A stretch of 64,000 bases of DNA, taken from Bosea sp. 29B (lineage in GTDB: Bacteria; Pseudomonadota; Alphaproteobacteria; Rhizobiales; Beijerinckiaceae). The stretch is taken from contig NZ_LR733817.1 of NCBI RefSeq assembly GCF_902506165.1, positions 5,361,625-5,425,624 of the forward strand, in the 5' to 3' direction. Both the position numbers and the translations under genes were made by a program. The notes under the pieces were generated by a model. The model was not told the origin of the DNA, ran no database searches, and worked only from the letters and a program-made list of their open reading frames with translations. Of the stretch, positions 1 through 64,000 are shown in pieces (within the stretch, counting starts at the first letter, position 1; each line of letters opens with the position of its first letter).

Positions 1-1
1 A

Positions 2-691
2 CTCTTGCCCATTATCGAGCGCTCCGGCGCCGTCATGGCGCTGGGCGTGCCGCGGATCGGCGAATTGCAGCCTTTGCACCTGCTCCGGGACGTCGCCGCC
101 CGTTCCTTCGGCATGCGCTTCATCGGCGGCTTCGGGGCGCGCGTACCGGACGGCGTCGCGGCGCTGGAGCCGCTGCTCGGCCACGGTGCCACGCCGTCGG
201 CTCTGCCGCCGGCTGCGGTCCGGGCGCCGATCCGCGTCGTCGACGGCCACAGCCTCGCCGGCCCCTTCCCAGTCAGCGAGAAGGAGGTGCTTGCCAAGGC
301 GCTCGAGATCTCGCGCGTGCTGAAGCCGCTCACCTCATCGCGCATCGTCACCACGCTGGTCGGCGGCGATCTCGCAGCGCTCGCGACCGGCCCCGGCATC
401 GCATTGCTGACCGGCGTCGAATTGCTGCCGCTCGGCCTGTTCATGCTCGACGATCTGCGCGCCTGCCTGGAAGGCGGGCGCATGGTCCATCTCGTCATCC
501 CCGCGGCGCTGGAGCCGGCGCTGGCGCGCTCGCGACTCGGCGGCCACAAGGCACTGAGCAGCCTCGTCGTCACCCGCCGCGCCGGCGAGGATGATGGACT
601 GCCGCGCCTCGACCGGCCCGATCTCGCCATCGTCGACGTGATCACGCACGCACCCGAGCGCGTCGAGATCAGGCGGCGCAATCCGGGCTGA
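2..691 (+). CDS. Unrecognised protein, 5' end cut by window edge
   Basis: The reading frame is open to the first base of the window. The first possible start inside it is a TTG at position 5, which has no visible ribosome-binding site, so the true start probably lies upstream. About 229 residues are visible and end at a TGA at 689-691. The protein is rich in Ala, Leu, Gly and Arg. It has no convincing signal peptide, and I recognise no catalytic motif. A hydrophobic patch around residues 125-150 (ATGPGIALLTG, LLPLGLFML) could be a buried core or a weak membrane segment. The gene converges on mfd, with a palindromic repeat between them. That it is real coding sequence is likely from frame openness and codon bias; its function is unknown. 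Confidence 0.5.
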   Translation, partial: LLPIIERSGAVMALGVPRIGELQPLHLLRDVAARSFGMRFIGGFGARVPDGVAALEPLLGHGATPSALPPAAVRAPIRVVDGHSLAGPFPVSEKEVLAKALEISRVLKPLTSSRIVTTLVGGDLAALATGPGIALLTGVELLPLGLFMLDDLRACLEGGRMVHLVIPAALEPALARSRLGGHKALSSLVVTRRAGEDDGLPRLDRPDLAIVDVITHAPERVEIRRRNPG

Positions 692-705
692 ACAAGTCGA
701 GGGGC

Positions 706-816
706 GCCGTCATGCTCGGGCTTGACCCGAGCATCTCAGGCCGGCTGAGACTCTAATAGCACCTTCTCATCCAGAGATTCTCGGGTCTGCGCTTCGCTTC
801 GCCCGAGAATGACGGC
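706..816. repeat. Intergenic palindromic repeat element
   Basis: The outer arms GCCGTCATGCTCGGGC (706-721) and GCCCGAGAATGACGGC (801-816) are inverted repeats of 16 bases with one mismatch. The left arm also holds a small hairpin, CTCGGG-CTTGA-CCCGAG (715-731). The same vocabulary recurs at 4393-4477 and 32706-32803, so this is a dispersed family and not just a local terminator. It lies between two convergent genes and could still act as a bidirectional terminator. Confidence 0.7.
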
Positions 817-824
817 TTTCTCCG

Positions 825-3800
825 CTACGCCGCCTTCTTCCGCTCGGCGATACGCGCGAGATCGGTGAGCAGCCGGCGCGTGCCGGTCAGGCGCTGCTCG
901 GCTGTCTCGAAATCGTCGATGAAGACGACGCGCATGTCGGGGCGGACCTTGGCCAGCGTCCCGATCTTCGCGACATAAGAGACCAGCCCTTCCGGATTGG
1001 CGAACTCGTTGTCGCGGAAGGCGACGATGATGCCCTTCGGCCCGGCCTCGACCTTCTCGACATTGGCGCGCTTGCACAAAGCCTTGATCGCGACGATCTC
1101 CAGGAGCTGCTTGACCTCCTCCGGCAGCGGGCCGAAGCGGTCGATCAGTTCGGCGCCGAAGGATTGCAGCTCGGCGTCGTCGTCCATGGTGGAGAGGCGC
1201 TTGTAGAGCGTGAGCCTCAGCGTCAGATCGCCGACATAGTGCTCGGGGATCATCACCGGCGCGCCGATCTGGATGCTCGGCGACCAGTGCGCATCGCTCT
1301 CGATCTCGATGCCGGCCTTCAGCGCTGCCACAGCCTCCTCCAGCATCTGCTGGTAAAGCTCGTAGCCGACCTCCTTGATGTGGCCGGACTGCTCGTCGCC
1401 GAGCAGGTTGCCGGCGCCTCTGATGTCGAGGTCGTGGCTGGCAAGCTGGAAGCCGGCGCCGAGCGTGTCGAGCGATTGCAGCACCTTCAGACGCCGATCG
1501 GCCTGCTCGGTCAGCTTGCGGTTGGCCGGCACGGTGAAGAGCGCATAGGCGCGCACCTTCGAGCGGCCGACGCGCCCGCGCAGCTGGTAGAGCTGCGCCA
1601 GGCCGAACATGTCCGCACGGTGGATGATCAGCGTATTCGCGGTCGGGATGTCGAGCCCGGATTCGACGATCGTGGTCGAGAGCAGGATATCGTACTGGCC
1701 CTCATAGAAGGCCGTCATCACGTCTTCAAGCGTGCCCGCAGCCATCTGGCCATGGGCGATGCCGACCTTGCACTCCGGCACCTGCTTGTCGAGGAAGTCC
1801 TTGACGTCGGCGATGTCCTCGATGCGTGGGACGACATAGAACGAGCGCCCACCGCGGTAGCGTTCGCGCAGCAGCGCCTCGCGCACGATCAGCGGATCGA
1901 ACGGCGTGACGAAGGTGCGCACCGCCAGGCGGTCGACCGGCGGTGTCGCGATGATCGAGAGTTCGCGCACCCCGGTCATGGCGAGCTGGAGCGTGCGCGG
2001 GATCGGCGTCGCGGTCAGCGTCAGCATGTGCACCTCGGCGCGCATCTCCTTCAGCCGCTCCTTATGGGCGACGCCGAAATGCTGCTCCTCGTCGACGATG
2101 ACGAGGCCGAGATCCTTGAAGTCGATGCCCTTGCCGAGCAGCGCATGGGTGCCGACAGTGATGTCCATCGTGCCGTCGGAAATGCCCTGCTTCACCGCCT
2201 TGAGATCGGGCGCCGAGACGAAGCGCGAGGCCTGGCCGACCTTCACAGGGAGCCCGGCGAAGCGCTCGGCGAAATTGCGATAGTGCTGACGCGCCAGCAG
2301 CGTCGTCGGCACCACGACCGCGACCTGCTTGCCGGCGAGCGCCGCGGTGAAGGCGGCGCGCAACGCGACCTCGGTCTTGCCGAAGCCGACATCGCCGCAG
2401 ACCAGCCGGTCCATCGGCCGCCCGGCGGCGAGGTCCTCCAGCACGGCGTCGATGGTGTTCTGCTGGTCCTCGGTCTCCTCATAGGGGAAGCGGGCGCAGA
2501 ATTCGTCGTAGAGCCCGTCCTGCGGGATCAGGCGTGGCGCCTCCTTGAGGGCGCGGGCGGCGGCGATCTGGATCAGCTTGCCCGCCATCTCGCGGATGCG
2601 CTGCTTCAGCTTGGCCTTGCGCGCCTGCCAGCCGCCGCCACCGAGCCGGTCGAGCACGACCTCGGTGTCCTCCGAGCCGTAGCGCGAGAGCAGCTCGATA
2701 TTCTCCGCCGGCAGGAACAGCTTGGCGTCGCCGGCATAGTGGATTTCGAGGCAGTCATGCGGCGCGCCGGCCGCGGTGATCGTCTGCAGGCCGACGAAGC
2801 GGCCGATGCCGTGGTCGACATGGACGACGATGTCACCGGGGGTCAGCGAGGAAAGCTCGTTGATGAAATCCTGCGGGCGGCGCGTCTTCTTGCGCGGGCG
2901 CACCAGCCGGTCGCCGAGAATGTCCTGCTCACCGATGACCGCGAGCTTCCCAGCCTCGAAGCCGGTCTCGAAGCCCCAGACCGCAAGCGCGGTGGTGCCG
3001 GGCTTGAGGTCGAAAGCGGCCCGTAAGCTACCGGTCATCTGCACGGTCTTGAGACCATGATCCGCCAGCACATGCGCGAGGCGCTCGCGCGAGCCCTCCG
3101 ACCAGGCGGCGAGGATGACGCGCCGCCCCTCGGCTTCCAGTGCCTTCACATGCGCGACGGTCGCGTCGAAGACGCTGCCGGAATTGTCGGCGCGTTCGGC
3201 GGCGAAGCTGCGGCCCTGCTTGCCGGCGAGATCGACGACGAGCTTGCCCTCGCTCTCGGGCAGCTGGAACGGCGTCAGCGAGGCGACACCAGCCTCGCCA
3301 ATGATGCCGCGCCAGTCGGCCGGTGTCAGGTAGAGCGCTTCCGGCGGCAGCGGCTTGTAGGGCACCGAACCCGGCGAAGGCTGGTCGAGCGCGTTCTTGC
3401 GGGCGTCGTAATAGTCCTTGATCAGGCTGATGCGCTCACCGACCGCGTCGTCGGCGTGATGGTCGAGCACCACAGGCACATCGGGCAGATAGGTGAAGAG
3501 CGTGTCGAGCTTCTCTGCCAGCAGCGGCAGCCAATGCTCCAACCCTGCGGGGCGCCGGCCCTCGCTCACCGCCTCGTAGAGCGTGTCGTCGCGGCCCGGC
3601 GTGCCGAAGGTCGCGATGTAAGACTGGCGGAAGCGACGGATCGAGTCGCTCGTCATCTGCGCTTCCGACATCGGCACGAGGTCGAGTCCGCGCAACTGCC
3701 CGGTGGTGCGCTGCGTCTCCGGATCGAAGGTGCGGATCGATTCCAGGGTGTCGCCGAAGAAGTCGAGCCGGATCGGCGCCGGCATGCCCGGCGGGAAGAG

Positions 3801-4373
3801 GTCGACGATGCCGCCGCGCACGGCGAACTCGCCGGTCTCGCGCACGGTCGAAGTCCGGAGGTAGCCGTTGACGTCGAGCCAGCGCGCCAATTCCTCGGTG
3901 TCGACCATGTTGCCTGGCGCGGCCGAGAAGCTCTCCGACGCCACCTTGCCGAAGGACGGCACGCGCTGGAGCGCGGCATTGACGGTGGTCAGCAGCAGGC
4001 GCGGCCGATCGCCCGATTTGGTCCGGGCGAGGCGCGACAGCGTCGTCATCCGGTGCGCCACGATCGAGGGCGCTGGCGAGACACGGTCATAGGGCTGGCA
4101 GTCCCAGGCCGGGAAGGTCATCACCTCGAGATCGGGCGCGACGAACTGCAGCGCATTCTCCAGCACCTGCAGGCGCTGGCCGTCGCGGGCGACGAAAACG
4201 ATCAGCGCCGGCCCTTCCGACTTCTTGGCGCGGGCACGCGTCAGGTCGGCGAGCACGACGGCATCGAAGCCGTCGGGCACGCCGGAAAGCGTCGGCTTGT
4301 CGCCGCGGTTCAGCGCGTCGAGGACGCGGTCGAGCTGCGGCTTGGCGATCTGCGCGGGAGGCGGAATGCTCAT
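825..4373 (-). CDS. mfd: Transcription-repair coupling factor Mfd
   Basis: Mfd is an ATP-dependent DNA translocase that removes RNA polymerase stalled at lesions and recruits UvrA. The 1182-residue protein is full length. It has an N-terminal UvrB-like module (FPAWDCQPYDRVSP near residue 90), a CarD-like RNA polymerase-interaction domain (GDIVVHVDHGIGRFVGLQ near 515) and a superfamily 2 helicase core. The core shows Walker A GDVGFGKTE near residue 660, a DEEQHFG box, TATPIPRT, a VESGLDIP motif and QLRGRVGRS. A TRCF C-terminal domain follows. The ATG at 4373 follows the family N-terminus. The next gene upstream on the same strand is sdhE, separated by a palindromic repeat, so co-transcription is possible but not shown. 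The assignment is secure. Confidence 0.97.
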   Translation of the reverse strand: MSIPPPAQIAKPQLDRVLDALNRGDKPTLSGVPDGFDAVVLADLTRARAKKSEGPALIVFVARDGQRLQVLENALQFVAPDLEVMTFPAWDCQPYDRVSPAPSIVAHRMTTLSRLARTKSGDRPRLLLTTVNAALQRVPSFGKVASESFSAAPGNMVDTEELARWLDVNGYLRTSTVRETGEFAVRGGIVDLFPPGMPAPIRLDFFGDTLESIRTFDPETQRTTGQLRGLDLVPMSEAQMTSDSIRRFRQSYIATFGTPGRDDTLYEAVSEGRRPAGLEHWLPLLAEKLDTLFTYLPDVPVVLDHHADDAVGERISLIKDYYDARKNALDQPSPGSVPYKPLPPEALYLTPADWRGIIGEAGVASLTPFQLPESEGKLVVDLAGKQGRSFAAERADNSGSVFDATVAHVKALEAEGRRVILAAWSEGSRERLAHVLADHGLKTVQMTGSLRAAFDLKPGTTALAVWGFETGFEAGKLAVIGEQDILGDRLVRPRKKTRRPQDFINELSSLTPGDIVVHVDHGIGRFVGLQTITAAGAPHDCLEIHYAGDAKLFLPAENIELLSRYGSEDTEVVLDRLGGGGWQARKAKLKQRIREMAGKLIQIAAARALKEAPRLIPQDGLYDEFCARFPYEETEDQQNTIDAVLEDLAAGRPMDRLVCGDVGFGKTEVALRAAFTAALAGKQVAVVVPTTLLARQHYRNFAERFAGLPVKVGQASRFVSAPDLKAVKQGISDGTMDITVGTHALLGKGIDFKDLGLVIVDEEQHFGVAHKERLKEMRAEVHMLTLTATPIPRTLQLAMTGVRELSIIATPPVDRLAVRTFVTPFDPLIVREALLRERYRGGRSFYVVPRIEDIADVKDFLDKQVPECKVGIAHGQMAAGTLEDVMTAFYEGQYDILLSTTIVESGLDIPTANTLIIHRADMFGLAQLYQLRGRVGRSKVRAYALFTVPANRKLTEQADRRLKVLQSLDTLGAGFQLASHDLDIRGAGNLLGDEQSGHIKEVGYELYQQMLEEAVAALKAGIEIESDAHWSPSIQIGAPVMIPEHYVGDLTLRLTLYKRLSTMDDDAELQSFGAELIDRFGPLPEEVKQLLEIVAIKALCKRANVEKVEAGPKGIIVAFRDNEFANPEGLVSYVAKIGTLAKVRPDMRVVFIDDFETAEQRLTGTRRLLTDLARIAERKKAA

Positions 4374-4392
4374 CGGGACATCGATCTCAAGG

Positions 4393-4477
4393 CGTCATTC
4401 TCGGGCTTGTCCCGAGAATCTCAGGACCCGAGCCCGCTGGTTTCCGAAATGGTCGGGCCTGGCCCGACCACGACGGC
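4393..4477. repeat. Intergenic palindromic repeat, two hairpins
   Basis: Two perfect hairpins stand side by side: ATTCTCGGG-CTTGT-CCCGAGAAT (4397-4419) and TGGTCGGGC-CTG-GCCCGACCA (4450-4470). They are flanked by CGTC and CGACGG. This is the same repeat family as 706-816. It fills the gap between sdhE (stop at 4481) and mfd (start at 4373). Confidence 0.7.
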
Positions 4478-4480
4478 AGT

Positions 4481-4780
4481 TCAGACATGAATCGGCTTGT
4501 CGTGCTGGTGAAACGCCTTCAGCCGCCGGAAGACGTCGCTGTCATAGTTCTCCGGCACCTGCGCCTCTCCTGTCACCCAGCTCAGCAGGTCGCGGTCGAG
4601 CACTTCGATCAGCCGCTCGAACTCGTCGAGCTCCGCCTCGCTCAGATTGCCGATCTGCGCATCCGCGAAGCGGCCCATGATCAGGTCCATCTCGCGCATG
4701 CCGCGATGCCAGGCACGGAACAGGATCTTGCGCCGGCGCGGGTCGAGATCGGCGCTGCTACGGGTCGAGCCACTCATCAT
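4481..4780 (-). CDS. sdhE: Succinate dehydrogenase assembly factor 2 (SdhE)
   Basis: This small cytoplasmic protein promotes covalent attachment of FAD to the SdhA flavoprotein. The 99 residues match the short length of the Sdh5/SdhE family. The diagnostic RG-containing helix is visible as FRAWHRGMREMDLIMGRF at residues 21-38, followed by the acidic helix LSEAELDEFERLIEVLDRDL and the W of LLSWVTGE. The frame stays open further upstream, but family alignment supports one of the two adjacent ATG codons (4780 or 4777). The gene is divergent from recG across about 125 bases and lies upstream of mfd, an arrangement common in Hyphomicrobiales. Confidence 0.93.
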   Translation of the reverse strand: MMSGSTRSSADLDPRRRKILFRAWHRGMREMDLIMGRFADAQIGNLSEAELDEFERLIEVLDRDLLSWVTGEAQVPENYDSDVFRRLKAFHQHDKPIHV

Positions 4781-4904
4781 CGCCTCGCGGACAATAGGAA
4801 TAGGGCCGGCCCCATCGCGGAGCCTGCCGTCGCGAGCTATATAGCGATGCCATCTCGCGAAGTCAGCGGTACGAATGCCGTCGGACTCGCACTCCTGACA
4901 TGCC

Positions 4905-7016
4905 GTGAAGCCATTGCGTCCATCTCTCCTCGATCCGCTCTTCGCCCCGGCCACGACACTCGCGGGCGTCGGCCCCAAGCTCGCCAAGGCGCTCGATAAG
5001 CTGCTGGGCGACGAGACCCATGCCGCCCGCGTCATCGACCTGCTCTTCCATCTGCCGACCGGTGCGATCGACCGGCGGCCGAGCGAAAGCATCATCGAGG
5101 CCCCGGTCGGCGAGGTCGCGACCTTCTCGGCGCAAGTGACCGAGCACCGCCCTGCCCCGCCGACCAAGGCGAAGGCGCCCTATCGCGTCATCGTCGAGGA
5201 CGAGACCGGCGATGTGACGCTGGTCTTCTTCCATGCCGATGTCCGCCATCTCCTGCAGAGCCTGCCGATCGGCGCCTATCGCATCATCTCCGGCAAGCTC
5301 GAGCTCTGGGACGGCATGCGCCAGATGGTGCATCCCGACCGCATCCTCGACCCGAAGCTCGCGGCCACTCTGCCTTCGGTCGAGCCGGTCTACGGGCTGA
5401 CCGAAGGCATTGGCGGGCGCGTCATGGCCCGCATCGCCGCCGGCGCGGCCGAGCGCTGCCCGGAATTGCCGGAATGGCAGGACGAGGCCTTCGCTGCCCG
5501 CAACGACTTCGTACCCTTCCGCGATGCCATCCACGCTTTGCATCACCCTGTCGATCTCAAGGCGGCGACGGGCGAAACGGTCGCGCGCCGACGCATCGCC
5601 TATGATGAGTTGCTCGCCAGCCAGATCGCGCTCGCCCTCGTGCGCCGCCAGCAGAAGAAGGCGGCCGGCCGCGCCACGGCGGGCGACGGCGTCCTTCGCC
5701 ACGCCATCGAGACCGCCCTGCCCTTCACGCTCACCGACGGCCAGCGCAAGGCGATCGCCGACATCCACGACGATATGGAAAAGCCCGAGCGAATGCTGCG
5801 CCTGCTCCAGGGCGATGTCGGCTCGGGCAAGACCGTGGTCGCGCTGATGGCGATGGCGGCTGCGGCGGAAGCGCGGCGGCAATCGGTGCTGATGGCACCT
5901 ACCGAGATCCTGGCCCGCCAGCATGCCGAGCGCCTGGCGCCGCTCGCCGACAAGGCCGGGCTCAAGCTCGCTCTGCTGACCGGCCGCGAAAAGGGCGCCG
6001 GCCGCCGGCAGGTGCTGGAAGGCCTCGCCAATGGCGAGATCGACATCGTCGTCGGCACCCATGCGCTGTTCCAGGAGGGCGTCGCCTTCCATGACCTCGC
6101 GCTCGCCGTCGTCGACGAGCAACACCGCTTCGGCGTGCACCAGCGTCTCTTGCTCGGGGCCAAGGGCGAGGCAGTCGACATCCTCGTCATGACCGCGACG
6201 CCGATCCCGCGCACGCTGGCGCTGACCTGGTTCGGCGATATGGACGTCTCGATCCTCTCAGAGAAGCCGGCTGGCCGGAAGCCGATCACCACGCGGGCGA
6301 TCTCGCTGGAGCGCTATGACGAAGTCGTCGGCGCAGTCGGGCGCGCCTTGGAAAGCGGCGCGCAGGTCTATTGGGTCTGCCCGCTGGTGCAGGAATCCGA
6401 TACGCTCGATGTCGCGGCAGCACAGGAGCGCTTCGAGGCGCTGCAGGCCCTCTTCGGCGACAAGGTCGGGCTGCTGCACGGCCAGATGCCGGGTCGCGAC
6501 AAGGATGCGGCCATGGCCGCCTTCTCCGGCGGCCAGACGCGGGTGCTGGTCTCGACCACCGTGATCGAGGTCGGCGTCGACGTGCCCAATGCCTCGGTGA
6601 TGGTGATCGAGCATGCCGAGCGTTTCGGTCTCGCCCAGCTCCACCAGTTGCGCGGGCGGATCGGGCGCGGCAGCGCCGCCTCGACCTGCCTGCTGCTCTA
6701 CAAGGGCCCGCTCGGCCAGGTGGCGGAAGCACGCCTCACCATCATGCGCGAGAGCGAGGACGGCTTCCGCATCGCCGAGGAGGATTTGCGTCTGCGCGGC
6801 GAAGGCGAGGTCTTGGGCACGCGCCAATCCGGCTCGCCCGACTGGCGCATCGCCCGCCCCGAGGTCGACGGCGACCTGCTGGCTGCAGCGCGCGACGATG
6901 CCCGCCTGCTGATCGAGCGCGATCCGCATCTGGAGTCAGAGCGCGGCAAGGCGGTCCGGACGCTGCTCTATCTGTTCGAGCGCGACGTCGCGATCCGCCT
7001 GCTGCGCGCGGGCTGA
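4905..7016 (+). CDS. recG: ATP-dependent DNA helicase RecG
   Basis: RecG regresses stalled replication forks and branch-migrates Holliday junctions. The 703 residues begin with a GTG start (MKPLRPSLLDPLFAP) that fits alphaproteobacterial homologues. An N-terminal wedge/OB domain (about residues 1-250) precedes the helicase core. The core has Walker A GDVGSGKTVVA near residue 303, VVDEQHRFG near 402, TATPIPRTLALT near 429, VIEVGVDVPNA and QLRGRIGRG. The C-terminal LRLRGEGEVLGTRQSG block is typical of RecG. The gene is divergent from sdhE and converges on the RidA-like gene 22 bases downstream. Confidence 0.97.
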   Translation: MKPLRPSLLDPLFAPATTLAGVGPKLAKALDKLLGDETHAARVIDLLFHLPTGAIDRRPSESIIEAPVGEVATFSAQVTEHRPAPPTKAKAPYRVIVEDETGDVTLVFFHADVRHLLQSLPIGAYRIISGKLELWDGMRQMVHPDRILDPKLAATLPSVEPVYGLTEGIGGRVMARIAAGAAERCPELPEWQDEAFAARNDFVPFRDAIHALHHPVDLKAATGETVARRRIAYDELLASQIALALVRRQQKKAAGRATAGDGVLRHAIETALPFTLTDGQRKAIADIHDDMEKPERMLRLLQGDVGSGKTVVALMAMAAAAEARRQSVLMAPTEILARQHAERLAPLADKAGLKLALLTGREKGAGRRQVLEGLANGEIDIVVGTHALFQEGVAFHDLALAVVDEQHRFGVHQRLLLGAKGEAVDILVMTATPIPRTLALTWFGDMDVSILSEKPAGRKPITTRAISLERYDEVVGAVGRALESGAQVYWVCPLVQESDTLDVAAAQERFEALQALFGDKVGLLHGQMPGRDKDAAMAAFSGGQTRVLVSTTVIEVGVDVPNASVMVIEHAERFGLAQLHQLRGRIGRGSAASTCLLLYKGPLGQVAEARLTIMRESEDGFRIAEEDLRLRGEGEVLGTRQSGSPDWRIARPEVDGDLLAAARDDARLLIERDPHLESERGKAVRTLLYLFERDVAIRLLRAG

Positions 7017-7038
7017 GGCAAGCTCAGCCTTGCGCGAA

Positions 7039-7449
7039 CTAAGCGTTTTCGGTCGTCTTCGAGGGAATGCGCGCCACCACCTTGAGCTCGAAGTCGAAGC
7101 CGGCAAGCCAAGTCACGCCGACGGCGGTCCAGGTCGGATAGGGCGGCTCGCCGATCTCTTCGGCGCGGATCGCCATCATCTTCTCGAATTGCGTCGGCGG
7201 GTCGGTGTGGAAGGAGATCACGTCGATGACGTCGTCGAAACTCGCGCCGGCTGCTGCCAGAACCGCGCGCAGATTGGCAAAGGCACGCCGGACCTGATCC
7301 TCGAACACCGGCTCGGGCGTACCGTCCTCGCGGCTGCCGACCTGCCCGGAGATGAAGAGCAGATCGCCATGGCGGATTGCGGCCGAATACTGATGGACGT
7401 CGTAGAGGGCGTGGCGGTTGGCCGGGAAAATCGCGTCGCGTTTGGGCAT
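7039..7449 (-). CDS. RidA/YjgF-family protein lacking the usual catalytic arginine
   Basis: The 136 residues have the Rid fold signature: GDLLFISGQVG near residues 28-38, and a central FEDQVRRAFANLRAVLAAAG helix followed by DVIDVISFHTD. Classical RidA hydrolyses reactive enamine/imine intermediates using an arginine in a P-x-R-[ST] motif. Here the corresponding stretch reads YPTWTAVGV, with Trp in place of Arg. This suggests one of the Rid subfamilies without that residue, so imine deaminase activity should not be assumed. The gene is followed (convergently) by recG and lies 62 bases downstream of the SDR gene on the same strand, with which it may be co-transcribed. Confidence 0.85.
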   Translation of the reverse strand: MPKRDAIFPANRHALYDVHQYSAAIRHGDLLFISGQVGSREDGTPEPVFEDQVRRAFANLRAVLAAAGASFDDVIDVISFHTDPPTQFEKMMAIRAEEIGEPPYPTWTAVGVTWLAGFDFELKVVARIPSKTTENA

Positions 7450-7511
7450 GTCGGTTCCGATCTTGAATGTTCGATGGCTGGGCTTGATGCGGCCCGGTGC
7501 TGCGCAGGCGT

Positions 7512-8360
7512 TTAGAGCCGCGCGAGTTCGGCCTCGGTGAAGTCGGCAGCGAGCGAGATGTCCTGCTGGCGATCGAGCTCGATGATGCGATCGCCGAGCG
7601 CCTTGCGGATGTTCGCGTAAGCGTCGGCACCGAGCGCCAGTCGTTTCGGCAGCGGGCCCTTCTGGTCGGCGAGCACCATCATCGCGTCGGTCACCCGTTC
7701 GGGATCGCCTTTGACGATCCAGGAGCCCCGAACCGCCGCGCGGGTCTGGCCGACGGGCGTGCTTTCATAGGCTGCGATCGGATCCGCGTGAGCGAGATTG
7801 CCGCCGAACTCGGTTCGGGTCGGCCCCGGCTCGACCAGGGTGAATTCGATGCCGAACGGCGCAACCTCCAGCGCCACCGTCTCGACGAAGCCTTCGATGC
7901 CCCATTTGCTCGCGTGGTAGATGCTGAGGCCCGGATAGGCGATCTGGCCGCCCTCGCTCGACACCTGCTGGATGCGTCCACCGCCCTGCTTGCGCAGATG
8001 CGGCAGTGCCGCCTGGATCAGGGTGATTGAGCCGACGAGATTGGTCGCGATGATGTCGCGGACCTGCTGATCGCTCACCTCTTCGGCCGCGCCGACAAGG
8101 CCATAGCCGGCATTGCTGACGATGATGTCGATCCGACCGAACGCTCCGAACGCTTGATCGACTGCGGCGCGCACCGAGCGCTGATCCCTGAGGTCGAGAG
8201 CAATGACGCGCAGCCGTTCCGGATAGCGTTCCCGCAACTCTGGCAGCGCATCCGCTTTGCGGCTGGTTCCGACGACCCGATCGCCGCGCGCCAGGGCCTT
8301 CTGCGCCAATAGCCGGCCAAGGCCGGACGATACGCCGGTAATGAGCCAAATCATGTCCAT
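7512..8360 (-). CDS. Short-chain dehydrogenase/reductase (SDR)
   Basis: This 282-residue classical SDR is an NAD(P)-dependent oxidoreductase. The cofactor motif TGVSSGLG lies at residues 8-15, SNAG at 82-85, a catalytic Ser near 134 (QQVSSEGG), and the Tyr-x-x-x-Lys pair at Y148 and K152 (IYHASK). The ATG at 8360 (MDMIWLITG) puts the nucleotide-binding strand at the usual position; the longer upstream reading frame is spurious. The gene is divergent from a LysR regulator 99 bases away, which is the usual layout for a regulator and its target. The substrate cannot be inferred. Confidence 0.88.
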   Translation of the reverse strand: MDMIWLITGVSSGLGRLLAQKALARGDRVVGTSRKADALPELRERYPERLRVIALDLRDQRSVRAAVDQAFGAFGRIDIIVSNAGYGLVGAAEEVSDQQVRDIIATNLVGSITLIQAALPHLRKQGGGRIQQVSSEGGQIAYPGLSIYHASKWGIEGFVETVALEVAPFGIEFTLVEPGPTRTEFGGNLAHADPIAAYESTPVGQTRAAVRGSWIVKGDPERVTDAMMVLADQKGPLPKRLALGADAYANIRKALGDRIIELDRQQDISLAADFTEAELARL

Positions 8361-8431
8361 GTCCCATGCCTCTCGGTTTGTTACCGGCACGAGATAGGGG
8401 AGAAGCATTGTTCGGATTAGCCGTTGAAACC

Positions 8432-8447
8432 TGCATGAGTTGATGCA
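8432..8447. promoter_or_regulatory. Candidate LysR-type operator
   Basis: The inverted repeat TGCAT-GAGTTG-ATGCA lies in the divergent gap between the SDR and LysR genes, 12 bases before the LysR start. An interrupted dyad in this position is typical of autoregulated LysR systems. It is inferred from symmetry and location only. Confidence 0.35.
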
Positions 8448-8459
8448 AAATCGCCAGCA

Positions 8460-9350
8460 ATGGCTCGCCCGTCGCTCAATGACCTCACTGCTTTCGTCAC
8501 CGTCGCGACCCGCCGCAGCTTTCGGCGCGCGGCGGACGAGCTCGGCACCGCACCTTCCACGCTGAGCCATGCGATGCGGGCGCTCGAGGAGCGTATGGGT
8601 GTGCGCCTGCTCAATCGCACCACCCGCAGCGTCGCGCCGACTGAAGCCGGCTTCGAACTGCTCGGCCGCCTGCAGCCAGCGCTCGCAACGCTGGACGCGG
8701 CGCTGGACAGCATGGCCACGTTTCGCGGCAATGTCGCCGGCAGCGTCCGCATCAACGCGCCACGCCTGGCTGCCGCGCTGCTCGTCCGCGAGGTTCTTCC
8801 CGTAATGGCGGAACGCTTTCCGGACGTCGCCATCGATCTCGTCGTCGAAGGCAAGCTGATCGACATCGTGGCTGCCGGCTTCGATGCCGGCGTGCGCCTC
8901 GTCGGCTCGATCCCGCGGGACATGGTCGCCGTACCGCTCGGCGGCCCCGTCAGCTTCATCTGCGTCGCGTCGCCGGCCTATCTCGAGCGCTTCGGCATAC
9001 CGGACACACCCGATGCCCTGCAGCATCACCACTGCATCGGCCACCGCATGCCGAGCGGCAAATTCTATCGCTGGGAGTTCGAGCGCGCGGGACAGGAGCT
9101 GACGATCGAAGCCAGCAGCTCCGTCATTCTCGACGATGAGGAACTCATGGTCGAAGCCGCGACAGGGGGCCTTGGCATCGCCTATGTCGCCAGCCCGGCG
9201 GCAGACATGGCCCTGGCGGATGGACGTCTTCGCCAGGTCCTGACTGCCTGGGCGCCCGCTCCCGAGCGGATCGCGATCTATTATCCCGGCCACCGCGCTG
9301 TGCCGCCGGCGCTGCGAGCCTTCCTCGATGTCGCCAAGGCTGCGCGCTAG
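8460..9350 (+). CDS. LysR-family transcriptional regulator
   Basis: The 296-residue regulator has an N-terminal winged helix-turn-helix at about residues 3-62 (LNDLTAFVTVATRRSFRRAA, then ALEERMGVRLLNRTTRS). A substrate-binding effector domain follows (about 90-290). Its sequence features (VRLVGSIPRDMVAVPLGG, PSGKFYRWEF) resemble the large group of LysR proteins that control divergent oxidoreductase genes. It probably controls the SDR gene transcribed away from it and itself. The effector is unknown. Confidence 0.9.
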   Translation: MARPSLNDLTAFVTVATRRSFRRAADELGTAPSTLSHAMRALEERMGVRLLNRTTRSVAPTEAGFELLGRLQPALATLDAALDSMATFRGNVAGSVRINAPRLAAALLVREVLPVMAERFPDVAIDLVVEGKLIDIVAAGFDAGVRLVGSIPRDMVAVPLGGPVSFICVASPAYLERFGIPDTPDALQHHHCIGHRMPSGKFYRWEFERAGQELTIEASSSVILDDEELMVEAATGGLGIAYVASPAADMALADGRLRQVLTAWAPAPERIAIYYPGHRAVPPALRAFLDVAKAAR

Positions 9351-9422
9351 AAGCGAGAGCAATCCCGATCAAGCAGACCCGCTTCGCCTCCGCCATGGTG
9401 CCGGCGTTTCGTGAGTGAGCCC

Positions 9423-10256
9423 ATGGATCCGATCAAGAAAGCCCTCTGGTGCATCGAAAGCCGCTTCGCCTCCGAGCTCTCGCTCGACGAGATCGCGGAG
9501 GTCAGCGGTGTCTCGCGCTTCCATCTCAGCCGCGCCTTCGGCGTGGCGACCGGCCGCTCGGTGATGCGCTATGTGCGCGAGCGCCGGCTCTCGGAAGCGG
9601 CGCGCCAACTCGCCGATGGCGCGCCCGACATCCTCCAGGTCGCGCTCGACTGGGGCTATGGCTCTCACGAGGCCTTCACCCGCGCCTTTCGCGAGCAGTT
9701 CGGCATCACGCCGGAAGAGCTGCGCTCGCGGCGCGACCTGTCATCCCTTGCTCTCGTGGAGCCCCTGTCCATGCATGCTGCAAACCGCACTCCCCTCGCC
9801 GAGCCGCGTATCGTCACCGGCAGACCCCTGCTGATCGCCGGCTTCAACGGCCATTTCTCGGTCGACAACACGCAAGGCATCCCGCTGCTCTGGCAGCGGA
9901 TCGTCCCGCATTTCGGCCATATCCCTGGCCAGAAGGGCTATGTCGCCTATGGCGCGAGCTACAATTGCGACGATGTCGGCGCCTTCGACTATATCGCCGG
10001 CGCGGAAGTCGCTTCGTTCAGCGACCTCCCGGACGAGTTCGCGCGGCTGAGCGTACCGGAGCAGCTCTGTGCCGTGTTCGAGCACAGCGGCCACATCACC
10101 GGCATCAAGCAGACCTATGAGGCGATCTGGCGCGACTGGCTGCCGAAATCGGGCCGGGAGCCGGCGATGGGCGTGACGCTGGAGCGCATGGACGAGCGCT
10201 TCGACGGAGCGACCGGCAACGGCATCGTCGAGATCTGGGTGCCTCTGAAGCGGTGA
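9423..10256 (+). CDS. AraC-type regulator with GyrI-like effector domain
   Basis: Two helix-turn-helix motifs of the AraC type occupy about residues 1-105 (SLDEIAEVSGVSRFHLSRAFG, then ILQVALDWGYGSHEAFTRAFREQFG). The C-terminal half (about 125-277) is a GyrI-like/SOUL-type ligand-binding domain ending GNGIVEIWVPLK, as in SbmC/Rob-like proteins. The ATG at 9423 gives MDPIKKALW, the usual beginning of this family; a GTG at 9411 would add four residues. The gene lies 72 bases downstream of the LysR gene on the same strand and converges on the DUF502 gene. The family binds hydrophobic small molecules; the target genes are unknown. Confidence 0.87.
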   Translation: MDPIKKALWCIESRFASELSLDEIAEVSGVSRFHLSRAFGVATGRSVMRYVRERRLSEAARQLADGAPDILQVALDWGYGSHEAFTRAFREQFGITPEELRSRRDLSSLALVEPLSMHAANRTPLAEPRIVTGRPLLIAGFNGHFSVDNTQGIPLLWQRIVPHFGHIPGQKGYVAYGASYNCDDVGAFDYIAGAEVASFSDLPDEFARLSVPEQLCAVFEHSGHITGIKQTYEAIWRDWLPKSGREPAMGVTLERMDERFDGATGNGIVEIWVPLKR

Positions 10257-10257
10257 G

Positions 10258-10950
10258 CTATTTCGCCCCCTCGGATAGCGGCTCGCCGGGCTGGATCAGC
10301 CCGGCCGACATGATCAGCTTGGCGCCGTCCTCGACCGAGATCGACAGTTCCACCACCTCGCGCCGCGGCAGGTAGAAGAAGAATCCGGTCGTCGGGTTCG
10401 GCGTGCAGGGCAGGAAGACACCGATCTGCTCGTCACCATCGGGCAGCTTGCCGGCGATCTCGGGTGCCGCCTCCTGGGCGATGAAAACGATCGACCACAT
10501 TCCCGGCTGCGGGAACTGCACCATGCCGACCTTGCGGAACGAGGTGCCGGATTGCGAGAAGATCGTCTCGAAGATCTGTTTCACGCCCTTGTAGAGGCCG
10601 CGCACCACCGGCATCCGGTTGAGGATCGATTCGCCGGCGCCGATGAGGGTGCGTCCAACGAGGTTCGCGGCGAAGAAGCCGATCACCGTCAGGCCGATCA
10701 GGGCGATGATCAGGCCGAAGCCGGGCAGTGGGAACGGTAAATGATTCTCGGGCCAGAACTGCGCCGGCACCAGCGGTTTCACCAGGCCATCGACCAGATT
10801 GATGAACCACCAGGTCACCGAGGCGGTGATGGCGAGCGGCGCTGCCAGCACGAGACCGGTCAGGAAATAGCGCCTGAGCCTGGTCCCGAAGGTTGGCCGC
10901 AACAGGTCGGGCTGGACGACGAGGCGCGGATCGGGCGTGCGGGCAGTCAT
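10258..10950 (-). CDS. DUF502 family membrane protein
   Basis: The 230 residues have two predicted membrane helices, at about 29-52 (FLTGLVLAAPLAITASVTWWF) and 77-99 (FGLIIALIGLTVIGFFAANLVG). After these comes the conserved DUF502 segment with RMPVVRGLYKGVKQIFETIF at about 112-131 and PCTPNPTTGFFFYLPR near 181-196. The family is widespread in Alphaproteobacteria and its biochemical role is unestablished. The ATG at 10950 places the first helix correctly. The neighbouring DUF454 gene is divergent and is another small inner-membrane protein. Confidence 0.85.
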   Translation of the reverse strand: MTARTPDPRLVVQPDLLRPTFGTRLRRYFLTGLVLAAPLAITASVTWWFINLVDGLVKPLVPAQFWPENHLPFPLPGFGLIIALIGLTVIGFFAANLVGRTLIGAGESILNRMPVVRGLYKGVKQIFETIFSQSGTSFRKVGMVQFPQPGMWSIVFIAQEAAPEIAGKLPDGDEQIGVFLPCTPNPTTGFFFYLPRREVVELSISVEDGAKLIMSAGLIQPGEPLSEGAK

Positions 10951-11064
10951 AGGCGATCCGGGTCTCCGTCGCTCTTGCGGCCTAACCATATTGCGCCGCA
11001 CTATCGAACGATAGCCGAGCGCAAGCCGCTGGCCACCCCCGATTCGCCGGGATCGACGAGTTTC

Positions 11065-11460
11065 GTGTCCGAACCTTCCAGACCGCAACGCCGCTGGCAT
11101 CGGCCGCTCTATCTTGCGGTCGGCTGGCTCTGCGTGCTGCTTGGCATCATCGGGCTGATCCTGCCGGTGATGCCCGGCACCGTCTTCCTGATCGCAGCGG
11201 CCTGGTGCTTCTCGCGCTCCTCGCCGCGCTTCGAAAGCTGGCTGGTCAACCATCCCCGGCTCGGCCCGCAGGTCGTGCACTGGCGGGAAACGGGCGCAAT
11301 CGCCCGCAGGACGAAATATGTCGCCTGCGGCTCGATGCTGCTGAGCTTCGTCATCGTGGCGGCGACCGATGCGCCGCCGATCGCGCTCTGGCTGAGCGGC
11401 GCCGGCCTGATCGCAGCCGGCACTTATGTCGCAAGCCGGCCAGAGCCGGAGGCTGAATAA
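11065..11460 (+). CDS. DUF454 (YbaN-like) inner-membrane protein
   Basis: The 131-residue protein matches the YbaN/DUF454 family. The hallmark segment is LYLAVGWLCVLLGIIGLILPVMPGTVFLIAAAWCFSRSS, here given as two parts: a membrane helix, then LPVMPGTVFLIAAAWCF. It is followed by RFESWLVNHPRLGP and a second hydrophobic pair near the C-terminus. No ATG is available in frame. The GTG at 11065 gives MSEPSRPQRRWHRPLY and is the most economical choice. Function is unknown in the family. The gene is divergent from DUF502 and is followed by a large palindromic repeat. Confidence 0.82.
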   Translation: MSEPSRPQRRWHRPLYLAVGWLCVLLGIIGLILPVMPGTVFLIAAAWCFSRSSPRFESWLVNHPRLGPQVVHWRETGAIARRTKYVACGSMLLSFVIVAATDAPPIALWLSGAGLIAAGTYVASRPEPEAE

Positions 11461-11485
11461 AACGACGGCTGGACTTTTTGCGTCT

Positions 11486-11623
11486 TTCCGGGGCAGGCCG
11501 CAGGCCTGAGCCCGGAACCCAGAACCGATGCCATGTCCGGAGAAATCCTACCGGCTCCCGCGCCCTCACCACAACCGACATCGGTTCTGGGTTCCGGGCT
11601 CGCCGCTGCGCAGCGCCCCGGAA
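11486..11623. repeat. Large intergenic palindrome between DUF454 and glmS
   Basis: A perfect 23-base inverted repeat occupies 11508-11530 and 11579-11601 (GAGCCCGGAACCCAG... and its complement), with a 48-base central loop. A further outer pair is TTCCGGGGC (11486-11494) and GCCCCGGAA (11615-11623). The arms share the words GCGCAGCG.CGAGCCCGGAA and GCAGGCCG.AGGCCTGAGCCCGGAA with the element at 32645-32859, so both belong to one dispersed family. It sits between convergent genes and may also stop transcription. Confidence 0.8.
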
Positions 11624-11630
11624 TGACGGC

Positions 11631-13457
11631 TCACTCCACCGTGACAGACTTTGCCAGATTGCGCGGCTGGTCGACGTCCTTGCCCATGAAGACGGCCGTC
11701 TGATAAGCGATCATCTGGATCGGCACCGCATAGACGATCGGCGCGAACAGTGGATCCATCTCCGGCATGATGATCGTCGCTTCAGGCACGATCCCGGCTT
11801 CCGCCGCGCCCTTGGCATCGGTGATCAGGATGATCCGGCCGCCGCGCGCCGCGACCTCCTGCATGTTCGAGGCGGTCTTCTCGAAGAGCGCATCGTGCGG
11901 GGCGATGACGATGACCGGCATGTCCTCGTCGATCAGTGCGATCGGGCCATGCTTGAGCTCGCCCGCCGGATAGCCCTCGGCGTGGATATAGCTGATTTCC
12001 TTGAGCTTCAGCGCGCCTTCCAGCGCCAGCGGGAAGGCGGTGCCACGGCCGAGATAGAGCACGTCGCGCGCCCTGGAGAGCTTGCGGGCGAGCTTCTCGA
12101 TCTCGGGCTCCAGCGTCAGCGCCTGCGCCATCAGGCCGGGTAGCGCGATCAACTCCTGGACATAACGCGCTTCCTGCTCTGCCGAGAGCGTGCCGCGGGC
12201 GCGGGCAGCGGCGATGGCGAGGCCGGCGAGCGCGGTCAATTGGCAGGTGAAGGCCTTGGTCGAGGCGACACCGATCTCGGGGCCGGCCAGCGTAGGGGCG
12301 ACGACGTCGCTCTCGCGCGCGATCGTCGAGGTCGGCACGTTGACGACCGACATGATGTGCTGGCCTTCCTGGCGGGCATAGCGCAGGCAGGCGAGGGTGT
12401 CGGCGGTCTCTCCCGATTGCGAGACGAAGAGCGCGAGCCCATTCGCAGGCAGTGGCGCCTCGCGATAGCGGAACTCCGAGGCGACATCGATCTCGACCGG
12501 CAGGCGGGCCAGCTTCTCGAACCAGTACTTGGCGGTCAGACCGGCATAATAGGCCGTGCCGCAGGCCGAGACGGACAGGCGCGACAGGCTCTTCCAGTCG
12601 AACGGCGTCTCGAAAGGCAGCCGCGTCACGCCATTCGCCATGTCGATATAATGCGTCAGCGTATGGCCGACCACTTCCGGCTGCTCGTAGATCTCCTTGG
12701 CCATGAAGTGGTGGTGATTGCCCTTTTCCACCAGGAAGGCGCCAGCCGCGACGCGCTGGGCACGGCGCTCGACCTGGCTCCCGTCGGAGTCGTAGAAGGT
12801 CGCGCCCTTGCGGTTCAACACCACCCAGTCGCCCTCGTCGAGATAGGCGATCAGATTGGTGAAAGGCGCCAATGCCAGCGCGTCCGAGCCGAGATACATC
12901 TCGCCATCGCCGATGCCGACCGCGAGCGGCGAGCCCTTGCGGGCGCCGATCAGCAGGTCTTCCTGTCCCTCGAACAGGAAGGCGAGCGCGAAGGCGCCGC
13001 GCAGATGCGGCAGCGACGCTCCGACCGCCGCGACCGGATCCTTGCCGCGGTCGAGCTCGCGGGTGACGAGATGGGCGATGACCTCGGTATCGGTCTCGCT
13101 GGCGAAGACGTGGCCGTCGGCCTCGAGCTCGGCCTTGAGCTCGCGGAAGTTCTCGATGATGCCGTTGTGGACGACCGCCAGCTTCTCGGTGGCGTGCGGA
13201 TGGGCATTGCTCTCGGTCGGCTTGCCATGCGTCGCCCAGCGGGTATGGCCGATGCCGATCAGGCCCTCGAGCGGCTCGTTGGAGAGGCGCACTTCGAGAT
13301 TCTTGAGCTTGCCCTCGGCGCGGCGGCGGCTGAGCCGGCCACCTTCGAGCGTCGCGACGCCGGCTGAATCATAGCCGCGATATTCGAGCCGCCGCAGCGC
13401 TTCGACGACCTGGCCGGCGACGGCCTGCTTGCCGAGAATGCCCACGATTCCGCACAT
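11631..13457 (-). CDS. glmS: Glutamine--fructose-6-phosphate aminotransferase (isomerizing)
   Basis: GlmS makes glucosamine-6-phosphate from fructose-6-phosphate and glutamine, the entry step to peptidoglycan and lipid A precursors. The 608 residues begin MCGIVGILG, where Cys2 is the glutaminase nucleophile after Met removal. HTRWATHGKPT (near residue 73) and the NGIIEN segment complete the glutamine site. Two SIS domains follow (SACGTAYYAG near 305; YLGRGTAFPLALEGALKLKEISY near 475), and the protein ends with the conserved DQPRNLAKSVTVE tail. The gene lies directly downstream of glmU on the same strand, so consecutive steps are encoded together. No glmS ribozyme-like leader was recognised in the 108-base gap. 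Confidence 0.97.
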   Translation of the reverse strand: MCGIVGILGKQAVAGQVVEALRRLEYRGYDSAGVATLEGGRLSRRRAEGKLKNLEVRLSNEPLEGLIGIGHTRWATHGKPTESNAHPHATEKLAVVHNGIIENFRELKAELEADGHVFASETDTEVIAHLVTRELDRGKDPVAAVGASLPHLRGAFALAFLFEGQEDLLIGARKGSPLAVGIGDGEMYLGSDALALAPFTNLIAYLDEGDWVVLNRKGATFYDSDGSQVERRAQRVAAGAFLVEKGNHHHFMAKEIYEQPEVVGHTLTHYIDMANGVTRLPFETPFDWKSLSRLSVSACGTAYYAGLTAKYWFEKLARLPVEIDVASEFRYREAPLPANGLALFVSQSGETADTLACLRYARQEGQHIMSVVNVPTSTIARESDVVAPTLAGPEIGVASTKAFTCQLTALAGLAIAAARARGTLSAEQEARYVQELIALPGLMAQALTLEPEIEKLARKLSRARDVLYLGRGTAFPLALEGALKLKEISYIHAEGYPAGELKHGPIALIDEDMPVIVIAPHDALFEKTASNMQEVAARGGRIILITDAKGAAEAGIVPEATIIMPEMDPLFAPIVYAVPIQMIAYQTAVFMGKDVDQPRNLAKSVTVE

Positions 13458-13565
13458 GGATGTGCCTCATCCGTTGATATCGATGCGCATCGCAATAAGC
13501 CGCAAGCCGGCAAATGCGAAATCACGTTGAATGTCGAACTATGAACGAAATGCCTTGCAAATCGC

Positions 13566-14930
13566 CTATTGCCGGGCTTTTCGGGCCTGGGCGGCAGCCC
13601 TGAAGGCCGAAGCCCAGCCTTCGCGCTCCATCTGCCGGCCCCGTGCGACGGCGAGCGCATCCGGCTTGACGTCGCGGGTGATGACCGAGCCCGAGCCGAC
13701 ATAGGCCCCCGCCCCGATCGTCACCGGCGCGACCAGCGCCGAATTGGAGCCGACGAAGGCACCCTCGCCGATGATCGTTTTCGCCTTGAAGAAGCCGTCA
13801 TAGTTGCAGGTGATCGTGCCGGCGCCGATATTGGCGTTCGCGCCGATCTCGGCATCGCCGATATAGGTCAGGTGGTTGACCTTGGCACCCTCGCCGATCG
13901 CCGCCGCCTTGATCTCGACGAAGTTGCCGACCCTGGCGCCCTTCGCCAGCTCGGCACCGGGCCTCAGCCGTGCATAGGGGCCGATCGAGGCGCTTGGGCC
14001 CACGCTCGCCCCCTCGAGATGCGAGAAGGCGTGGATGACGGCATTGTCCGCGACCTTGACGCCAGGGCCGAAGACGACATTGGGCTCGATCAGAACGTCG
14101 CGGCCGATCACAGTATCATGGCTGAAGAACACGGTTTCGGGCGCGATCAGCGTGGCGCCGGCCAGCATCGCCTCGAGCCGCCTGCGGCGCTGGAAATCGG
14201 CCTCGACGGCCGCGAGTTGGGCCCGATCGTTGACCCCCTGCACCTCGGCCTCGGGCGCGACCTGGGCGACCGCCTTCAGGCCTTGCGCTCGCGCCACCGC
14301 GACGGCATCGGTCAGGTAGTATTCGTTCTGCGCATTGGCGCAGCCGATCGCGTCGAGGATGGCGAGCGCCTTGCTGCCGTCAAGCGCCATCAGCCCGGCA
14401 TTGCACAGGGTGATCTTGCGCGTCGCCTCGTCGGCGTCCTTGTGCTCGACGATCGCCTGCAACGCGCCATCCTGAGTGACGAAGCGGCCATAGCCGGTCG
14501 GGTCGCGCGCCTCGAAGCCGAGCGCGGCAACGCCGACACCGCCATGCAATGCCTTGCGGAGGTCGGCGAAGGTCTCCGGGCGCACCAGCGGCGTATCCGC
14601 AAAGGCGACCAGCACATCATCGTGCTTGCCCGCCAGGCTCTCGCGGGCCGCCAGCACCGCATGCGCGGTGCCCTTGCGCTCGCTCTGGACGAAGATCGCG
14701 GCGTGCGGAGCGTGCTTCTTGACCTCGGCCGCCACATCGGGACGATCGGGCCCGATCACCACGGCGAGCGCATCGGCGCCGGCAGCCGTCACGGCCGCCA
14801 GGACATGGCCGAGCAGCGAGCGGCCGGCCACCTCGTGCAGCACCTTCGGCCTTGCCGATTTCATCCGGGTTCCCTCGCCCGCGGCCAGCACGATGGCGAG
14901 ACAGGTCCGAGCGGGCTGCATTTCCGTCAT
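13566..14930 (-). CDS. glmU: Bifunctional UDP-GlcNAc pyrophosphorylase/glucosamine-1-phosphate acetyltransferase
   Basis: GlmU acetylates glucosamine-1-phosphate and then uridylylates it to UDP-GlcNAc. The 454 residues show the nucleotidyltransferase motif [25 protein letters not shown], split here as [11 protein letters not shown] (residues 15-25) and KVLHEVAG. The magnesium-site region is DTPLVRP near 115. The left-handed beta-helix of hexapeptide repeats begins near residue 255 and contains [18 protein letters not shown] and [13 protein letters not shown]. The start at 14930 ([10 protein letters not shown]) is an ATG; MQPARTC three residues later is an alternative. The gene is upstream of glmS, probably in the same transcript. 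Confidence 0.97.
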
Positions 14931-15236
14931 GATCGTCCTGTCACATGCTCTTTAACGAGGAAGCGCGGCCACGACCGGCCGTCGTCGCGGGCGCAGGCGA
15001 ATGCCGCACCGGCGGTGGATAGCCGATTGCGAGCGGATTTGGCAAAGCCCAGCGGACGATACGCCCAGACGCCGGCCTCAGACCCGCCATCTGGCACGGC
15101 TTCGTTTTCAGCATGGCATTCCTGCATGCAAGGCGCTCCTTTTTTCGCCTTTGGCCTTGCACTGCGCTTTTCAGCCCCGCGCGAAATGCTCTAGAAGCGC
15201 AAGTCGGCAGAGCTTTGCCGGCCCAAGTTGGATATC
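14931..15236. other. Non-coding gap between glmU and opgG
   Basis: This 306-base gap separates two divergent genes and must hold promoters for both. Short open frames here lack ribosome-binding sites and codon bias and are not called. I see a T-rich patch (CTTTTTTCGCCTTT near 15138-15151) and a small dyad CGGCA...TGCCG near 15205-15219, but no recognisable operator. Confidence 0.5.
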
Positions 15237-16799
15237 ATGTCGAAATCCTTGAATCGCCGTCGATTTTTGAGCCTCGCAGCGACCGGCGCCATCGCGCAGC
15301 GGTTTGCCGTCGGCACTGCGGCGGCGCAGGCCCCGACGACATGGGCCGGGCTGGTGCAATCGGTCATCGCCGAAGGACAACGCTTCGATCCCGCACTCGT
15401 CGTCGAAGCCGCGCGCGTGCTCTCGCGCCGGCCGATGGTGCCATTGGTCGCGACCGACCTGCCGGAAGGCTACGCCACCCTGCCCTACGACCAGTATGTC
15501 GGCATCAGGGCGCAGCCCTCGGGCATGATCTGGGCCGGCGAAAATCGCGGTTTCACCGTCGAGCCGCTGCACCGCGGCTATGTCTTCTCGTCGCCAGTCA
15601 GCCTGTTCACGGTCGAGGACGAAGTGGTCAGGCGGGTCGCCTTCGACCCCGGCAAGTTCAACTATGGCCGCGTGACGCCGCCGCCGTCAGGGGCCGATCT
15701 GCAGTTCTCGGGTTTCCGCGTCTCGGCCGGTCTGGAGCGTCCCTATGAGCTCGCGCTGTTCCAGGGCGCGACCTTCTTCCGTTCGCTGGCTCGCGGCCAG
15801 AATTTCGGGGCGCTGGCCCGCGCCTTGATCCTGCGGCCGGGCGAGCAGCGCGGCGAGGAGATTCCGTTCTTCCGCGCCTACTGGATCGAGCGGCCCAGCC
15901 CCGCCGCCGGCGTGCTGATCATCCACGCACTGCTTGATTCCGAGAGCGTCACCGGCGCGGTCCGCATGACGCTGCGCCCCGGCGACGTCACCTTCATCGA
16001 TGTCGAGATGACCCTGTTCGCCCGTGCCAATCTCGACCATGTCGGCTTCGGCTGCGTGATGGGCACCTATCTCTCCGGACCGCAGAGCCGGCGCGGCTTC
16101 GACGATCTGCGCCCGGCGGTCCACGAGGTCTCCGGCGTGCAGATGCTCACTGGCAATGGCGAATGGATCTACCGGCCGGTCAGCAACCCGGCCAATCTGC
16201 AGGTCTCGTCCTTCCAGGATTCCAATCCGCGCGGCTTCGGCCTGGTCCAGCGCGAGCGCGATCCCAACGCCTTCGTCGACGACGACCAGCGCTTCGAGCT
16301 CAGGCCAAGTGTCTGGATGGAGCCGCTCGGCGAGTGGGGGCCAGGCTCGGTCCAGCTGATCGAGATCCCCAGCGAATCCGAGCTCAACGACAACATCATC
16401 AGCTATTGGCGCCCGCGCCAGCCGATCGCCGCCGGCAGCGAGACGACGGTTGCCTATCGGCAGGCCTGGTGCTGGCAGCCGCCCGAGCGCCCGCCGCTCG
16501 CCACCGCGACGCGCATCCGGCAAGGCCGCGGCTCGCAGGCGCGCCGGCGCCGCTTCCTCGTCGACTTTACCGGCGACAGGCTCGGCGACGCTGCCCTGGT
16601 CGCCGCCATCCGCGCCAATGTGACGGCGACGCCGGGCTCGATCCAGAACCTGCGGCTCTGGCCCTATCCGGAGCGACGCACCATGCGCGTCGCCTTCGAG
16701 GTCGACCCCGGCAGCGAGACGCTCTCGGAACTTCGCCTCGTGCTCGACGCCGGCGGCCAGCCGGTTTCGGAAACCCTGCTCAATCGGTGGACCTGGTGA
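15237..16799 (+). CDS. opgG: OpgG/OpgD-family glucan biosynthesis protein, Tat-exported
   Basis: This periplasmic protein is needed to make or branch osmoregulated periplasmic glucans. It has 520 residues, close to the usual OpgG/OpgD length. The N-terminus has a twin-arginine signal (NRRRFLSLA at residues 6-14, then an Ala-rich hydrophobic stretch and cleavage near AAAQA). E. coli OpgG uses Sec whereas OpgD uses Tat, so in this respect the protein is OpgD-like. The opgH gene immediately downstream is why the opgG symbol is used. The body contains conserved words such as FRAYWIERPSP and LTGNGEWIYRPVSNP. The ATG at 15237 was preferred to a TTG at 15228. Its stop overlaps the opgH start (GTGA). 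Confidence 0.9.
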   Translation: MSKSLNRRRFLSLAATGAIAQRFAVGTAAAQAPTTWAGLVQSVIAEGQRFDPALVVEAARVLSRRPMVPLVATDLPEGYATLPYDQYVGIRAQPSGMIWAGENRGFTVEPLHRGYVFSSPVSLFTVEDEVVRRVAFDPGKFNYGRVTPPPSGADLQFSGFRVSAGLERPYELALFQGATFFRSLARGQNFGALARALILRPGEQRGEEIPFFRAYWIERPSPAAGVLIIHALLDSESVTGAVRMTLRPGDVTFIDVEMTLFARANLDHVGFGCVMGTYLSGPQSRRGFDDLRPAVHEVSGVQMLTGNGEWIYRPVSNPANLQVSSFQDSNPRGFGLVQRERDPNAFVDDDQRFELRPSVWMEPLGEWGPGSVQLIEIPSESELNDNIISYWRPRQPIAAGSETTVAYRQAWCWQPPERPPLATATRIRQGRGSQARRRRFLVDFTGDRLGDAALVAAIRANVTATPGSIQNLRLWPYPERRTMRVAFEVDPGSETLSELRLVLDAGGQPVSETLLNRWTW

Positions 16800-18994
16800 C
16801 TGTGGAAGTGCTTGCCCGCCCGACCGAGGTCGAGGTCGCGACCGGCTATCCTGCCCCGGTCGAGGCGACGCCGCCCGAGAACCGGCTGGAGATGCCGGTA
16901 CAATCCTTCCGCAGCTGGAACGCCTCGGAAGGGCGCCAGCGGGCTGTGCCGCAAGCCTGGCGTACGCCCTGGCTCGCCCGGATCTTCGTCTTTGGCGGCG
17001 CCTGGGCGCTGACCGCCTACGGCGCCTGGGAGATGTACCATGTCGTGTCGGTCAGCCGCACGACCTTCCTGCAGTACGTGCTGCTCGTTCTCTTCACGGT
17101 GAACTTCTCCTGGATCGCGCTCGCCTTCACCAGCGCGATCCTCGGCTTCTCCGCACTGCTCTTCCGGCTGGTGAAGAGCCCGCGCGCCGAGACGCTGGCG
17201 CAGAAGACCGTCGTGGTCATGCCGATCTACAACGAATCGACGGCGCGGACCTTTGCGGCCGTGGCGGCGATCCGCGAGTCGATCGAGGCGACGGGCCTGG
17301 GCGACCATTTCGACTATTTCATCGTCTCCGACACCACCAATCCCGACATCTGGGTGGCGGAGGAACGCGCTTTCCTCGCCCTGCGCCAGCGGCTCGGACC
17401 GGATGCGCGCATCTACTATCGCCACCGGCCGAAGAACCATCACCGCAAGGCCGGCAACATCGCCGACTTCGTCACGCGCTGGGGCGGCCACTACCCCCAT
17501 ATGGTCGTGCTCGACGCCGACAGCCTGATGACCGGCACCTGCATCGTGCGCCTCGCCGCGGCGATGGAGGCCGATCCCGACGCCGGCATCATCCAGTCGC
17601 TGCCGCTGATCATCAACCGCAACACCTTCTTCGCGCGCCTGCAGCAGTTCGCGGCGCGGGTCTACGGCCCGGTGATCGCGACCGGCCTGGCGATCTGGTC
17701 CGGCCGCGACGGCAATTACTGGGGCCACAACGCGATCATCAGGACAAAGGCCTTCGCCGATCACTGCGGCCTGCCCGACCTCAAGGGCAAGCCGCCCTTC
17801 GGCGGCCACGTCCTCAGCCACGACTTCGTCGAGGCGGCGCTGATCCGGCGCGCCGGCTGGTCAGTCTACATGTTGCCCGACCTGACGGGCTCCTATGAGG
17901 AGAGCCCGCCCTCGCTGATCGACATCGCGACCCGCGACCGGCGCTGGTGCCAGGGCAATCTCCAGCATTCGCGCATCATCGGCGCCAAGGGCCTGAAGCT
18001 CTCGACTCGCCAGCACTTCGCCACCGGCATGATGGCCTATCTCGCCTCGCCCTTCTGGCTGATGCAACTGGTGGTCGGCATCCTGATCGTGCTGCAGGTC
18101 AATTACGCCCGGCCGGAATACTTCACCGAGGAGTTCAGGCTCTTCCCGGTCTGGCCGCGCTTCGACCCCGAGCGCGCGCTCAACCTCTTCGGGCTGACCA
18201 TGGCGATCCTTCTGGCGCCGAAGCTGTTCGGCCTGCTGCTGACGCTGTTCGACGGCAAGCTCCGGCGCGCCTGCGGCGGCGGCATCCGACTCGTCCTTTC
18301 GGCACTGCTGGAGATTCTGTTCTCGGCCTTCTTCGCGCCGATCATGATGGTGATCCAGTCCGGCTCGGTCTTCCAGATCCTGGTCGGTCGCGACACCGGC
18401 TGGAATCCGCAGCGCCGCGACGACGGCTCGATCCCGCTCAAGGACATCACCCGCCGACACCGCGCCCATACGCTGCTCGGCCTCGTCGCCGGCCTGTCGG
18501 CCTTCATGATCGCGACCTCGCTCTTCGCCTGGATGTCACCGACGATCGTCGGCTTGCTGCTGGCGATCCCGCTATCCTGGGCCTCGGGCAACCTCGCGCT
18601 CGGCCTTTGGCTGAAGCGGCGCGGGCTCCTGATGACGCCGGAGGAAGGCGATCCGCCGGCGATCGCCCTGCGGGCCAACGCGCTCCAGGCCGAGTTCTCG
18701 CAAGCCGGCTTCGACGATGCCGACGGACTTTCAACCCTGCACGCAGATCCGATGCTGCGCGCGACCCATGAAGCCATGCTGCCCCAGGTCCAGCCGCGCC
18801 GGCGTGGCGAGATCGAGCCCGACCGCGCCGTAGCTCAAGCGAAGCTTGTCGATGCCGAGACGATTGCCGACGCAGTGATCTGGCTGAAGCCGAAGGAACG
18901 CATGGTCGTGCTGCACGACCGCGCTTTGCTCGGCCTGCTGGCCAATCTGCCCGAAGGGCCGGCTCATGCCGGCGCCGAGGCGTCCGGCCACTAG
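16796..18994 (+). CDS. opgH: Glucans biosynthesis glucosyltransferase OpgH
   Basis: OpgH is the inner-membrane family 2 glycosyltransferase that polymerises the beta-1,2-linked glucan backbone from UDP-glucose. The GTG at 16796 overlaps the opgG stop by four bases and gives 732 residues; a second GTG lies two codons later. Membrane helices occur at about 65-90 and 95-125. The catalytic domain begins with TVVVMPIYNES near residue 138 and includes VLDADSLMTG near 239. It ends with the Q/R-x-x-R-W type motif RDRRWCQGN near 381. Several C-terminal membrane segments follow (from about 405). The overlap indicates translational coupling to opgG. Confidence 0.95.
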   Translation: MTVEVLARPTEVEVATGYPAPVEATPPENRLEMPVQSFRSWNASEGRQRAVPQAWRTPWLARIFVFGGAWALTAYGAWEMYHVVSVSRTTFLQYVLLVLFTVNFSWIALAFTSAILGFSALLFRLVKSPRAETLAQKTVVVMPIYNESTARTFAAVAAIRESIEATGLGDHFDYFIVSDTTNPDIWVAEERAFLALRQRLGPDARIYYRHRPKNHHRKAGNIADFVTRWGGHYPHMVVLDADSLMTGTCIVRLAAAMEADPDAGIIQSLPLIINRNTFFARLQQFAARVYGPVIATGLAIWSGRDGNYWGHNAIIRTKAFADHCGLPDLKGKPPFGGHVLSHDFVEAALIRRAGWSVYMLPDLTGSYEESPPSLIDIATRDRRWCQGNLQHSRIIGAKGLKLSTRQHFATGMMAYLASPFWLMQLVVGILIVLQVNYARPEYFTEEFRLFPVWPRFDPERALNLFGLTMAILLAPKLFGLLLTLFDGKLRRACGGGIRLVLSALLEILFSAFFAPIMMVIQSGSVFQILVGRDTGWNPQRRDDGSIPLKDITRRHRAHTLLGLVAGLSAFMIATSLFAWMSPTIVGLLLAIPLSWASGNLALGLWLKRRGLLMTPEEGDPPAIALRANALQAEFSQAGFDDADGLSTLHADPMLRATHEAMLPQVQPRRRGEIEPDRAVAQAKLVDAETIADAVIWLKPKERMVVLHDRALLGLLANLPEGPAHAGAEASGH

Positions 18995-19120
18995 GAAACG
19001 CGGCCTCCCGCGAAATCGCGACCGGCTTCCTGCTAGCTCCAGAAAGCTGTCGTTGGTTCGAAGGACTACGAGCCCGGCGGGCTCACGCATGCTCCTTGCC
19101 ATTCCAGCAAGGAGACTGTC

Positions 19121-19378
19121 ATGCAGCGCCGCCAATTTCTTCTGGGTCTCATCGGTGCCGTCGCCGGCGGGGCATCGCTCGCCACCTTGCCCTCTGCAGC
19201 AACTGCAGCCAGCCCGCTTGATCTCGACCGTGCTTTGGCACACGTCCCCGACGTCGAGACCGACTACACGCTGCTGGTCGGGCGGCTGACGCATCGCCGG
19301 CGAGCGGGCGGCTGGTGGCGCATGCGCGTCGCCCGGGCGCGGGCCTGGGGTCGCAGGGGGCGGCCGGGCCGGCGCTGA
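19121..19378 (+). CDS. Small Tat-signal protein with Arg/Trp-rich tail
   Basis: The 85-residue product has a strong ribosome-binding site (AGCAAGGAGACTGTC before the ATG). It begins with a twin-arginine type signal, MQRRQFLLGLIGAVAGG, ending near ATAA. The mature part is about 55 residues and very basic, finishing with alternating Arg, Trp and Gly (RRAGGWWRMRVARARAWG). Similar tiny Tat-signal proteins with Arg/Trp-rich tails are familiar in Hyphomicrobiales, but no function is known to me. It stands alone between opgH and a convergent VOC gene. The ribosome-binding site and signal peptide argue that it is real. Confidence 0.62.
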   Translation: MQRRQFLLGLIGAVAGGASLATLPSAATAASPLDLDRALAHVPDVETDYTLLVGRLTHRRRAGGWWRMRVARARAWGRRGRPGRR

Positions 19379-19399
19379 TTGCGGCAGGCGCCCCGGCGC

Positions 19400-20275
19400 T
19401 CAACCCATCTCGAACACGATGGCGCAGCCGAAAGCAGCCTCCGCCGGCACGACGATGCGCGCGCCATCTCCGCGATGCGCAATGTCGCGCTGGGCGAGTC
19501 GTGTCCGAACCGGCTCTAGATCGGGCACTGCGACCGCAAAGCCGGCAAAGCGAGCTTGCTCCTGCCGGCTCTCGCCGTCGAGCCTGGCCGTAGCCGCCTG
19601 CGGCGTCAGCACCTCCAGGCGTCCACGCGGCAGCGGTAGCTGCAGGCTCGCTTCCGGTGTCGCGAAGCTCCCGGCGCCAGAGAAGGCGCTGAGGAAAGCC
19701 GTCTGCGCGGCCGGCTCCTGCGCCACCAGGAACACGGCGGACAGCCCGCTCGCGCCGTTCTCGTGCTGCTGGAAAGCCGGGTTCCAGAAGTTCTGCGGCT
19801 CGTGCTGCTGGCAGACGAAGAAGCCACACTCGGTTGCCGTCTGATTCTCGGCAAAGGCGAGCGAAAAGGCGACGCGGACCTCGCTGCCATCCGGCCGGCG
19901 CGCTTGGCGTTCGAAGAAGAAGGGCTCGAAGTCGCCGATGCCCGCGCTGCGGAAGCTCTCGGCATCATCAGTCGAATCGCGGCTCTCCAGCACCAGCATC
20001 GACATCCCCTCGCCCCGCGCCAGCGCGTCGCGCACGAAGGCGCCAAAGGAGAAATGCCGCGGCGCATGCGGCGGAATCAGCGTGGCGTCGCCGACGGTGA
20101 TCAATTCGAGAAAGGCGCCAGGGAACTGGACGATCCGGTTCTCGGTGCCCCAGGGATGGCGGTTGCGCGCGCCGACGCGGAATCCGAGATCGGCGTAGAA
20201 GGCACCGGCCGCGTCGAGGTCAGCGACGCCGATGACGAGATGGTCGAGGCCGCGGGCATTGGTCGTTTCAGGCAT
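19400..20275 (-). CDS. VOC (glyoxalase-like) family protein
   Basis: The 291 residues form a two-module vicinal oxygen chelate protein. The first module starts GLDHLVIGVADLDAAGAFYADLGFRVG; the His of LDHLVIG is a usual metal-ligand position. It continues with NRIVQFPGAFLELITV. The middle carries FFVCQQHEPQNFWNPAFQQHENG, typical of the Glyoxalase_3-like group, and a second degenerate module follows to the C-terminus. No substrate can be assigned. The gene lies 23 bases after the GspS-like gene on the same strand, with the start at 20275 given by an ATG, so it could be the last gene of that operon. Confidence 0.82.
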   Translation of the reverse strand: MPETTNARGLDHLVIGVADLDAAGAFYADLGFRVGARNRHPWGTENRIVQFPGAFLELITVGDATLIPPHAPRHFSFGAFVRDALARGEGMSMLVLESRDSTDDAESFRSAGIGDFEPFFFERQARRPDGSEVRVAFSLAFAENQTATECGFFVCQQHEPQNFWNPAFQQHENGASGLSAVFLVAQEPAAQTAFLSAFSGAGSFATPEASLQLPLPRGRLEVLTPQAATARLDGESRQEQARFAGFAVAVPDLEPVRTRLAQRDIAHRGDGARIVVPAEAAFGCAIVFEMG

Positions 20276-20298
20276 GGGCAGACCGTAGGCGTTGGGCG

Positions 20299-21465
20299 CT
20301 ACGGCTCGATGACGTGCGGCACGAAGCGCGAGGTGTTCTTGGTAATCGGAGTCGTATCTTCACGGATGCCGAGCCCGCAAGGCTGCGAAGCCACCAGCCA
20401 GGAGCCGAGCACCGGATAATTGCCGTCGAAGTTCGGCAGCATCGCGGTCGCCTGCAGGATGAAGCCCTCGGCGCCATAGGGCCCGTCATCGCTGTCGCGC
20501 ACCGCACCGCCCTCGATCAGCGTCACATTGGCGCCCTCGCGCGAATAGAGCGGCTTGCGGACATGGTTCGCGCCCAACTCGGCGCAGTGCGGATCGTCCT
20601 CGAAATAGGCCGGCAGGAGATTGGGATGGCCGGGCGCCATCTCCCAGAGATAGGGCAAGAGGCCCTTGCTGGAGACCAGCGCCTTCCAGGGCGGCTCGAC
20701 GAACTGGCAGCGCGAGCCGGCGAGCGCCGAGGCGTACTGCTCCCGGAACAGCCACTCCCAGGGATAGAGCTTGAACAGCATCTCGATCGGCAGGCTGGCG
20801 CCGTCGCAGAAGCGCCCGTCGGCGAGCAGGCCGATTTCCTCGATAAAGGTGAAACGGGCGTCGATCCCGGCCTGGCCGGCGCAGTCGATCAGATAGTCGA
20901 CCGTGCCCTTGTCCTCGACGCTGCCCTGCACGCAGGTGAAGTGCATGCGTTCCGGCGTCGGACTGCGCAGCTGGCCGAAGGCCGCGATCAGGCGCTCATG
21001 CAGCGAGTTGAACTGGTCGCAGCCGCGCGAGACCAGGCCCTGCGCCATCGCCTGTTCGAGCCAGTCCCACTGCACCACGGCCGCCTCGAACAGCGAGGTC
21101 GGCGTATCGGCATTGTATTCGAGCAGCTTGGCGGGCCCCTTGCCGTCATAGGCGAGGTCGAGCCGGCCATAGAGATTGCGATCGCCGCGCTGCCAGCTGT
21201 CGCGGATGAGGCTCCACTGCCCCTCCGGGATCGCGAGCCGGCGCAGGATGTCCTCGTCCTTGAGGGCACGCTCGACGAAGGCGAAGCAGAGGCCTTCGAT
21301 CTCGCCGGTCGGCGCCTCGATGTCCTCCTCGATCTCCTTCAGCGAGAAGGCATAGGCGACGCTCTCGTCCCAATAGGTCTCGCCGTCGAGCGTGTGATAG
21401 GCGAAGCCGAGGCGCTCGGCCTCCGCCTGCCAGTTCTTGCGTGGTGATGGGCGAAGCCGCTGCAT
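20299..21465 (-). CDS. Glutathionylspermidine synthase-family ATP-grasp protein (YjfC/YgiC type)
   Basis: The 388-residue protein matches the C-terminal amidase/synthetase fold of glutathionylspermidine synthases. Family words include YWDESVAYAFS near residue 31, LYGRLDLAYDG near 98, LLEYNADTPTSLFEAAVVQWDW near 114 (given here as LLEYNADTPTSLFE), KLYPWEWLFRE near 232 and EPPWKALVSSKGLLPYLWE near 257 (EPPWKALVSSKG). It has no N-terminal peptidase domain, as in E. coli YgiC and YjfC. Those homologues are not shown to make glutathionylspermidine, so the substrate is open. The ATG at 21465 follows the DUF1190 stop by two bases. DUF350 and DUF1190 lie just upstream, reproducing the yjfL-yjfM-yjfC order. 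Confidence 0.88.
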   Translation of the reverse strand: MQRLRPSPRKNWQAEAERLGFAYHTLDGETYWDESVAYAFSLKEIEEDIEAPTGEIEGLCFAFVERALKDEDILRRLAIPEGQWSLIRDSWQRGDRNLYGRLDLAYDGKGPAKLLEYNADTPTSLFEAAVVQWDWLEQAMAQGLVSRGCDQFNSLHERLIAAFGQLRSPTPERMHFTCVQGSVEDKGTVDYLIDCAGQAGIDARFTFIEEIGLLADGRFCDGASLPIEMLFKLYPWEWLFREQYASALAGSRCQFVEPPWKALVSSKGLLPYLWEMAPGHPNLLPAYFEDDPHCAELGANHVRKPLYSREGANVTLIEGGAVRDSDDGPYGAEGFILQATAMLPNFDGNYPVLGSWLVASQPCGLGIREDTTPITKNTSRFVPHVIEP

Positions 21466-21467
21466 GG

Positions 21468-22106
21468 TCAGGACGACGACGAGGAGGAGAAGGAACGCGA
21501 GGTCGAGCCGAAGCCACCACGGGAGGCGACGCTCGGCGTGCTCGCCATGCCGGTCGAGGAGATGTTGCGGGCGACCATCGCCTGGCCGGAGGTCGTCGTA
21601 TAGGCACGCGAGCGGCTGCTGCTGCCGCCATAATAGCCGCCACTGGACGATGAGGATGACGAGGACGAAGTCCGGGCGGGCTGCTCGCATTCGGGGCGCC
21701 CGGAGCCGGGCTGGCGCGTGCCGGGCGGGCAGGCCGCACTGGTCGGCGGCAAAAGCGGTTGGGCCGCGCCGCCGCCGGACATGAACTGCCGCGCCAGCAT
21801 GATCCCCGCCAAGGCCGGGATGAAGACCTGGGCATTGTTCCAGATAGCGCTCTGGCAACCGCTTGAGCCGTACTCCTGCTCGCAGGAGGCGCTGCTGGTG
21901 AACTTCTTGGCGTCGCGCAGATGGTTGGCAGAGGCCTCGTTGAAGCGCTGCTCGCACTGGCTGGAGCCGAGCAGGTTGGCAGCCCGGCACTCGGAAAGAT
22001 TGCTGTAGACCAGCGAATCGTCGGTCTCGCCGCCGGAGAGCGACCAGTAGGTCGCGACAAGCACCACGCCTGCCGCGGCGAGCCCGATCTGGGTCGAGCG
22101 CTTCAT
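21468..22106 (-). CDS. DUF1190 (YgiB/YjfM-like) protein
   Basis: The 212 residues start with a hydrophobic signal or anchor (MKRSTQIGLAAAGVVLVATYW). A Cys-containing region follows (SECRAAN, SSQCEQRFNEA, SASCEQEYGSSGCQSA), characteristic of DUF1190. The last third is low-complexity Ser/Gly/Tyr (SSSSSSSSSSGGYYGGSSSRSR, quoted in part), ending in a run of serines. The protein is probably periplasmic or membrane-anchored. It is tightly packed between DUF350 (9 bases upstream) and the GspS-like gene (2 bases downstream), which implies one transcript. Its role is unknown. Confidence 0.85.
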   Translation of the reverse strand: MKRSTQIGLAAAGVVLVATYWSLSGGETDDSLVYSNLSECRAANLLGSSQCEQRFNEASANHLRDAKKFTSSASCEQEYGSSGCQSAIWNNAQVFIPALAGIMLARQFMSGGGAAQPLLPPTSAACPPGTRQPGSGRPECEQPARTSSSSSSSSSGGYYGGSSSRSRAYTTTSGQAMVARNISSTGMASTPSVASRGGFGSTSRSFSSSSSS

Positions 22107-22115
22107 TGCGTCCTC

Positions 22116-22517
22116 CTACAAGCTCATGCTGGCAGCAGCGAGCGTGCCGCTGATCACGGCGATCACTGCCAGCATCGCCGCCGAGGGAATCCGGTCCTCC
22201 TCGATCTTGCGCGAGAGGTCGGGGATGACGATGCGGGCAAAGCCATAGGCGCCAAGCTGGACCACCATGGCGATCACGGCCCAGATAACCAGGTCGGGAA
22301 TGCTCGCCGCTTGCTCGATCGCCGTCTCCAGCGGCACCGAGAAGCCGACCAGATTGCCGCCGAAGGCAATCGCAGCGGATAGATTGCCGCCGCGGATCAG
22401 CGCGATCTCGTCATGGGCGGTCAGCCGCATATAGACCGCAGCGAAGCCGGCGATCAGCGCGAAGCCGACGCAGAAATAGAGGATGAACGCCGGCAACCCG
22501 GCCATCGAGATCGTCAT
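22116..22517 (-). CDS. DUF350 (YjfL-like) membrane protein
   Basis: The 133-residue protein has about four membrane helices, at roughly residues 8-30, 45-62, 73-95 and 112-130. It contains the conserved AHDEIALIRGGNLSAAIAFGG segment, which carries the DUF350 signature (charged H-D-E followed by GN). It is the first gene of the DUF350-DUF1190-GspS-like cluster and faces away from the GFA gene. No biochemical activity is established for the family. Confidence 0.88.
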   Translation of the reverse strand: MTISMAGLPAFILYFCVGFALIAGFAAVYMRLTAHDEIALIRGGNLSAAIAFGGNLVGFSVPLETAIEQAASIPDLVIWAVIAMVVQLGAYGFARIVIPDLSRKIEEDRIPSAAMLAVIAVISGTLAAASMSL

Positions 22518-22635
22518 GCCGCCGCCCCTTGCATGCCATGATGGTCAAGGAGGTCACTATACGTCAGCGGCGACGGCGCGCCAGACTGTCGCGGCTTGGG
22601 CTGTGAACACGCGGACGAGGTCACGGAGAAACTCC

Positions 22636-23016
22636 ATGAAGGAAAGACATGCCCGATGCTCTTGCGGGGCTCTGAGCCTGATCTGCCAGGGCGAACCGGC
22701 GCTCGTCTCGCTTTGCCATTGCCGTGAATGCCAGCGCCGCACCGGCAGCACCTATGGCATCGCCGCCTTCTTTCCGCGTTCAGAGGTCGAGATCAGCGGG
22801 CAGGCGACGGCCTATCGCCGGCAAGCGGACAGCGGCTTCGAAGTCACGCAGCACTTTTGCCCGCGCTGCGGCAGCACGGTCTATTGGGAGCCATTGCGCA
22901 AGCCGGAGATGATTGCGGTCGCCGTCGGCGCCTTCGCCGATCCAGATTTTCCGGCGCCGGGCAAGCAGGTCTACACCCAGCACCGCCACCCTTGGGTCGC
23001 GGTGCCGGTTGATTGA
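22636..23016 (+). CDS. GFA family (glutathione-dependent formaldehyde-activating-like) protein
   Basis: The 126-residue zinc protein shows the complete cysteine set of the GFA/Mss4-like fold: C8-x-C10 (RCSCGAL), C27-H-C29-x-x-C32 (CHCREC) and C75-x-x-C78 (CPRCGS). The segment RRTGSTYGIAAFFP follows the second cluster, as in the family. The ATG at 22636 has a GGAG site eight bases upstream. Most GFA proteins are not proven to act on formaldehyde, so the name is by family only. The gene converges on pyrG with a 9-base gap. Confidence 0.9.
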   Translation: MKERHARCSCGALSLICQGEPALVSLCHCRECQRRTGSTYGIAAFFPRSEVEISGQATAYRRQADSGFEVTQHFCPRCGSTVYWEPLRKPEMIAVAVGAFADPDFPAPGKQVYTQHRHPWVAVPVD

Positions 23017-23025
23017 GTGGCGGGA

Positions 23026-24660
<1,635 letters not shown>

Positions 24661-24732
24661 TCACCTTTAACGCCTAGAGTTCGATTCGCTAAGCGGGTCG
24701 GTGCAGGCCGGTCCTGCGCCTCGCGCTTGTCC

Positions 24733-24761
24733 ACAAAAGAGAAGGGCCGGTTTCCCGGCCC
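24733..24761 (-). terminator. Rho-independent terminator after secG
   Basis: Read on the minus strand, a 7-base-pair stem GGGCCGG-GAAA-CCGGCCC (24761-24744) is followed by TTCTCTTTTG. The stem, tetraloop and U-rich tail fit an intrinsic terminator about 20 bases after the secG stop. Expression of pyrG would then need its own promoter in 24655-24732. Confidence 0.7.
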
Positions 24762-24781
24762 CTGCCCTAGTTCCATCCCGG

Positions 24782-25186
24782 TCACCGCGTCGGGGTTCCC
24801 GGCTGCGGCGGTTGCGACCCGCCTTGGTTCTGCATCTGCCGGAGCTGGTCGAGCACCCCGCCGGCATTCGGCGCGGAAGGCCCGCTCGGGGCCGCCGGAG
24901 CGGTCGTGCCGGCTGGCGCCGGGGCGCCGTCGATGATCGAGCGCTGCGTACGGCCATGCGTCGCCATCACCGCGAGCGCGATCGAGGTAATGAAGAACAG
25001 GCCGGCCAGAATCGCCGTGGCGCGGGTCAGCGCATTGGCCTGGCCGCGGCCGGTCATGAAGCCGCCGACGCCGCCTCCGCCGCCCGAGCCCATGCCGAGG
25101 CCGCCGCCCTCCGAACGCTGGAGCAGCACGACGCCGACGAGCGCGATCACGATCAACAAGTGGATGACGATGAGGACGTTCTGCAT
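24782..25186 (-). CDS. secG: Protein translocase subunit SecG
   Basis: SecG is the small auxiliary membrane subunit of the SecYEG channel. The 134 residues start MQNVLIVIHLLIVIALVGVVLLQRSEGGGLG, containing helix 1 and the hallmark LLQRSEGGGLG. A Gly-rich cytoplasmic loop comes next, then FMTGRGQANALTRATAILAGLFF with helix 2 (about 56-75). A Pro/Ala/Gln-rich tail follows, typical of alphaproteobacterial SecG. The ATG at 25186 fits the family start; a longer upstream frame does not. It is located between tpiA and pyrG. Confidence 0.95.
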   Translation of the reverse strand: MQNVLIVIHLLIVIALVGVVLLQRSEGGGLGMGSGGGGGVGGFMTGRGQANALTRATAILAGLFFITSIALAVMATHGRTQRSIIDGAPAPAGTTAPAAPSGPSAPNAGGVLDQLRQMQNQGGSQPPQPGTPTR

Positions 25187-25304
25187 GGCTCTCGAAATGG
25201 GTATGGCGCGGGCGCCTGCCAAGATGGCGGCATCCCGCGGAACGGCGCTGGCCATAGCATGAGCTTTCCGCCCATGCCACCTACGATTTCAATCTCCCCC
25301 GGGA

Positions 25305-26066
25305 TCAGGCGCAGGCGCGCGCGATCGAAAGGAAGTCCTCGGCCTTGAGGCTGGCGCCGCCGACGAGCGCGCCGTCGACATTGGCGACGTTCATGAGTTC
25401 GACTGCATTGCTAGGCTTGACCGAGCCGCCATAGAGCAGCCTGACGCCGGCTGCGGTGGCCTTGCCGAGGATGCGCCCGAGCTCGGCCCGGATTGCCTCG
25501 TGCATCTCGGCAACATCCGCCACCGTCGGCGTCAGGCCGGTGCCGATCGCCCAGACCGGCTCATAGGCGATCACGAGCGATGCGGCCGCCACACCCTCGG
25601 GCACGGAACCGCGCAGCTGCTTCTTCACGATCGCCAGCGCCTTACCGGCCTCGCGCTCGTCCCTGGTTTCGCCGACGCAGACGATCGGCGTCAGCCCCGC
25701 CGCCAGCGCCGCCTCGGCCTTGGCCTTCACCTGCGCATTGCTTTCGCCATGCAGGGTCCGGCGCTCGGAATGCCCGACGATCGCATAACTCGCGCCGGCA
25801 TCGACCAGCATCGGCGCCGAGACCTCGCCGGTATAGGCGCCGCTGGCATGAGCGCTGCAATCCTGCCCGCCGGTCGCGATGCGCGAGCCGATCAGCGAAG
25901 CCGTCAGCGTGAACAGCAGCGTCGCAGGCGGGCAGATGGCAAGGTCAACGGCCCGCCGCAGCGTGGCGTCATGGCCCTTGGCGACCTCGGCTGCGATGGT
26001 AAGGTCTGCCTTCAGCCCGTTCATCTTCCAGTTGCCCGCCACCAGCGGCTTGATCGTTCGCGTCAC
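25305..26066 (-). CDS. tpiA: Triosephosphate isomerase
   Basis: This enzyme interconverts dihydroxyacetone phosphate and glyceraldehyde-3-phosphate in glycolysis and gluconeogenesis. In the 253 residues the catalytic Lys is in VAGNWKMNG near residue 12, the His in [10 protein letters not shown] near 99, and the Glu in [13 protein letters not shown] near 170. The phosphate loop is [12 protein letters not shown]. Translation starts at a GTG (26066), which gives [14 protein letters not shown]. The gene is divergent from the PpiD-like gene. Confidence 0.97.
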
Positions 26067-26215
26067 GGCTGCTCTCCAAATCTTGTCCCTTGCGCTCTAG
26101 CAACGCCGTCACATGATCGCAATCGAGGCCAGTCGCAGCGATTGCCGGAAGGCGCCGCTGTTCCTATAAGCGGCGCGCTGCGGCACGGCCGCGAGAGAAT
26201 TGGGAAGACCGGACC

Positions 26216-28123
26216 ATGATGATGCAGGGCCTGCGCAAGGCGGGACAGAGCCTGATCGGCAGGATCGTCGTCGCGATCATGTTCGGCTTCCTGATCATCT
26301 CCTTCGCGGTCTGGGGCATCGGCGACATCTTCCGCGGCTATGGTCGCAACGCCGTCGCCGTCGTCGGCAAGACCGAAATCGGCCTTGAGCAGGTCCGCAC
26401 GGCCTATCAGAACGAGATCCAGCAGTTGCAGCGCCAGCAGCGCCGCCAGATCAGCCCCGATCTAGCCCGGGCGCTCGGCCTCGACCAGCGCGTGCTCTCG
26501 CGCCTCGTCACCGACGCGACGCTGGACCAGACGGCCGCGAAGATGGGTCTCGCGGTCTCCGACGAGACCGTGCGCAACATCCTCTTCACCGACCCGAACA
26601 TGAAGAACGCCGCCGGCCAGTTCGATCCGGCCCGCTTCAACGAGCTGCTGCGCGCAATCGGCATGAACGAGCAGCAGTTCGTGCGCGAGCAGCGCGCCGT
26701 GACGATGCGCCAGGAAATCGCCGAGATGGTCGTCGGCGCGGTCACGGCCCCGGTCGCGCTGCAGGAGCTCGGCCATCGCCTGCGCCATGAGCAGCGCGAG
26801 ATCGCCTATATCACCCTGCCCGAGAGCGCCGCCGGCGAGATCCCGGCGCCGAGCGCCGAGGTGCTGCGCAAGTATTTCGATGAGCGCAAGGCCGCCTTCC
26901 GCGCGCCCGAGTACCGTACTGCCAATGTGCTGGTCCTGACAGCGGCCAGCCTCGCCGACCCGAGCAAGGTCAGCGATGCCGACGCCCGCGCCCGCTACGA
27001 GCAGGTGAAGGCCCAGCGCTTCGGCTCGGCCGAGCGCCGCACCGTCCAGCAGATCGGCTTCCCCTCGATGGAGGAGGCGAAGGCCGCCAAGGCGAAGATC
27101 GATGCCGGCGAGACGTTCGAGGCGATCGGTGCCAGCCGCAACGTCGCCGAGGCCGATCTGACGCTCGGCACCTTCACCCGCGAGGGGCTGTTCGATCCGG
27201 CGGTGCGCGATGCCGCCTTCGCTTTGGCGCAGGGCGCGGTCAGCGAGCCCGTGCAGGGCGGCTTCGGCGTCGTGCTGCTGCGCGTCCCGGCGATCGAGGC
27301 GGCCCGGCTGAAGAGCTTCGAGGAGGTCGCCGACGAGGTCCGCCGCGATGTCGCGACGAGCCGCGCCACCGAGCAGCTGACCGATCTGCACGACAAGGTC
27401 GAGGACCAGCGCGCCTCGGCCCGGCCGCTGCCGGAGATCGCGAAGGAGTTCAACCTCGCTCTGCGCAATTTCGGCCCGGCCGATTCCAGCCTCGGCAAGG
27501 CCGACGGCACGCAGGAGACCTCCCTCCCCGGCGGCGACACGACCCTGCAGGCGCTGTTCCGCTCCGATATCGGCGTCGACAACGAGGCCGTGCGCCTGCC
27601 CAATAATGGCGGCTATGTCTGGTTCGACGTGACCAAGATCGATCCGCCGCGCGAGCGCGGCTTCGACGAGGTCAAGGCCGAGGTCGAGAAGCAATGGCGG
27701 TCCGACGAGGTCGCCTCACGCCTCTCGGCCCAGGCCCACGAGATCGTGCAGAAGCTCGACGCCGGCGAAAAGCTCGACGCGCTCGCATTCGCGCAGGGGC
27801 TTGCTTTCGAGGACGCGACGCTCGGCCGCCAGGACCAGAGCGACGCCCTGCCGCGCAATGTCGTCTCGCTGGTCTTCGGCACGCCGGCCGGCAAGGCCGG
27901 CTCGGCTGCGGTCGAGAACACCGGCCGCGTCGTCTTCCAGGTCAAGGCTGCGACGGTCAGCCCCTATGCCCGCACTACCGAGGATGCCGAGAACTTCGTA
28001 AGGCTGTTGACGTCGAGCATCAGCGAGGATCTCCTCGCCCAATATGTCGGCAAGCTGCAGAACGATCTTGGCGTCCAGCTCAACCAGGCGGCGTTGCGCA
28101 ACGCCACCGGCGGCCAGAACTGA
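26216..28123 (+). CDS. PpiD-like membrane-anchored peptidylprolyl isomerase/foldase
   Basis: The 635-residue protein has a short cytoplasmic start and one membrane helix (residues 15-35, IVVAIMFGFLIISFAVWGIGD). A SurA-type N-terminal chaperone domain follows, with YQNEIQQLQRQQ and LGLDQRVLSRLVTDATLDQTA. A parvulin-like PPIase module lies at about 245-365, and a long C-terminal region after that. This is the PpiD architecture: a periplasmic foldase helping newly exported proteins at the Sec channel. The first of two adjacent ATGs (26216) was chosen. trpE starts 10 bases downstream, so the two genes are almost certainly co-transcribed even though their functions are unrelated. Confidence 0.88.
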   Translation: MMMQGLRKAGQSLIGRIVVAIMFGFLIISFAVWGIGDIFRGYGRNAVAVVGKTEIGLEQVRTAYQNEIQQLQRQQRRQISPDLARALGLDQRVLSRLVTDATLDQTAAKMGLAVSDETVRNILFTDPNMKNAAGQFDPARFNELLRAIGMNEQQFVREQRAVTMRQEIAEMVVGAVTAPVALQELGHRLRHEQREIAYITLPESAAGEIPAPSAEVLRKYFDERKAAFRAPEYRTANVLVLTAASLADPSKVSDADARARYEQVKAQRFGSAERRTVQQIGFPSMEEAKAAKAKIDAGETFEAIGASRNVAEADLTLGTFTREGLFDPAVRDAAFALAQGAVSEPVQGGFGVVLLRVPAIEAARLKSFEEVADEVRRDVATSRATEQLTDLHDKVEDQRASARPLPEIAKEFNLALRNFGPADSSLGKADGTQETSLPGGDTTLQALFRSDIGVDNEAVRLPNNGGYVWFDVTKIDPPRERGFDEVKAEVEKQWRSDEVASRLSAQAHEIVQKLDAGEKLDALAFAQGLAFEDATLGRQDQSDALPRNVVSLVFGTPAGKAGSAAVENTGRVVFQVKAATVSPYARTTEDAENFVRLLTSSISEDLLAQYVGKLQNDLGVQLNQAALRNATGGQN

Positions 28124-28133
28124 AGCAGGACGC

Positions 28134-29648
28134 ATGGATCCGGCCGCCGATTTCGCACGCTTCGCCGCCGCCTATCAGGCCGGCGAGCCGCAATTGCTGA
28201 CGCTGTCGCTGGTCGGCGATTGCGAGACGCCGGTCGCCGCCTTCCTGAAATTGCGCCACGCTTATGGAGGCCCGGCCTTCCTGCTCGAATCCGTCGAGGG
28301 CGGCGCCGTGCGTGGCCGCTATTCGATGATCGGGCTCGCCCCCGACCTGGTCTGGCGCTGCCATCGCGGGCAAGCCTCGCTGCGCCGCCTCGCGCAAGAT
28401 GAGGATTTCGTCTCCGATCCGCGCCCCGCCTTCGAGTCCCTACGCGCCTTGCTGGCCGAGAGCGCCATCCCCGATCGCGACGGCCTGCCGCCGATGGCCG
28501 CCGGCGTCTTCGGCTATCTCGGCTACGACATGGTGCGCTTGATGGAGCGCCTGCCGGACGCGAAAGCCACCGGCCCCGGCGTGCCCGACGCCATCCTGAC
28601 GCGGCCGACGCTGATGGTGGTGTTCGATTCGATCCGCGACGAGATCACGGTGGTGACGCCGGTGCGCCCGCTGGCGAACGTCCCGGCTCGCGCCGCCCAT
28701 GAACGGGCGCAGGAGCGGCTCGATGCGGTGGTACGGGCGCTGGAAGGCCCCCTGCCCGACGAAGCCGGCATCGACATCTCGGCGATCCCCCACCCGGAAT
28801 CGACCTCGAACACCAGCGAGGCCGAATTCCACGCCATGGTGGCGCGGGCGCAGGAATATGTCCGCGCCGGCGACATCTTCCAGGTCGTGCTCTCGCAGCG
28901 CTTCGAGGCGCCGTTCGAATTGCCGCCCTTCGCGCTCTACCGGGCGCTGCGGCGGGTCAATCCGGCGCCCTTCCTCTGCTATCTCGACTTCGAGGCCTTC
29001 CAGATCGTCTGCTCCAGCCCGGAGATCCTGGTCCGGCTGCGCGATGGCAAGGTCACGATCCGGCCGATCGCCGGCACGCGCCCGCGCGGGGCGACGCCTG
29101 CCGCCGACGAAGCCCTCGCCGACGAATTGCTGGCCGACCCCAAGGAGCGGGCCGAGCACCTGATGCTGCTCGATCTCGGCCGCAACGATGTCGGCCGGGT
29201 CGCGGAGATCGGCAGCGTCAACGTCACCGATTCCTTCTTCATCGAGCGCTACAGTCAGGTGATGCACATCGTCTCGAACGTCGAGGGACGCATCTCCGGC
29301 GAGCATGACGCACTCTCGGCGCTCGCCGCCGGCTTCCCGGCCGGCACCGTCTCCGGCGCACCGAAGGTGCGCGCCATGGAGATCATCGACGAGCTTGAGA
29401 AGGACGGGCGCGGCGCCTATGGCGGCTGCATCGGCTATTTCGGCGCCAATGGCGAGATGGACACCTGCATCGTCCTGCGCACAGCCGTCGTCCAGGATGG
29501 CCGCATGCAGGTCCAGGCCGGCGCGGGCATCGTCTACGATTCGAACCCCGCCTCCGAACAGCTCGAATGCATCAACAAGGCCAAGGCCCTGTTCAAGGCG
29601 GCCGAGGAAGCGGTGCGCTTCGCCGCGCGCAGCCGGCGGGGACAGTGA
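28134..29648 (+). CDS. trpE: Anthranilate synthase component I
   Basis: TrpE converts chorismate to anthranilate with ammonia supplied by TrpG. The 504 residues contain the tryptophan feedback-site motif FLLESVEGG near residue 50. The chorismate-binding domain has IAGTRPRGATP near 310, ADPKERAEHLMLLDLGRND (AEHLMLLDLGRND) and TVSGAPKVRAMEIIDELE near 405. The protein is not fused to a glutaminase domain, unlike the TrpEG fusions of several rhizobia; a separate trpG is found at 41922. The ATG at 28134 was chosen on family alignment. No leader peptide or attenuator fits in the 10-base gap upstream. Confidence 0.96.
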   Translation: MDPAADFARFAAAYQAGEPQLLTLSLVGDCETPVAAFLKLRHAYGGPAFLLESVEGGAVRGRYSMIGLAPDLVWRCHRGQASLRRLAQDEDFVSDPRPAFESLRALLAESAIPDRDGLPPMAAGVFGYLGYDMVRLMERLPDAKATGPGVPDAILTRPTLMVVFDSIRDEITVVTPVRPLANVPARAAHERAQERLDAVVRALEGPLPDEAGIDISAIPHPESTSNTSEAEFHAMVARAQEYVRAGDIFQVVLSQRFEAPFELPPFALYRALRRVNPAPFLCYLDFEAFQIVCSSPEILVRLRDGKVTIRPIAGTRPRGATPAADEALADELLADPKERAEHLMLLDLGRNDVGRVAEIGSVNVTDSFFIERYSQVMHIVSNVEGRISGEHDALSALAAGFPAGTVSGAPKVRAMEIIDELEKDGRGAYGGCIGYFGANGEMDTCIVLRTAVVQDGRMQVQAGAGIVYDSNPASEQLECINKAKALFKAAEEAVRFAARSRRGQ

Positions 29649-29701
29649 TCCGGCTGCTCTCGTTCGCATGCGCCCCTCCCGAAGACGCATGTCCGCTCAC
29701 T

Positions 29702-29726
29702 TGCGCGGGGTGTTTTGGCCCGCGCA
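29702..29726 (+). terminator. Hairpin after trpE, possible weak terminator
   Basis: TGCGCGGG and CCCGCGCA form an 8-base-pair GC-rich stem with a 9-base loop, 54 bases after the trpE stop. There is no run of T after it, so it may only attenuate or protect the message. The following importer operon begins at 29868 with a good ribosome-binding site (GGAGAGGAAACC). Confidence 0.35.
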
Positions 29727-29867
29727 TAGTGCCGCCAGTCGAGAGTACCGTTTCCTAGCACCAAGGTTGCTTCGGGCGGCCCACTCAGCAATCACAACCG
29801 GCCTTGCCCGCTGGCGCGGACGCCTGAAGCGGACTGACAGAGCCCGGCAACAGACGGAGAGGAAACC

Positions 29868-30842
29868 ATGCGTTTGCGCGCAACCATGATCAGCAGCGGT
29901 ATCGCTCTGGCGCTTCTGGCCGGCACGGCCGCCGTCGCCCAGCAAGCCCAGAAGGTGACGGTCGCCGTCACCGCCATCGTCGAGCACCCGGCGCTCGATG
30001 CCGCCCGCGACGGCGTCAAGAAGGCGCTGGAGGAGGCCGGCTACAAGGACGGCACCAACCTGACCTTCCGCTATGAATCGGCGCAAGGTTCGCCGGCGAC
30101 GGCGGCACAGATCGCCCAGAAATTCGCCGGCGAGAACCCGAACGTGATCGTCGCGATCGCGACCCCCTCGGCCCAGGCCATGGTGACGGCGACGCAGACG
30201 ATCCCAGTGGTCTTCACCGCCGTGACCGACCCGGTCGCCGCTCAGATCGTCAAGGACAGGCAGGCGCCGGGCGGCAACGTCACCGGCATCTCCGACTTCT
30301 CGCCGCTGGAAGCCCAGTTCGACCTGATCAAGGAGCTGGTGCCGTCTGCCAAGAAGATCGGCGTCGTCTACAACCCCGGCGAGGCCAACAGCGTCGCGCT
30401 GCTCAACGCCGTCAAGGCACTGGCGCCCGCCCGCAACCTCCAGATCGTCGAGGCCTCGGCCGGCCGCACGGCCGATGTCTCCGGCGCAGCGCAGAATCTC
30501 GTCGGCAAGGTCGACGCGATCTACCTGCCGACCGACAACACGATCATCTCGGCGCTCGGCACGGTTCTGAACGTTGGCGCCGACAACAAGCTGCCGGTCT
30601 TCACCGGCGACACCGAGTCGGTCCAGAAAGGCTCGGTCGCCTCGATCGGCTTCGACTATTTCCAGGTCGGCCTGGAAACCGGCGCCGTGGTCGTGCGCGT
30701 CCTCAAGGGCGAGAAGCCCGGCGCCATCCCCGTCAAGAACGCCAGCGGCAGCAACCTCGTCATCAACGCCAAGGCGGCCGCCGCCATGGGCGTGACGATC
30801 CCGGCGGCCGTGCAGGCCCGCGCCAAGCAGGTGATCAACTGA
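29868..30842 (+). CDS. ABC transporter substrate-binding protein, TrpX/COG2984 family
   Basis: The 324-residue periplasmic protein has a Sec signal (MRLRATMISSGIALALLAGTAAVAQQ, cleaved near AVAQ). Next comes VTVAVTAIVEHPALDAARDGVKKAL, the usual opening of this family. Other family words are FTAVTDPVAAQIV, GVYNPGE-like KKIGVVYNPGE, and TEN.V-like LPTDNTIISAL. Members in Gram-positive bacteria belong to the tryptophan transporter TrpXYZ. Here the gene lies 219 bases downstream of trpE on the same strand, which fits an aromatic substrate but does not prove it. Permease and ATPase genes follow directly. Confidence 0.9.
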   Translation: MRLRATMISSGIALALLAGTAAVAQQAQKVTVAVTAIVEHPALDAARDGVKKALEEAGYKDGTNLTFRYESAQGSPATAAQIAQKFAGENPNVIVAIATPSAQAMVTATQTIPVVFTAVTDPVAAQIVKDRQAPGGNVTGISDFSPLEAQFDLIKELVPSAKKIGVVYNPGEANSVALLNAVKALAPARNLQIVEASAGRTADVSGAAQNLVGKVDAIYLPTDNTIISALGTVLNVGADNKLPVFTGDTESVQKGSVASIGFDYFQVGLETGAVVVRVLKGEKPGAIPVKNASGSNLVINAKAAAAMGVTIPAAVQARAKQVIN

Positions 30843-30919
30843 TCTGACGAGCGGCGGCGTTCCCACGCCGCCGCTTCCGGCCGCCTACCCATTCCAGAAC
30901 AGAACAAGCAGGGCGACCG

Positions 30920-31843
30920 ATGAGTCTCATCGCCACCCTGGGCGCCATCGAGATCGGACTGGTGTTCGCTCTCGTGGCGCTCGGCGTCTACATCACCTTT
31001 CGCGTCCTCGACTTCCCCGACCTGACCGTCGACGGCACCTTGCCGCTCGGCGCCGCCGTCGCGGCGGCGATGATCGCCGGCGGCGTCAATCCGGTCTTCG
31101 CCACGCTGGCGGCGATCGTCGCCGGTTGCCTCGCCGGCACGGTCACCGCCTGGCTCAATATCCGCTTTTCGATCCTGCATCTGCTCGCCGGCATCCTGAC
31201 GATGACGGCGCTGTTCTCGATCAATCTGCGGGTGATGGGCGTGCCCAACATACCCTTGATGAACCGGCCGACGGTGATCGACTTCTTCACCTGGCTCAAC
31301 CCTTTCATCGCTGCCATGGGGCTGCCAGCCCGCCCGACCCTGCGCGTGCTCGCGCTGCTGATCATCGTCACTGTGATCGCCGCGTTGCTCGCCCGCTTCC
31401 TCAAGACCGAGTTCGGGCTCGCCATGCGTGCGACCGGCGCCAATCCGCGCATGGCGCGGGCGCAGGGCATCCGCACCGATATGTACATCTATGTCGGCGT
31501 CGCCCTCTCCAACGGCCTCGTCGCCCTGGCCGGCGCCCTGTTCGCGCAAACGGCCGGCTTCGCCGATGTCAGCATCGGCACCGGCACCATCATCGCCGGC
31601 CTTGCCGCCGTCATCCTCGGCGAGACGATCTTCCGCACGAAGTCGATCGTCATCGCGGTGTTCTCCTGCCTGATCGGCGCGATCGCCTATCGCCTCGCCA
31701 TCGCGCTCGCCCTGAACGCCGGCTGGCTAGGCCTGCGCGCCTCCGACCTCAACCTGGTCACGGCGGTGCTGGTCGGCATCGCCCTGATGCTGCCTGGTGT
31801 CGCCAATCCGCTGCGCAGCCTGTTCAAGCGGAGTGCGCCATGA
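30920..31843 (+). CDS. ABC transporter permease, TrpY/COG4120 family
   Basis: The 307-residue inner-membrane permease has eight or nine predicted helices. The N-terminal stretch ALVALGVYITFRVLDFPDLTVDGTLPLGAA contains the family-specific FPDLTVDGT motif. A later cytoplasmic loop, FLKTEFGLAMRATGANPRMARAQGI, is the EAA-like ATPase contact. It pairs with the substrate-binding protein upstream (77-base gap). Its ATGA overlap with the ATPase gene shows translational coupling. Confidence 0.9.
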   Translation: MSLIATLGAIEIGLVFALVALGVYITFRVLDFPDLTVDGTLPLGAAVAAAMIAGGVNPVFATLAAIVAGCLAGTVTAWLNIRFSILHLLAGILTMTALFSINLRVMGVPNIPLMNRPTVIDFFTWLNPFIAAMGLPARPTLRVLALLIIVTVIAALLARFLKTEFGLAMRATGANPRMARAQGIRTDMYIYVGVALSNGLVALAGALFAQTAGFADVSIGTGTIIAGLAAVILGETIFRTKSIVIAVFSCLIGAIAYRLAIALALNAGWLGLRASDLNLVTAVLVGIALMLPGVANPLRSLFKRSAP

Positions 31844-32634
31844 TCAGCGTCAAGGACGTCCACGTCACCTTCGGGCGCGGCACGCCGCTGGAGAACCGGG
31901 CGCTGCGCGGTCTCGATCTCACCGTGCCCGATGGCGAGTTCATCACCGTCATCGGCTCGAACGGCGCCGGCAAGTCGACGTTGCTCAACGTCCTCAGCGG
32001 CGATGCCCGAGCCGAGCGCGGCACCGTCGAGGTCGATGGCATCGATGTGACGCGCTGGCCGACACCAAAGCGCGCCGGCCTGATCGCCCGCGTCTTCCAG
32101 GACCCAATGGCCGGCACCTGCGAACGCCTGACGATCGAAGAGAACATGGCACTCGCCCAGGCGCGCGGCCGCGCCCGCGGCCTCGGCGCAGCGCTCGATC
32201 GCCCGCGCCGCGCTCTGTTCCGCGACAAGCTGGCGGTGCTCGGCCTCGGCCTGGAAAATCGCCTTGGCGACTCGATGGGCCTGCTCTCCGGCGGGCAACG
32301 CCAGGCGGTCAGCCTGCTGATGTCGACGCTGGCGGGAACCAAGACCCTGCTGCTCGACGAGCACACCGCCGCGCTCGATCCACGCACCGCCGCCTTCGTG
32401 CTCGACCTGACCCGGCGCATCGTCGAGGAGCAGAAGCTGACCGCACTGATGGTCACCCATTCGATGCGCGACGCGCTCGATCACGGCAGCCGCACCGTGA
32501 TGCTGCACGAGGGCAAGGTCGTCTTCGACATCGCCGGCGAACGCCGCAAGGCGATGGACGTGCCGGACCTGCTGCGCCTGTTCAAGCAGGTCCGCGGTGA
32601 AGAGCTCTCCGACGATAGCCTGCTGCTGAGTTGA
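31840..32634 (+). CDS. ABC transporter ATP-binding protein, TrpZ/COG1101 family
   Basis: The 264-residue ATPase energises the importer. Walker A is GSNGAGKST near residue 41, the signature is LLSGGQRQAVSLLM near 147, and Walker B is TLLLDEHTAALDP near 169. The H-loop is MVTHSMRDAL near 205. The 'EHTAALDP' form of Walker B is characteristic of this subfamily. The ATG at 31840 overlaps the permease stop. The gene ends the operon and is followed by a nested palindromic repeat. Confidence 0.92.
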   Translation: MISVKDVHVTFGRGTPLENRALRGLDLTVPDGEFITVIGSNGAGKSTLLNVLSGDARAERGTVEVDGIDVTRWPTPKRAGLIARVFQDPMAGTCERLTIEENMALAQARGRARGLGAALDRPRRALFRDKLAVLGLGLENRLGDSMGLLSGGQRQAVSLLMSTLAGTKTLLLDEHTAALDPRTAAFVLDLTRRIVEEQKLTALMVTHSMRDALDHGSRTVMLHEGKVVFDIAGERRKAMDVPDLLRLFKQVRGEELSDDSLLLS

Positions 32635-32644
32635 GTCCTTCCTG

Positions 32645-32859
32645 TCATTCCGGGACGGCGCGCAGCGGCGAGCCCGGAATCCATAACCGCGACGTCGCTC
32701 CAGTTCGTCATGCTCGCCCTTGTGGCGAGCATCCACGTCTTGAACGCCGTATGTGATCAGTGGTGCGAAGGCGTGGATGGTCGGGACAAGCCCGACCATG
32801 ACGGAAAGGGCGGTGTTCATGGATTCCGGGCTCAGGCCTCCGGCCTGCCCCCGGAATGA
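32645..32859. repeat. Intergenic palindromic repeat, outer element of a nested pair
   Basis: The outermost arms are TCATTCCGGG (32645-32654) and CCCGGAATGA (32850-32859). The next are GAGCCCGGAATCCAT (32670-32684) and ATGGATTCCGGGCTC (32819-32833), all perfect. The arms share long words with the element at 11486-11623. The centre is occupied by a second, different palindromic element (32706-32803). Confidence 0.8.
32706..32803. repeat. Intergenic palindromic repeat nested inside another
   Basis: It contains the hairpins ATGCTCGCC-CTTGT-GGCGAGCAT (32710-32732) and GGTCGGG-ACAAG-CCCGACC (32779-32797), plus the dyad ATCCACG/CGTGGAT (32731-32737 and 32772-32778). It is bounded by CGTCATG and CATGACGG. 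It resembles the 706-816 and 4393-4477 elements and appears to have landed in the loop of the outer repeat. Confidence 0.7.
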
Positions 32860-32871
32860 AAGCGGATATGC

Positions 32872-33786
32872 TCAGGCTCGGATCTTCACATTCCGCGCCA
32901 GAAAATCGATGAACGCCCGCATCCGTGCCGGCACGAAGCCGCCCTGCCCGAGATAGACGGCGTGGATGACCTCGATATCGCCGGGGTTGAAGTCGTCGAG
33001 CACTGTGACCAACCGGCCCGCGGCGATCTCGGCCTCGACATGGAAGCGCCCGAGCCGGGCGAGTCCAATGCCGGCGACGGCGAGCTGACGCGCGATCTCG
33101 CCATCGCCGACCTGGGTGTTGCCGACCGCGGCGATCGAGATCAGCGCGCCATCGACACGGAAGGGCCAGCCCTCGACCGAGCGGGCGAAGTTGAAGCCGA
33201 TCAGGTTGTGCTTCGCCAGATCGGCCGGCGTCTTAGGCTCGCCATGGCGGATGAGATAATCCGACGAGGCGACCACGGCGACGGTGCTCTCGCCGATCTT
33301 GCGCGCCATCAGCTGGTTGCCGCGCAGAGGGCCGGGCGCGACCCGGATCGCGATGTCCGCCCGCTCCTCAATCAGGTCGACGACCTGGTCGGTGAAAACG
33401 AGATCGACCGAGAGCTCGGGATGCTCGGCGAGGAAGGCCGGCACCAGCGGCAGCAAAACCTGATTGCCGAAGGCGACATTGGCGTTGACCCGCACCCGCC
33501 CGCGCGGCGCCCGCCCGGCCGCCGCCTCGCACTCCGCCTCGGCGATGTCGGAGAGGATGGTGACGCAGCGCTGGTGGAAAGCCTGTCCTTCCGCCGTCAG
33601 TTGCAACTTGCGCGTCGAGCGATTGACCAATCGGGCGCCGAGCCGGCCTTCCAGCCGCGTCACCAGCTTGCTGACGGCAGACGGCGTCATGCTGAATATC
33701 TTGGCCGCGGCGGAGAAGCCGCCGCGCTCGACGACGGCCGCGAACACTTCCATCTCGCCGGAGCGATTGCTGAGCAGGGCTGCCAT
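32872..33786 (-). CDS. LysR-family transcriptional regulator
   Basis: The 304-residue regulator has the helix-turn-helix at about residues 8-67 (GEMEVFAAVVERGGFSAAAKIF, quoted in part as VVERGGFSAAAKIF; SAVSKLVTRLEGRLGARLVNRSTRKL). An effector domain of the CrgA-like group follows (GRVRVNANVAFG, DIAIRVAPGP). It is divergent from the MFS transporter across 107 bases, so it likely controls that gene. The gap contains the palindrome TCACAAGTGA (33799-33808), a possible part of its site. The effector is unknown. Confidence 0.9.
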   Translation of the reverse strand: MAALLSNRSGEMEVFAAVVERGGFSAAAKIFSMTPSAVSKLVTRLEGRLGARLVNRSTRKLQLTAEGQAFHQRCVTILSDIAEAECEAAAGRAPRGRVRVNANVAFGNQVLLPLVPAFLAEHPELSVDLVFTDQVVDLIEERADIAIRVAPGPLRGNQLMARKIGESTVAVVASSDYLIRHGEPKTPADLAKHNLIGFNFARSVEGWPFRVDGALISIAAVGNTQVGDGEIARQLAVAGIGLARLGRFHVEAEIAAGRLVTVLDDFNPGDIEVIHAVYLGQGGFVPARMRAFIDFLARNVKIRA

Positions 33787-33893
33787 GGTGAACTCAAGTC
33801 ACAAGTGATGTTACGGGCGGCATCCTAGTTCAAAGCGCTGCATTGCACCATCTGGCTGGGCATCATTCCCTTTCGCCTGACGCGGAGCGTCCA

Positions 33894-35081
33894 ATGCCCA
33901 TTGCCGTCTATGCCCTCACCGCCGGCGCCTTCGGCATCGGCACCACCGAATTCGTCATCATGGGCCTGCTGCTTCAGGTCGCCAGTGACCTGCAAGTCTC
34001 GGTCGCGATGACCGGCCTGCTGATCTCCGGCTATGCGCTCGGCGTCTTCGTCGGCGCGCCGGTTCTGACGCTGGCCACCCGCAAGCTGCCGCGCAAGCAG
34101 GTGCTGATCCTGCTGATGGCGATCTTCACCCTCGGCAACATCGCCTGTGCGCTCGCTCCGAGCTACGGCCTCCTGATGGCGGCCCGCATCGTCACCTCGC
34201 TGGCGCATGGCACCTTCTTCGGCGTCGGCTCGGTCGTCGCGACCAGCCTCGTGCCCGAGGACAAGAAGGCCTCGGCCATCGCCGTGATGTTCACCGGCCT
34301 CACCATCGCGACCCTGCTCGGCGTGCCCGCTGGCGCCTGGCTCGGCCTGCATTTCGGCTGGCGCGCCACCTTCTGGACCATCGCCGTGATCGGCGTCATC
34401 GCCATGCTGGTGCTCGCCCGCCTGGTTCCGGCCGACAAGGGCAAGGTCGAGGTCGCGCCGCTGCGTCAGGAGATCGCGACGCTGGCCGACCCGCAGGTGC
34501 TGCTCGGCCTCACCATGACCGTGCTCGGCTTCGGCGGCGTCTTTGCGGTCTTCACCTATATCCAGCCGATCCTGGTCGAGATCACCGGCTTCTCGCAGGA
34601 GGCCGTCTCGCCGATCCTGCTGCTGTTCGGCCTCGGCCTGATCGTCGGCAACATGCTGGGCGGCAAGCTCGCCGACCGCAACCTGCCGGTCGCGCTGCTC
34701 GCGACCACCGCAACGCTCGCCATCGTGCTCTTCGCCATGACAGCGACGCTGCGCTCGCCGGTCGCTGTGACGATCTTCGTCGGCCTGATCGGCGCCGCCG
34801 CCTTCGCTACTGTCGCGCCCCTGCAGATGCGCGTGCTCGACAAGGCTGGCCCAGCCGGGCGTAATCTCGCTTCCAGCCTCAACATCGCCGCCTTCAACCT
34901 CGGCAATGCCTTCGGCGCCTGGCTCGGCGGCGTCACCATCGAACACGGGCCGGGGCTGGCCGCCGTGACCTGGGTCGCCGCCCTGGTGCCCCTGGCGAGC
35001 CTGGTTCTGGCAGTGATCAGCCTGCGCCTCGACAAGCGCCCGCAGACGGCGCTGCAGACCGCCTCCTGCCCGCAGGCATAA
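33894..35081 (+). CDS. MFS transporter, DHA1/AraJ-like exporter
   Basis: The 395 residues form twelve predicted helices. The opening ALTAGAFGIGTTEFVIMGLLLQVA is typical of the AraJ/PbuE-like branch of the drug:proton antiporter family. Motif A-like GAPVLTLATRKLPRKQVL follows helix 2, and VGVPAGAWLG-like GVPAGAWLGLHFGWRATFW lies in helix 5-6. The ATG at 33894 has GCGGAG upstream and starts at the conserved N-terminus. It is probably an efflux pump controlled by the divergent LysR gene. The substrate is unknown. Confidence 0.88.
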   Translation: MPIAVYALTAGAFGIGTTEFVIMGLLLQVASDLQVSVAMTGLLISGYALGVFVGAPVLTLATRKLPRKQVLILLMAIFTLGNIACALAPSYGLLMAARIVTSLAHGTFFGVGSVVATSLVPEDKKASAIAVMFTGLTIATLLGVPAGAWLGLHFGWRATFWTIAVIGVIAMLVLARLVPADKGKVEVAPLRQEIATLADPQVLLGLTMTVLGFGGVFAVFTYIQPILVEITGFSQEAVSPILLLFGLGLIVGNMLGGKLADRNLPVALLATTATLAIVLFAMTATLRSPVAVTIFVGLIGAAAFATVAPLQMRVLDKAGPAGRNLASSLNIAAFNLGNAFGAWLGGVTIEHGPGLAAVTWVAALVPLASLVLAVISLRLDKRPQTALQTASCPQA

Positions 35082-35112
35082 ATATCAAAGACTTCGCAGA
35101 AGGAATTCCACC

Positions 35113-36147
35113 ATGGACTACAGATATCTCGGCCGCTCCGGCCTCAAGGTTCCCGCCCTCAGCTTCGGCGCCGGCACCTTCGGCGGCCAGGGCCCGCTGT
35201 TCAGCGCCTGGGGCACCAGCGACGCCAAAGAAGCGACCCGCCTCGTCGACATCTGCCTCGAAGCCGGGGTCAACCTGTTCGACACCGCCGACGTCTATTC
35301 CAATGGCGCCTCCGAGGAGGTCTTGGGCGCCGCGATCAAGGGCCGGCGCGACAAGGTCCTGATCTCGACCAAGCTGACGCTACCGATGGGCGATGGCCCC
35401 AATGACGCTGGCTCCTCGCGCAGCCGCCTGATCGACGGCACCGAAGCGGCGCTGCGCCGGCTCGGCAGCGATCATATCGACCTGCTCCAGCTCCACGCCT
35501 TCGACGCCTTCACGCCGATCGAGGAGGTGCTGTCGACGCTCGACGCGCTTGTCCGCGCCGGCAAGATCCGCCAGATCGGCGTCTCCAACTTCGCCGGCTG
35601 GCAATTGATGAAGTCGCTCGCGCTGGCAGAGAAGCACGGCTTCCCACGCTATGTCGCCCATCAGGTCTATTATTCGCTGGTCGGCCGCGACTACGAGTTC
35701 GACCTGATGCCGCTCGGCCTCGACCAGGGCGTCGGCGCGCTGGTCTGGAGCCCGCTCGGCTGGGGTCGCCTCACCGGCAAGATCCGCCGCGGCCAAGCCC
35801 TGCCCGAAGGCAGCCGTCTGCACCAGACCGCCGATTTCGGCCCCCCGGTCGACGACGAGAAGCTCTATGCCATCGTCGACGTGCTCGATGCGCTCGCCAA
35901 GGAAACCGGCAAGACCGTGCCGCAGATCGCGATCAACTGGCTGCTGCAGCGCCCGACCGTCGCCTCGGTGATCATCGGCGCCCGCAACGAGCAGCAACTG
36001 CGCGACAATCTCGGCGCCGTGGGCTGGACTCTGACGCCAGAGCAGATCGCGAGACTCGACAAGGCGAGCGCAACGGTGCCGCCCTACCCGGCCTTCCCCT
36101 ATCATCGCCAGGAGGGCTTTGCCCGGCTCAACCCGCCCGTCGTTTGA
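35113..36147 (+). CDS. Aldo/keto reductase
   Basis: The 344-residue NADPH-dependent oxidoreductase starts MDYRYLGRSGLKVPALSFGAGTFGG, as in the YdjG/Tas-like group. The catalytic tetrad is visible: Asp in NLFDTADVYSNG (with Tyr four residues on), Lys in VLISTKLTLP, and His in IDLLQLHAFD. The cofactor region near the C-terminus reads VIIGARNEQQLRDNLGA. It is 31 bases downstream of the MFS gene, has its own AGAAGGAATTCC ribosome-binding site, and probably shares its transcript. A palindrome follows the stop. Confidence 0.92.
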   Translation: MDYRYLGRSGLKVPALSFGAGTFGGQGPLFSAWGTSDAKEATRLVDICLEAGVNLFDTADVYSNGASEEVLGAAIKGRRDKVLISTKLTLPMGDGPNDAGSSRSRLIDGTEAALRRLGSDHIDLLQLHAFDAFTPIEEVLSTLDALVRAGKIRQIGVSNFAGWQLMKSLALAEKHGFPRYVAHQVYYSLVGRDYEFDLMPLGLDQGVGALVWSPLGWGRLTGKIRRGQALPEGSRLHQTADFGPPVDDEKLYAIVDVLDALAKETGKTVPQIAINWLLQRPTVASVIIGARNEQQLRDNLGAVGWTLTPEQIARLDKASATVPPYPAFPYHRQEGFARLNPPVV

Positions 36148-36165
36148 TACTCCAAACCTTTCTTG

Positions 36166-36202
36166 GTCGTCCCGGGTCGGGCTACGCCTGCTCCGGGACG
36201 AC
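36166..36202. repeat. Palindrome after aldo/keto reductase
   Basis: Perfect 10-base arms GTCGTCCCGG (36166-36175) and CCGGGACGAC (36193-36202) flank a 17-base loop. It may be a small member of the dispersed palindrome family and may end transcription before the ECF42 promoter. A T-run (GATTTTTTTCG) follows 18-28 bases later. Confidence 0.6.
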
Positions 36203-36239
36203 TCGGTTTGAACGCAGCTTGATTTTTTTCGCGCCTCCT

Positions 36240-36270
36240 TGTCGGCTGCCGGCCCGGCCAATCGTCCTTG
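36240..36270 (+). promoter_or_regulatory. Candidate ECF42 promoter, site 1 (YCII-sigma operon)
   Basis: TGTCGG (36240-36245), a 17-base spacer and CGTCCTTG (36263-36270) stand just upstream of the YCII gene. The same two words at exactly the same spacing occur at 37963-37993 and 39567-39597. A start of transcription some 7 bases later would leave a short leader with the GGAG site before the ATG at 36292. This would make the sigma factor autoregulated. Confidence 0.7.
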
Positions 36271-36291
36271 GCCTGAACCGGAGCGCCGCGC

Positions 36292-36657
36292 ATGCACTAC
36301 GCCATCCTTTGCTATCATTCCGAAGAGGTCGTCACGGCCTGGACGAAGGAGCAGAACGAGGAGGTCATGGGCCGCCTTGAAAAGGTCCGCCAGCGCATCG
36401 CCAAGGAGGGCAAGCTCGGTCCCGTGGCGCGCCTGCTGCCGACCACCGCGGCGACAACCCTGCGCAAGGACCGCGACCCGCCGCTCATCCTCGACGGCCC
36501 CTTCGCCGAGACCAAGGAGCAGTTCCTCGGCTTCTACATCGTCGACGTCGCCGATCTCGACGAAGCACTCGGCATCGCGCGCGAGCTCGGCGAAGCCAAT
36601 CCGGGCGGCGCTTTCGAGGTCCGCCCGCTCGCCGTCTACTATCCGGCCGGAGTCTGA
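36292..36657 (+). CDS. YCII-related DGPF-domain protein
   Basis: The 121-residue protein has the DGPF motif itself at residues 68-71 (LILDGPFAETKEQ) in a YCII-like ferredoxin fold. It begins MHYAILCYHSEE, the usual start. DGPF proteins are the standard neighbours of ECF42 sigma factors. They are thought to be part of that signalling unit, although their activity is unknown. The sigma gene follows after a 2-base gap, so the pair is one operon. The candidate ECF42 promoter lies 22-52 bases upstream of the start. Confidence 0.92.
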   Translation: MHYAILCYHSEEVVTAWTKEQNEEVMGRLEKVRQRIAKEGKLGPVARLLPTTAATTLRKDRDPPLILDGPFAETKEQFLGFYIVDVADLDEALGIARELGEANPGGAFEVRPLAVYYPAGV

Positions 36658-36659
36658 TC

Positions 36660-37922
36660 ATGGCGGAGATCGCCTGGATCCATGCGGCGCTGACCTCGGC
36701 GCGCCCTCAGGCGATCAGCGCCCTGCTCCGCTATTTCCGCGATCTCGACATCGCCGAGGAGGCCTATCAGGAGGCCTGCCTCCGGGCACTCCGGACCTGG
36801 CCGCAGAACGGCCCGCCGCGCGACCCCGCCGCCTGGCTGATCTTCGTCGGCCGCAATGTCGCGCTCGACCAGGTCAGGCGGCAGAAGAAGCAGGAAGCCC
36901 TGCCGGAGGAGGACCGGCTCTCCGATCTCGGTGACGCCGAGAGCGAGGTCGCCGAGAGGCTCGACGGCGGCCATTACCGCGACGACATCCTGCGCCTGCT
37001 GTTCATCTGCTGCCACCCCGATCTCCCGTCGACGCAGCAGGTGGCGCTCGCCTTGCGCATCGTCTCGGGGCTCAGCGTCAAGCAGATCGCCCGTGCGTTC
37101 CTGGTCGGCGAGAGCGCGATGGAACAGCGCATCACCCGCGCCAAGGCGCGCGTTGCTACTGCCCACGTCCCGTTCGAGACGCCCGGTCCGGTCGAACGCG
37201 CCGAGCGCCTCGCGGCGGTAGCGGCGATGCTCTACCTCGTCTTCAACGAGGGCTACTCCGCCAGCGGCGCCGAAAGCGACCGCCGCCGCCCCTTCAGCGA
37301 GGAGGCGATCCGCCTGACGCGGCTGTTGCTGCGGCTGTTCCAGACCGAGCCGGAGATCATAGGGCTGCTCGCCCTGATGCTGCTTCAGCACGCCCGCGCC
37401 GCGGCGCGTCTCGACGCCGACGGCCAGATCGTCCTGCTGGAGGATCAGGACCGCTTGCTCTGGAACCGCGAGATGATCGCCGAAGGCCTGGCGCTGGTCG
37501 ACAAGGCAATGCGCCATCGCCGGCCCGGTCCTTACCAGATCCAGGCAGCGATCGCCGGCGTTCATAGCCGCGCGGCGCGGGCGGACGAGACCGACTGGGC
37601 CCAGATCGACATCCTTTACGCCACGCTGGAGCATATCCAGCCATCGCCGGTGATCACGCTCAACCGCGCCGTCGCCATCGCCAAGCTGCGCGGGCCGGAG
37701 GCGGCGCTGGCGATGGTCGAGCCGCTCGAACAGCAGCTCTCTGGCTATTTCTACTTCTTCGGCTTCAAGGGCTGGCTGCTGATGCAGCTCGGCCGCGACC
37801 GCGAGGCGCGCACGACCTTCAATCGCGCCATTGCGCTGGCCGGCTCGGCCAGCGAGGCCGCCCATATCCGCCAGCATATCGACCGTCTGATGCGCGAGAG
37901 CGGACAGGTCGCGGCCGGCTGA
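36660..37922 (+). CDS. ECF42-type RNA polymerase sigma factor with C-terminal TPR-like extension
   Basis: The 420 residues carry sigma region 2 at about 10-80 (DIAEEAYQEACLRALRTWP, WLIFVGRNVALDQVRR) and region 4 at about 112-165 (ALALRIVSGLSVKQIARAFLV, then EQRITRAKARV). A long C-terminal extension (about 180-415) follows, with FNEGYSAS, GPYQIQAAIAGVHS, DWAQIDILYATLE and SPVITLNRAVAIAK. This extension with TPR-like repeats and the DGPF-protein partner define the ECF42 group, which has no classical anti-sigma factor. No anti-sigma gene is visible here either. The extension is thought to control activity. It probably reads the TGTCGG-N17-CGTC promoters nearby. Confidence 0.93.
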   Translation: MAEIAWIHAALTSARPQAISALLRYFRDLDIAEEAYQEACLRALRTWPQNGPPRDPAAWLIFVGRNVALDQVRRQKKQEALPEEDRLSDLGDAESEVAERLDGGHYRDDILRLLFICCHPDLPSTQQVALALRIVSGLSVKQIARAFLVGESAMEQRITRAKARVATAHVPFETPGPVERAERLAAVAAMLYLVFNEGYSASGAESDRRRPFSEEAIRLTRLLLRLFQTEPEIIGLLALMLLQHARAAARLDADGQIVLLEDQDRLLWNREMIAEGLALVDKAMRHRRPGPYQIQAAIAGVHSRAARADETDWAQIDILYATLEHIQPSPVITLNRAVAIAKLRGPEAALAMVEPLEQQLSGYFYFFGFKGWLLMQLGRDREARTTFNRAIALAGSASEAAHIRQHIDRLMRESGQVAAG

Positions 37923-37962
37923 GACCGGCGAGCAATCGCTGCTTGAAATTTCTGAGGTGCCG

Positions 37963-37993
37963 TGTCGGCACAACGCCCGCCCGTTCGTCCTTG
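37963..37993 (+). promoter_or_regulatory. Candidate ECF42 promoter, site 2 (DUF899 gene)
   Basis: TGTCGG (37963-37968), a 17-base spacer, and CGTCCTTG (37986-37993). It lies 40 bases after the sigma-factor stop and about 130 bases before the DUF899 start, giving a long leader that contains the hairpin at 38068-38099. Confidence 0.7.
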
Positions 37994-38067
37994 CCTCAAA
38001 GGGGCGACGAGCGAATGGTGCCGGCTACAAACGGTCGAAGCCAAAAACTCGTCGATGACAACCGCTT

Positions 38068-38099
38068 GCCTCGGACTCCTGAGCTTCAGGATCCGAGGC
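38068..38099 (+). other. Stem-loop in the DUF899 leader
   Basis: GCCTCGGA-CT-CCTGA-GCT-TCAGG-A-TCCGAGGC forms a two-part stem (8 and 5 base pairs) ending 25 bases before the DUF899 start codon. It lies inside the leader predicted from site 2 and could modulate translation or message stability. It is seen in sequence only. Confidence 0.55.
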
Positions 38100-38124
38100 G
38101 GCCAGCGCAGCGAGGAGACCGACC

Positions 38125-38901
38125 ATGACGCAGACCACCGTCAGCAAGGAAGACTGGATCGCCGCCCGCAGGGCCCTGCTCGTCAAGGAAAAGGAGCTGA
38201 CGCGCCAGCGCGATGCCATCGCCGCCGAGCGCCGCGCTTTGCCGCGCATCCGGATCGAGAAGACTTATGTCTTCGATACGCCGACCGGGAAGCAGACGCT
38301 CGCCGACCTCTTCCGCGGCCGCAGCCAGCTCATCGTCAAGCATTTCATGCTGGCGCCCGGCCAGTTCGAGGGCTGCGTCGGCTGCTCCTTCGAGGCAGAC
38401 CATGTCGACGGCGTGCTGCAGCATCTCGAGCGCCATGACGTCGCCTATGTCGCGGTCGCGCGGGCGCCGCTCGCCGAGATCGAGGCCTACAAGACCCGCA
38501 TGGGCTGGCGCTTCCACTGGGTCTCGTCCCATGGCAGCGACTTCAACTACGATTTCGACGTCTCCTACGCGTCGGAGCAGCTCGCCAACGCCTCCTACAA
38601 TTTCGAGACGATCGCCTCGCCGCTGGAGGACCTGTCCGGCCACACCGTCTTCGAGAAGGACGCGGATGGGACGATCTACCAGACCTACTCGACCTTCGGC
38701 CGCGGCGCCGAGGAGGTGCTCGGCACCTATATGTATCTCGACCTGACGCCGAAGGGTCGCAACGAGACCGGCCCGGCCGGCAACCTGACCGACTGGGTCC
38801 GCCCGCACGACCGCTACGATACGCCCGGCAAGACCGACATGACCGGCCGCTGGCACGAGGAGCCGTCGGCGTCCTGCTGCCACACTCCGGCGGCGGGCTG
38901 A
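38125..38901 (+). CDS. DUF899 thioredoxin-like family protein
   Basis: The 258-residue cytoplasmic protein has a thioredoxin-like fold. A helical N-terminus (residues 8-40) precedes YVFDTPTGKQTLADLFRGRSQLIVKHFMLAPGQ and a redox-type C84-x-x-C87 pair in FEGCVGCSFEADH. Family words such as WVSSHGSDFNYDF and VFEKDADGTIYQTYSTFGRG follow, then a C-terminal SCCHTPAAG. The ATG at 38125 has GAGGAG 8 bases upstream. DUF899 genes often accompany DGPF/ECF42 loci. Here a TGTCGG-N17-CGTC element upstream ties it to the sigma factor. The reaction is unknown. Confidence 0.9.
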   Translation: MTQTTVSKEDWIAARRALLVKEKELTRQRDAIAAERRALPRIRIEKTYVFDTPTGKQTLADLFRGRSQLIVKHFMLAPGQFEGCVGCSFEADHVDGVLQHLERHDVAYVAVARAPLAEIEAYKTRMGWRFHWVSSHGSDFNYDFDVSYASEQLANASYNFETIASPLEDLSGHTVFEKDADGTIYQTYSTFGRGAEEVLGTYMYLDLTPKGRNETGPAGNLTDWVRPHDRYDTPGKTDMTGRWHEEPSASCCHTPAAG

Positions 38902-38920
38902 GGGCGAACACGCTCTCGCT

Positions 38921-39442
38921 CTAGCCGATGTCGGCGCTCTCCAGACTGAGCGCGAGCTTGCGCAGCAGCGCCGCCAGTTCCTCCTGCTCGTGCGCACTCA
39001 GCCCTGCGAGCAGGTGCTTCTCCAGCGCCATGTCCTCGCGGAACGTCGCCTCGGCCTTGGCGCGGCCGGCCTCGGTCAATTCGACCAGGAGGCTGCGCTT
39101 GTCCTCCTCCGCCTCGCGCCGCCGGATCAACCCGGCCGCCTCCAGACGGTTGAGGCGAGCTGTGAGCCCGCCCGAGGAGATCATCAGCGTGCGGTAGAGT
39201 TCGGTCGGCGTCAGCCGCCATGGCGCTCCGGCCCGTCGCAACGTCGAGATCACGTCGAATTCGCCGGCATCGAGCCCATGGCGGGCAAAAACAGCCTCGA
39301 TTCCCGGCCGCAGCCGCAATGTGATCCGGCGCGCCCGGCCGATCACCGCCATGGGCGAGGTATCGAGCTCCGGCAGTTCCTGCTGCCATTGCCCGCGCAG
39401 CCGGTCGATATGATCGCCGCCTTGCTCCGTCCTGTCGTTCAT
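38921..39442 (-). CDS. MarR-family transcriptional regulator
   Basis: The 173-residue winged-helix repressor reads EFDVISTLRRAGAPWRLTPTELYRTLMISSGGLTARLNRLEAAGLIRRREAEEDKRSLLVELT; key parts are TELYRTLMISSGGLTARLNR (recognition helix, residues 80-99) and the wing EEDKRSLLVELT. The ATG at 39442 has GGAGG upstream. A start at 39499 is open in frame but would lie inside a palindromic operator, so it was rejected. The gene is divergent from the VOC gene, with two operator-like palindromes between them. The ligand is unknown. Confidence 0.92.
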   Translation of the reverse strand: MNDRTEQGGDHIDRLRGQWQQELPELDTSPMAVIGRARRITLRLRPGIEAVFARHGLDAGEFDVISTLRRAGAPWRLTPTELYRTLMISSGGLTARLNRLEAAGLIRRREAEEDKRSLLVELTEAGRAKAEATFREDMALEKHLLAGLSAHEQEELAALLRKLALSLESADIG

Positions 39443-39480
39443 CCCCGCCTCCGCTGATCCGATAGGGGGCATGATGCAAA

Positions 39481-39498
39481 TATCTTGACATCGAGACA
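39481..39498. promoter_or_regulatory. Candidate MarR operator, imperfect copy
   Basis: TATCTTGACATCGAGACA differs at two positions in its right half from the perfect palindrome 28 bases away (TATCTTG-NN-ATCAAGATA). It overlaps the TTGACA -35 hexamer of the VOC-side promoter. Confidence 0.6.
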
Positions 39499-39513
39499 AT
39501 ATCGGATTTATCT
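39485..39513 (+). promoter_or_regulatory. Sigma70-like promoter for the VOC operon
   Basis: TTGACA (39485-39490) and TTATCT (39508-39513) are separated by 17 bases. The perfect -35 and near-consensus -10 are embedded in the two palindromes, so repressor binding would block RNA polymerase. Confidence 0.6.
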
Positions 39514-39526
39514 TGCCATCAAGATA
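39509..39526. promoter_or_regulatory. Candidate MarR operator, perfect palindrome
   Basis: TATCTTG-CCAT-CAAGATA has perfect 7-base arms. ATCTTG...CAAGAT dyads are classic MarR-family sites. It overlaps the -10 region of the VOC-side promoter and lies 66 bases from the chosen MarR start codon. Confidence 0.72.
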
Positions 39527-39566
39527 GATTGCAAAAATGGCGTTGCGAAGAAATTTTCACTCGCCC

Positions 39567-39597
39567 TGTCGGAACGCCCGGACCGCCAACGTCCTTG
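39567..39597 (+). promoter_or_regulatory. Candidate ECF42 promoter, site 3 (VOC operon)
   Basis: TGTCGG (39567-39572), a 17-base spacer and CGTCCTTG (39590-39597), 71 bases before the VOC start codon. It lies downstream of the MarR-controlled promoter, giving the operon two independent inputs. Confidence 0.7.
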
Positions 39598-39668
39598 CAG
39601 CAGCCGACCGGACTTAACCGGTCTGAATCCAATCGAAGCGCCTACCAACCCGCCATCGGAGTTCGACA

Positions 39669-40094
39669 ATGTCCCAAGCTGCAGAAGCCATCCAGCCGCA
39701 GGCCCAGCCCGAGACCCGCGGCGGCGTCGTCGCCTATCTCGCCGTTGACGGCGCGGTGAAGGCCTCGGAATTCTACCAGAAGGCCTTTGGCGCGCAGGAA
39801 GTGGCCCGCATGCCAGTCGACGAAAAGGGGCGGACCATGCATATCCACCTCTACGTCAACGACGGCTCGCTGATGCTGAGCGATCCCTATCCCGAGCACG
39901 GCTACGCCTGGGAGAAGCCGCAGGGCTTCACCCTCACCCTGCGCGTCGACGACATCGACTTCTGGTGGAAGCGCGGCGTCGAGGCCGGGATGGAGGTCGT
40001 CACCCCGGTCGACCTGATGTTCTGGGGCGACTGCTACGGCCAGTATCGCGACCCGTTCGGCGTGCTCTGGGCCTTGGTCTCAGCGCCCAAGTAA
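39669..40094 (+). CDS. VOC/PhnB-like (glyoxalase superfamily) protein
   Basis: The 141-residue single-domain VOC protein has GGVVAYLAVDGAVKASEFYQKAFGA, where YLAVDGA-x-x-A-x-x-FY is the PhnB-like start. HIHLYVNDGSLMLSDPYPE follows, then YGQYRDPFGVLWALVS at the C-terminus. The last motif (R-D-P-F-G-x-x-W) is the usual VOC ending. The ATG at 39669 has GGAG upstream. It is the first gene of a run with DoxX-like, SRPBCC and DUF1579 genes. It carries both a MarR-type and an ECF42-type promoter. The enzyme activity is unknown. Confidence 0.9.
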   Translation: MSQAAEAIQPQAQPETRGGVVAYLAVDGAVKASEFYQKAFGAQEVARMPVDEKGRTMHIHLYVNDGSLMLSDPYPEHGYAWEKPQGFTLTLRVDDIDFWWKRGVEAGMEVVTPVDLMFWGDCYGQYRDPFGVLWALVSAPK

Positions 40095-40099
40095 GCAGC

Positions 40100-40119
40100 G
40101 GCGCCGGGCAGCCGGCGCC
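40100..40119 (+). other. Intercistronic hairpin after VOC gene
   Basis: GGCGCCGG-GCAG-CCGGCGCC is a perfect 8-base-pair stem, starting 6 bases after the VOC stop. It lacks a T-tract, so it is more likely a partial terminator or an mRNA stabiliser than a full stop. Confidence 0.5.
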
Positions 40120-40196
40120 ATTCACATCGTCATGCGTCCCCAACCGGCTGTCCTCGCAGCCGGGCAGGCGGAGCCTTGTATCCAGCGGAGCATCCC

Positions 40197-40616
40197 ATGC
40201 AGTCCGTCTCCATCAACACCGCCACGCCGACCGGACAGCTCTGGGCCGGGCGCATCATGAGCGGCCTCGTCGTCGCGTTCCTGATCTTCGACGGCGGCAT
40301 CAAGCTCGCGCCGCTCGCCATCGTGACCGAGACCATGCAGCAGCTCGGCTATTCCGGCTCGCCGGAGCTGGCCCGCGGACTCGGCGTGATGACGCTGGTC
40401 ATCGCCTTGCTCTACGCGCTGCCGCGCACGTCGGTGCTCGGCGCGATCCTGCTGACCGGCCTGCTCGGCGGCGCGATGGCGACGCATCTGCGCGTCGGCA
40501 GCCCGCTCTTCAGCCATCTCCTCTTCGGCCTTTATCTCGGCCTCCTGGCCTGGGGCGGCCTTTATCTGCGCGATCCGCGGCTGCGCCGCCTGTTCCCCGT
40601 CCGTCTCGACGCCTGA
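40197..40616 (+). CDS. DoxX-like membrane protein
   Basis: The 139-residue protein has four predicted membrane helices (about 18-36, 58-76, 80-98 and 108-126). The DoxX-like signature is RIMSGLVVAFLIFDGGIKLAP early on, and AILLTGLLGGAMATHLRVGSPLFSHLLFG (here GLLGGAMATHLRVGSPLF) in the second half. The ATG at 40197 has GCGGAG upstream; a TTG 21 bases earlier is less likely. It sits 102 bases after the VOC gene and 29 bases before the SRPBCC gene. Confidence 0.87.
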   Translation: MQSVSINTATPTGQLWAGRIMSGLVVAFLIFDGGIKLAPLAIVTETMQQLGYSGSPELARGLGVMTLVIALLYALPRTSVLGAILLTGLLGGAMATHLRVGSPLFSHLLFGLYLGLLAWGGLYLRDPRLRRLFPVRLDA

Positions 40617-40645
40617 CCCACACCCACGCAACACAGGAGAGTGCC

Positions 40646-41197
40646 ATGCTCACATACATCGCCATCGCCGTGCTCGCCCTCGTCGCCGGCGTCCTCATTG
40701 TCGCCGCCCGCAAGCCCGATGTTTTCCAGGTCAGCCGTTCCGCGACGATCCGGGCGACGCCCGAGCGCATCTTCGCTCTGCTCGCGGACTTCCAGGAATG
40801 GGGCGCCTGGTCGCCCTATGAGAAGAAGGATCCGGCGATGACGCGCAGCTTCAGGGGCGCGACCTCCGGCGTCGGCGCCATCTACGCCTTCGACGGCAAC
40901 AAGCAGGCCGGCACCGGCGAACTTACGATCGTCGAGGTCCAGGCACCGACCAAGCTCGCCGTCACGCTCGACATGACCAAGCCCATGGCCTGCCACAACC
41001 TGATCACCTTCAGCCTCACCCCGGCAGAGGGCGGCACGCTGGTGACCTGGCACATGCAGGGCGCCTGCCCGTTCATGGGCAAGGTCATGGGCACGATCTT
41101 CAACATGGACCGCATGGTCGGCGGTGATTTCGAGAAGGGCCTCTCTGCGCTCAAGCAGGCCACGGAACGCCCGCAGCTGGTTGCTGCCGCGGCCTGA
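40646..41197 (+). CDS. SRPBCC family protein, membrane-anchored
   Basis: The 183-residue protein has an N-terminal membrane helix (MLTYIAIAVLALVAGVLIVAA). A START/Bet v1-like ligand-binding fold follows: VSRSATIRATPERIFALLADFQEWGAWSPYE begins the domain (key part PERIFALLADFQEWGAWSPYE), and a helix with FEKGLSALKQ ends it. This is the polyketide cyclase/dehydrase-type group. The ATG has CAGGAGAG upstream. It is co-directional with the VOC and DoxX-like genes. The ligand is unknown. Confidence 0.88.
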   Translation: MLTYIAIAVLALVAGVLIVAARKPDVFQVSRSATIRATPERIFALLADFQEWGAWSPYEKKDPAMTRSFRGATSGVGAIYAFDGNKQAGTGELTIVEVQAPTKLAVTLDMTKPMACHNLITFSLTPAEGGTLVTWHMQGACPFMGKVMGTIFNMDRMVGGDFEKGLSALKQATERPQLVAAAA

Positions 41198-41250
41198 CCG
41201 CAGCGCATTCGACAGTCGATCGCAAAGAAGCACGCAAAGGAGGAACTGCC

Positions 41251-41787
41251 ATGACCAACGCCGCAGAACGCGACAAGACCCAGGCCAACGACATGAGCGG
41301 CTGCATGCCGGCCAAGCCCCAGGCGGAGCATGAATGGCTCCACCAGTTCGTCGGCGAATGGACTTATGAGGCCGAGTGCCTGATGGGCCCGGACCAGCCG
41401 CCGATGAAGTCTTCGGGCACGCAATCCTTCTCGTCTTTCGGCGGGCTCTGGCTCGTCGGCGACGGCACCGGCCAGATGCCGGACGGCAGCCCTGCCGTAA
41501 CCCGGATGACTCTGGGCTACGATCCGCAGAAGGAGCGCTATGTCGGCTCCTTCATCGGCTCGATGATGGGCAATCTCTGGGTCTATACCGGCACGCGCGA
41601 CGCTGCCGGCAAAGTGCTGACGCTCGACACGGAAGGCCCCGACTTCACCAAGCCCGGCAAGATCACGGCCTACCAGGACATCCTCGAGATCAAGAGCCCG
41701 GACCATCACATCCTGTCTTCGCAGACAAAGGGCGAGAATGGCGAATGGGTCCAGTTCATGACGGCGCATTACCGCCGGGTGAAGTAA
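41251..41787 (+). CDS. DUF1579 family protein
   Basis: The 178 residues match DUF1579. HEWLHQFVGEWTYEAECLM (residues 30-48) opens a lipocalin-like barrel. FGGLWLVGDGTGQMPDG and TLGYDPQKERYVGSFIGSMMGNLWVYTG are the family core (key part MTLGYDPQKERYVGSFIG). The protein ends with MTAHYRRVK. The ATG at 41251 has AAAGGAGGAACT upstream, a strong site. It is the last gene of the run that starts at 39669. DUF1579 genes are frequent beside VOC/SRPBCC/ECF loci; the activity is unknown. Confidence 0.88.
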   Translation: MTNAAERDKTQANDMSGCMPAKPQAEHEWLHQFVGEWTYEAECLMGPDQPPMKSSGTQSFSSFGGLWLVGDGTGQMPDGSPAVTRMTLGYDPQKERYVGSFIGSMMGNLWVYTGTRDAAGKVLTLDTEGPDFTKPGKITAYQDILEIKSPDHHILSSQTKGENGEWVQFMTAHYRRVK

Positions 41788-41818
41788 CCCCGTTCGTCGA
41801 TACCGACGACAATCTTTC

Positions 41819-41849
41819 GAGGGTGCGGAGCGACCAGCTCCGCGCCCTC
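41819..41849 (+). terminator. Hairpin between DUF1579 and trpG
   Basis: GAGGGTGCGGAGC (41819-41831) and GCTCCGCGCCCTC (41837-41849) pair over 13 positions with one G-U type mismatch and a 5-base loop. No T-run follows. It marks the boundary between the accessory run and the trp operon and is a possible weak terminator. Confidence 0.4.
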
Positions 41850-41921
41850 ATGCTTGACCGGCACGCGGGTTCGGGGGCATGTGCAAGCCCTAAGAAACTG
41901 GGTTGGGACGGCCCCAAGACG

Positions 41922-42539
41922 ATGCGCATCCTGCTGATCGACAATTACGACAGCTTCACCTGGAACCTGGTCCACCTGATCGGCGGGCTCGGTGCGCAGG
42001 TCGACGTGCGCCGCAACGATACGCTCTCCGTCGATGACGCCCTCGCCGGCGACCACGATGCGATCGTGCTCTCGCCCGGCCCCTGCACCCCGAACGAAGC
42101 TGGCATCTGCCTCGACCTCGTCCGCCGGGGCGCCGACCGGAAGCCGATCTTCGGCGTCTGCCTCGGCCTGCAGGCGATCGGCCAGGTCTTCGGCGGCGAG
42201 GTCGTGCGCGCGCCTTTACCGATGCACGGCAAGGTCTCGACCATCACGCACCGGGCCCGCGGCCTGTTCCACGGCATCAACGGCCCGCTCGAAGCGACGC
42301 GCTATCATTCGCTGGTCGTCCGGCGCGAGACTTGCCCGACTGAGCTCTCGATCGAAGCCGAATCCGGCGACGGCATGATCATGGCGCTGTCGCATCGCGA
42401 CCTGCCGGTCCACGGCGTGCAGTTCCATCCCGAGAGCATCGCCTCGGAGCATGGCGCGACGATCCTGCGCAATTTCCTCGATCTCGCCGAGCGATGGTCG
42501 CGCCAGAACGCCAAAGCCGCCCTTTCCGCGACAGCCTGA
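41922..42539 (+). CDS. trpG: Anthranilate synthase component II (glutamine amidotransferase)
   Basis: TrpG releases ammonia from glutamine for TrpE; such subunits can also serve PabB. In the 205 residues, [21 protein letters not shown] opens the domain (key part [12 protein letters not shown]). The oxyanion loop is [13 protein letters not shown], the nucleophile is in [16 protein letters not shown] near residue 80, and the His/Glu pair is in [16 protein letters not shown]. An in-frame ATG at 41850 would add 24 residues but does not align with the family. The gene starts the trpG-trpD-trpC-moaC-moeA run. Its partner trpE lies 12 kb upstream. Confidence 0.96.
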
Positions 42540-42553
42540 TCGATCGAGTTCCC

Positions 42554-43567
42554 ATGGACGACTTCAAACCCTTCATCGCCAAGGTCGCGACCGGCGCCTC
42601 GCTGTCACGCGAGGAGGCTAGAGACGCCTTCGAATCGATGCTCTCCGGCGAGGTGACGAACGCGCAGGCCGCCGCCTTCCTGATGGCGCTGCGCGTGCGC
42701 GGCGAGACCACCGAGGAGATCGCCGGCGCCGTCACCGCCATGCGCGCCCGCATGCTCACCGTCGAGGCCCCGGCCGACGCGATCGACATTGTCGGCACGG
42801 GCGGCGATGCCTCCGGTTCCTACAATGTCTCGACGCTGGCTTCGATCATCGTCGCGGCCTGCGGCGTGCCGGTGGCCAAGCACGGCAACCGCGCGGCGTC
42901 CTCGCGCTCCGGCGCCGCCGACGTGCTGACCGCGCTCGGCGTCAAGGTCGGGCTGGAACCGGCCGGCACCGAGCGCTGCATCGCCGAAGCCGGCGTCGGC
43001 TTCATGTTCGCGCCGACCCACCACGCCTCGATGCGCCATGTCGCGCCGGTGCGCACCGAGCTCGGCACCCGCACCATCTTCAACCTCGTCGGCCCGCTCT
43101 CGAACCCGGCCGGCGTCAAGCGGCAATTGATCGGCGCCTTCTCCGAGACCTGGCTGGAGCCGATGGTCAAGGTGCTGCAATCGTTGGGCTCGACGACGGT
43201 CTGGGCCGTGCACGGCTCCGACGGGCTCGACGAGATCACCACAACCGGCCCGACCCGCGTCGTCGCGCTGAAGGATGGCAGGATCAAGAGCTTCAACATC
43301 GCGCCCGAAGATGTCGGCATCGCCCGCGCCAAGCCTGAGGACCTGCGCGGCGGCGAGCCGGCGCAGAATGCGCAGGCGCTGCAGGACGTGCTCGGTGGGG
43401 CGAAAAGCGCTTTCCGTGACATCGCCGCCTTCAATGCCGCCGCGGCGCTCGCCGTCGCCGGCAAGGCCGCCACGCTCGGCGAGGGGCTGGCGCAAGCCTA
43501 TGCGGTGCTGGACAATGGCAAGGCCAAGGCGGCGCTCGCGACCCTGGTCGCTAGCTCCAATGCGTGA
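42554..43567 (+). CDS. trpD: Anthranilate phosphoribosyltransferase
   Basis: TrpD joins anthranilate to phosphoribosyl pyrophosphate, the second step of tryptophan synthesis. The 337 residues start [22 protein letters not shown]. They contain the PRPP loop [17 protein letters not shown] near residue 77, [21 protein letters not shown] (key part [17 protein letters not shown]), and the anthranilate site [18 protein letters not shown], followed by [14 protein letters not shown]. The ATG at 42554 is 14 bases after trpG and was chosen by alignment. trpC begins 8 bases downstream. Confidence 0.96.
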
Positions 43568-43575
43568 GGCTGCCC

Positions 43576-44388
43576 ATGTCCGATATCCTCAGGCGGATCG
43601 AGGCCTATAAGCGCGAGGAGATCGCGGCTGCCCGCGCCGCGGTGCCCCAGGCCGAGATCGAGAAGCGCGCCGCGGCTATGCCCGCGCCGCGTGACTTCAT
43701 CGGTGCGCTCGAAGCCAAGCACCGCGCCGGCGGCCCGGCTTTGATCGCCGAAATCAAGAAGGCCTCGCCGTCCAAGGGCCTGATCCGCGCCGATTTCGAC
43801 CCGCCCGCACTGGCCAGGGCCTATGCCGAAGGCGGCGCCGCCTGCCTCTCGGTGCTGACCGACACGCCCTCCTTCCAGGGCCGGCCGGAATATCTCGGCG
43901 AGGCGCGCGCCGCTTCCGGCCTGCCCGGCCTGCGCAAGGACTTCATGTTCGAGCCCTATCAGGTCTTCGAAGCCAGGAGCTGGGGCGCCGACTGTATCCT
44001 GATCATCATGGCCTCGCTCGATGACACGGCCGCGCGCGAGCTCAACGCTACCGCCAAGGCGCTCGGCATGGCCGCGCTCGCCGAGGTCCATGACGAAGCC
44101 GAACTTGAGCGCGCGCTCAAGCTCGACACCAGGCTGGTCGGCATCAACAACCGCGACCTGCGCAGCTTCGAGCTCAACCTCGCCGTCACCGAGCGCCTGG
44201 CGCCGCGCGTGCCGAAGGACCGCCTGCTGGTCGGCGAAAGTGGCATCTTCACGCATGCTGACATCGCCCGCCTGCAGGCTTGCGGCGTCGACACCTTCCT
44301 CGTCGGCGAGAGCCTGATGCGGCAGGCGGACGTGGCGGCTGCAACGCGCGAGCTTCTGACAGGCAAGGCCACCGAGGCGGCAGCGTGA
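43576..44388 (+). CDS. trpC: Indole-3-glycerol phosphate synthase
   Basis: TrpC closes the indole ring from carboxyphenylaminodeoxyribulose phosphate. The 270 residues start [16 protein letters not shown], the canonical opening. The barrel carries the catalytic motif [21 protein letters not shown] (key part [15 protein letters not shown]), [28 protein letters not shown] and [18 protein letters not shown] at 43564 would overlap the trpD stop and add four residues, but the ATG is favoured. It is not fused to TrpF. The stop overlaps the moaC start. Confidence 0.96.
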
Positions 44389-44867
44389 GCCGCCTGACCC
44401 ATCTCGACCAGAAGGGCGAAGCCCATATGGTCGATGTCGGCGACAAGGCCGAGACTGTCCGGGTCGCCGTCGCCGAAGGCCATGTGGTGATGCAGCAGGA
44501 AACACTCGCCATCGTCCGCGATGGCGAGGCCAAGAAAGGCGATGTGCTCGGCACTGCCCGCCTCGCCGGCATCATGGCCGCCAAACGCGCCCATGAGCTG
44601 ATTCCGCTCTGCCATCCGCTGCTCTTGAGCAAGATTTCCGTTGACCTCACGATCGACGAGGGCCTGCCGGGCGTACGCGTGCGCGCCGAGGTCAAGCTCA
44701 CCGGCAAGACCGGTGTCGAGATGGAAGCGCTGACCGCCGTCAGCGTCGCCTGCCTCACTGTCTACGACATGGTGAAGGCGGTCGATCGCGCCATGCATAT
44801 CGAAGGTATCCGACTCGTGCATAAATCCGGTGGCAAGTCCGGAACCTACGAGATCGCAGGACCATAG
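44385..44867 (+). CDS. moaC: Cyclic pyranopterin monophosphate synthase MoaC
   Basis: MoaC converts the 3',8-cyclo-GTP product of MoaA into cyclic pyranopterin monophosphate for molybdenum cofactor. The 160 residues use a GTG start that overlaps the trpC stop (GTGA), giving [19 protein letters not shown]. Conserved motifs are [18 protein letters not shown] (near 65-82) and [23 protein letters not shown] (near 112; key part [17 protein letters not shown]). It is translationally coupled to trpC despite the unrelated pathway. moeA follows 2 bases later. Confidence 0.96.
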
Positions 44868-44869
44868 GC

Positions 44870-46081
44870 ATGAGCCTCACCCCCGTCCCGGTCGCGCTCA
44901 AGGCGCTGCTCGACAGCGTGCCCGGTCCGACTAAGGCCGAGACGCTGCCGCTGGCACACTGCGCCGGCCGCGTGCTGGCCGGGGATGTCGCCGCGCTCAG
45001 AACCCAACCGCCCTTCGCCAATTCGGCCATGGACGGCTATGCCGCCCGCGCCGCCGATCTCGAGCCGGGCAAGGAGCTCAAGGTCATCGGTGAATCCGCC
45101 GCCGGCCGTGGCTTTCCCAGCCCGGTCGGCCCGGGCGAGACGGTGCGCATATTCACCGGCGCGCCCATCCCCGATGGCGCTGACGCGATCCTGATCCAGG
45201 AGCATGCCGAAGGCGTCGGCAGCCCGGTCATCCGCGTCACCAGTCCGGCGAACAAAGGCCAGTTCATCCGCCCGGCCGGGCTCGATTTCGAGACCGGCGA
45301 GATCCTGCTGAAGGCCGGCCGCCGGCTCGACAGCGCTGCGCTCGGCCTCGCCGCCGCTGCGGGGCATCCAACCCTGTCCGTCCGCCGCAAGCCGCTGGTC
45401 GCGATCCTCGCTACCGGCGACGAGCTCGTCCTGCCCGGCGAGCCGGTCGGTCCCGACCAGATCGTCGCCTCCAACAGCTTCGCGCTCGCCGCGCTGATCG
45501 AGCAGGCCGGCGGCACGGCGCTCGACCTCGGCATCGCCCGCGACAACCATCCCGACCTCGCCAACAAGATCGACGCGGCACGCAAGGCGTCCGCCGACGT
45601 GCTGATCACGCTGGGCGGCGCCTCGGTTGGCGAGCACGATCTCGTCCAGGCGGCGCTGAAGGCTCAGGGCATGGAACTCGGCTTCTGGAAGATCGCGATG
45701 CGCCCGGGCAAGCCGATGATGATGGGCCGGCTCGGACCGATGGTCGCGCTCGGCCTGCCCGGAAACCCGGTCTCCTCGATCGTCTGCGGCCATCTCTTCG
45801 CGATGCCGCTGGTCGAAGCCCTGCTCGGCATCGCCGAGCCCGAGCGCGATCGCAGCGAAGCCGCCATCCTCGCCGTCGATCTGCCGGCCAATGACGAGCG
45901 CCAGGACTATCTGCGCGCCACTGTCGAGACCATCGATGGCGAGCGGCGGGTCAGGCCCTTCGCCAAGCAGGATTCCTCGATGCTGGCGAACCTGTCGCGC
46001 GCCGAAGCCCTGGTGATCCGCCCGGCCTTTGCCGAAGCGGCCAAAGCGGGCGATCCCTGCCGGATCATCCGGTTGCGCTAG
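44870..46081 (+). CDS. moeA: Molybdopterin molybdenumtransferase MoeA
   Basis: MoeA inserts molybdate into adenylylated molybdopterin. The 403 residues show the domain order of the family. FANSAMDGYAARAADL lies near residue 50, and GRGFPSPVGPGETVRIFTGAPIPDGADAILIQEH follows (key part VRIFTGAPIPDGADAIL). The MoaB-like domain has VAILATGDELVLPGEPVGPDQIVASNS (key part ILATGDELVLPGEP) and ITLGGASVGEHDLV. A C-terminal beta domain starts near GLPGNPVSS. It is the last gene before a palindromic repeat and the separately regulated lexA. Confidence 0.96.
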   Translation: MSLTPVPVALKALLDSVPGPTKAETLPLAHCAGRVLAGDVAALRTQPPFANSAMDGYAARAADLEPGKELKVIGESAAGRGFPSPVGPGETVRIFTGAPIPDGADAILIQEHAEGVGSPVIRVTSPANKGQFIRPAGLDFETGEILLKAGRRLDSAALGLAAAAGHPTLSVRRKPLVAILATGDELVLPGEPVGPDQIVASNSFALAALIEQAGGTALDLGIARDNHPDLANKIDAARKASADVLITLGGASVGEHDLVQAALKAQGMELGFWKIAMRPGKPMMMGRLGPMVALGLPGNPVSSIVCGHLFAMPLVEALLGIAEPERDRSEAAILAVDLPANDERQDYLRATVETIDGERRVRPFAKQDSSMLANLSRAEALVIRPAFAEAAKAGDPCRIIRLR

Positions 46082-46104
46082 CCAGAGTTCCAATCCTCAC
46101 ACCT

Positions 46105-46218
46105 TGTCATTCCGGACAAGCCGCGTCAGCGGCGCCGATCCGGGATCCATTCCGGAACCTCATTCGGAAAGGCTCCGGAATGGATCCCGGGTCTCCCATT
46201 CGGTCGCCCGGGATGACA
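46105..46218. repeat. Intergenic palindrome between moeA and lexA
   Basis: The main arms occupy 46137-46156 and 46174-46193 (20 bases each, one mismatch; core GGGATCCATTCCGGA). The outer words GTCATTCCGG (46106-46115) and CCCGGGATGACA (46207-46218) match the GTCATTCCGG family seen at 11486 and 32645. It may end the trp-moa transcript. Confidence 0.75.
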
Positions 46219-46259
46219 ACGCTCTGGAAGCATGCGTTCTGCTCGGGCAATCCCTTGCG

Positions 46260-46274
46260 GAACACAAAGCGAAC
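46260..46274. promoter_or_regulatory. LexA box (SOS box) upstream of lexA
   Basis: GAAC-ACAAAGC-GAAC is a perfect match to the alphaproteobacterial LexA direct repeat (GTTC-N7-GTTC on the other strand). It stands 57 bases before the lexA start. A second, degenerate copy (GTTC-GTGCTTT-GTTT, 46284-46298) follows on the opposite orientation. Autorepression of lexA is the expected outcome. Confidence 0.85.
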
Positions 46275-46330
46275 AGCTATGGTGTTCGTGCTTTGTTTCG
46301 ATTCTAGCCCGAGAGGCGAGCGGCGCGACC

Positions 46331-47065
46331 ATGCTGACACGCAAACAGTTCGAACTGCTTCGCTTCATCCATGAGCGCCTGCGCGAATCCGGCGTGCCGC
46401 CCTCCTTCGACGAGATGAAGGATGCGCTCGACCTGCGCTCCAAGTCGGGCATTCATCGCCTGATCATGGCGCTGGAGGAGCGCGGCTTCATTCGCCGGCT
46501 TCCGAACCGGGCCCGCGCCCTCGAAGTCATCAAGATGCCGGACGGCATCGGCGGACCGCAGGCGCAGCGCGGCCGCTTCAGCCCCTCCATTGTCCAGGGC
46601 GGCCTTGGCCAGACCCCGCCTGCCCCCGCCCCGGCAGCCACTCTGGCAAAGCCGCGCCCGGCTGCTGAAGAGAACGGGCGTTCGACGGTTTCCATTCCCG
46701 TCATGGGCCGCATCGCTGCCGGCACGCCGATCTCGGCGATACAGGATCGCAGCCATAGCGTTACGATGCCGGCCGACATGCTCGGCGGCGGCGAGCATTA
46801 CGCCCTCGAAGTCCGCGGCGATTCGATGATCGAAGCCGGCATCCTCGACGGCGACACCGTCGTGATCCGCAAGCAGGACACCGCCAATACTGGCGACATC
46901 ATCGTCGCCCTGATCGACGACGAGGAAGCGACGCTGAAGCGGCTGCGCAAGCGCGGCTCCTCGATCGCGCTCGAGGCCGCCAACCCCGCCTACGAGACGC
47001 GCGTGCTCGGGCCCGACCGGGTCAAGATCCAGGGCCGGCTCGTCAACCTGATGCGGCGCTACTGA
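46331..47065 (+). CDS. lexA: SOS-response repressor LexA
   Basis: LexA represses DNA-damage genes and cleaves itself when RecA is activated. The 244 residues have the N-terminal winged helix ([42 protein letters not shown], key part [20 protein letters not shown]). An unusually long linker follows, then the peptidase domain. The cleavage site is Ala130-Gly131 (GRIAAGTP), the nucleophile is Ser165 ([10 protein letters not shown]) and the general base is Lys203 (ATLKRLRK). The ATG at 46331 matches the family start. Its end overlaps the convergent comEC end by 7 bases. Confidence 0.97.
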
Positions 47066-49320
47066 AGCGCCTCGGCATCCTGTGCCGACTCCGCAGCTGC
47101 TGCGGCAGTTGCCGGAGCAGGTGTTGATTCGGGCGCTGGCCTCGGTTCCGGTCGCGCCCGGGTCCATGGACGCAGGCGCGTGACCTCGTCGGCCGTATAG
47201 GCGCGCCAGCCGCCACCAGCCGCGTGATAGGCGGTGGCGCCGTCGCGGATGAGCGCGCTGCGGTCGATCAGGCGGGCAGCGCAAGGGGCTGTCCAATAAA
47301 GTGACGTCACCACGAGGTCGGCGCGCTGGCAGTCTTCGACCAAGGCAATGCGGTCGCGCGTATAGGCGACGCTGCGCCCGTCCGGCAGGCGGATGATGCA
47401 GCCGCGCGCATCGCAAGCGGCGCCATTGCGCAGCGCCGCATCGTCAGGCGCGCGCGAATCGCCGTCGGCATGCAGCCATTGCGTCAGCACGAAGCGGCTC
47501 GGCTTGCCGGCCAGCACCATCTTCCCCTCCTGCCCCCGCACCAGCACGCCCGAGCCGTCACGCTCGATCAGGATGTCGGGCCGTGACGGAGCCGAGGCCA
47601 GCGCCAGCCCGCCGACCAAGGGCAGCGCGGCAAGGAAGCGCAGCGCCGTCGTCCACAAGGTCAGCCAGAGCAGCGACAGCGAGAACAGGATCAGGGCGGT
47701 CGAGCCGAAAGCAGGCAGCACTACGGTCGAGCGGTCGATGCCGGCGACCCAATGGGCAAGCTGGAGCACATAGCCGGAGGCCCAGCCCATCAGCGCCCAG
47801 GCCGGCCAGTCGAGCCCGAACGGATAGGCGAGCACGCCGAAGACCGCGGCGGGCATCACGATCAGCGAGACGAAGGGCAGCGCCAGCGCATTGCCGAGCA
47901 GGCCGAACGGGTTGAAGGTCTGGAAATGGTAGACGCCATAAGGCGCCGTCGCCGCGGTCGCGACCATGGTGGTCGTCAGAATGCCGACGGCCGAGAGCCA
48001 GAGCGGCCGCAGGGGCCAGGGCCATGCGGCGGCCGCGGCATCGGGCACCCGCTCCTGCCAGCGCTCGGCAAAAGCGATCAGCGCCGCGACCGCACCGAAA
48101 GACATCTGGAAGCTCGGCCCGAGTAGCGCCTCCGGCTCGCGCAGCAGCACGATGATCGCGGACAGAGCGAGGTTGCGCATGGAGAGTGCCGGCCTGTCGA
48201 CCAGGATCGCCCCCAGCATGACCAGCGTCATGATCAGCGAGCGCTCGGTCGCGACATCGGCGCCGGAGAAAATGCAATAGGCGGTGGCGCCGAGCATGGC
48301 GGCGAGCGCCGCGAGCTTCTTCACCGGCCAGTGCAGCGCCGCCGTCTGCGACAGCGCGAGCAAGGCCCGCACCAGCCAGAAGATCGTGCCGGCAGCGAGC
48401 ACCATATGCAGGCCGGAGATCGAGACGATGTGGTAGATGCCGGCGGCGCGCAGGTCGTTGTTGGTCGCCTCGCTGATCAGCCCGCGCTTGCCGGTGACGA
48501 GGGCCGCCGCCATCGCTCCCGCCTGCCCGCCGCCGCTGGTCGCGATGCGCTCGGTCAGCGCGTTGCGGGCCTGGTCGATCGCGACCGCCAGGGCGAGCCG
48601 GCGCGGCATCGGGATCGGGGCCGGTGTGAGCGCGATCTTGCCGGCGATGTTGCCGACGGCGCCGACACCCTGGAAGAAGGCATCGCGGGCAAAGTCGTAG
48701 CCGCCGGGGCGCGCCGGGCCTGGCGGCGGCAACAGGCGAGCGGTCGCGCTGATATGGTCGCCGGGCTTCAGCGTCGTCACCGGCGTGGTGACGCGCACCC
48801 GCCGAGGCCGCTGCCCGGGATCGACGCCCGGCAGGTCCGTGACCTGGATGACGATGCGCACGCCCTTCTCGCGCTGTTCCAGTGCCTCGACGAATCCGGT
48901 GAGCTTGCCGACATGATTGCGGGCGAGCGCCGGCGCCGCGATGTTTGCCGTCCGCCAGGTCGCGGCCGCAAAGCCGGCAAAGGCTGCCGCGATCGCGATA
49001 CAGACCGCCATGACGGCGCGGCGCCGGCGCATCAGCAACGCGGCGAACGCAGACAGCACCAGCCCGGCCAGGGGCGCGGCCAGCCCCGGCTCGCGATCGG
49101 CCAGGAAGTAGAACAGCACACCGGCGCCCATGCAGACCGGCAGCCAGTTGAACAGGCGGCGGCGCTCCACCTCGGTTTCGAGTGCTCTACGGAAGCGGCC
49201 GCCCCAATCGGGCAGGACAGCAGATAGTGGCTGGGAAAAATGGGCGACGCGTCGCAAGCGCGCAGGCAGAGCCAGCACGTCCACCCTGCTACGGCGCTGT
49301 TCTGGCCCGTAGGAGAGCAT
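47059..49320 (-). CDS. ComEC/Rec2-family DNA-uptake channel protein
   Basis: The 753-residue inner-membrane protein has an N-terminal helix pair, then a DUF4131 OB-like region with [21 protein letters not shown] near 140. The Competence domain contains [21 protein letters not shown] and about nine helices. In competent bacteria ComEC passes single-stranded DNA into the cell. The C-terminal third corresponds to the metallo-beta-lactamase-like domain but lacks any H-x-H-x-D-H motif, so nuclease function is unlikely. The ATG at 49320, preceded by a GGGGGA site, is preferred to the longer frame starting at 49572. It is divergent from gltX. Confidence 0.88.
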
Positions 49321-49489
49321 CAGTCCCCCGTCGCGGCCGCGCGATGATCGTGCCCCCTCCCCGCAGGAGGCTCTTAACGGCAGCCGGCAAGCCATGTTAC
49401 AGCGGCGGCGCCGGATGTCAGCCCCGGCCGAGGCCCGTATCCCAATCGCCCTCGCCTCACGCTTACCCGTTCCGCCGGAGCCTCCCTTC

Positions 49490-50908
49490 ATGAGTGACAC
49501 GGTCGTCACGCGCTTCGCGCCGTCGCCTACCGGATTCCTGCACATTGGCGGCGCCCGAACTGCGCTGTTCAACTGGCTCTATGCCCGCCGTCATGGCGGC
49601 AAGATGCTGCTGCGCATCGAGGATACCGACCGCGAACGCTCGACAGAGGGCGCCATCGCCGCGATCCTCGACGGCCTCGCCTGGCTCGGCCTCGATTGGG
49701 ACGGGCAGACGGTCTACCAGTTCCAGCGCGCCGCCCGCCATCGCGAGGTCGCCGAGCAGATGCTCGCCGCCGGCAAGGCCTATTACTGCTATGCGACGCC
49801 GCAGGAACTCGACGCGGAGCGCGAAGCGGCGCGCGCCGAGGGCAAGCAGTGGCGTTATGACGGACGCTGGCGCGACCGCGACCCGGCGACCGCGCCCGAA
49901 GGCGTCAAGCCGGTGATCCGCCTCAAGGCCGAGCAGACCGGTGAGACCGTGGTCGAGGACGAGGTCCAGGGCCGCGTCACCTGGCAGAACGAGAATCTCG
50001 ACGATCTCGTGCTGCTGCGCTCGGACGGCAACCCGACCTATATGCTCGCCGTGGTCGTCGATGATCACGACATGGGTGTCACCCACATCATTCGCGGTTC
50101 GGACCACCTGACCAATGCCGCCCGCCAGACGCAGATCTACCAGGCGCTCGGCTGGACCGTGCCGAGCATGTCGCATATCCCGCTGATCCACGGGGCGGAC
50201 GGCGCCAAGCTGTCGAAGCGGCATGGCGCGCTCGGCATCGAGGCCTATCGCTCGATGGGTTATCTGCCGATCGCATTGCGCAACTACCTGCTGCGCCTCG
50301 GCTGGAGCCATGGTGACCAGGAGATCTTCTCTCCCGAAGAGATGATCTCGCTGTTCAACCTGTCCTCGATCGGCCGCTCGCCGGCCCGCTTCGACTACGC
50401 CAAGCTCGAGAACCTCAACGGCCTCTATATGCGCGAGTCCGCTGATCACGAATTGATGACGGCGCTGAAGGCGATCTGGTCGGAAATCGGCCCGCCGCGC
50501 GGCATCGGCACAGAGCCGTCTCCCGAGCTGGAGGCCAAGCTGATGGCGGCCATGCCCGGCCTGAAGGAACGCGCCAAGACGCTGATCGAGCTGATCGACA
50601 GCGCTTCCTATCTCTACGCCCAGCGCCCGCTGGCGCTCGAGCCCAAGGCGGCCGCCTTGCTCGACGAGGCTGCGCGCCAGCGTATGCCGAAACTGGCAGA
50701 AAAGCTCTCGGCGGTATCGGATTGGGCGCCGCCGCCGCTGGAGAGCGCGATCCGCGATTTCGCCGAGGAGAGCGGCGTCAAGCTCGGCCAGGTGGCGCAG
50801 CCCCTGCGCGCGGCGCTGACCGGCAAGACCACTTCGCCCGGCCTGTTCGACGTGATGGCGGTGCTCGGCCGCGACGAGGTGCTGGCGCGCCTCGCCGACG
50901 CGGCCTGA
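49490..50908 (+). CDS. gltX: Glutamate--tRNA ligase
   Basis: GltX charges tRNA-Glu. The 472-residue class I synthetase shows the HIGH box in [21 protein letters not shown] (key part GFLHIGGAR, residues 16-24) and the KMSKS-like loop as [12 protein letters not shown] near residue 240. [14 protein letters not shown] and [19 protein letters not shown] (key part [13 protein letters not shown]) are typical. The ATG at 49490 ([12 protein letters not shown]) fits the family; the frame is open further upstream but is not conserved. It is followed by a 269-base gap before gltA. Confidence 0.97.
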
Positions 50909-51177
50909 CGCGTCAGAAAGGCTAATGACCGCTCGGTTGAACCCCTCGCGGAATTGGTCTAGCAACGCGCTGCGGATCGGCTGCTCCCGCTGCCGGTCCG
51001 GCATAAAAAATGCTTCAAAATCAGTTCGATGAACCCTGCCCGCCCGGACGTCCCGACATTCCCGTCATGGAGCCGTCATCGTGGGCCGTTCGGATGACGC
51101 CGGAACGCGACACGCAGCCGGTGCCCCCCGTTCGACCGGGCACATGACTGAAGAACGAGCCTGAAAGGATCGGACCC

Positions 51178-52467
51178 ATGAGCGGAAATACCAGCCAGTT
51201 GGCTGTCGAAGGCAAGACCGTCGACATGCCGGTCAAAGCGGGTTCGATCGGGCCGTCGGTCATCGATATCAGCAAGCTCTACGGCCAGACCGGGATGTTC
51301 ACCTACGACCCCGGCTTCACGTCGACCGCCAGTTGCGAGTCGCAGATCACCTATATCGATGGCGACGAGGGCGTCCTGCTCCATCGCGGATACCCGATCG
51401 AGCAGCTTGCCGAGCACGGCGACTTCCTCGAGACCTGCTATCTCCTGCTTTACGGCGAGCTGCCGACGGCGGCGCAGAAGGCCGACTTCGACTATCGCGT
51501 CACGCGCCACACCATGGTGCACGAGCAGATGGCCCGCTTCTTCCAGGGCTTCCGCCGCGATGCGCACCCGATGGCCGTGATGGTCGCCTCGGTCGGCGCC
51601 ATGTCGGCTTTCTATCACGACTCGACCGACATCTCCGATCCGCAGCAGCGTATGATCGCTTCGATGCGGATGATCGCGAAGATGCCGACGCTGGCGGCGA
51701 TGGCCTACAAGTACACGATCGGCCAGCCCTTTGTGTACCCGCTCAACTCGCTGGACTACACCTCGAACTTCCTGCGCATGTGCTTCGCCGTGCCGGCCGA
51801 GGACTACAAGGTCAATCCGGTTCTCTCGCGCGCGATGGACCGCATCTTCACCTTGCACGCTGACCATGAGCAGAACGCTTCGACCTCGACGGTCCGGCTC
51901 GCCGGCTCTTCCGGCGCGAATCCCTTCGCTTGCATCGCCGCCGGCGTCGCTTGCCTGTGGGGCCCGGCGCATGGCGGCGCCAACGAGGCGGCGCTGAAGA
52001 TGCTCGAGGAGATCGGCAGCGTCGACAACATCCCGAAATACATCGCCAAGGCCAAGGACAAGAACGATCCGTTCCGCCTGATGGGCTTCGGTCACCGGGT
52101 CTACAAGAACTACGACCCGCGCGCCAAGATCATGCAGAAGACGACGCATGAGGTCCTGGCCGAGCTCGGCGTCAAGGACGACCCGCTGCTCGACGTCGCC
52201 ATGGAGCTCGAGCGTATCGCCCTGCACGACGAGTACTTCGTCGAGAAGAAGCTCTATCCGAACATCGATTTCTATTCGGGCATCACCCTCAAGGCGATGG
52301 GCTTCCCGACCTCGATGTTCACCGTGCTGTTCGCGCTCGCGCGCACCGTCGGCTGGATCGCGCAGTGGAAGGAGATGATCGAGGATCCGTCCCAGCGCAT
52401 CGGCCGCCCGCGCCAGCTCTACACCGGTTCGCCCAAGCGCGATTACACGCCGATCGGCCGTCGCTGA
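51178..52467 (+). CDS. gltA: Citrate synthase
   Basis: Citrate synthase condenses oxaloacetate and acetyl-CoA at the entry to the TCA cycle. The 429 residues are the hexameric, NADH-sensitive type by length. Conserved parts are [48 protein letters not shown] (catalytic His; key part [15 protein letters not shown]), [19 protein letters not shown] and [14 protein letters not shown] (catalytic His), and an Asp in VALDFYSG-like [29 protein letters not shown] precedes the ATG. A strong terminator follows. The upstream 269 bases (50909-51177) hold its promoter; I recognise no operator there. Confidence 0.97.
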
Positions 52468-52491
52468 AAAGCGCCGCGCTGGAATAACAAG

Positions 52492-52527
52492 GGCCGCGAC
52501 GGAACCCCGTCGCGGCCTTCATTGTTT
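52492..52527 (+). terminator. Rho-independent terminator after gltA
   Basis: GGCCGCGACGG-AACC-CCGTCGCGGCC is a perfect 11-base-pair stem with a tetraloop, followed by TTCATTGTTT, starting 25 bases after the gltA stop. Confidence 0.85.
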
Positions 52528-52609
52528 CCAGTGATTGATGCATCCAATGCAGATGATGGTTGCGCGCAGCGCGCTACAGTCGCCGACCCACAAAGGAGTG
52601 TCCTCGCCC

Positions 52610-53596
52610 ATGTCGAAAACCGAAGGTCTCAGCCGCCGCGGCTTCATGGCCGGCGCATCGGCCCTGCCTCTCGCCGGCGCCGCCTTCGCCCAAGCCCCGT
52701 TCCCGACGCGGCCGATCTCGCTGATCGTGCCCTTCGCCGCCGGCGGCTCGACCGACATCGTCGCGCGCCTTGTCGGCCAGAAGATGGGCGAACTGCTCGG
52801 CCAGTCGATTGTGATCGACAACCGCGCCGGCGCCGGCGGCAATATCGGCTCGACCGCGGTGGCTCGTGCCACACCCGACGGCTATACCCTGCTGCTCGGG
52901 ACGATCTCGACCCATGCGTTGAACCCGGCGATCTTGAAGACCGTCACCTTCGACGCGGTCAAGGATTTCACGCCGATCTCGCTGCTCGCGGTGGTGCCCA
53001 ACGTCATGGTCGTGCATCCGAGCTTCCCGGCCAAGACCGTGCCGGAGGTGCTGAAGCTGCTGAAGGACAATCCGGGTAAGTACTCCTACGCCTCCTCGGG
53101 CGTCGGCACGCCGCTGCACCTCTCCGGCGAGCTGTTCAAGTCGCTCGGCGCCGTCAGCATGAACCATGTGCCCTATCGCGGTGCCGGCCCGGCGCTGAAC
53201 GACGTCGTCTCCGGCGCTGTGCCGATCATGTTCGACAACCTGCCCTCCTCGGCGCAATTCATCCGCAGCGGCCAATTGCGCGCCATCGGCGTCACCACCA
53301 AGGAGCGCGTCTCGTCCTTCCCCGACCTGCCGACCATCGCCGAGAGCGGGCTCGCCGGCTACGAGACCTATACCTGGAACGCGCTGTTCGGCCCGGCCAA
53401 CATGCCGCGCCCGGTGGTCGACAAGCTCAACGCCGCCGCCAACGACTCGCTCAAGGACGCCAATGTGAAGCAGCGCCTGGAGGACGTCAGTGCGGTGATC
53501 GTCGGCTCGACGCCGGAGGCGCTCGGCGAGCACGTGAAGGCCGAGCTAGCGAAATGGGCGCCGATCGCCAAGGCGTCTGGCGCGGTGGTCGAGTAA
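52610..53596 (+). CDS. Tripartite tricarboxylate transporter (TctC/Bug) substrate-binding protein
   Basis: The 328-residue periplasmic protein has a twin-arginine style signal (LSRRGFMAGASALPLAGAAFAQ, residues 7-28, quoted in part SRRGFMAGASALPLAG). The Bug fold follows with PTRPISLIVPFAAGGSTDIVARL (key part ISLIVPFAAGGSTDIVAR), DNRAGAGGNIGS and PDGYTLLLGTISTHALNP. These are the family ligand-loop motifs. No TctA or TctB membrane genes lie nearby, so it is an orphan binding protein, a common situation in Betaproteobacteria and Hyphomicrobiales. AAAGGAG lies 11 bases before the ATG at 52610. It converges on lpxB with a 7-base gap. The ligand is unknown. Confidence 0.92.
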   Translation: MSKTEGLSRRGFMAGASALPLAGAAFAQAPFPTRPISLIVPFAAGGSTDIVARLVGQKMGELLGQSIVIDNRAGAGGNIGSTAVARATPDGYTLLLGTISTHALNPAILKTVTFDAVKDFTPISLLAVVPNVMVVHPSFPAKTVPEVLKLLKDNPGKYSYASSGVGTPLHLSGELFKSLGAVSMNHVPYRGAGPALNDVVSGAVPIMFDNLPSSAQFIRSGQLRAIGVTTKERVSSFPDLPTIAESGLAGYETYTWNALFGPANMPRPVVDKLNAAANDSLKDANVKQRLEDVSAVIVGSTPEALGEHVKAELAKWAPIAKASGAVVE

Positions 53597-53603
53597 TCGG
53601 CAG

Positions 53604-54779
53604 TTAGCCGCCTGTCGGCTCACGAACAAGGGCGAGCGCCGCACTGACGGCGTTCGCCGCCGGGCTTGGGCCCGCGCTGCGCATGGTCTGCTCGACCGTC
53701 GCGAAACCAGCGAGCTGGCGCTGCCGGGCCGGGCCATCGGCTGTTGCGGCGAGAAGCGCTCCGGCCAGGGCCTGCGGCGAAGCCTCATCCTGGATGAATT
53801 CCGGCACCACGCTCTCGCCGATGATCAGATTCGGCAGGATCACGCTCGGCAGCTTGATCAGTCGCCGCGCCAGCACGGCCTCCCAGGCTGCACCGCGATA
53901 GGCCGCGACCGTCGGTACCTGCGCCAATGCCAGTTCGAGCGTCACCGTGCCGGAGGCGGCCAAGGCGGCTCTCGCCTCACGAAAGACCGCGAGCTTGGCC
54001 GCCTCGCCCGTCACGATCTCCGGCTTGATGTGCCAATCGGCGGTGATCTGCGTGATCGCCTCGACCAGACGCGGTACGGCGGGCAGCACGAAGCGGGCCC
54101 GCGGCAACTGCTCGGCGACCAAAGCGACCGCTTCGCCGAAGGGCGGCAGCAAATGCCTGATCTCCGAACGCCGGCTGCCTGGCAGGACCAGGATGGTCGG
54201 AGCCTCCAGGTCGTCGCGGCGCGTGGCCTCGTCCGGTCCCGGGCGATACTCTTGCAACCGCTCGATCAAGGGATGGCCGACATAAACGGTTTCCGGTCCA
54301 CCTAGCCGCTTGAGCGCGGCCGGCTCGAACGGCAAGAGCGCCAGGATCCGGTCGACATGCGGCTTCATCCGCTTGGCCCGGCCCTGCCGCCAGGCCCAGA
54401 CGCTCGGGCAGACCCAGTGCGCGATCGGCACGGCCGGGGCGAGCCGCCTGACCTTCCTCGCGACGCGCAGGCTGAAATCGGGCGCATCGATGGTGAGCAG
54501 GAGATCGGGCTTGAAGGCGGCAGCTGCTCGCGCCGCGTCCGACATCCGGCGCAACAGCAGCGGCAGGCGTGCCACCACCGGGCCAAAGCCCATCACGGCG
54601 ATGTCTTCCTGCGGAAAGGCGCTATGCAGCCCCTCCGCGATCAGGGCCTCGCCGCCGACGCCCGAAAGCTCGAGCGAGCGTTCGCCCAGCACGTCGCGCA
54701 GCCGCGCGACGAAGCGGGCCCCGAGCGCGTCGCCTGAGGCTTCGCCGGCCACGATGAACAGCCTGAACGGGCGCGTCAC
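53604..54779 (-). CDS. lpxB: Lipid-A-disaccharide synthase
   Basis: LpxB joins 2,3-diacylglucosamine-1-phosphate with its UDP form to give the lipid A disaccharide, at the inner face of the inner membrane. The 391 residues (GT19 family) contain LFIVAGEASGDALGARFV near the start, VMGFGPVVARLP, LLLTIDAPDFSLRVAR, HWVCPSVWAWRQGRAKRM and LPGSRRSEIRHLLP. The GTG start at 54779 overlaps the lpxI stop (GTGA). It is the last gene of the envelope operon. Confidence 0.97.
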   Translation of the reverse strand: MTRPFRLFIVAGEASGDALGARFVARLRDVLGERSLELSGVGGEALIAEGLHSAFPQEDIAVMGFGPVVARLPLLLRRMSDAARAAAAFKPDLLLTIDAPDFSLRVARKVRRLAPAVPIAHWVCPSVWAWRQGRAKRMKPHVDRILALLPFEPAALKRLGGPETVYVGHPLIERLQEYRPGPDEATRRDDLEAPTILVLPGSRRSEIRHLLPPFGEAVALVAEQLPRARFVLPAVPRLVEAITQITADWHIKPEIVTGEAAKLAVFREARAALAASGTVTLELALAQVPTVAAYRGAAWEAVLARRLIKLPSVILPNLIIGESVVPEFIQDEASPQALAGALLAATADGPARQRQLAGFATVEQTMRSAGPSPAANAVSAALALVREPTGG

Positions 54780-55645
54780 GCCACGCCCTCGATGAACAGG
54801 CCCGAGGCATCCGCCAGCGTCGCCAAGCGCTCACGATCGCCGATCAGAACGCTACCAGCCTTGACCGCGATGCCGGCAAGGCCTGCGGCGGCGACACGCG
54901 CCACGGTGTCCGGGCCGATCGCCGGCATATCGACCCTGAGGTCTTGGCCGAGCTTGGGCGCCTTGATCAGCACGCCGTCGCCCTTGCTGGGCTTGAGGCG
55001 CCCAGCCTGGACCAGGCCGGCGACGCGCTCGATCATCGCGTCAGTGCCTTCCGCCGCTTCGACCGCGACGACGCGGTGGTCGGCGACGATCGCTGCCTGC
55101 CCGATGTCGAAGGGCGAGAGCATAGCGAGCAAGTTGAAGCCGGTCGCAATCGCCTCGCGCGCGACGGCAGATGGCTTGTGGCGCCCGAGCGCTCCAACCG
55201 GCGCAACGAGATCGGGCGCGAGATCGGCCGGCCCGACGACACGCAGCCCCTGGCCCTCGAAGAAGGAGACGACGCCGCGCAGCAGATGGTCATCGCCGCC
55301 CTGGAAGGCGCGGGCGAAATGCGGCAGGTATTTCAGGGTCGACAATTCCGGGGCCAGCGAGCCGAAGCTCGGCCGCGGCAGGGCGCCGACCATGACAATC
55401 TCGTCAATCTGGCGACGCTTGATCTCGTCGAGAAAGCGCCCGAGCTGACCCAGGCGGTATTCCCTGGCATCGTAGGCGGCATAGTCGGCCGGATCGCCCG
55501 CGCCGGTGAGCACGGCGACATAGACGCTGGCGCCCTGCGCCACGGCCGCGCCCGCAACCCGCACCGGATAGTCACCACGGCCGGCCAGGACAGCGATACG
55601 CCGCCCCTGCGGCCGCCCTGCCGCATCGGCCGCCTTTGTGCTCAC
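54776..55645 (-). CDS. lpxI: UDP-2,3-diacylglucosamine pyrophosphatase LpxI
   Basis: LpxI hydrolyses UDP-2,3-diacylglucosamine to lipid X in bacteria that lack LpxH. The 289-residue DUF1009 protein has IAVLAGRGDYPVRVAGAA near residue 17, GQLGRFLDEIKRRQIDEIVMVGALPRPS near 66 (key part DEIVMVGALPRP), GDDHLLRGVVSFFEGQG near 117 and the C-terminal LRVDMPAIGPDTVARVAAAGLAGIAVKAG (key part DMPAIGPDTV). The start is a GTG at 55645 overlapping the lpxA stop. The stop overlaps the lpxB start. The position between lpxA and lpxB confirms the role. Confidence 0.95.
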   Translation of the reverse strand: MSTKAADAAGRPQGRRIAVLAGRGDYPVRVAGAAVAQGASVYVAVLTGAGDPADYAAYDAREYRLGQLGRFLDEIKRRQIDEIVMVGALPRPSFGSLAPELSTLKYLPHFARAFQGGDDHLLRGVVSFFEGQGLRVVGPADLAPDLVAPVGALGRHKPSAVAREAIATGFNLLAMLSPFDIGQAAIVADHRVVAVEAAEGTDAMIERVAGLVQAGRLKPSKGDGVLIKAPKLGQDLRVDMPAIGPDTVARVAAAGLAGIAVKAGSVLIGDRERLATLADASGLFIEGVA

Positions 55646-56451
55646 CGCTCGGGCGCGTTCACGTCGCGCGGCACGGAAATGCCCCGATCGCCACCGGCGC
55701 GGATGAAGTCGAGGATCTCGTGGATCAGCGGATGCTCGGCGAACTCGGCAGCGACGTCTTCGACCCGCTCCGAGAGCGTGCCTTCGTCGGCGAAGAGCAG
55801 GCGATACGCCCGGCGAAGCTCGTGGATCTGCTCGCGCGAGAAGCCACGGCGCTTGAGGCCGACAAGATTGAGCCCGGCGAGATGGGCCGGATTGTCGCGC
55901 ACCATCCCGAACGGGATGACGTCGAGCAGGACACCCGAGCCGCCGCCGATGAAGGCATGATCGCCGATCCGAACGAACTGCTGCAGCCCGGTGCCACCGC
56001 TGACGATGACGAAATCGCCGACCGTGACGTGCCCGGCGCACATGACGTTGTTCGAGAAGATGACGTTGTTGCCGATCACGCTGTCATGACCGACATGCGA
56101 GTTGGCCAGGAACAGGCCGCGATCGCCGACGACGGTCTTCATGCCGCCGCCCTCGGTGCCCGGATTCATGGTCACGCCTTCGCGGATCACGCAATCGGCG
56201 CCGATCGTCAGCGTCGACTGCTCGCCCTTGTACTTCAGATCCTGCGGCGGGTGGCCGATCGAGGCAAAGGGATAGATCTTCGTGCGCGGTCCGATCGTCG
56301 TGCGCCCGGTAACGACGACATGGCTGATCAGCTCGACGCCGTCACCAAGGGCGACATCGGGACCGACCGTGCAGAACGGGCCGATCTTGACGCCCGCGCC
56401 GAGCTTGGCGGACGGGTCGACGATCGCCATCGGATGGATCGAGGTGCTCAT
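55642..56451 (-). CDS. lpxA: Acyl-ACP--UDP-N-acetylglucosamine O-acyltransferase
   Basis: LpxA adds the first 3-hydroxyacyl chain to UDP-GlcNAc. From the ATG at 56451 the product has 269 residues and starts MSTSIHPMAIVDPSAKLG. It is a left-handed beta-helix of hexapeptides with the catalytic His in SHVGHDSVIGNN and family words IGHPPQDLKYKGE and REGVTMNPGTEGGG. A GTG at 56508, overlapping the fabZ stop, would add 19 unconserved residues. AGGA precedes the ATG. The helical C-terminal domain (LVGLKRRGFSREQIHELRRAYRLLF, key part LKRRGFSREQIHELRRAY) is intact. Confidence 0.95.
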   Translation of the reverse strand: MSTSIHPMAIVDPSAKLGAGVKIGPFCTVGPDVALGDGVELISHVVVTGRTTIGPRTKIYPFASIGHPPQDLKYKGEQSTLTIGADCVIREGVTMNPGTEGGGMKTVVGDRGLFLANSHVGHDSVIGNNVIFSNNVMCAGHVTVGDFVIVSGGTGLQQFVRIGDHAFIGGGSGVLLDVIPFGMVRDNPAHLAGLNLVGLKRRGFSREQIHELRRAYRLLFADEGTLSERVEDVAAEFAEHPLIHEILDFIRAGGDRGISVPRDVNAPER

Positions 56452-56504
56452 GGCGGATTCCTGCGGCTGGTCGGAAGCGGGAGCGTGCATCGCGGTCCCC
56501 CGGC

Positions 56505-56963
56505 TCACACGACCATGGCCGACAACTCGGCCTCGGCGACGAGTACGCCGTCGACCCTGGCTTCGCCACGGTAGAACCAGATGTTGCGCTTGTGCGCCAG
56601 CTTGGTCAGGTGGAAGCGCAGCGTGTCGCCCGGAATGACGGGCTTGCGGAACTTCGCCTTGTCGATCGTCGTGAACAGCACGGTGGTGACCGCAAGATCG
56701 TCACTGCCACGCGCGCTGACCACAAGCACGCCCGCCGTCTGCGCCATCGCCTCGATCATCAGCACGCCGGGGAAGACCGGGCGGCCGGGGAAATGCCCGG
56801 TGAACTGCGGCTCGTTGAAAGTGACGTTCTTGATGCCGACGCCGGACGCGTCCCCGTCGATCTCGACGACCTTGTCGACCAGCAGGAACGGATAGCGATG
56901 CGGGATGCAGGCCATGATCTTCTGGATATCGGCCACGCCGAGCGCTTTGGTCGCATCCGTCAT
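56505..56963 (-). CDS. fabZ: 3-hydroxyacyl-[acyl-carrier-protein] dehydratase FabZ
   Basis: FabZ dehydrates 3-hydroxyacyl-ACP in fatty acid elongation and so competes with LpxA/LpxD for hydroxyacyl-ACP. The 152-residue hot-dog protein has IPHRYPFLLVDKV near residue 20 and the catalytic helix FTGHFPGRPVFPGVLMIEAMAQ (His and Glu; key part GHFPGRPVFPGVLMIEA). The ATG at 56963 fits the family. It lies between lpxD and lpxA, as in most Proteobacteria. Confidence 0.97.
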   Translation of the reverse strand: MTDATKALGVADIQKIMACIPHRYPFLLVDKVVEIDGDASGVGIKNVTFNEPQFTGHFPGRPVFPGVLMIEAMAQTAGVLVVSARGSDDLAVTTVLFTTIDKAKFRKPVIPGDTLRFHLTKLAHKRNIWFYRGEARVDGVLVAEAELSAMVV

Positions 56964-57052
56964 CGTGTCGTTTCTCCTCGAACGCCCTGCGCCCCGCGCC
57001 GAAGCACGTCACCTGTCATACAAAGCTGCTTTTGCCGGAAGTCGGCGTGAGA

Positions 57053-58117
57053 TCAAGCGTTTTCGCCGCCGCTCGGCCCTTTGCCGCGCTTGGCCACGAG
57101 TTGCTTGAGCAAGGCAGCCTCGCGCGCCCAGCTCAATGCCGGCTGCGCCGGATAGCCGCCATAACGCGCCCCGCGCGGAACGTCCCCGGCAACACCGCTC
57201 TGCGCCGCGATCTGCGCGCCCATGCCGATGGTCAGGTGGCCAGCCAGCCCGACCTGCCCGCCGAGCACGGCGAAATCCTCGAGCGTGCTGGACCCGGCCA
57301 TGCCGACCTGGGCGCAGATCACGCAATGGCGCCCGACCACGCAGTTATGGCCGATCTGCACGAGGTTATCGATCTTGCTGCCCTCGCCGATCACCGTGTC
57401 GCGGCTGGCGCCGCGGTCGATCGTCGTGTTGGCGCCGATCTCGACATCGTCCTGAATGATGACGCGGCCGACCTGCGGCACCTTCACGTGCCCTTTCGGG
57501 CTCATGGCGAAGCCGAAGCCGTCCTGGCCGATCCGTGCGCCCGGATGGATGATGACGCGGTTGCCGATCAAGGCCGCCTGCAGCGTCGAGCCTGCGCCGA
57601 CCGAGCATTGCCGCCCGATCCGGACCTGTGGGCCGATGACGGCGCTCGGGCCGATCACCGTGCCGGCGCCGATCTCCGCGCCCGGGCCGATCACCGCGCC
57701 GGGATCGACCGTGACATCGGCCTCAAGCCGTGCCGTCGCATGCACGAAGGCGCCGGGAGCAACACCGGCCGAGCCGAACATCGAGCCCGGCCGCAGCGCC
57801 TGCGGATGGAAGGTCGACAGCAGCTTGGCGAAGACATGGTAGGGCGTCGGCGTGACCAGGGCGACGGTACCAGCCGGCACGCGCTCGGCGAAACGCTGGG
57901 AGACGAAGCAAAGTCCGGCCGCCGTCCCGGTCAGCGCCACGACATATTTCGGGTTGTCCATATAGGCGGCATCGCTGCCACCCGCTGTTTCGAGTGGCGC
58001 GATGCCCTCGATCCGGCGCTCGGGATCGACGCCTTCGGGCAAGGCGACACCCGACAAGGAAGCGACCTCGCTGAAGGACAGCGAGGTCGCGATCGGAAAG
58101 AAATTGGGATCTGCCAT
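57053..58117 (-). CDS. lpxD: UDP-3-O-(3-hydroxymyristoyl)glucosamine N-acyltransferase
   Basis: LpxD adds the N-linked 3-hydroxyacyl chain in lipid A synthesis. The 354 residues contain an N-terminal uridine-binding domain (about 1-110, with [17 protein letters not shown]). A long left-handed beta-helix follows, with many GAxIGxG-type hexapeptides. The catalytic His is in [13 protein letters not shown], with [21 protein letters not shown] (key part [10 protein letters not shown]) and the C-terminal [14 protein letters not shown]. The gene lies 37 bases after bamA and 89 bases before fabZ. Confidence 0.97.
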
Positions 58118-58154
58118 AAATTATCCGTTGCAGGGCGCGGGAGCGCCCCGCCGG

Positions 58155-60686
58155 TCAGAAGCGGGCGCCGCCCGAGAAACGGAAGGCCTGCGTACGGTCG
58201 CCGCCGTACTTGGCAGTGATGCCAGTGCGCGGATCGGTTCCGATCTGACCATCATCCTTCGACAGGGCATAGGCATAGTCGAAGCGGATCGGGCCGAGCG
58301 GTGACTGCCAGAGCAAGCTCACGCCGATCGAGGAGCGGATGACGTTCTTGTCACGCACGCAAGCAACGTTGTTCTGGTAGGTGGAGGAGCCCACGTTGAC
58401 GTTGAACTGACGCCCCTCCGAACCAGCCGGGCAGCCCAAGAAGCTTCCGTTGGTAATGCTCTTCGAGCCACCGTCATAGTTGAACAGCGTACCGGCATCG
58501 GCAAAGATTGCGCCCTTCAGGCCGAGATCGCGCGGCAGACCGAAGATCGGGAACTGCACTTCGAGCGAGCCACCGAAATAGGTGGTGCCGCCGAGTGCGT
58601 TCGCGGTCGGGTCGTTCGAGACGTCGCGCGGGCCAATACCGGACGGCGCGAAGCCACGCACCAGCGTCGGTCCGAGGAAGTAGTGGTCGATCATGCGCAG
58701 ATCGCCGCTGGTCGCCTGGACGTGGCCGCCCTGAATGCGAGCGATACCAACGAAGTCCTCGAGGAACTCCTTGTAGTAACGGGCATCCGCGCTGACGCGC
58801 AGGAACTTCGAGTCGCCACCGACGCCCGCGAACTCCGGCTTGATCTCGGCGACGAAGCCGTTGCGCGGGTTCTGGTAATTGTCGAGCGAGTTGTAGTTGA
58901 AGTTCAGGCCGACCAGCGAGGTCAGGGTCGTGCCCTGAGCCTCCTTGACCGCGACCGTCGCTTCGCCGTTCGTCAAGCAGTTGAAGGTCTGCGAGGCAGC
59001 CGAGGAAGAGCCAAACCCCGGAGTGATCCCGTCGAGCGGCCGGGAGCAGTCGTTATACGGCTTCGCAGCAGTGTTCGGGATCTTGATCTCGGTCGTGTAG
59101 ATCGAATAGCGCGGCGTGATCGAGAACTCCTCCGTGATCGGGAAGGAGAAGCGGACCTGGCCGCCGGTCACGCGGCTCTCGAAATAGCCGATATTGGTAT
59201 TGTCATTGAACTTCGAGAAGAGATCGAAGCCCGCCGCGATCCGATGGCCGAGGAAATACGGCTCGGTGAACGAGAAGTCGATGCCTTGGGTGCGCTGGCC
59301 CATCGTGCCGGCGATACGGACGAACTGGCCGCGACCGAGGAAGTTCGACTCCGAGAGCGAGACTTCGCCGATGATGCCGTCCGAGGTCGAGTAGCCGCCG
59401 GCGATCGAGAACGAGCCGGTCGCCTTGTCCTCGACGTCGATGTTGACGACCACGCGGTCGGGCGCGCTGCCCGGCTCGTTGGTGATGCGGACCTTGTTGA
59501 AGAAGCCGAGATTGTTCAGGCGACGCTCGGCGCGGTCAACGAAGACCTTGTTGTAGGCGTCGCCTTCACCGAGATCGAGCTCGCGGCGAACGACATAGTC
59601 ACGGGTCCGGGTGTTGCCGCGCACGTTGATGCGCTCGACATAGACCCGCGGGCCTTCCTCGACGACATAGGTGATGCCGATCTGCTGGCCGGCCGCGTCA
59701 CGCTCGCCGCGCGGGCGGACCTGCGCGAAGGCATAGCCGCGCTTGGCCACCTCGGTGGTCAAGGTGACCAGCGAGCGCTCGACGGCCTCGGCATTGTAGG
59801 TGTCGCCGGCAGAGGTGTTGACCAGCGACTGCAGCGCAGCCGGATCGACGTCGCGCAGACGGGAATCGACCGCGACATTGCCGATCTTGTATTGCGGGCC
59901 TTCATCGAGGGCGACATCGACGACCCAGCCGCCAGCCGCATCGTCGAAGCGCGCATCGCTCGAAACGATGCGGAAGTCGGCATAGCCGTTCTTCAGGTAA
60001 TAGCGGCGAATCAACTCGAGATCGGAATTGATCCGGTCGGGATCATAGACGTCGGAGGTCTTGATCCAGCTCAGGAAGTTCGACTCGGTCGAGGTCATCA
60101 AGCCACGCAGGCGCGACGACGAGTAGACGCCGTTGCCGCTGAAGTTGATCGACTTGATGCCGGTCTTGCCGCTTTCCGAGATGGTGAAGACCACGTCCGA
60201 GCGGCCGTTCGGCAGCGGCTGGATGCGGCCGCTGATCGTGGCGAGGCCATACCCGGCGCGGCGATAGACTTCCTTGAGGCGCTCGACGTCCGCATCGATG
60301 AGCTGCTGGCTCAGCGGACCACGCGCCTTGGACTGGACCTGACCGAGCAGTACCTCGCCCTTCAGGCGACGGTTACCCTCGAAGGCGACGCGATTGATCG
60401 TGTCGTTCTCCTGCACGGAGACGACGGTCTGCGCCCCGCGGCGGCTGACCTGAACGTTGGAGAACAGGCCCGTCGCCATGAGACTCTGGCGAATCTCCTG
60501 CGGGTTGTTCGATCCCTGACCTGTCGCATAGGAGCGGATCGTCTCCGCATCGACACGACGGTTGCCTTGGACAATCACGGACTGCGCGAACACCACGCCG
60601 CCGCTGACGGCCACCATGACGGCCGCAAGTCCGACTGATCGAGAGAGCCGCATGCGCAAGGACCGGCTCTGAAGCGTCGACGTCAT
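58155..60686 (-). CDS. bamA: Outer membrane protein assembly factor BamA
   Basis: BamA is the Omp85 pore that folds and inserts outer-membrane beta-barrels. From the ATG at 60686 it has 843 residues. A signal peptide (LSRSVGLAAVMVAVSGGVVFAQS) ends near residue 36. Five POTRA domains follow: VIVQGNRRVDAETIRSY, NRVAFEGNRRLKGEVL, GIKSINFSGNGVYSSSRLRG (in part), a fourth with YKIGNVAVDS, and VYVERINVRGNTRTRDYVVRREL (in part). The 16-strand barrel carries the loop motif LVRGFAPSGIGP and ends in the aromatic residue of FSGGARF. Another ATG at 60653 is possible. It lies between rseP and lpxD. Confidence 0.96.
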   Translation of the reverse strand: MTSTLQSRSLRMRLSRSVGLAAVMVAVSGGVVFAQSVIVQGNRRVDAETIRSYATGQGSNNPQEIRQSLMATGLFSNVQVSRRGAQTVVSVQENDTINRVAFEGNRRLKGEVLLGQVQSKARGPLSQQLIDADVERLKEVYRRAGYGLATISGRIQPLPNGRSDVVFTISESGKTGIKSINFSGNGVYSSSRLRGLMTSTESNFLSWIKTSDVYDPDRINSDLELIRRYYLKNGYADFRIVSSDARFDDAAGGWVVDVALDEGPQYKIGNVAVDSRLRDVDPAALQSLVNTSAGDTYNAEAVERSLVTLTTEVAKRGYAFAQVRPRGERDAAGQQIGITYVVEEGPRVYVERINVRGNTRTRDYVVRRELDLGEGDAYNKVFVDRAERRLNNLGFFNKVRITNEPGSAPDRVVVNIDVEDKATGSFSIAGGYSTSDGIIGEVSLSESNFLGRGQFVRIAGTMGQRTQGIDFSFTEPYFLGHRIAAGFDLFSKFNDNTNIGYFESRVTGGQVRFSFPITEEFSITPRYSIYTTEIKIPNTAAKPYNDCSRPLDGITPGFGSSSAASQTFNCLTNGEATVAVKEAQGTTLTSLVGLNFNYNSLDNYQNPRNGFVAEIKPEFAGVGGDSKFLRVSADARYYKEFLEDFVGIARIQGGHVQATSGDLRMIDHYFLGPTLVRGFAPSGIGPRDVSNDPTANALGGTTYFGGSLEVQFPIFGLPRDLGLKGAIFADAGTLFNYDGGSKSITNGSFLGCPAGSEGRQFNVNVGSSTYQNNVACVRDKNVIRSSIGVSLLWQSPLGPIRFDYAYALSKDDGQIGTDPRTGITAKYGGDRTQAFRFSGGARF

Positions 60687-60988
60687 CGGGTCGCCTATTC
60701 CATTCTTTGGGTCACCCCCCCGCGAACGGGGAACCCCGCTACGGGCGAGGCTCGGTGACATTGAAGACCAAACGCTTCTACAAAGTTTCCCGCAGGGTGC
60801 AAACCGCCATTGTCGTTAACAAAAGATTTTTGCGGGGGTCGTTGCTGGTAGGTCACGCGCGCCAGCCGAAAAACCGGCCCGGTACGCGAAAACAGGCCAT
60901 AAAAAGCCACAATCCATCGGTGCAGGCGGCCTTGGCCGCCGATCGCGTCAGCCCCGTGCAAGCTGGTTTGCACGAGGCTGACAGGGGT
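60687..60988. other. Gap between rseP and bamA with long inverted repeat
   Basis: These 302 bases hold no gene. Near rseP lies an inverted repeat, 60947-60982 (arms of 15 bases, GTCAGCCCCGTGCAA and TTGCACGAGGCTGAC, one mismatch, 6-base loop). Next to it is the palindrome GGCGGCC-TT-GGCCGCC (60925-60940). These could stop or slow transcription after rseP. The AT-richer stretch around 60800-60835 (GTTAACAAAAGATTTTTG) is a likely place for a bamA promoter. No established operator is recognised. Confidence 0.55.
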
Positions 60989-62137
60989 TCACAGCAATGA
61001 GCGGACGTGGACGAGATCGTTCCAGGTCACGAACAGCATGAGCATCAGCACGAGCCCGAGACCGAGCCGGAATCCGAGCTCCTGCGCGCGCTCGCTCAGG
61101 GGTTTCCCCCGCAGCGCCTCGATCGCATAGAACAGCAGGTGCCCGCCATCGAGCATCGGCACCGGGAACAGGTTCATCAGCCCGATCGAGACCGAAAGCA
61201 GCGCCGCCAGGTTGATCAGCGCCAGGAGCCCGCCGCTGGAGGCGACCATGCCCGAGACCTGGGCGATACGGATCGGCCCCGACAATTGGTCGGTCGATTC
61301 CTTCCCCTTGATCAGCTTGGCGATGTAGTCATAGGTCCGCTCGACCACGAACCAGGTCTCGCTCATGCCGAGCAGCACGGATTGGCCGAGGCTGAAATGC
61401 TGCGTCGTCCAATCCTCGGGCTTTGCCGAGGCCTGGACCCCGATGATCCCGAGCCGCTGCTTGCCCAGCGGCGAGGAGGTCTCGACCAGATCGGGCGTCA
61501 CCGAGAGGACGACCGGGGCGCCGCCCCGCTCGACCGTCACCGGAAAGGTCTCGCCCGGGCGAATCGAGATCGCCCGCTGCAGGTCGGCGAAGCTCTTCAC
61601 CTCGCGGCCATCGACCAGCTGGATCAGATCGCCCGACTGAAGGCCGGCGCGCGCCGCGGCTCCGCCGACCGTAACCGCATCGACGCGCGGCGCCAGCACC
61701 GGCTTGCCGACGAAGTAGGCCGTCCCGCCGAAGATCAGGATGGCGAGCAGGAAATTGGCGATCGGCCCCGCGGCGACGATTGCCGCCCGCTCCCCGATCG
61801 ACTGGGCCGGGAAGGTACGCTCGCGCTCCTCGCGGCTCATGCCGGCGAGCGCAGCGCCATCGGCCGAGCTGGCAGCGTCGGCATCGCCCGAGAATTTGAC
61901 GTAGCCGCCGAGCGGGATCATCGCGAAGCGCCAGCGCGTGCCGTGCCGGTCGTTGAAACCGAACAGTTCGCGGCCGAATCCGATCGAGAAGGTCTTCACA
62001 TCGACGCCGCACCAGCGCCCGACCAGGAAATGGCCGAGCTCGTGCACGAACACGACGAGGGTGAGGACGAACAGGAACGGCAGCAGATAGCCCAGCAGAA
62101 AGCTCGCCGCGTGCCAGACCGATCCGACGATATCCAT
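60989..62137 (-). CDS. rseP: Site-2 protease RseP
   Basis: RseP is an inner-membrane zinc metalloprotease that cleaves anti-sigma factors and signal-peptide remnants within the membrane. The 382 residues carry the HExxH motif in VVFVHELGHFLVGRWCGV (near residue 31) and GFNDRHGTRWRFAMIPLGGYVKF after it (key part FAMIPLGGYVKF). A PDZ domain (about 125-200, GLQSGDLIQLVDGREVKSF) and the third-helix motif LMNLFPVPMLDGGHLLFY complete it. The ATG at 62137 starts at the first membrane helix. It lies between dxr and bamA. Confidence 0.95.
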   Translation of the reverse strand: MDIVGSVWHAASFLLGYLLPFLFVLTLVVFVHELGHFLVGRWCGVDVKTFSIGFGRELFGFNDRHGTRWRFAMIPLGGYVKFSGDADAASSADGAALAGMSREERERTFPAQSIGERAAIVAAGPIANFLLAILIFGGTAYFVGKPVLAPRVDAVTVGGAAARAGLQSGDLIQLVDGREVKSFADLQRAISIRPGETFPVTVERGGAPVVLSVTPDLVETSSPLGKQRLGIIGVQASAKPEDWTTQHFSLGQSVLLGMSETWFVVERTYDYIAKLIKGKESTDQLSGPIRIAQVSGMVASSGGLLALINLAALLSVSIGLMNLFPVPMLDGGHLLFYAIEALRGKPLSERAQELGFRLGLGLVLMLMLFVTWNDLVHVRSLL

Positions 62138-62159
62138 AAAACTCTCCGGGTTTCCGCCA

Positions 62160-63341
62160 CTAAGTGACAGTGAAGCGGCCCCCGGACAAGAGCGAGCGGG
62201 TCCGGTTTCTCGCATCGTGGTCAACGGCGAGCGCCTCCGTGACATCGGAAGGCGGCGACAGGAAGGCACCCGCCATCTGCTCGCAGACGGCCTCGACCAG
62301 GGCCGGAATCGCAGGAAAAGCGATGCGTCGATCGAGGAAGGCCTCGACGGCGATCTCGTTGGCGGCGTTCAGCACGGCCGGCATGGCGCCCCCTTCGGCA
62401 AGGGCCGCAATGGCGAGGCGCAATGCCGGGAAGCGGACGAGATCGGGACGCTCGAAAGCGAGCGGGCCGGCCGCGACCAGATCGAGGAAACGGCTTTGCG
62501 GCGCATCGAGCCTGCCATCGACCCCGAGGCAATGGGCGGCCGCGACGCGCATGTCCGGCACGGCCATGCCGGCGCTGACCGAGCCGTCGCGGAAGGTGAC
62601 GAGCCCGTGCACGATCTGCTGCGGATGGACCAGCACGTCGAGCTGGTCGGCGCCGAGTCCGAACAGGAAGGAGGCCTCGATCAGCTCCAGCCCCTTGTTC
62701 ATCATGCTGGCCGAATCGATCGTGATCTTGGCGCCCATCGCATAGTTCGGATGGGCGAGCGCCTGTTCCGGCGTGGCGGCGGCGATCCTGTCGGCCGGCC
62801 AGGTCCGGAACGGCCCGCCCGAGGCCGTCAGTGTCATCGTGCGGACCGCCGAGATCGGCTCGGCCCCCAGCACCTGGAACAGGGCGTTGTGCTCGGAATC
62901 GAGTGGCAGCATGCGGGCGCCGACGGCGCTTGCCCGCGCCATCACCGCGGCACCGGCGCAGACCAGGCTCTCCTTGTTGGCGAGCGCGACGACCCGGCCT
63001 GGCGTCAGCGCCGCAAAGGTCGCCTCCAGCCCGGCCGCCCCCGAGATGGCGCTGACCACGATATCGCTATCGAGCGAAACCGCCTCGAGCACCGCCTCCC
63101 GGCCAGCGCCATGGCGGATGCCGCTGCCGGCCAGCGCTGCGGCGAGCTCGGCGCCCTGCCCTTCATCCGCGATCGCGGCGAAGCTCGCACCGGTCTCGCG
63201 GGCGATCCGCGCCAGCCCGGCGGCATCCCGGCCGGCGACCAGCGCAGCGATCCGCAGCCGCTCCGGATTCTCGGCGATTACGGCGCGCGTCGAGCGGCCG
63301 ATGGAGCCGGTGGCCCCCAATATGGTGACTGTGCGAGGCAT
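62160..63341 (-). CDS. dxr: 1-deoxy-D-xylulose-5-phosphate reductoisomerase
   Basis: Dxr makes 2-C-methyl-erythritol-4-phosphate in the non-mevalonate isoprenoid pathway. The 393 residues start MPRTVTILGATGSIGRSTRAVI, with the NADPH motif GATGSIG. Other family parts are ALANKESLVCAGAAVM, the metal and substrate site LPLDSEHNALFQVLG, LTASGGPFRTWP (flexible lid) and HPNYAMGAKITIDSASMMNKGLELIEA (key part MGAKITIDSASMMNKGLE). The ATG at 63341 is 7 bases after the cdsA stop, so they are co-transcribed. Confidence 0.97.
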   Translation of the reverse strand: MPRTVTILGATGSIGRSTRAVIAENPERLRIAALVAGRDAAGLARIARETGASFAAIADEGQGAELAAALAGSGIRHGAGREAVLEAVSLDSDIVVSAISGAAGLEATFAALTPGRVVALANKESLVCAGAAVMARASAVGARMLPLDSEHNALFQVLGAEPISAVRTMTLTASGGPFRTWPADRIAAATPEQALAHPNYAMGAKITIDSASMMNKGLELIEASFLFGLGADQLDVLVHPQQIVHGLVTFRDGSVSAGMAVPDMRVAAAHCLGVDGRLDAPQSRFLDLVAAGPLAFERPDLVRFPALRLAIAALAEGGAMPAVLNAANEIAVEAFLDRRIAFPAIPALVEAVCEQMAGAFLSPPSDVTEALAVDHDARNRTRSLLSGGRFTVT

Positions 63342-63348
63342 CTGGTGC

Positions 63349-64000
63349 TCAGTGTCCCAGGCGCGCCAGATAAAGCAGCAGGCCGGCGAAGACCAGCACG
63401 GCCCAGTAGCCGTCGAGCCGGTCGAGGAAGCCGCCATGGCCGGGAATGAGGCGGCTCGAATCCTTGGTGCCGAAGCGCCGCTTGATCGACGATTCGAACA
63501 GATCGCCGGCCTGGCTCGCGGCGGAGGCGGCGAGCGAGACGACGAGCACCGGCCAGAGGCCCGATGGCAGCCCCGGGAAGAACCAGGCCCAGACCGCCGT
63601 AGCGCACAGGGTCCCGGCCAGGGCGCCGCCGAGCGCGCCCGACCAAGTCTTCTTCGGGCTGACGCGCGGCAGCAGCTTCGGCCCGCCCAGGGCGCGCCCG
63701 GTGAAATAGGCGGCGATATCGGTGAGCCAGACCACCGCGAAGGTCCAGATGATCAAAGCGAGCCCGAGCTCGGGCGTCTCGCGCAGCGCCGGCGTCACCA
63801 GCGCGAAGCAGAGCGCATAGGCGACGCCGCAGACTTCGAGCAGGCGCTGGTTGCCGGTCTGTGTCGTCGCGATCGCGGCGACCAATCCCGCAAGGGCCGA
63901 CACGCCCGCGAGCGCCGCGCCGCTCAAGGGCAGAAAGCCGAACGCGAGCCCGGCCAATCCGACGCCAATTCCAGCCGCAACCGCATTCCTGCGGCTGACC
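63349..64000 (-). CDS. cdsA: Phosphatidate cytidylyltransferase, N-terminus beyond window
   Basis: CdsA makes CDP-diacylglycerol from CTP and phosphatidic acid for phospholipid synthesis. The frame is open to the window edge, so about 217 C-terminal residues are visible of a usual 260-285; a TTG at 63957 inside the frame is not the true start. The membrane protein ends with the family signature: S-x-K-R-R-x-G-x-K-D, then IPGHGGFLDRLDGY (key part SSIKRRFGTKDSSRLIPGHG). An earlier loop reads SPKKTWSGALGG. It opens the visible part of the envelope operon. Confidence 0.95.
   Translation of the reverse strand, partial: VSRRNAVAAGIGVGLAGLAFGFLPLSGAALAGVSALAGLVAAIATTQTGNQRLLEVCGVAYALCFALVTPALRETPELGLALIIWTFAVVWLTDIAAYFTGRALGGPKLLPRVSPKKTWSGALGGALAGTLCATAVWAWFFPGLPSGLWPVLVVSLAASAASQAGDLFESSIKRRFGTKDSSRLIPGHGGFLDRLDGYWAVLVFAGLLLYLARLGH

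Follow-up and report, generated by a model that had tools for sequence, protein, structure and literature searches.

An ECF42-type sigma factor locus in Bosea sp. 29B, its candidate regulon, and the relation between sigma residue 155 and promoter base -31

Described ECF42 systems and the Bosea locus

The closest described system is that of RpoE10, an ECF42 sigma factor of Sinorhizobium meliloti, which shows a YCII-sigma gene pair, targets of hydrophobic-ligand and glyoxalase-like types, and a promoter at SMc01149 (TGTCGG-N17-CGTCCTTGG) that has a mapped start and is induced by the sigma factor (PMC6180224). In that organism, overexpression of RpoE10 brought no increase of the YCII-rpoE10 unit itself (PMC6180224). 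The review PMC8999054 describes ECF42 of Streptomyces venezuelae and ECF-10 of Pseudomonas putida as extended at the C-terminus by some 200 residues of TPR type, with control by protein interaction as the proposal. The locus described here, from a 64-kb window (the whole stretch of Bosea sp. 29B DNA that was analysed), is a well-supported further example of ECF42 control, a kind of system that is already known. Beyond what is described for RpoE10, the Bosea genome adds DUF899, DoxX, DUF1579, GST and MFS genes as likely targets, and it encodes three sigma factors with DUF6596.

The sigma gene (36660..37922, + strand, 420 aa; PF04542, PF08281, PF20239) has the architecture of an ECF sigma factor, with sigma2 and sigma4 domains (PF04542 and PF08281) above cut-off. 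Its C-terminal extension carries DUF6596 at residues 183-284 and continues in the structural model as a helical C-terminus to residue 419. The extension thus has the length of about 200 residues typical of ECF42, and its TPR-like character is only partly present; no TPR model matches the sigma protein of the window itself, and PF13428 or PF07719, which we take to be TPR entries, is present in 4 of the 120 listed homologues. A gene for a YCII/DGPF-type protein (36292..36657, + strand, 121 aa; PF03795, E 8e-17) adjoins the sigma gene, a YCII homologue lies upstream of the sigma gene in 80 of 80 related loci, and no anti-sigma gene was found among the eight other proteins scanned at the locus. 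The first-pass annotation had placed the sigma factor in the ECF42 group and had noted a likeness to published ECF42 promoters. Both points are supported: the group assignment is in keeping with the extension (DUF6596), with the YCII partner and with the RpoE10-type promoters, and the SMc01149 promoter has the same words at the same spacing as the elements of the window.

Promoter elements and the candidate regulon

The 64 kb contain exactly three copies of the element TGTCGG-N17-CGTCCTTG, always on the + strand, and none appeared in 100 dinucleotide shuffles. Promoter P1 (36240..36270; -35 TGTCGG, 17-nt spacer, -10 CGTCCTTG) stands before the YCII-sigma unit, P2 (37963..37993) before a DUF899 gene (38125..38901, 258 aa; PF05988, E 1e-90), and P3 (39567..39597) before a run of VOC/glyoxalase-family (39669..40094; PF00903), DoxX-like (40197..40616; PF13564), SRPBCC/polyketide-cyclase-like (40646..41197; PF10604) and DUF1579 (41251..41787; PF07617) genes, all on the + strand. 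The claims that led to this analysis, of identical words with differing spacers and of a separate transcription unit behind each copy, are confirmed, with the ATG of YCII, DUF899 and VOC found 52, 162 and 102 nt on from the start of the respective element. A start predicted near 36275, placed by analogy with SMc01149, would give a 17-nt leader to YCII, and the predicted leaders of DUF899 and VOC are 127 nt and 67 nt. P2 is also present in three related loci (L072, L074 and L075). The DUF899 leader contains a stable hairpin 5' of the ribosome site (38067..38100, + strand; RNA fold, z -2.4); an upstream open frame picked out there by eye was dropped, its frame differing between the window and L072.

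Allowing up to two mismatches in TGTCGG-N17-CGTCCTTG yields four sites in the window, one of them extra, against 0.75 expected. The shorter core TGTCGG-N14..20-CGTC is less telling than the full element: it has 8 matches in the window against 2.1 expected (8 being reached in 1 of 100 shuffles), and 5 of the 8 are other than the three elements. The same holds for the whole genome, where the loose core TGTCGG-N15..19-CGTC has 302 matches (121 for the reversed pattern) and was replaced as a definition of the regulon by a CTT-extended form. TGTCGG-N17-CGTC has 25 matches against 19 reversed, while TGTCGG-N17-CGTCCTT has 7 in 6.33 Mb, including the three window elements, against 0 reversed. The signal is carried by the CTT extension, and in this full form the motif passes the genome-wide background check proposed at the outset; its conservation in relatives, also proposed as a check, is seen in the related loci, 75 of 80 of which have TGTCGG-N17-CGTC upstream of YCII-sigma.

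Six of the seven strict sites are upstream of a gene. The seventh (L031) was rejected as a target because it lies inside hutD (PF05962), a gene that also holds a strict match in 10 further genomes from the genus, including 6 that lack a close sigma orthologue. The genes that carry the element far from the locus encode a GST, a PF06983 (VOC-like) protein and an MFS protein. An automatic coding/intergenic call (GC by codon position) put these three sites inside frames, and was discarded because those frames merely overlap promoters. The regulon had been described as local; its identity as an ECF42 regulon is supported, but it is not only local, given these distant genes.

Across 31 genomes of the genus there are 20 strict sites outside hutD, every one upstream of a YCII, DUF899, VOC, SRPBCC, GST, PF06983 or MFS gene, against a single match for the reversed strict motif. 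All 20 fall in the 5 genomes with a close sigma orthologue (92-100% identity), and none in the other 26. This co-occurrence may come partly from shared ancestry, since the PF06983 gene is also common to the same five genomes; the other 26 have distant homologues or none. PF06983 genes in sigma-less genomes were sought as a natural experiment, but the homologues there are all distant, with identities no higher than 46%.

We hold it very probable that the ECF42-type sigma factor whose gene lies among the three elements uses them as its promoters, and that they run one regulon. In the proposed mechanism, RNA polymerase with this sigma factor would read TGTCGG through sigma4 and CGTC through sigma2, at a spacing fixed at 17 nt. 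It would transcribe YCII-sigma, DUF899 and VOC-DoxX-SRPBCC-DUF1579, as well as the GST, PF06983 and MFS genes elsewhere in the genome; the start site and induction that guide this prediction come from a single promoter in a relative. Autoregulation of the YCII-sigma unit is likewise predicted. The target set is probably a small detoxification regulon, and the C-terminal extension probably gates sigma activity. Such a regulon provides a gene list for probing the roles of DGPF, DUF899 and DUF1579 proteins, and for asking which signal ECF42 senses.

Residue 155 and promoter base -31

The three ECF42-type paralogues of the Bosea genome have three promoter flavours, and the sixth letter of TGTCGG, base -31, can be set against residue 155 in the sigma4 recognition helix (codons 151-166, 37110..37157, + strand; E155 codon 37122-37124). 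In the model this stretch is helical, with a pLDDT of 62 over residues 151-160 that falls to 50 over residues 161-170. When nearest sites are compared, E155 sigmas with a site have G at -31 in 110 of 110 cases, and sigmas with A, G, S or L at 155 have A in 72 of 79 and T in 7 of 79. A Roseibium sigma with R155, closely related to the E clade, has C at -31 in both promoters of its locus; further sigmas with R155 or D155 exist (P0008, P0108). For E155 sigmas the spacer is 17 nt in 109 of 121 and 18 nt in 1; a strict site upstream is absent in 11 of 121 E155 sigmas and in 44 of 124 others.

The pairing has its exceptions. Q155 is ambiguous: L320 pairs it with G, L484 with T and L470 with A, the L470 site (TGTCGA-N17-CGAC) being the one strict site in seven actinobacterial loci. 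A replicate of Q155/G was sought in three genomes of the genus of L320, and the family was found in the original alone. Two distal sites upstream of A155 sigmas break the rule, the L341 site at position -1532 carrying G and the L345 site at position -1683 carrying C, and each of these sigmas also has a nearer A site, which is the one entering the count. The T at -31 occurs with A155 in seven sigmas, and a search among residues 111-174 brought up no column to account for it; nor did any column stand out when one was sought for the choice between CGTC and CGAC, which differ in the third -10 base.

PMC6713349 describes crystals in which sigmaE R171 and sigmaW K170 bond the template base at -31. 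Both align with residue 155, so that the same helix position, by alignment, meets the same promoter base. Most likely, then, E155 reads base -31 (non-template G, template C). In those crystals basic residues read template G, whereas the glutamate of the E155 clade would face template C, and R155 of Roseibium would be a return to the logic of sigmaE. It is likely, in our judgement, that a one-residue, one-base code (E with G, R with C, and A, G, S or L with A) insulates ECF42-type paralogues in the same cell, and that both locus promoters switched together with the sigma factor at least once. In Bosea the relation may insulate the three paralogues, with E155 and its G separating this sigma factor from the two others, whose promoters carry A.

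Other readings were weighed against these. Between P2 and P3 there is a gene for a MarR-family regulator (38921..39499, - strand; PF12802, E 3e-13), divergent from the VOC run, and inverted repeats with ATCTTG words (39481..39529, possible MarR operator(s)) are found close by, upstream of P3, which invites the view that the elements serve as operators for a DNA-binding regulator such as this protein and are not promoters. We regard this as highly improbable: each element consists of two words held 17 nt apart, the elements match a promoter whose start has been mapped, and they occur at loci where no MarR homologue was found, MarR having turned up in 1 of the 80 related loci. It is also rather unlikely that the elements are ECF42 promoters shared with the co-resident paralogues, making the regulon not private. 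Near each of the three paralogues there is indeed a TGTCG followed at 17 nt by a CG-type -10, and the T found with A155 suggests that reading is not fully strict, but base -31 divides the nearest sites: E155 sigmas have G throughout, and all 79 sigmas with A, G, S or L at 155 have A or T.

The remaining alternative, that residue 155 is a mere clade marker and some other clade-specific difference sets base -31, is unlikely as well, if slightly less so. On the tree the E155 clade arose once, which makes the bulk of the 110 E155/G cases one evolutionary event, and independent switches at residue 155 are few; columns 40, 55, 107 and 110 separated as well as column 155 in the first 52 sigmas. These four failed with more sigmas, however, leaving column 155 as the sole separator of G from non-G among residues 1-175 in 97 sigmas. 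R155, in a sigma close to the E clade, pairs with C at both promoters, and in the sigmaE and sigmaW crystals of PMC6713349 the aligned residue touches -31. A reading of base -31 by residue 155 would make ECF42 promoters predictable from sigma sequence, and suggests how multiple ECF42 paralogues may escape crosstalk. E155 is present in the sigma factor of a second S. meliloti strain, whose DNA repeats the RpoE10 promoter of SMc01149 letter for letter before an SRPBCC gene.

A probable ECF42-type regulon in Bosea

Exactly three copies of TGTCGG-N17-CGTCCTTG occur in the window, P1 (36240-36270), P2 (37963-37993) and P3 (39567-39597), all on the forward strand, and none in 100 shuffles, which bears out the three identical elements described in the first-pass annotation. 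The core without CTT matches eight times in the window against 2.1 expected (five of these are not P1-P3), and is weaker evidence than the full element. In the genome, the CTT-extended form TGTCGG-N17-CGTCCTT has seven matches and its reversal none; TGTCGG-N17-CGTC, the 17-nt form of the scan proposed in that annotation, has 25 versus 19 for its reversal.

P1 starts 52 nt ahead of the YCII gene (36292-36657), P2 162 nt ahead of DUF899 (38125-38901) and P3 102 nt ahead of the VOC run (from 39669); with the start placed as in S. meliloti, the predicted leaders would be 17, 127 and 67 nt. YCII directly precedes the sigma gene (36660-37922), whose product of 420 aa has sigma2, sigma4 and DUF6596 domains, is predicted to be helical up to residue 419 (mean pLDDT 70.6), and has matches of 92-96% identity in seven records, of which five carry the name Bosea and two only that of Boseaceae or Rhizobiales. 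A stable hairpin lies at 38067-38100 in the DUF899 leader, ahead of the ribosome site; similar leaders occur at three other loci (L072, L074, L075). Between P3 and the divergent MarR gene (38921-39499, reverse strand), ATCTTG-type inverted repeats (39481-39529) are possible MarR operators; gene and repeats together hint that the VOC run may be under additional control. Of 80 related loci, a single one yielded a MarR homologue.

In those 80 loci TGTCGG-N17-CGTC stands ahead of YCII in 75, so that the element ahead of the YCII-sigma unit is conserved in related genomes. The first recognised gene 3' of sigma differs (SRPBCC, DoxX, VOC or DUF899), and an element is often kept; at L073 (8305-8530), where a P2-like element is retained and DUF899 was not found, a second element follows ahead of SRPBCC.

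The four strict genome matches other than P1-P3 lie ahead of a GST gene (L038), a PF06983 gene (L039; a family we take to be VOC/PhnB-like) and an MFS transporter (L032), and inside hutD. A survey of the genus (31 genomes, counting that of the window) gave 31 strict matches (reversed control, 1), 11 in hutD and 20 elsewhere. All 20 precede YCII (5), PF06983 (5), DUF899 (3), SRPBCC (2), GST (2), MFS (2) or VOC (1) genes, and all are confined to five genomes with a 92-100% sigma orthologue. A close PF06983 orthologue is likewise restricted to these five, so dependence cannot be read cleanly from this co-occurrence. In one further genome (G530) the orthologue is 71% identical and has glutamate at residue 155; its TGTCGG sites run on as CGTCTTC and CGTCCTA and so escape the strict pattern. 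The VOC, GST, DoxX, SRPBCC and YCII families suggest that the regulon may serve to detoxify small reactive compounds.

The closest known counterpart is RpoE10 of S. meliloti, an ECF42 sigma factor (PMC6180224). In that work CCCTGTCGGCAGGCGGCATCCTCCTTCGTCCTTGGAATg is given as the promoter of SMc01149; its start was mapped, and overexpressing RpoE10 induced it. Targets are a predicted hydrophobic-ligand-binding protein, a protein of unknown function and several that are glyoxalase-like. The YCII-rpoE10 unit was not induced, and the authors remark on an overlap between its motif and the mapped start. In another S. meliloti strain (L460), a promoter identical to that of SMc01149 lies ahead of SRPBCC and TGTCGG-N17-CGTCTTC ahead of YCII. 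This kind of promoter and regulon was therefore already known.

Residue 155 and base -31

With the G of TGTCGG numbered -35, its sixth base is -31. Residue 155, in the sigma4 recognition helix, is glutamate (E155) in the window sigma. All three DUF6596 sigmas of the genome have YCII upstream. L043, the second of them, combines A155 with two TGTCGA-N17-CGAC sites, and L044, the third, combines G155 with TGTCGA-N17-CGTC.

The scan of upstream regions put no constraint on the sixth base (pattern TGTCG-any-N17-CG[A/T]C). A first set of 77 sigmas gave 55 with a site. In a second set of 60, collected after the hypothesis was formed, 42 had a site, and E155 went with G at 11 of 11 sites; a third, from one family (28 sigmas and a further locus whose sigma could not be read), gave G for E155 at 3/3 sites and A for A155 or G155 at 15/15. 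Pooling with the 80 related loci gives 245 sigmas (one place, L311 and L374, counted twice), 190 of them with a site. At the nearest site, base -31 is G for all 110 E155 sigmas and for the single Q155 sigma, and for A, G, S or L155 (n = 79) it is A in 72 and T in 7. A strict site was absent upstream of the other 55 (residue 155: A 24, E 11, G 10, S 8, D 1, N 1). The same scan on reversed sequence yielded no site in the set of 77, three in that of 80 and one in that of 60. Among 121 E155 sigmas collected, 109 have the element with a 17-nt spacer 330-700 nt upstream of sigma, and one with 18 nt. Over residues 1-175 of 97 sigmas (at most three overlapping rows), only column 155 divides G from non-G. 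T at -31 with CGAC as -10 accompanies A155 sigmas at L220, L225, L239, L352, L355, L357 and L360; a residue accounting for this T was looked for among positions 111-174 and none was found. The partial literature covered yielded no prior statement of the E155/-31 relation, which we do not claim to be unpublished.

Independent changes and a possible structural basis

The E155 rows form a single branch (support 100 in a quick tree with column 155 left out), so the survey represents few independent events. Plasmid-borne loci have a strict site in 10 of 18: G for E155 (2/2), C for R155 (1), A for A155 or G155 (6/6) and A for Q155 (1). R155 clearly pairs with C, found at both promoters of the locus in four Roseibium/Labrenzia records, near-identical and thus one event. 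In Sinorhizobium, Shinella and Phyllobacterium, the three neighbours with E155, all sites on the same strand as sigma carry G; Shinella has one stray T site on the opposite strand. R155 was probably derived from E155, a reading that rests on identity (63-64% to the window sigma; these rows are not on the tree) and on the best 120 homologues of the Roseibium sigma, mostly E (115; R 2, D 1, two not read). Q155 is not diagnostic, pairing with G, A or, on a Mesorhizobium plasmid, T.

E155 aligns to the first R of VRSRIFRA in a solved sigma-H (6in7), presumably R171 of E. coli sigmaE. The sigmaE names R171, S172, R173, F175 and R176, on which the assignment partly depends, come from PMC6713349, where template guanine at -31 is bonded by sigmaE R171 and sigmaW K170, and G at -35 by R176 and R175 respectively. 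In these sigmas a basic residue meets template G, whereas the window clade would place glutamate opposite template C, and Roseibium arginine opposite template G; both pairings are consistent with the sigmaE and sigmaW contacts. By this analogy, residue 155 would contact base -31. Modelling and mutation of C. glutamicum sigmaH/sigmaD assign base -31 to position 170 in their own numbering (PMC11588781), taken here as equivalent to residue 155.

On three cyanobacterial plasmids (L465, L469, L471) the sigma is divergent to a gene run that includes YCII and VOC, and two TGTCGA-N17-CGAC sites lie between sigma and run, both on the YCII-side strand. Many plasmids (H35-H60), hosted mostly by Klebsiella and E. 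coli among the matches listed, partially match the sigma C-terminal half (about residues 230-378), perhaps a truncated DUF6596 gene.
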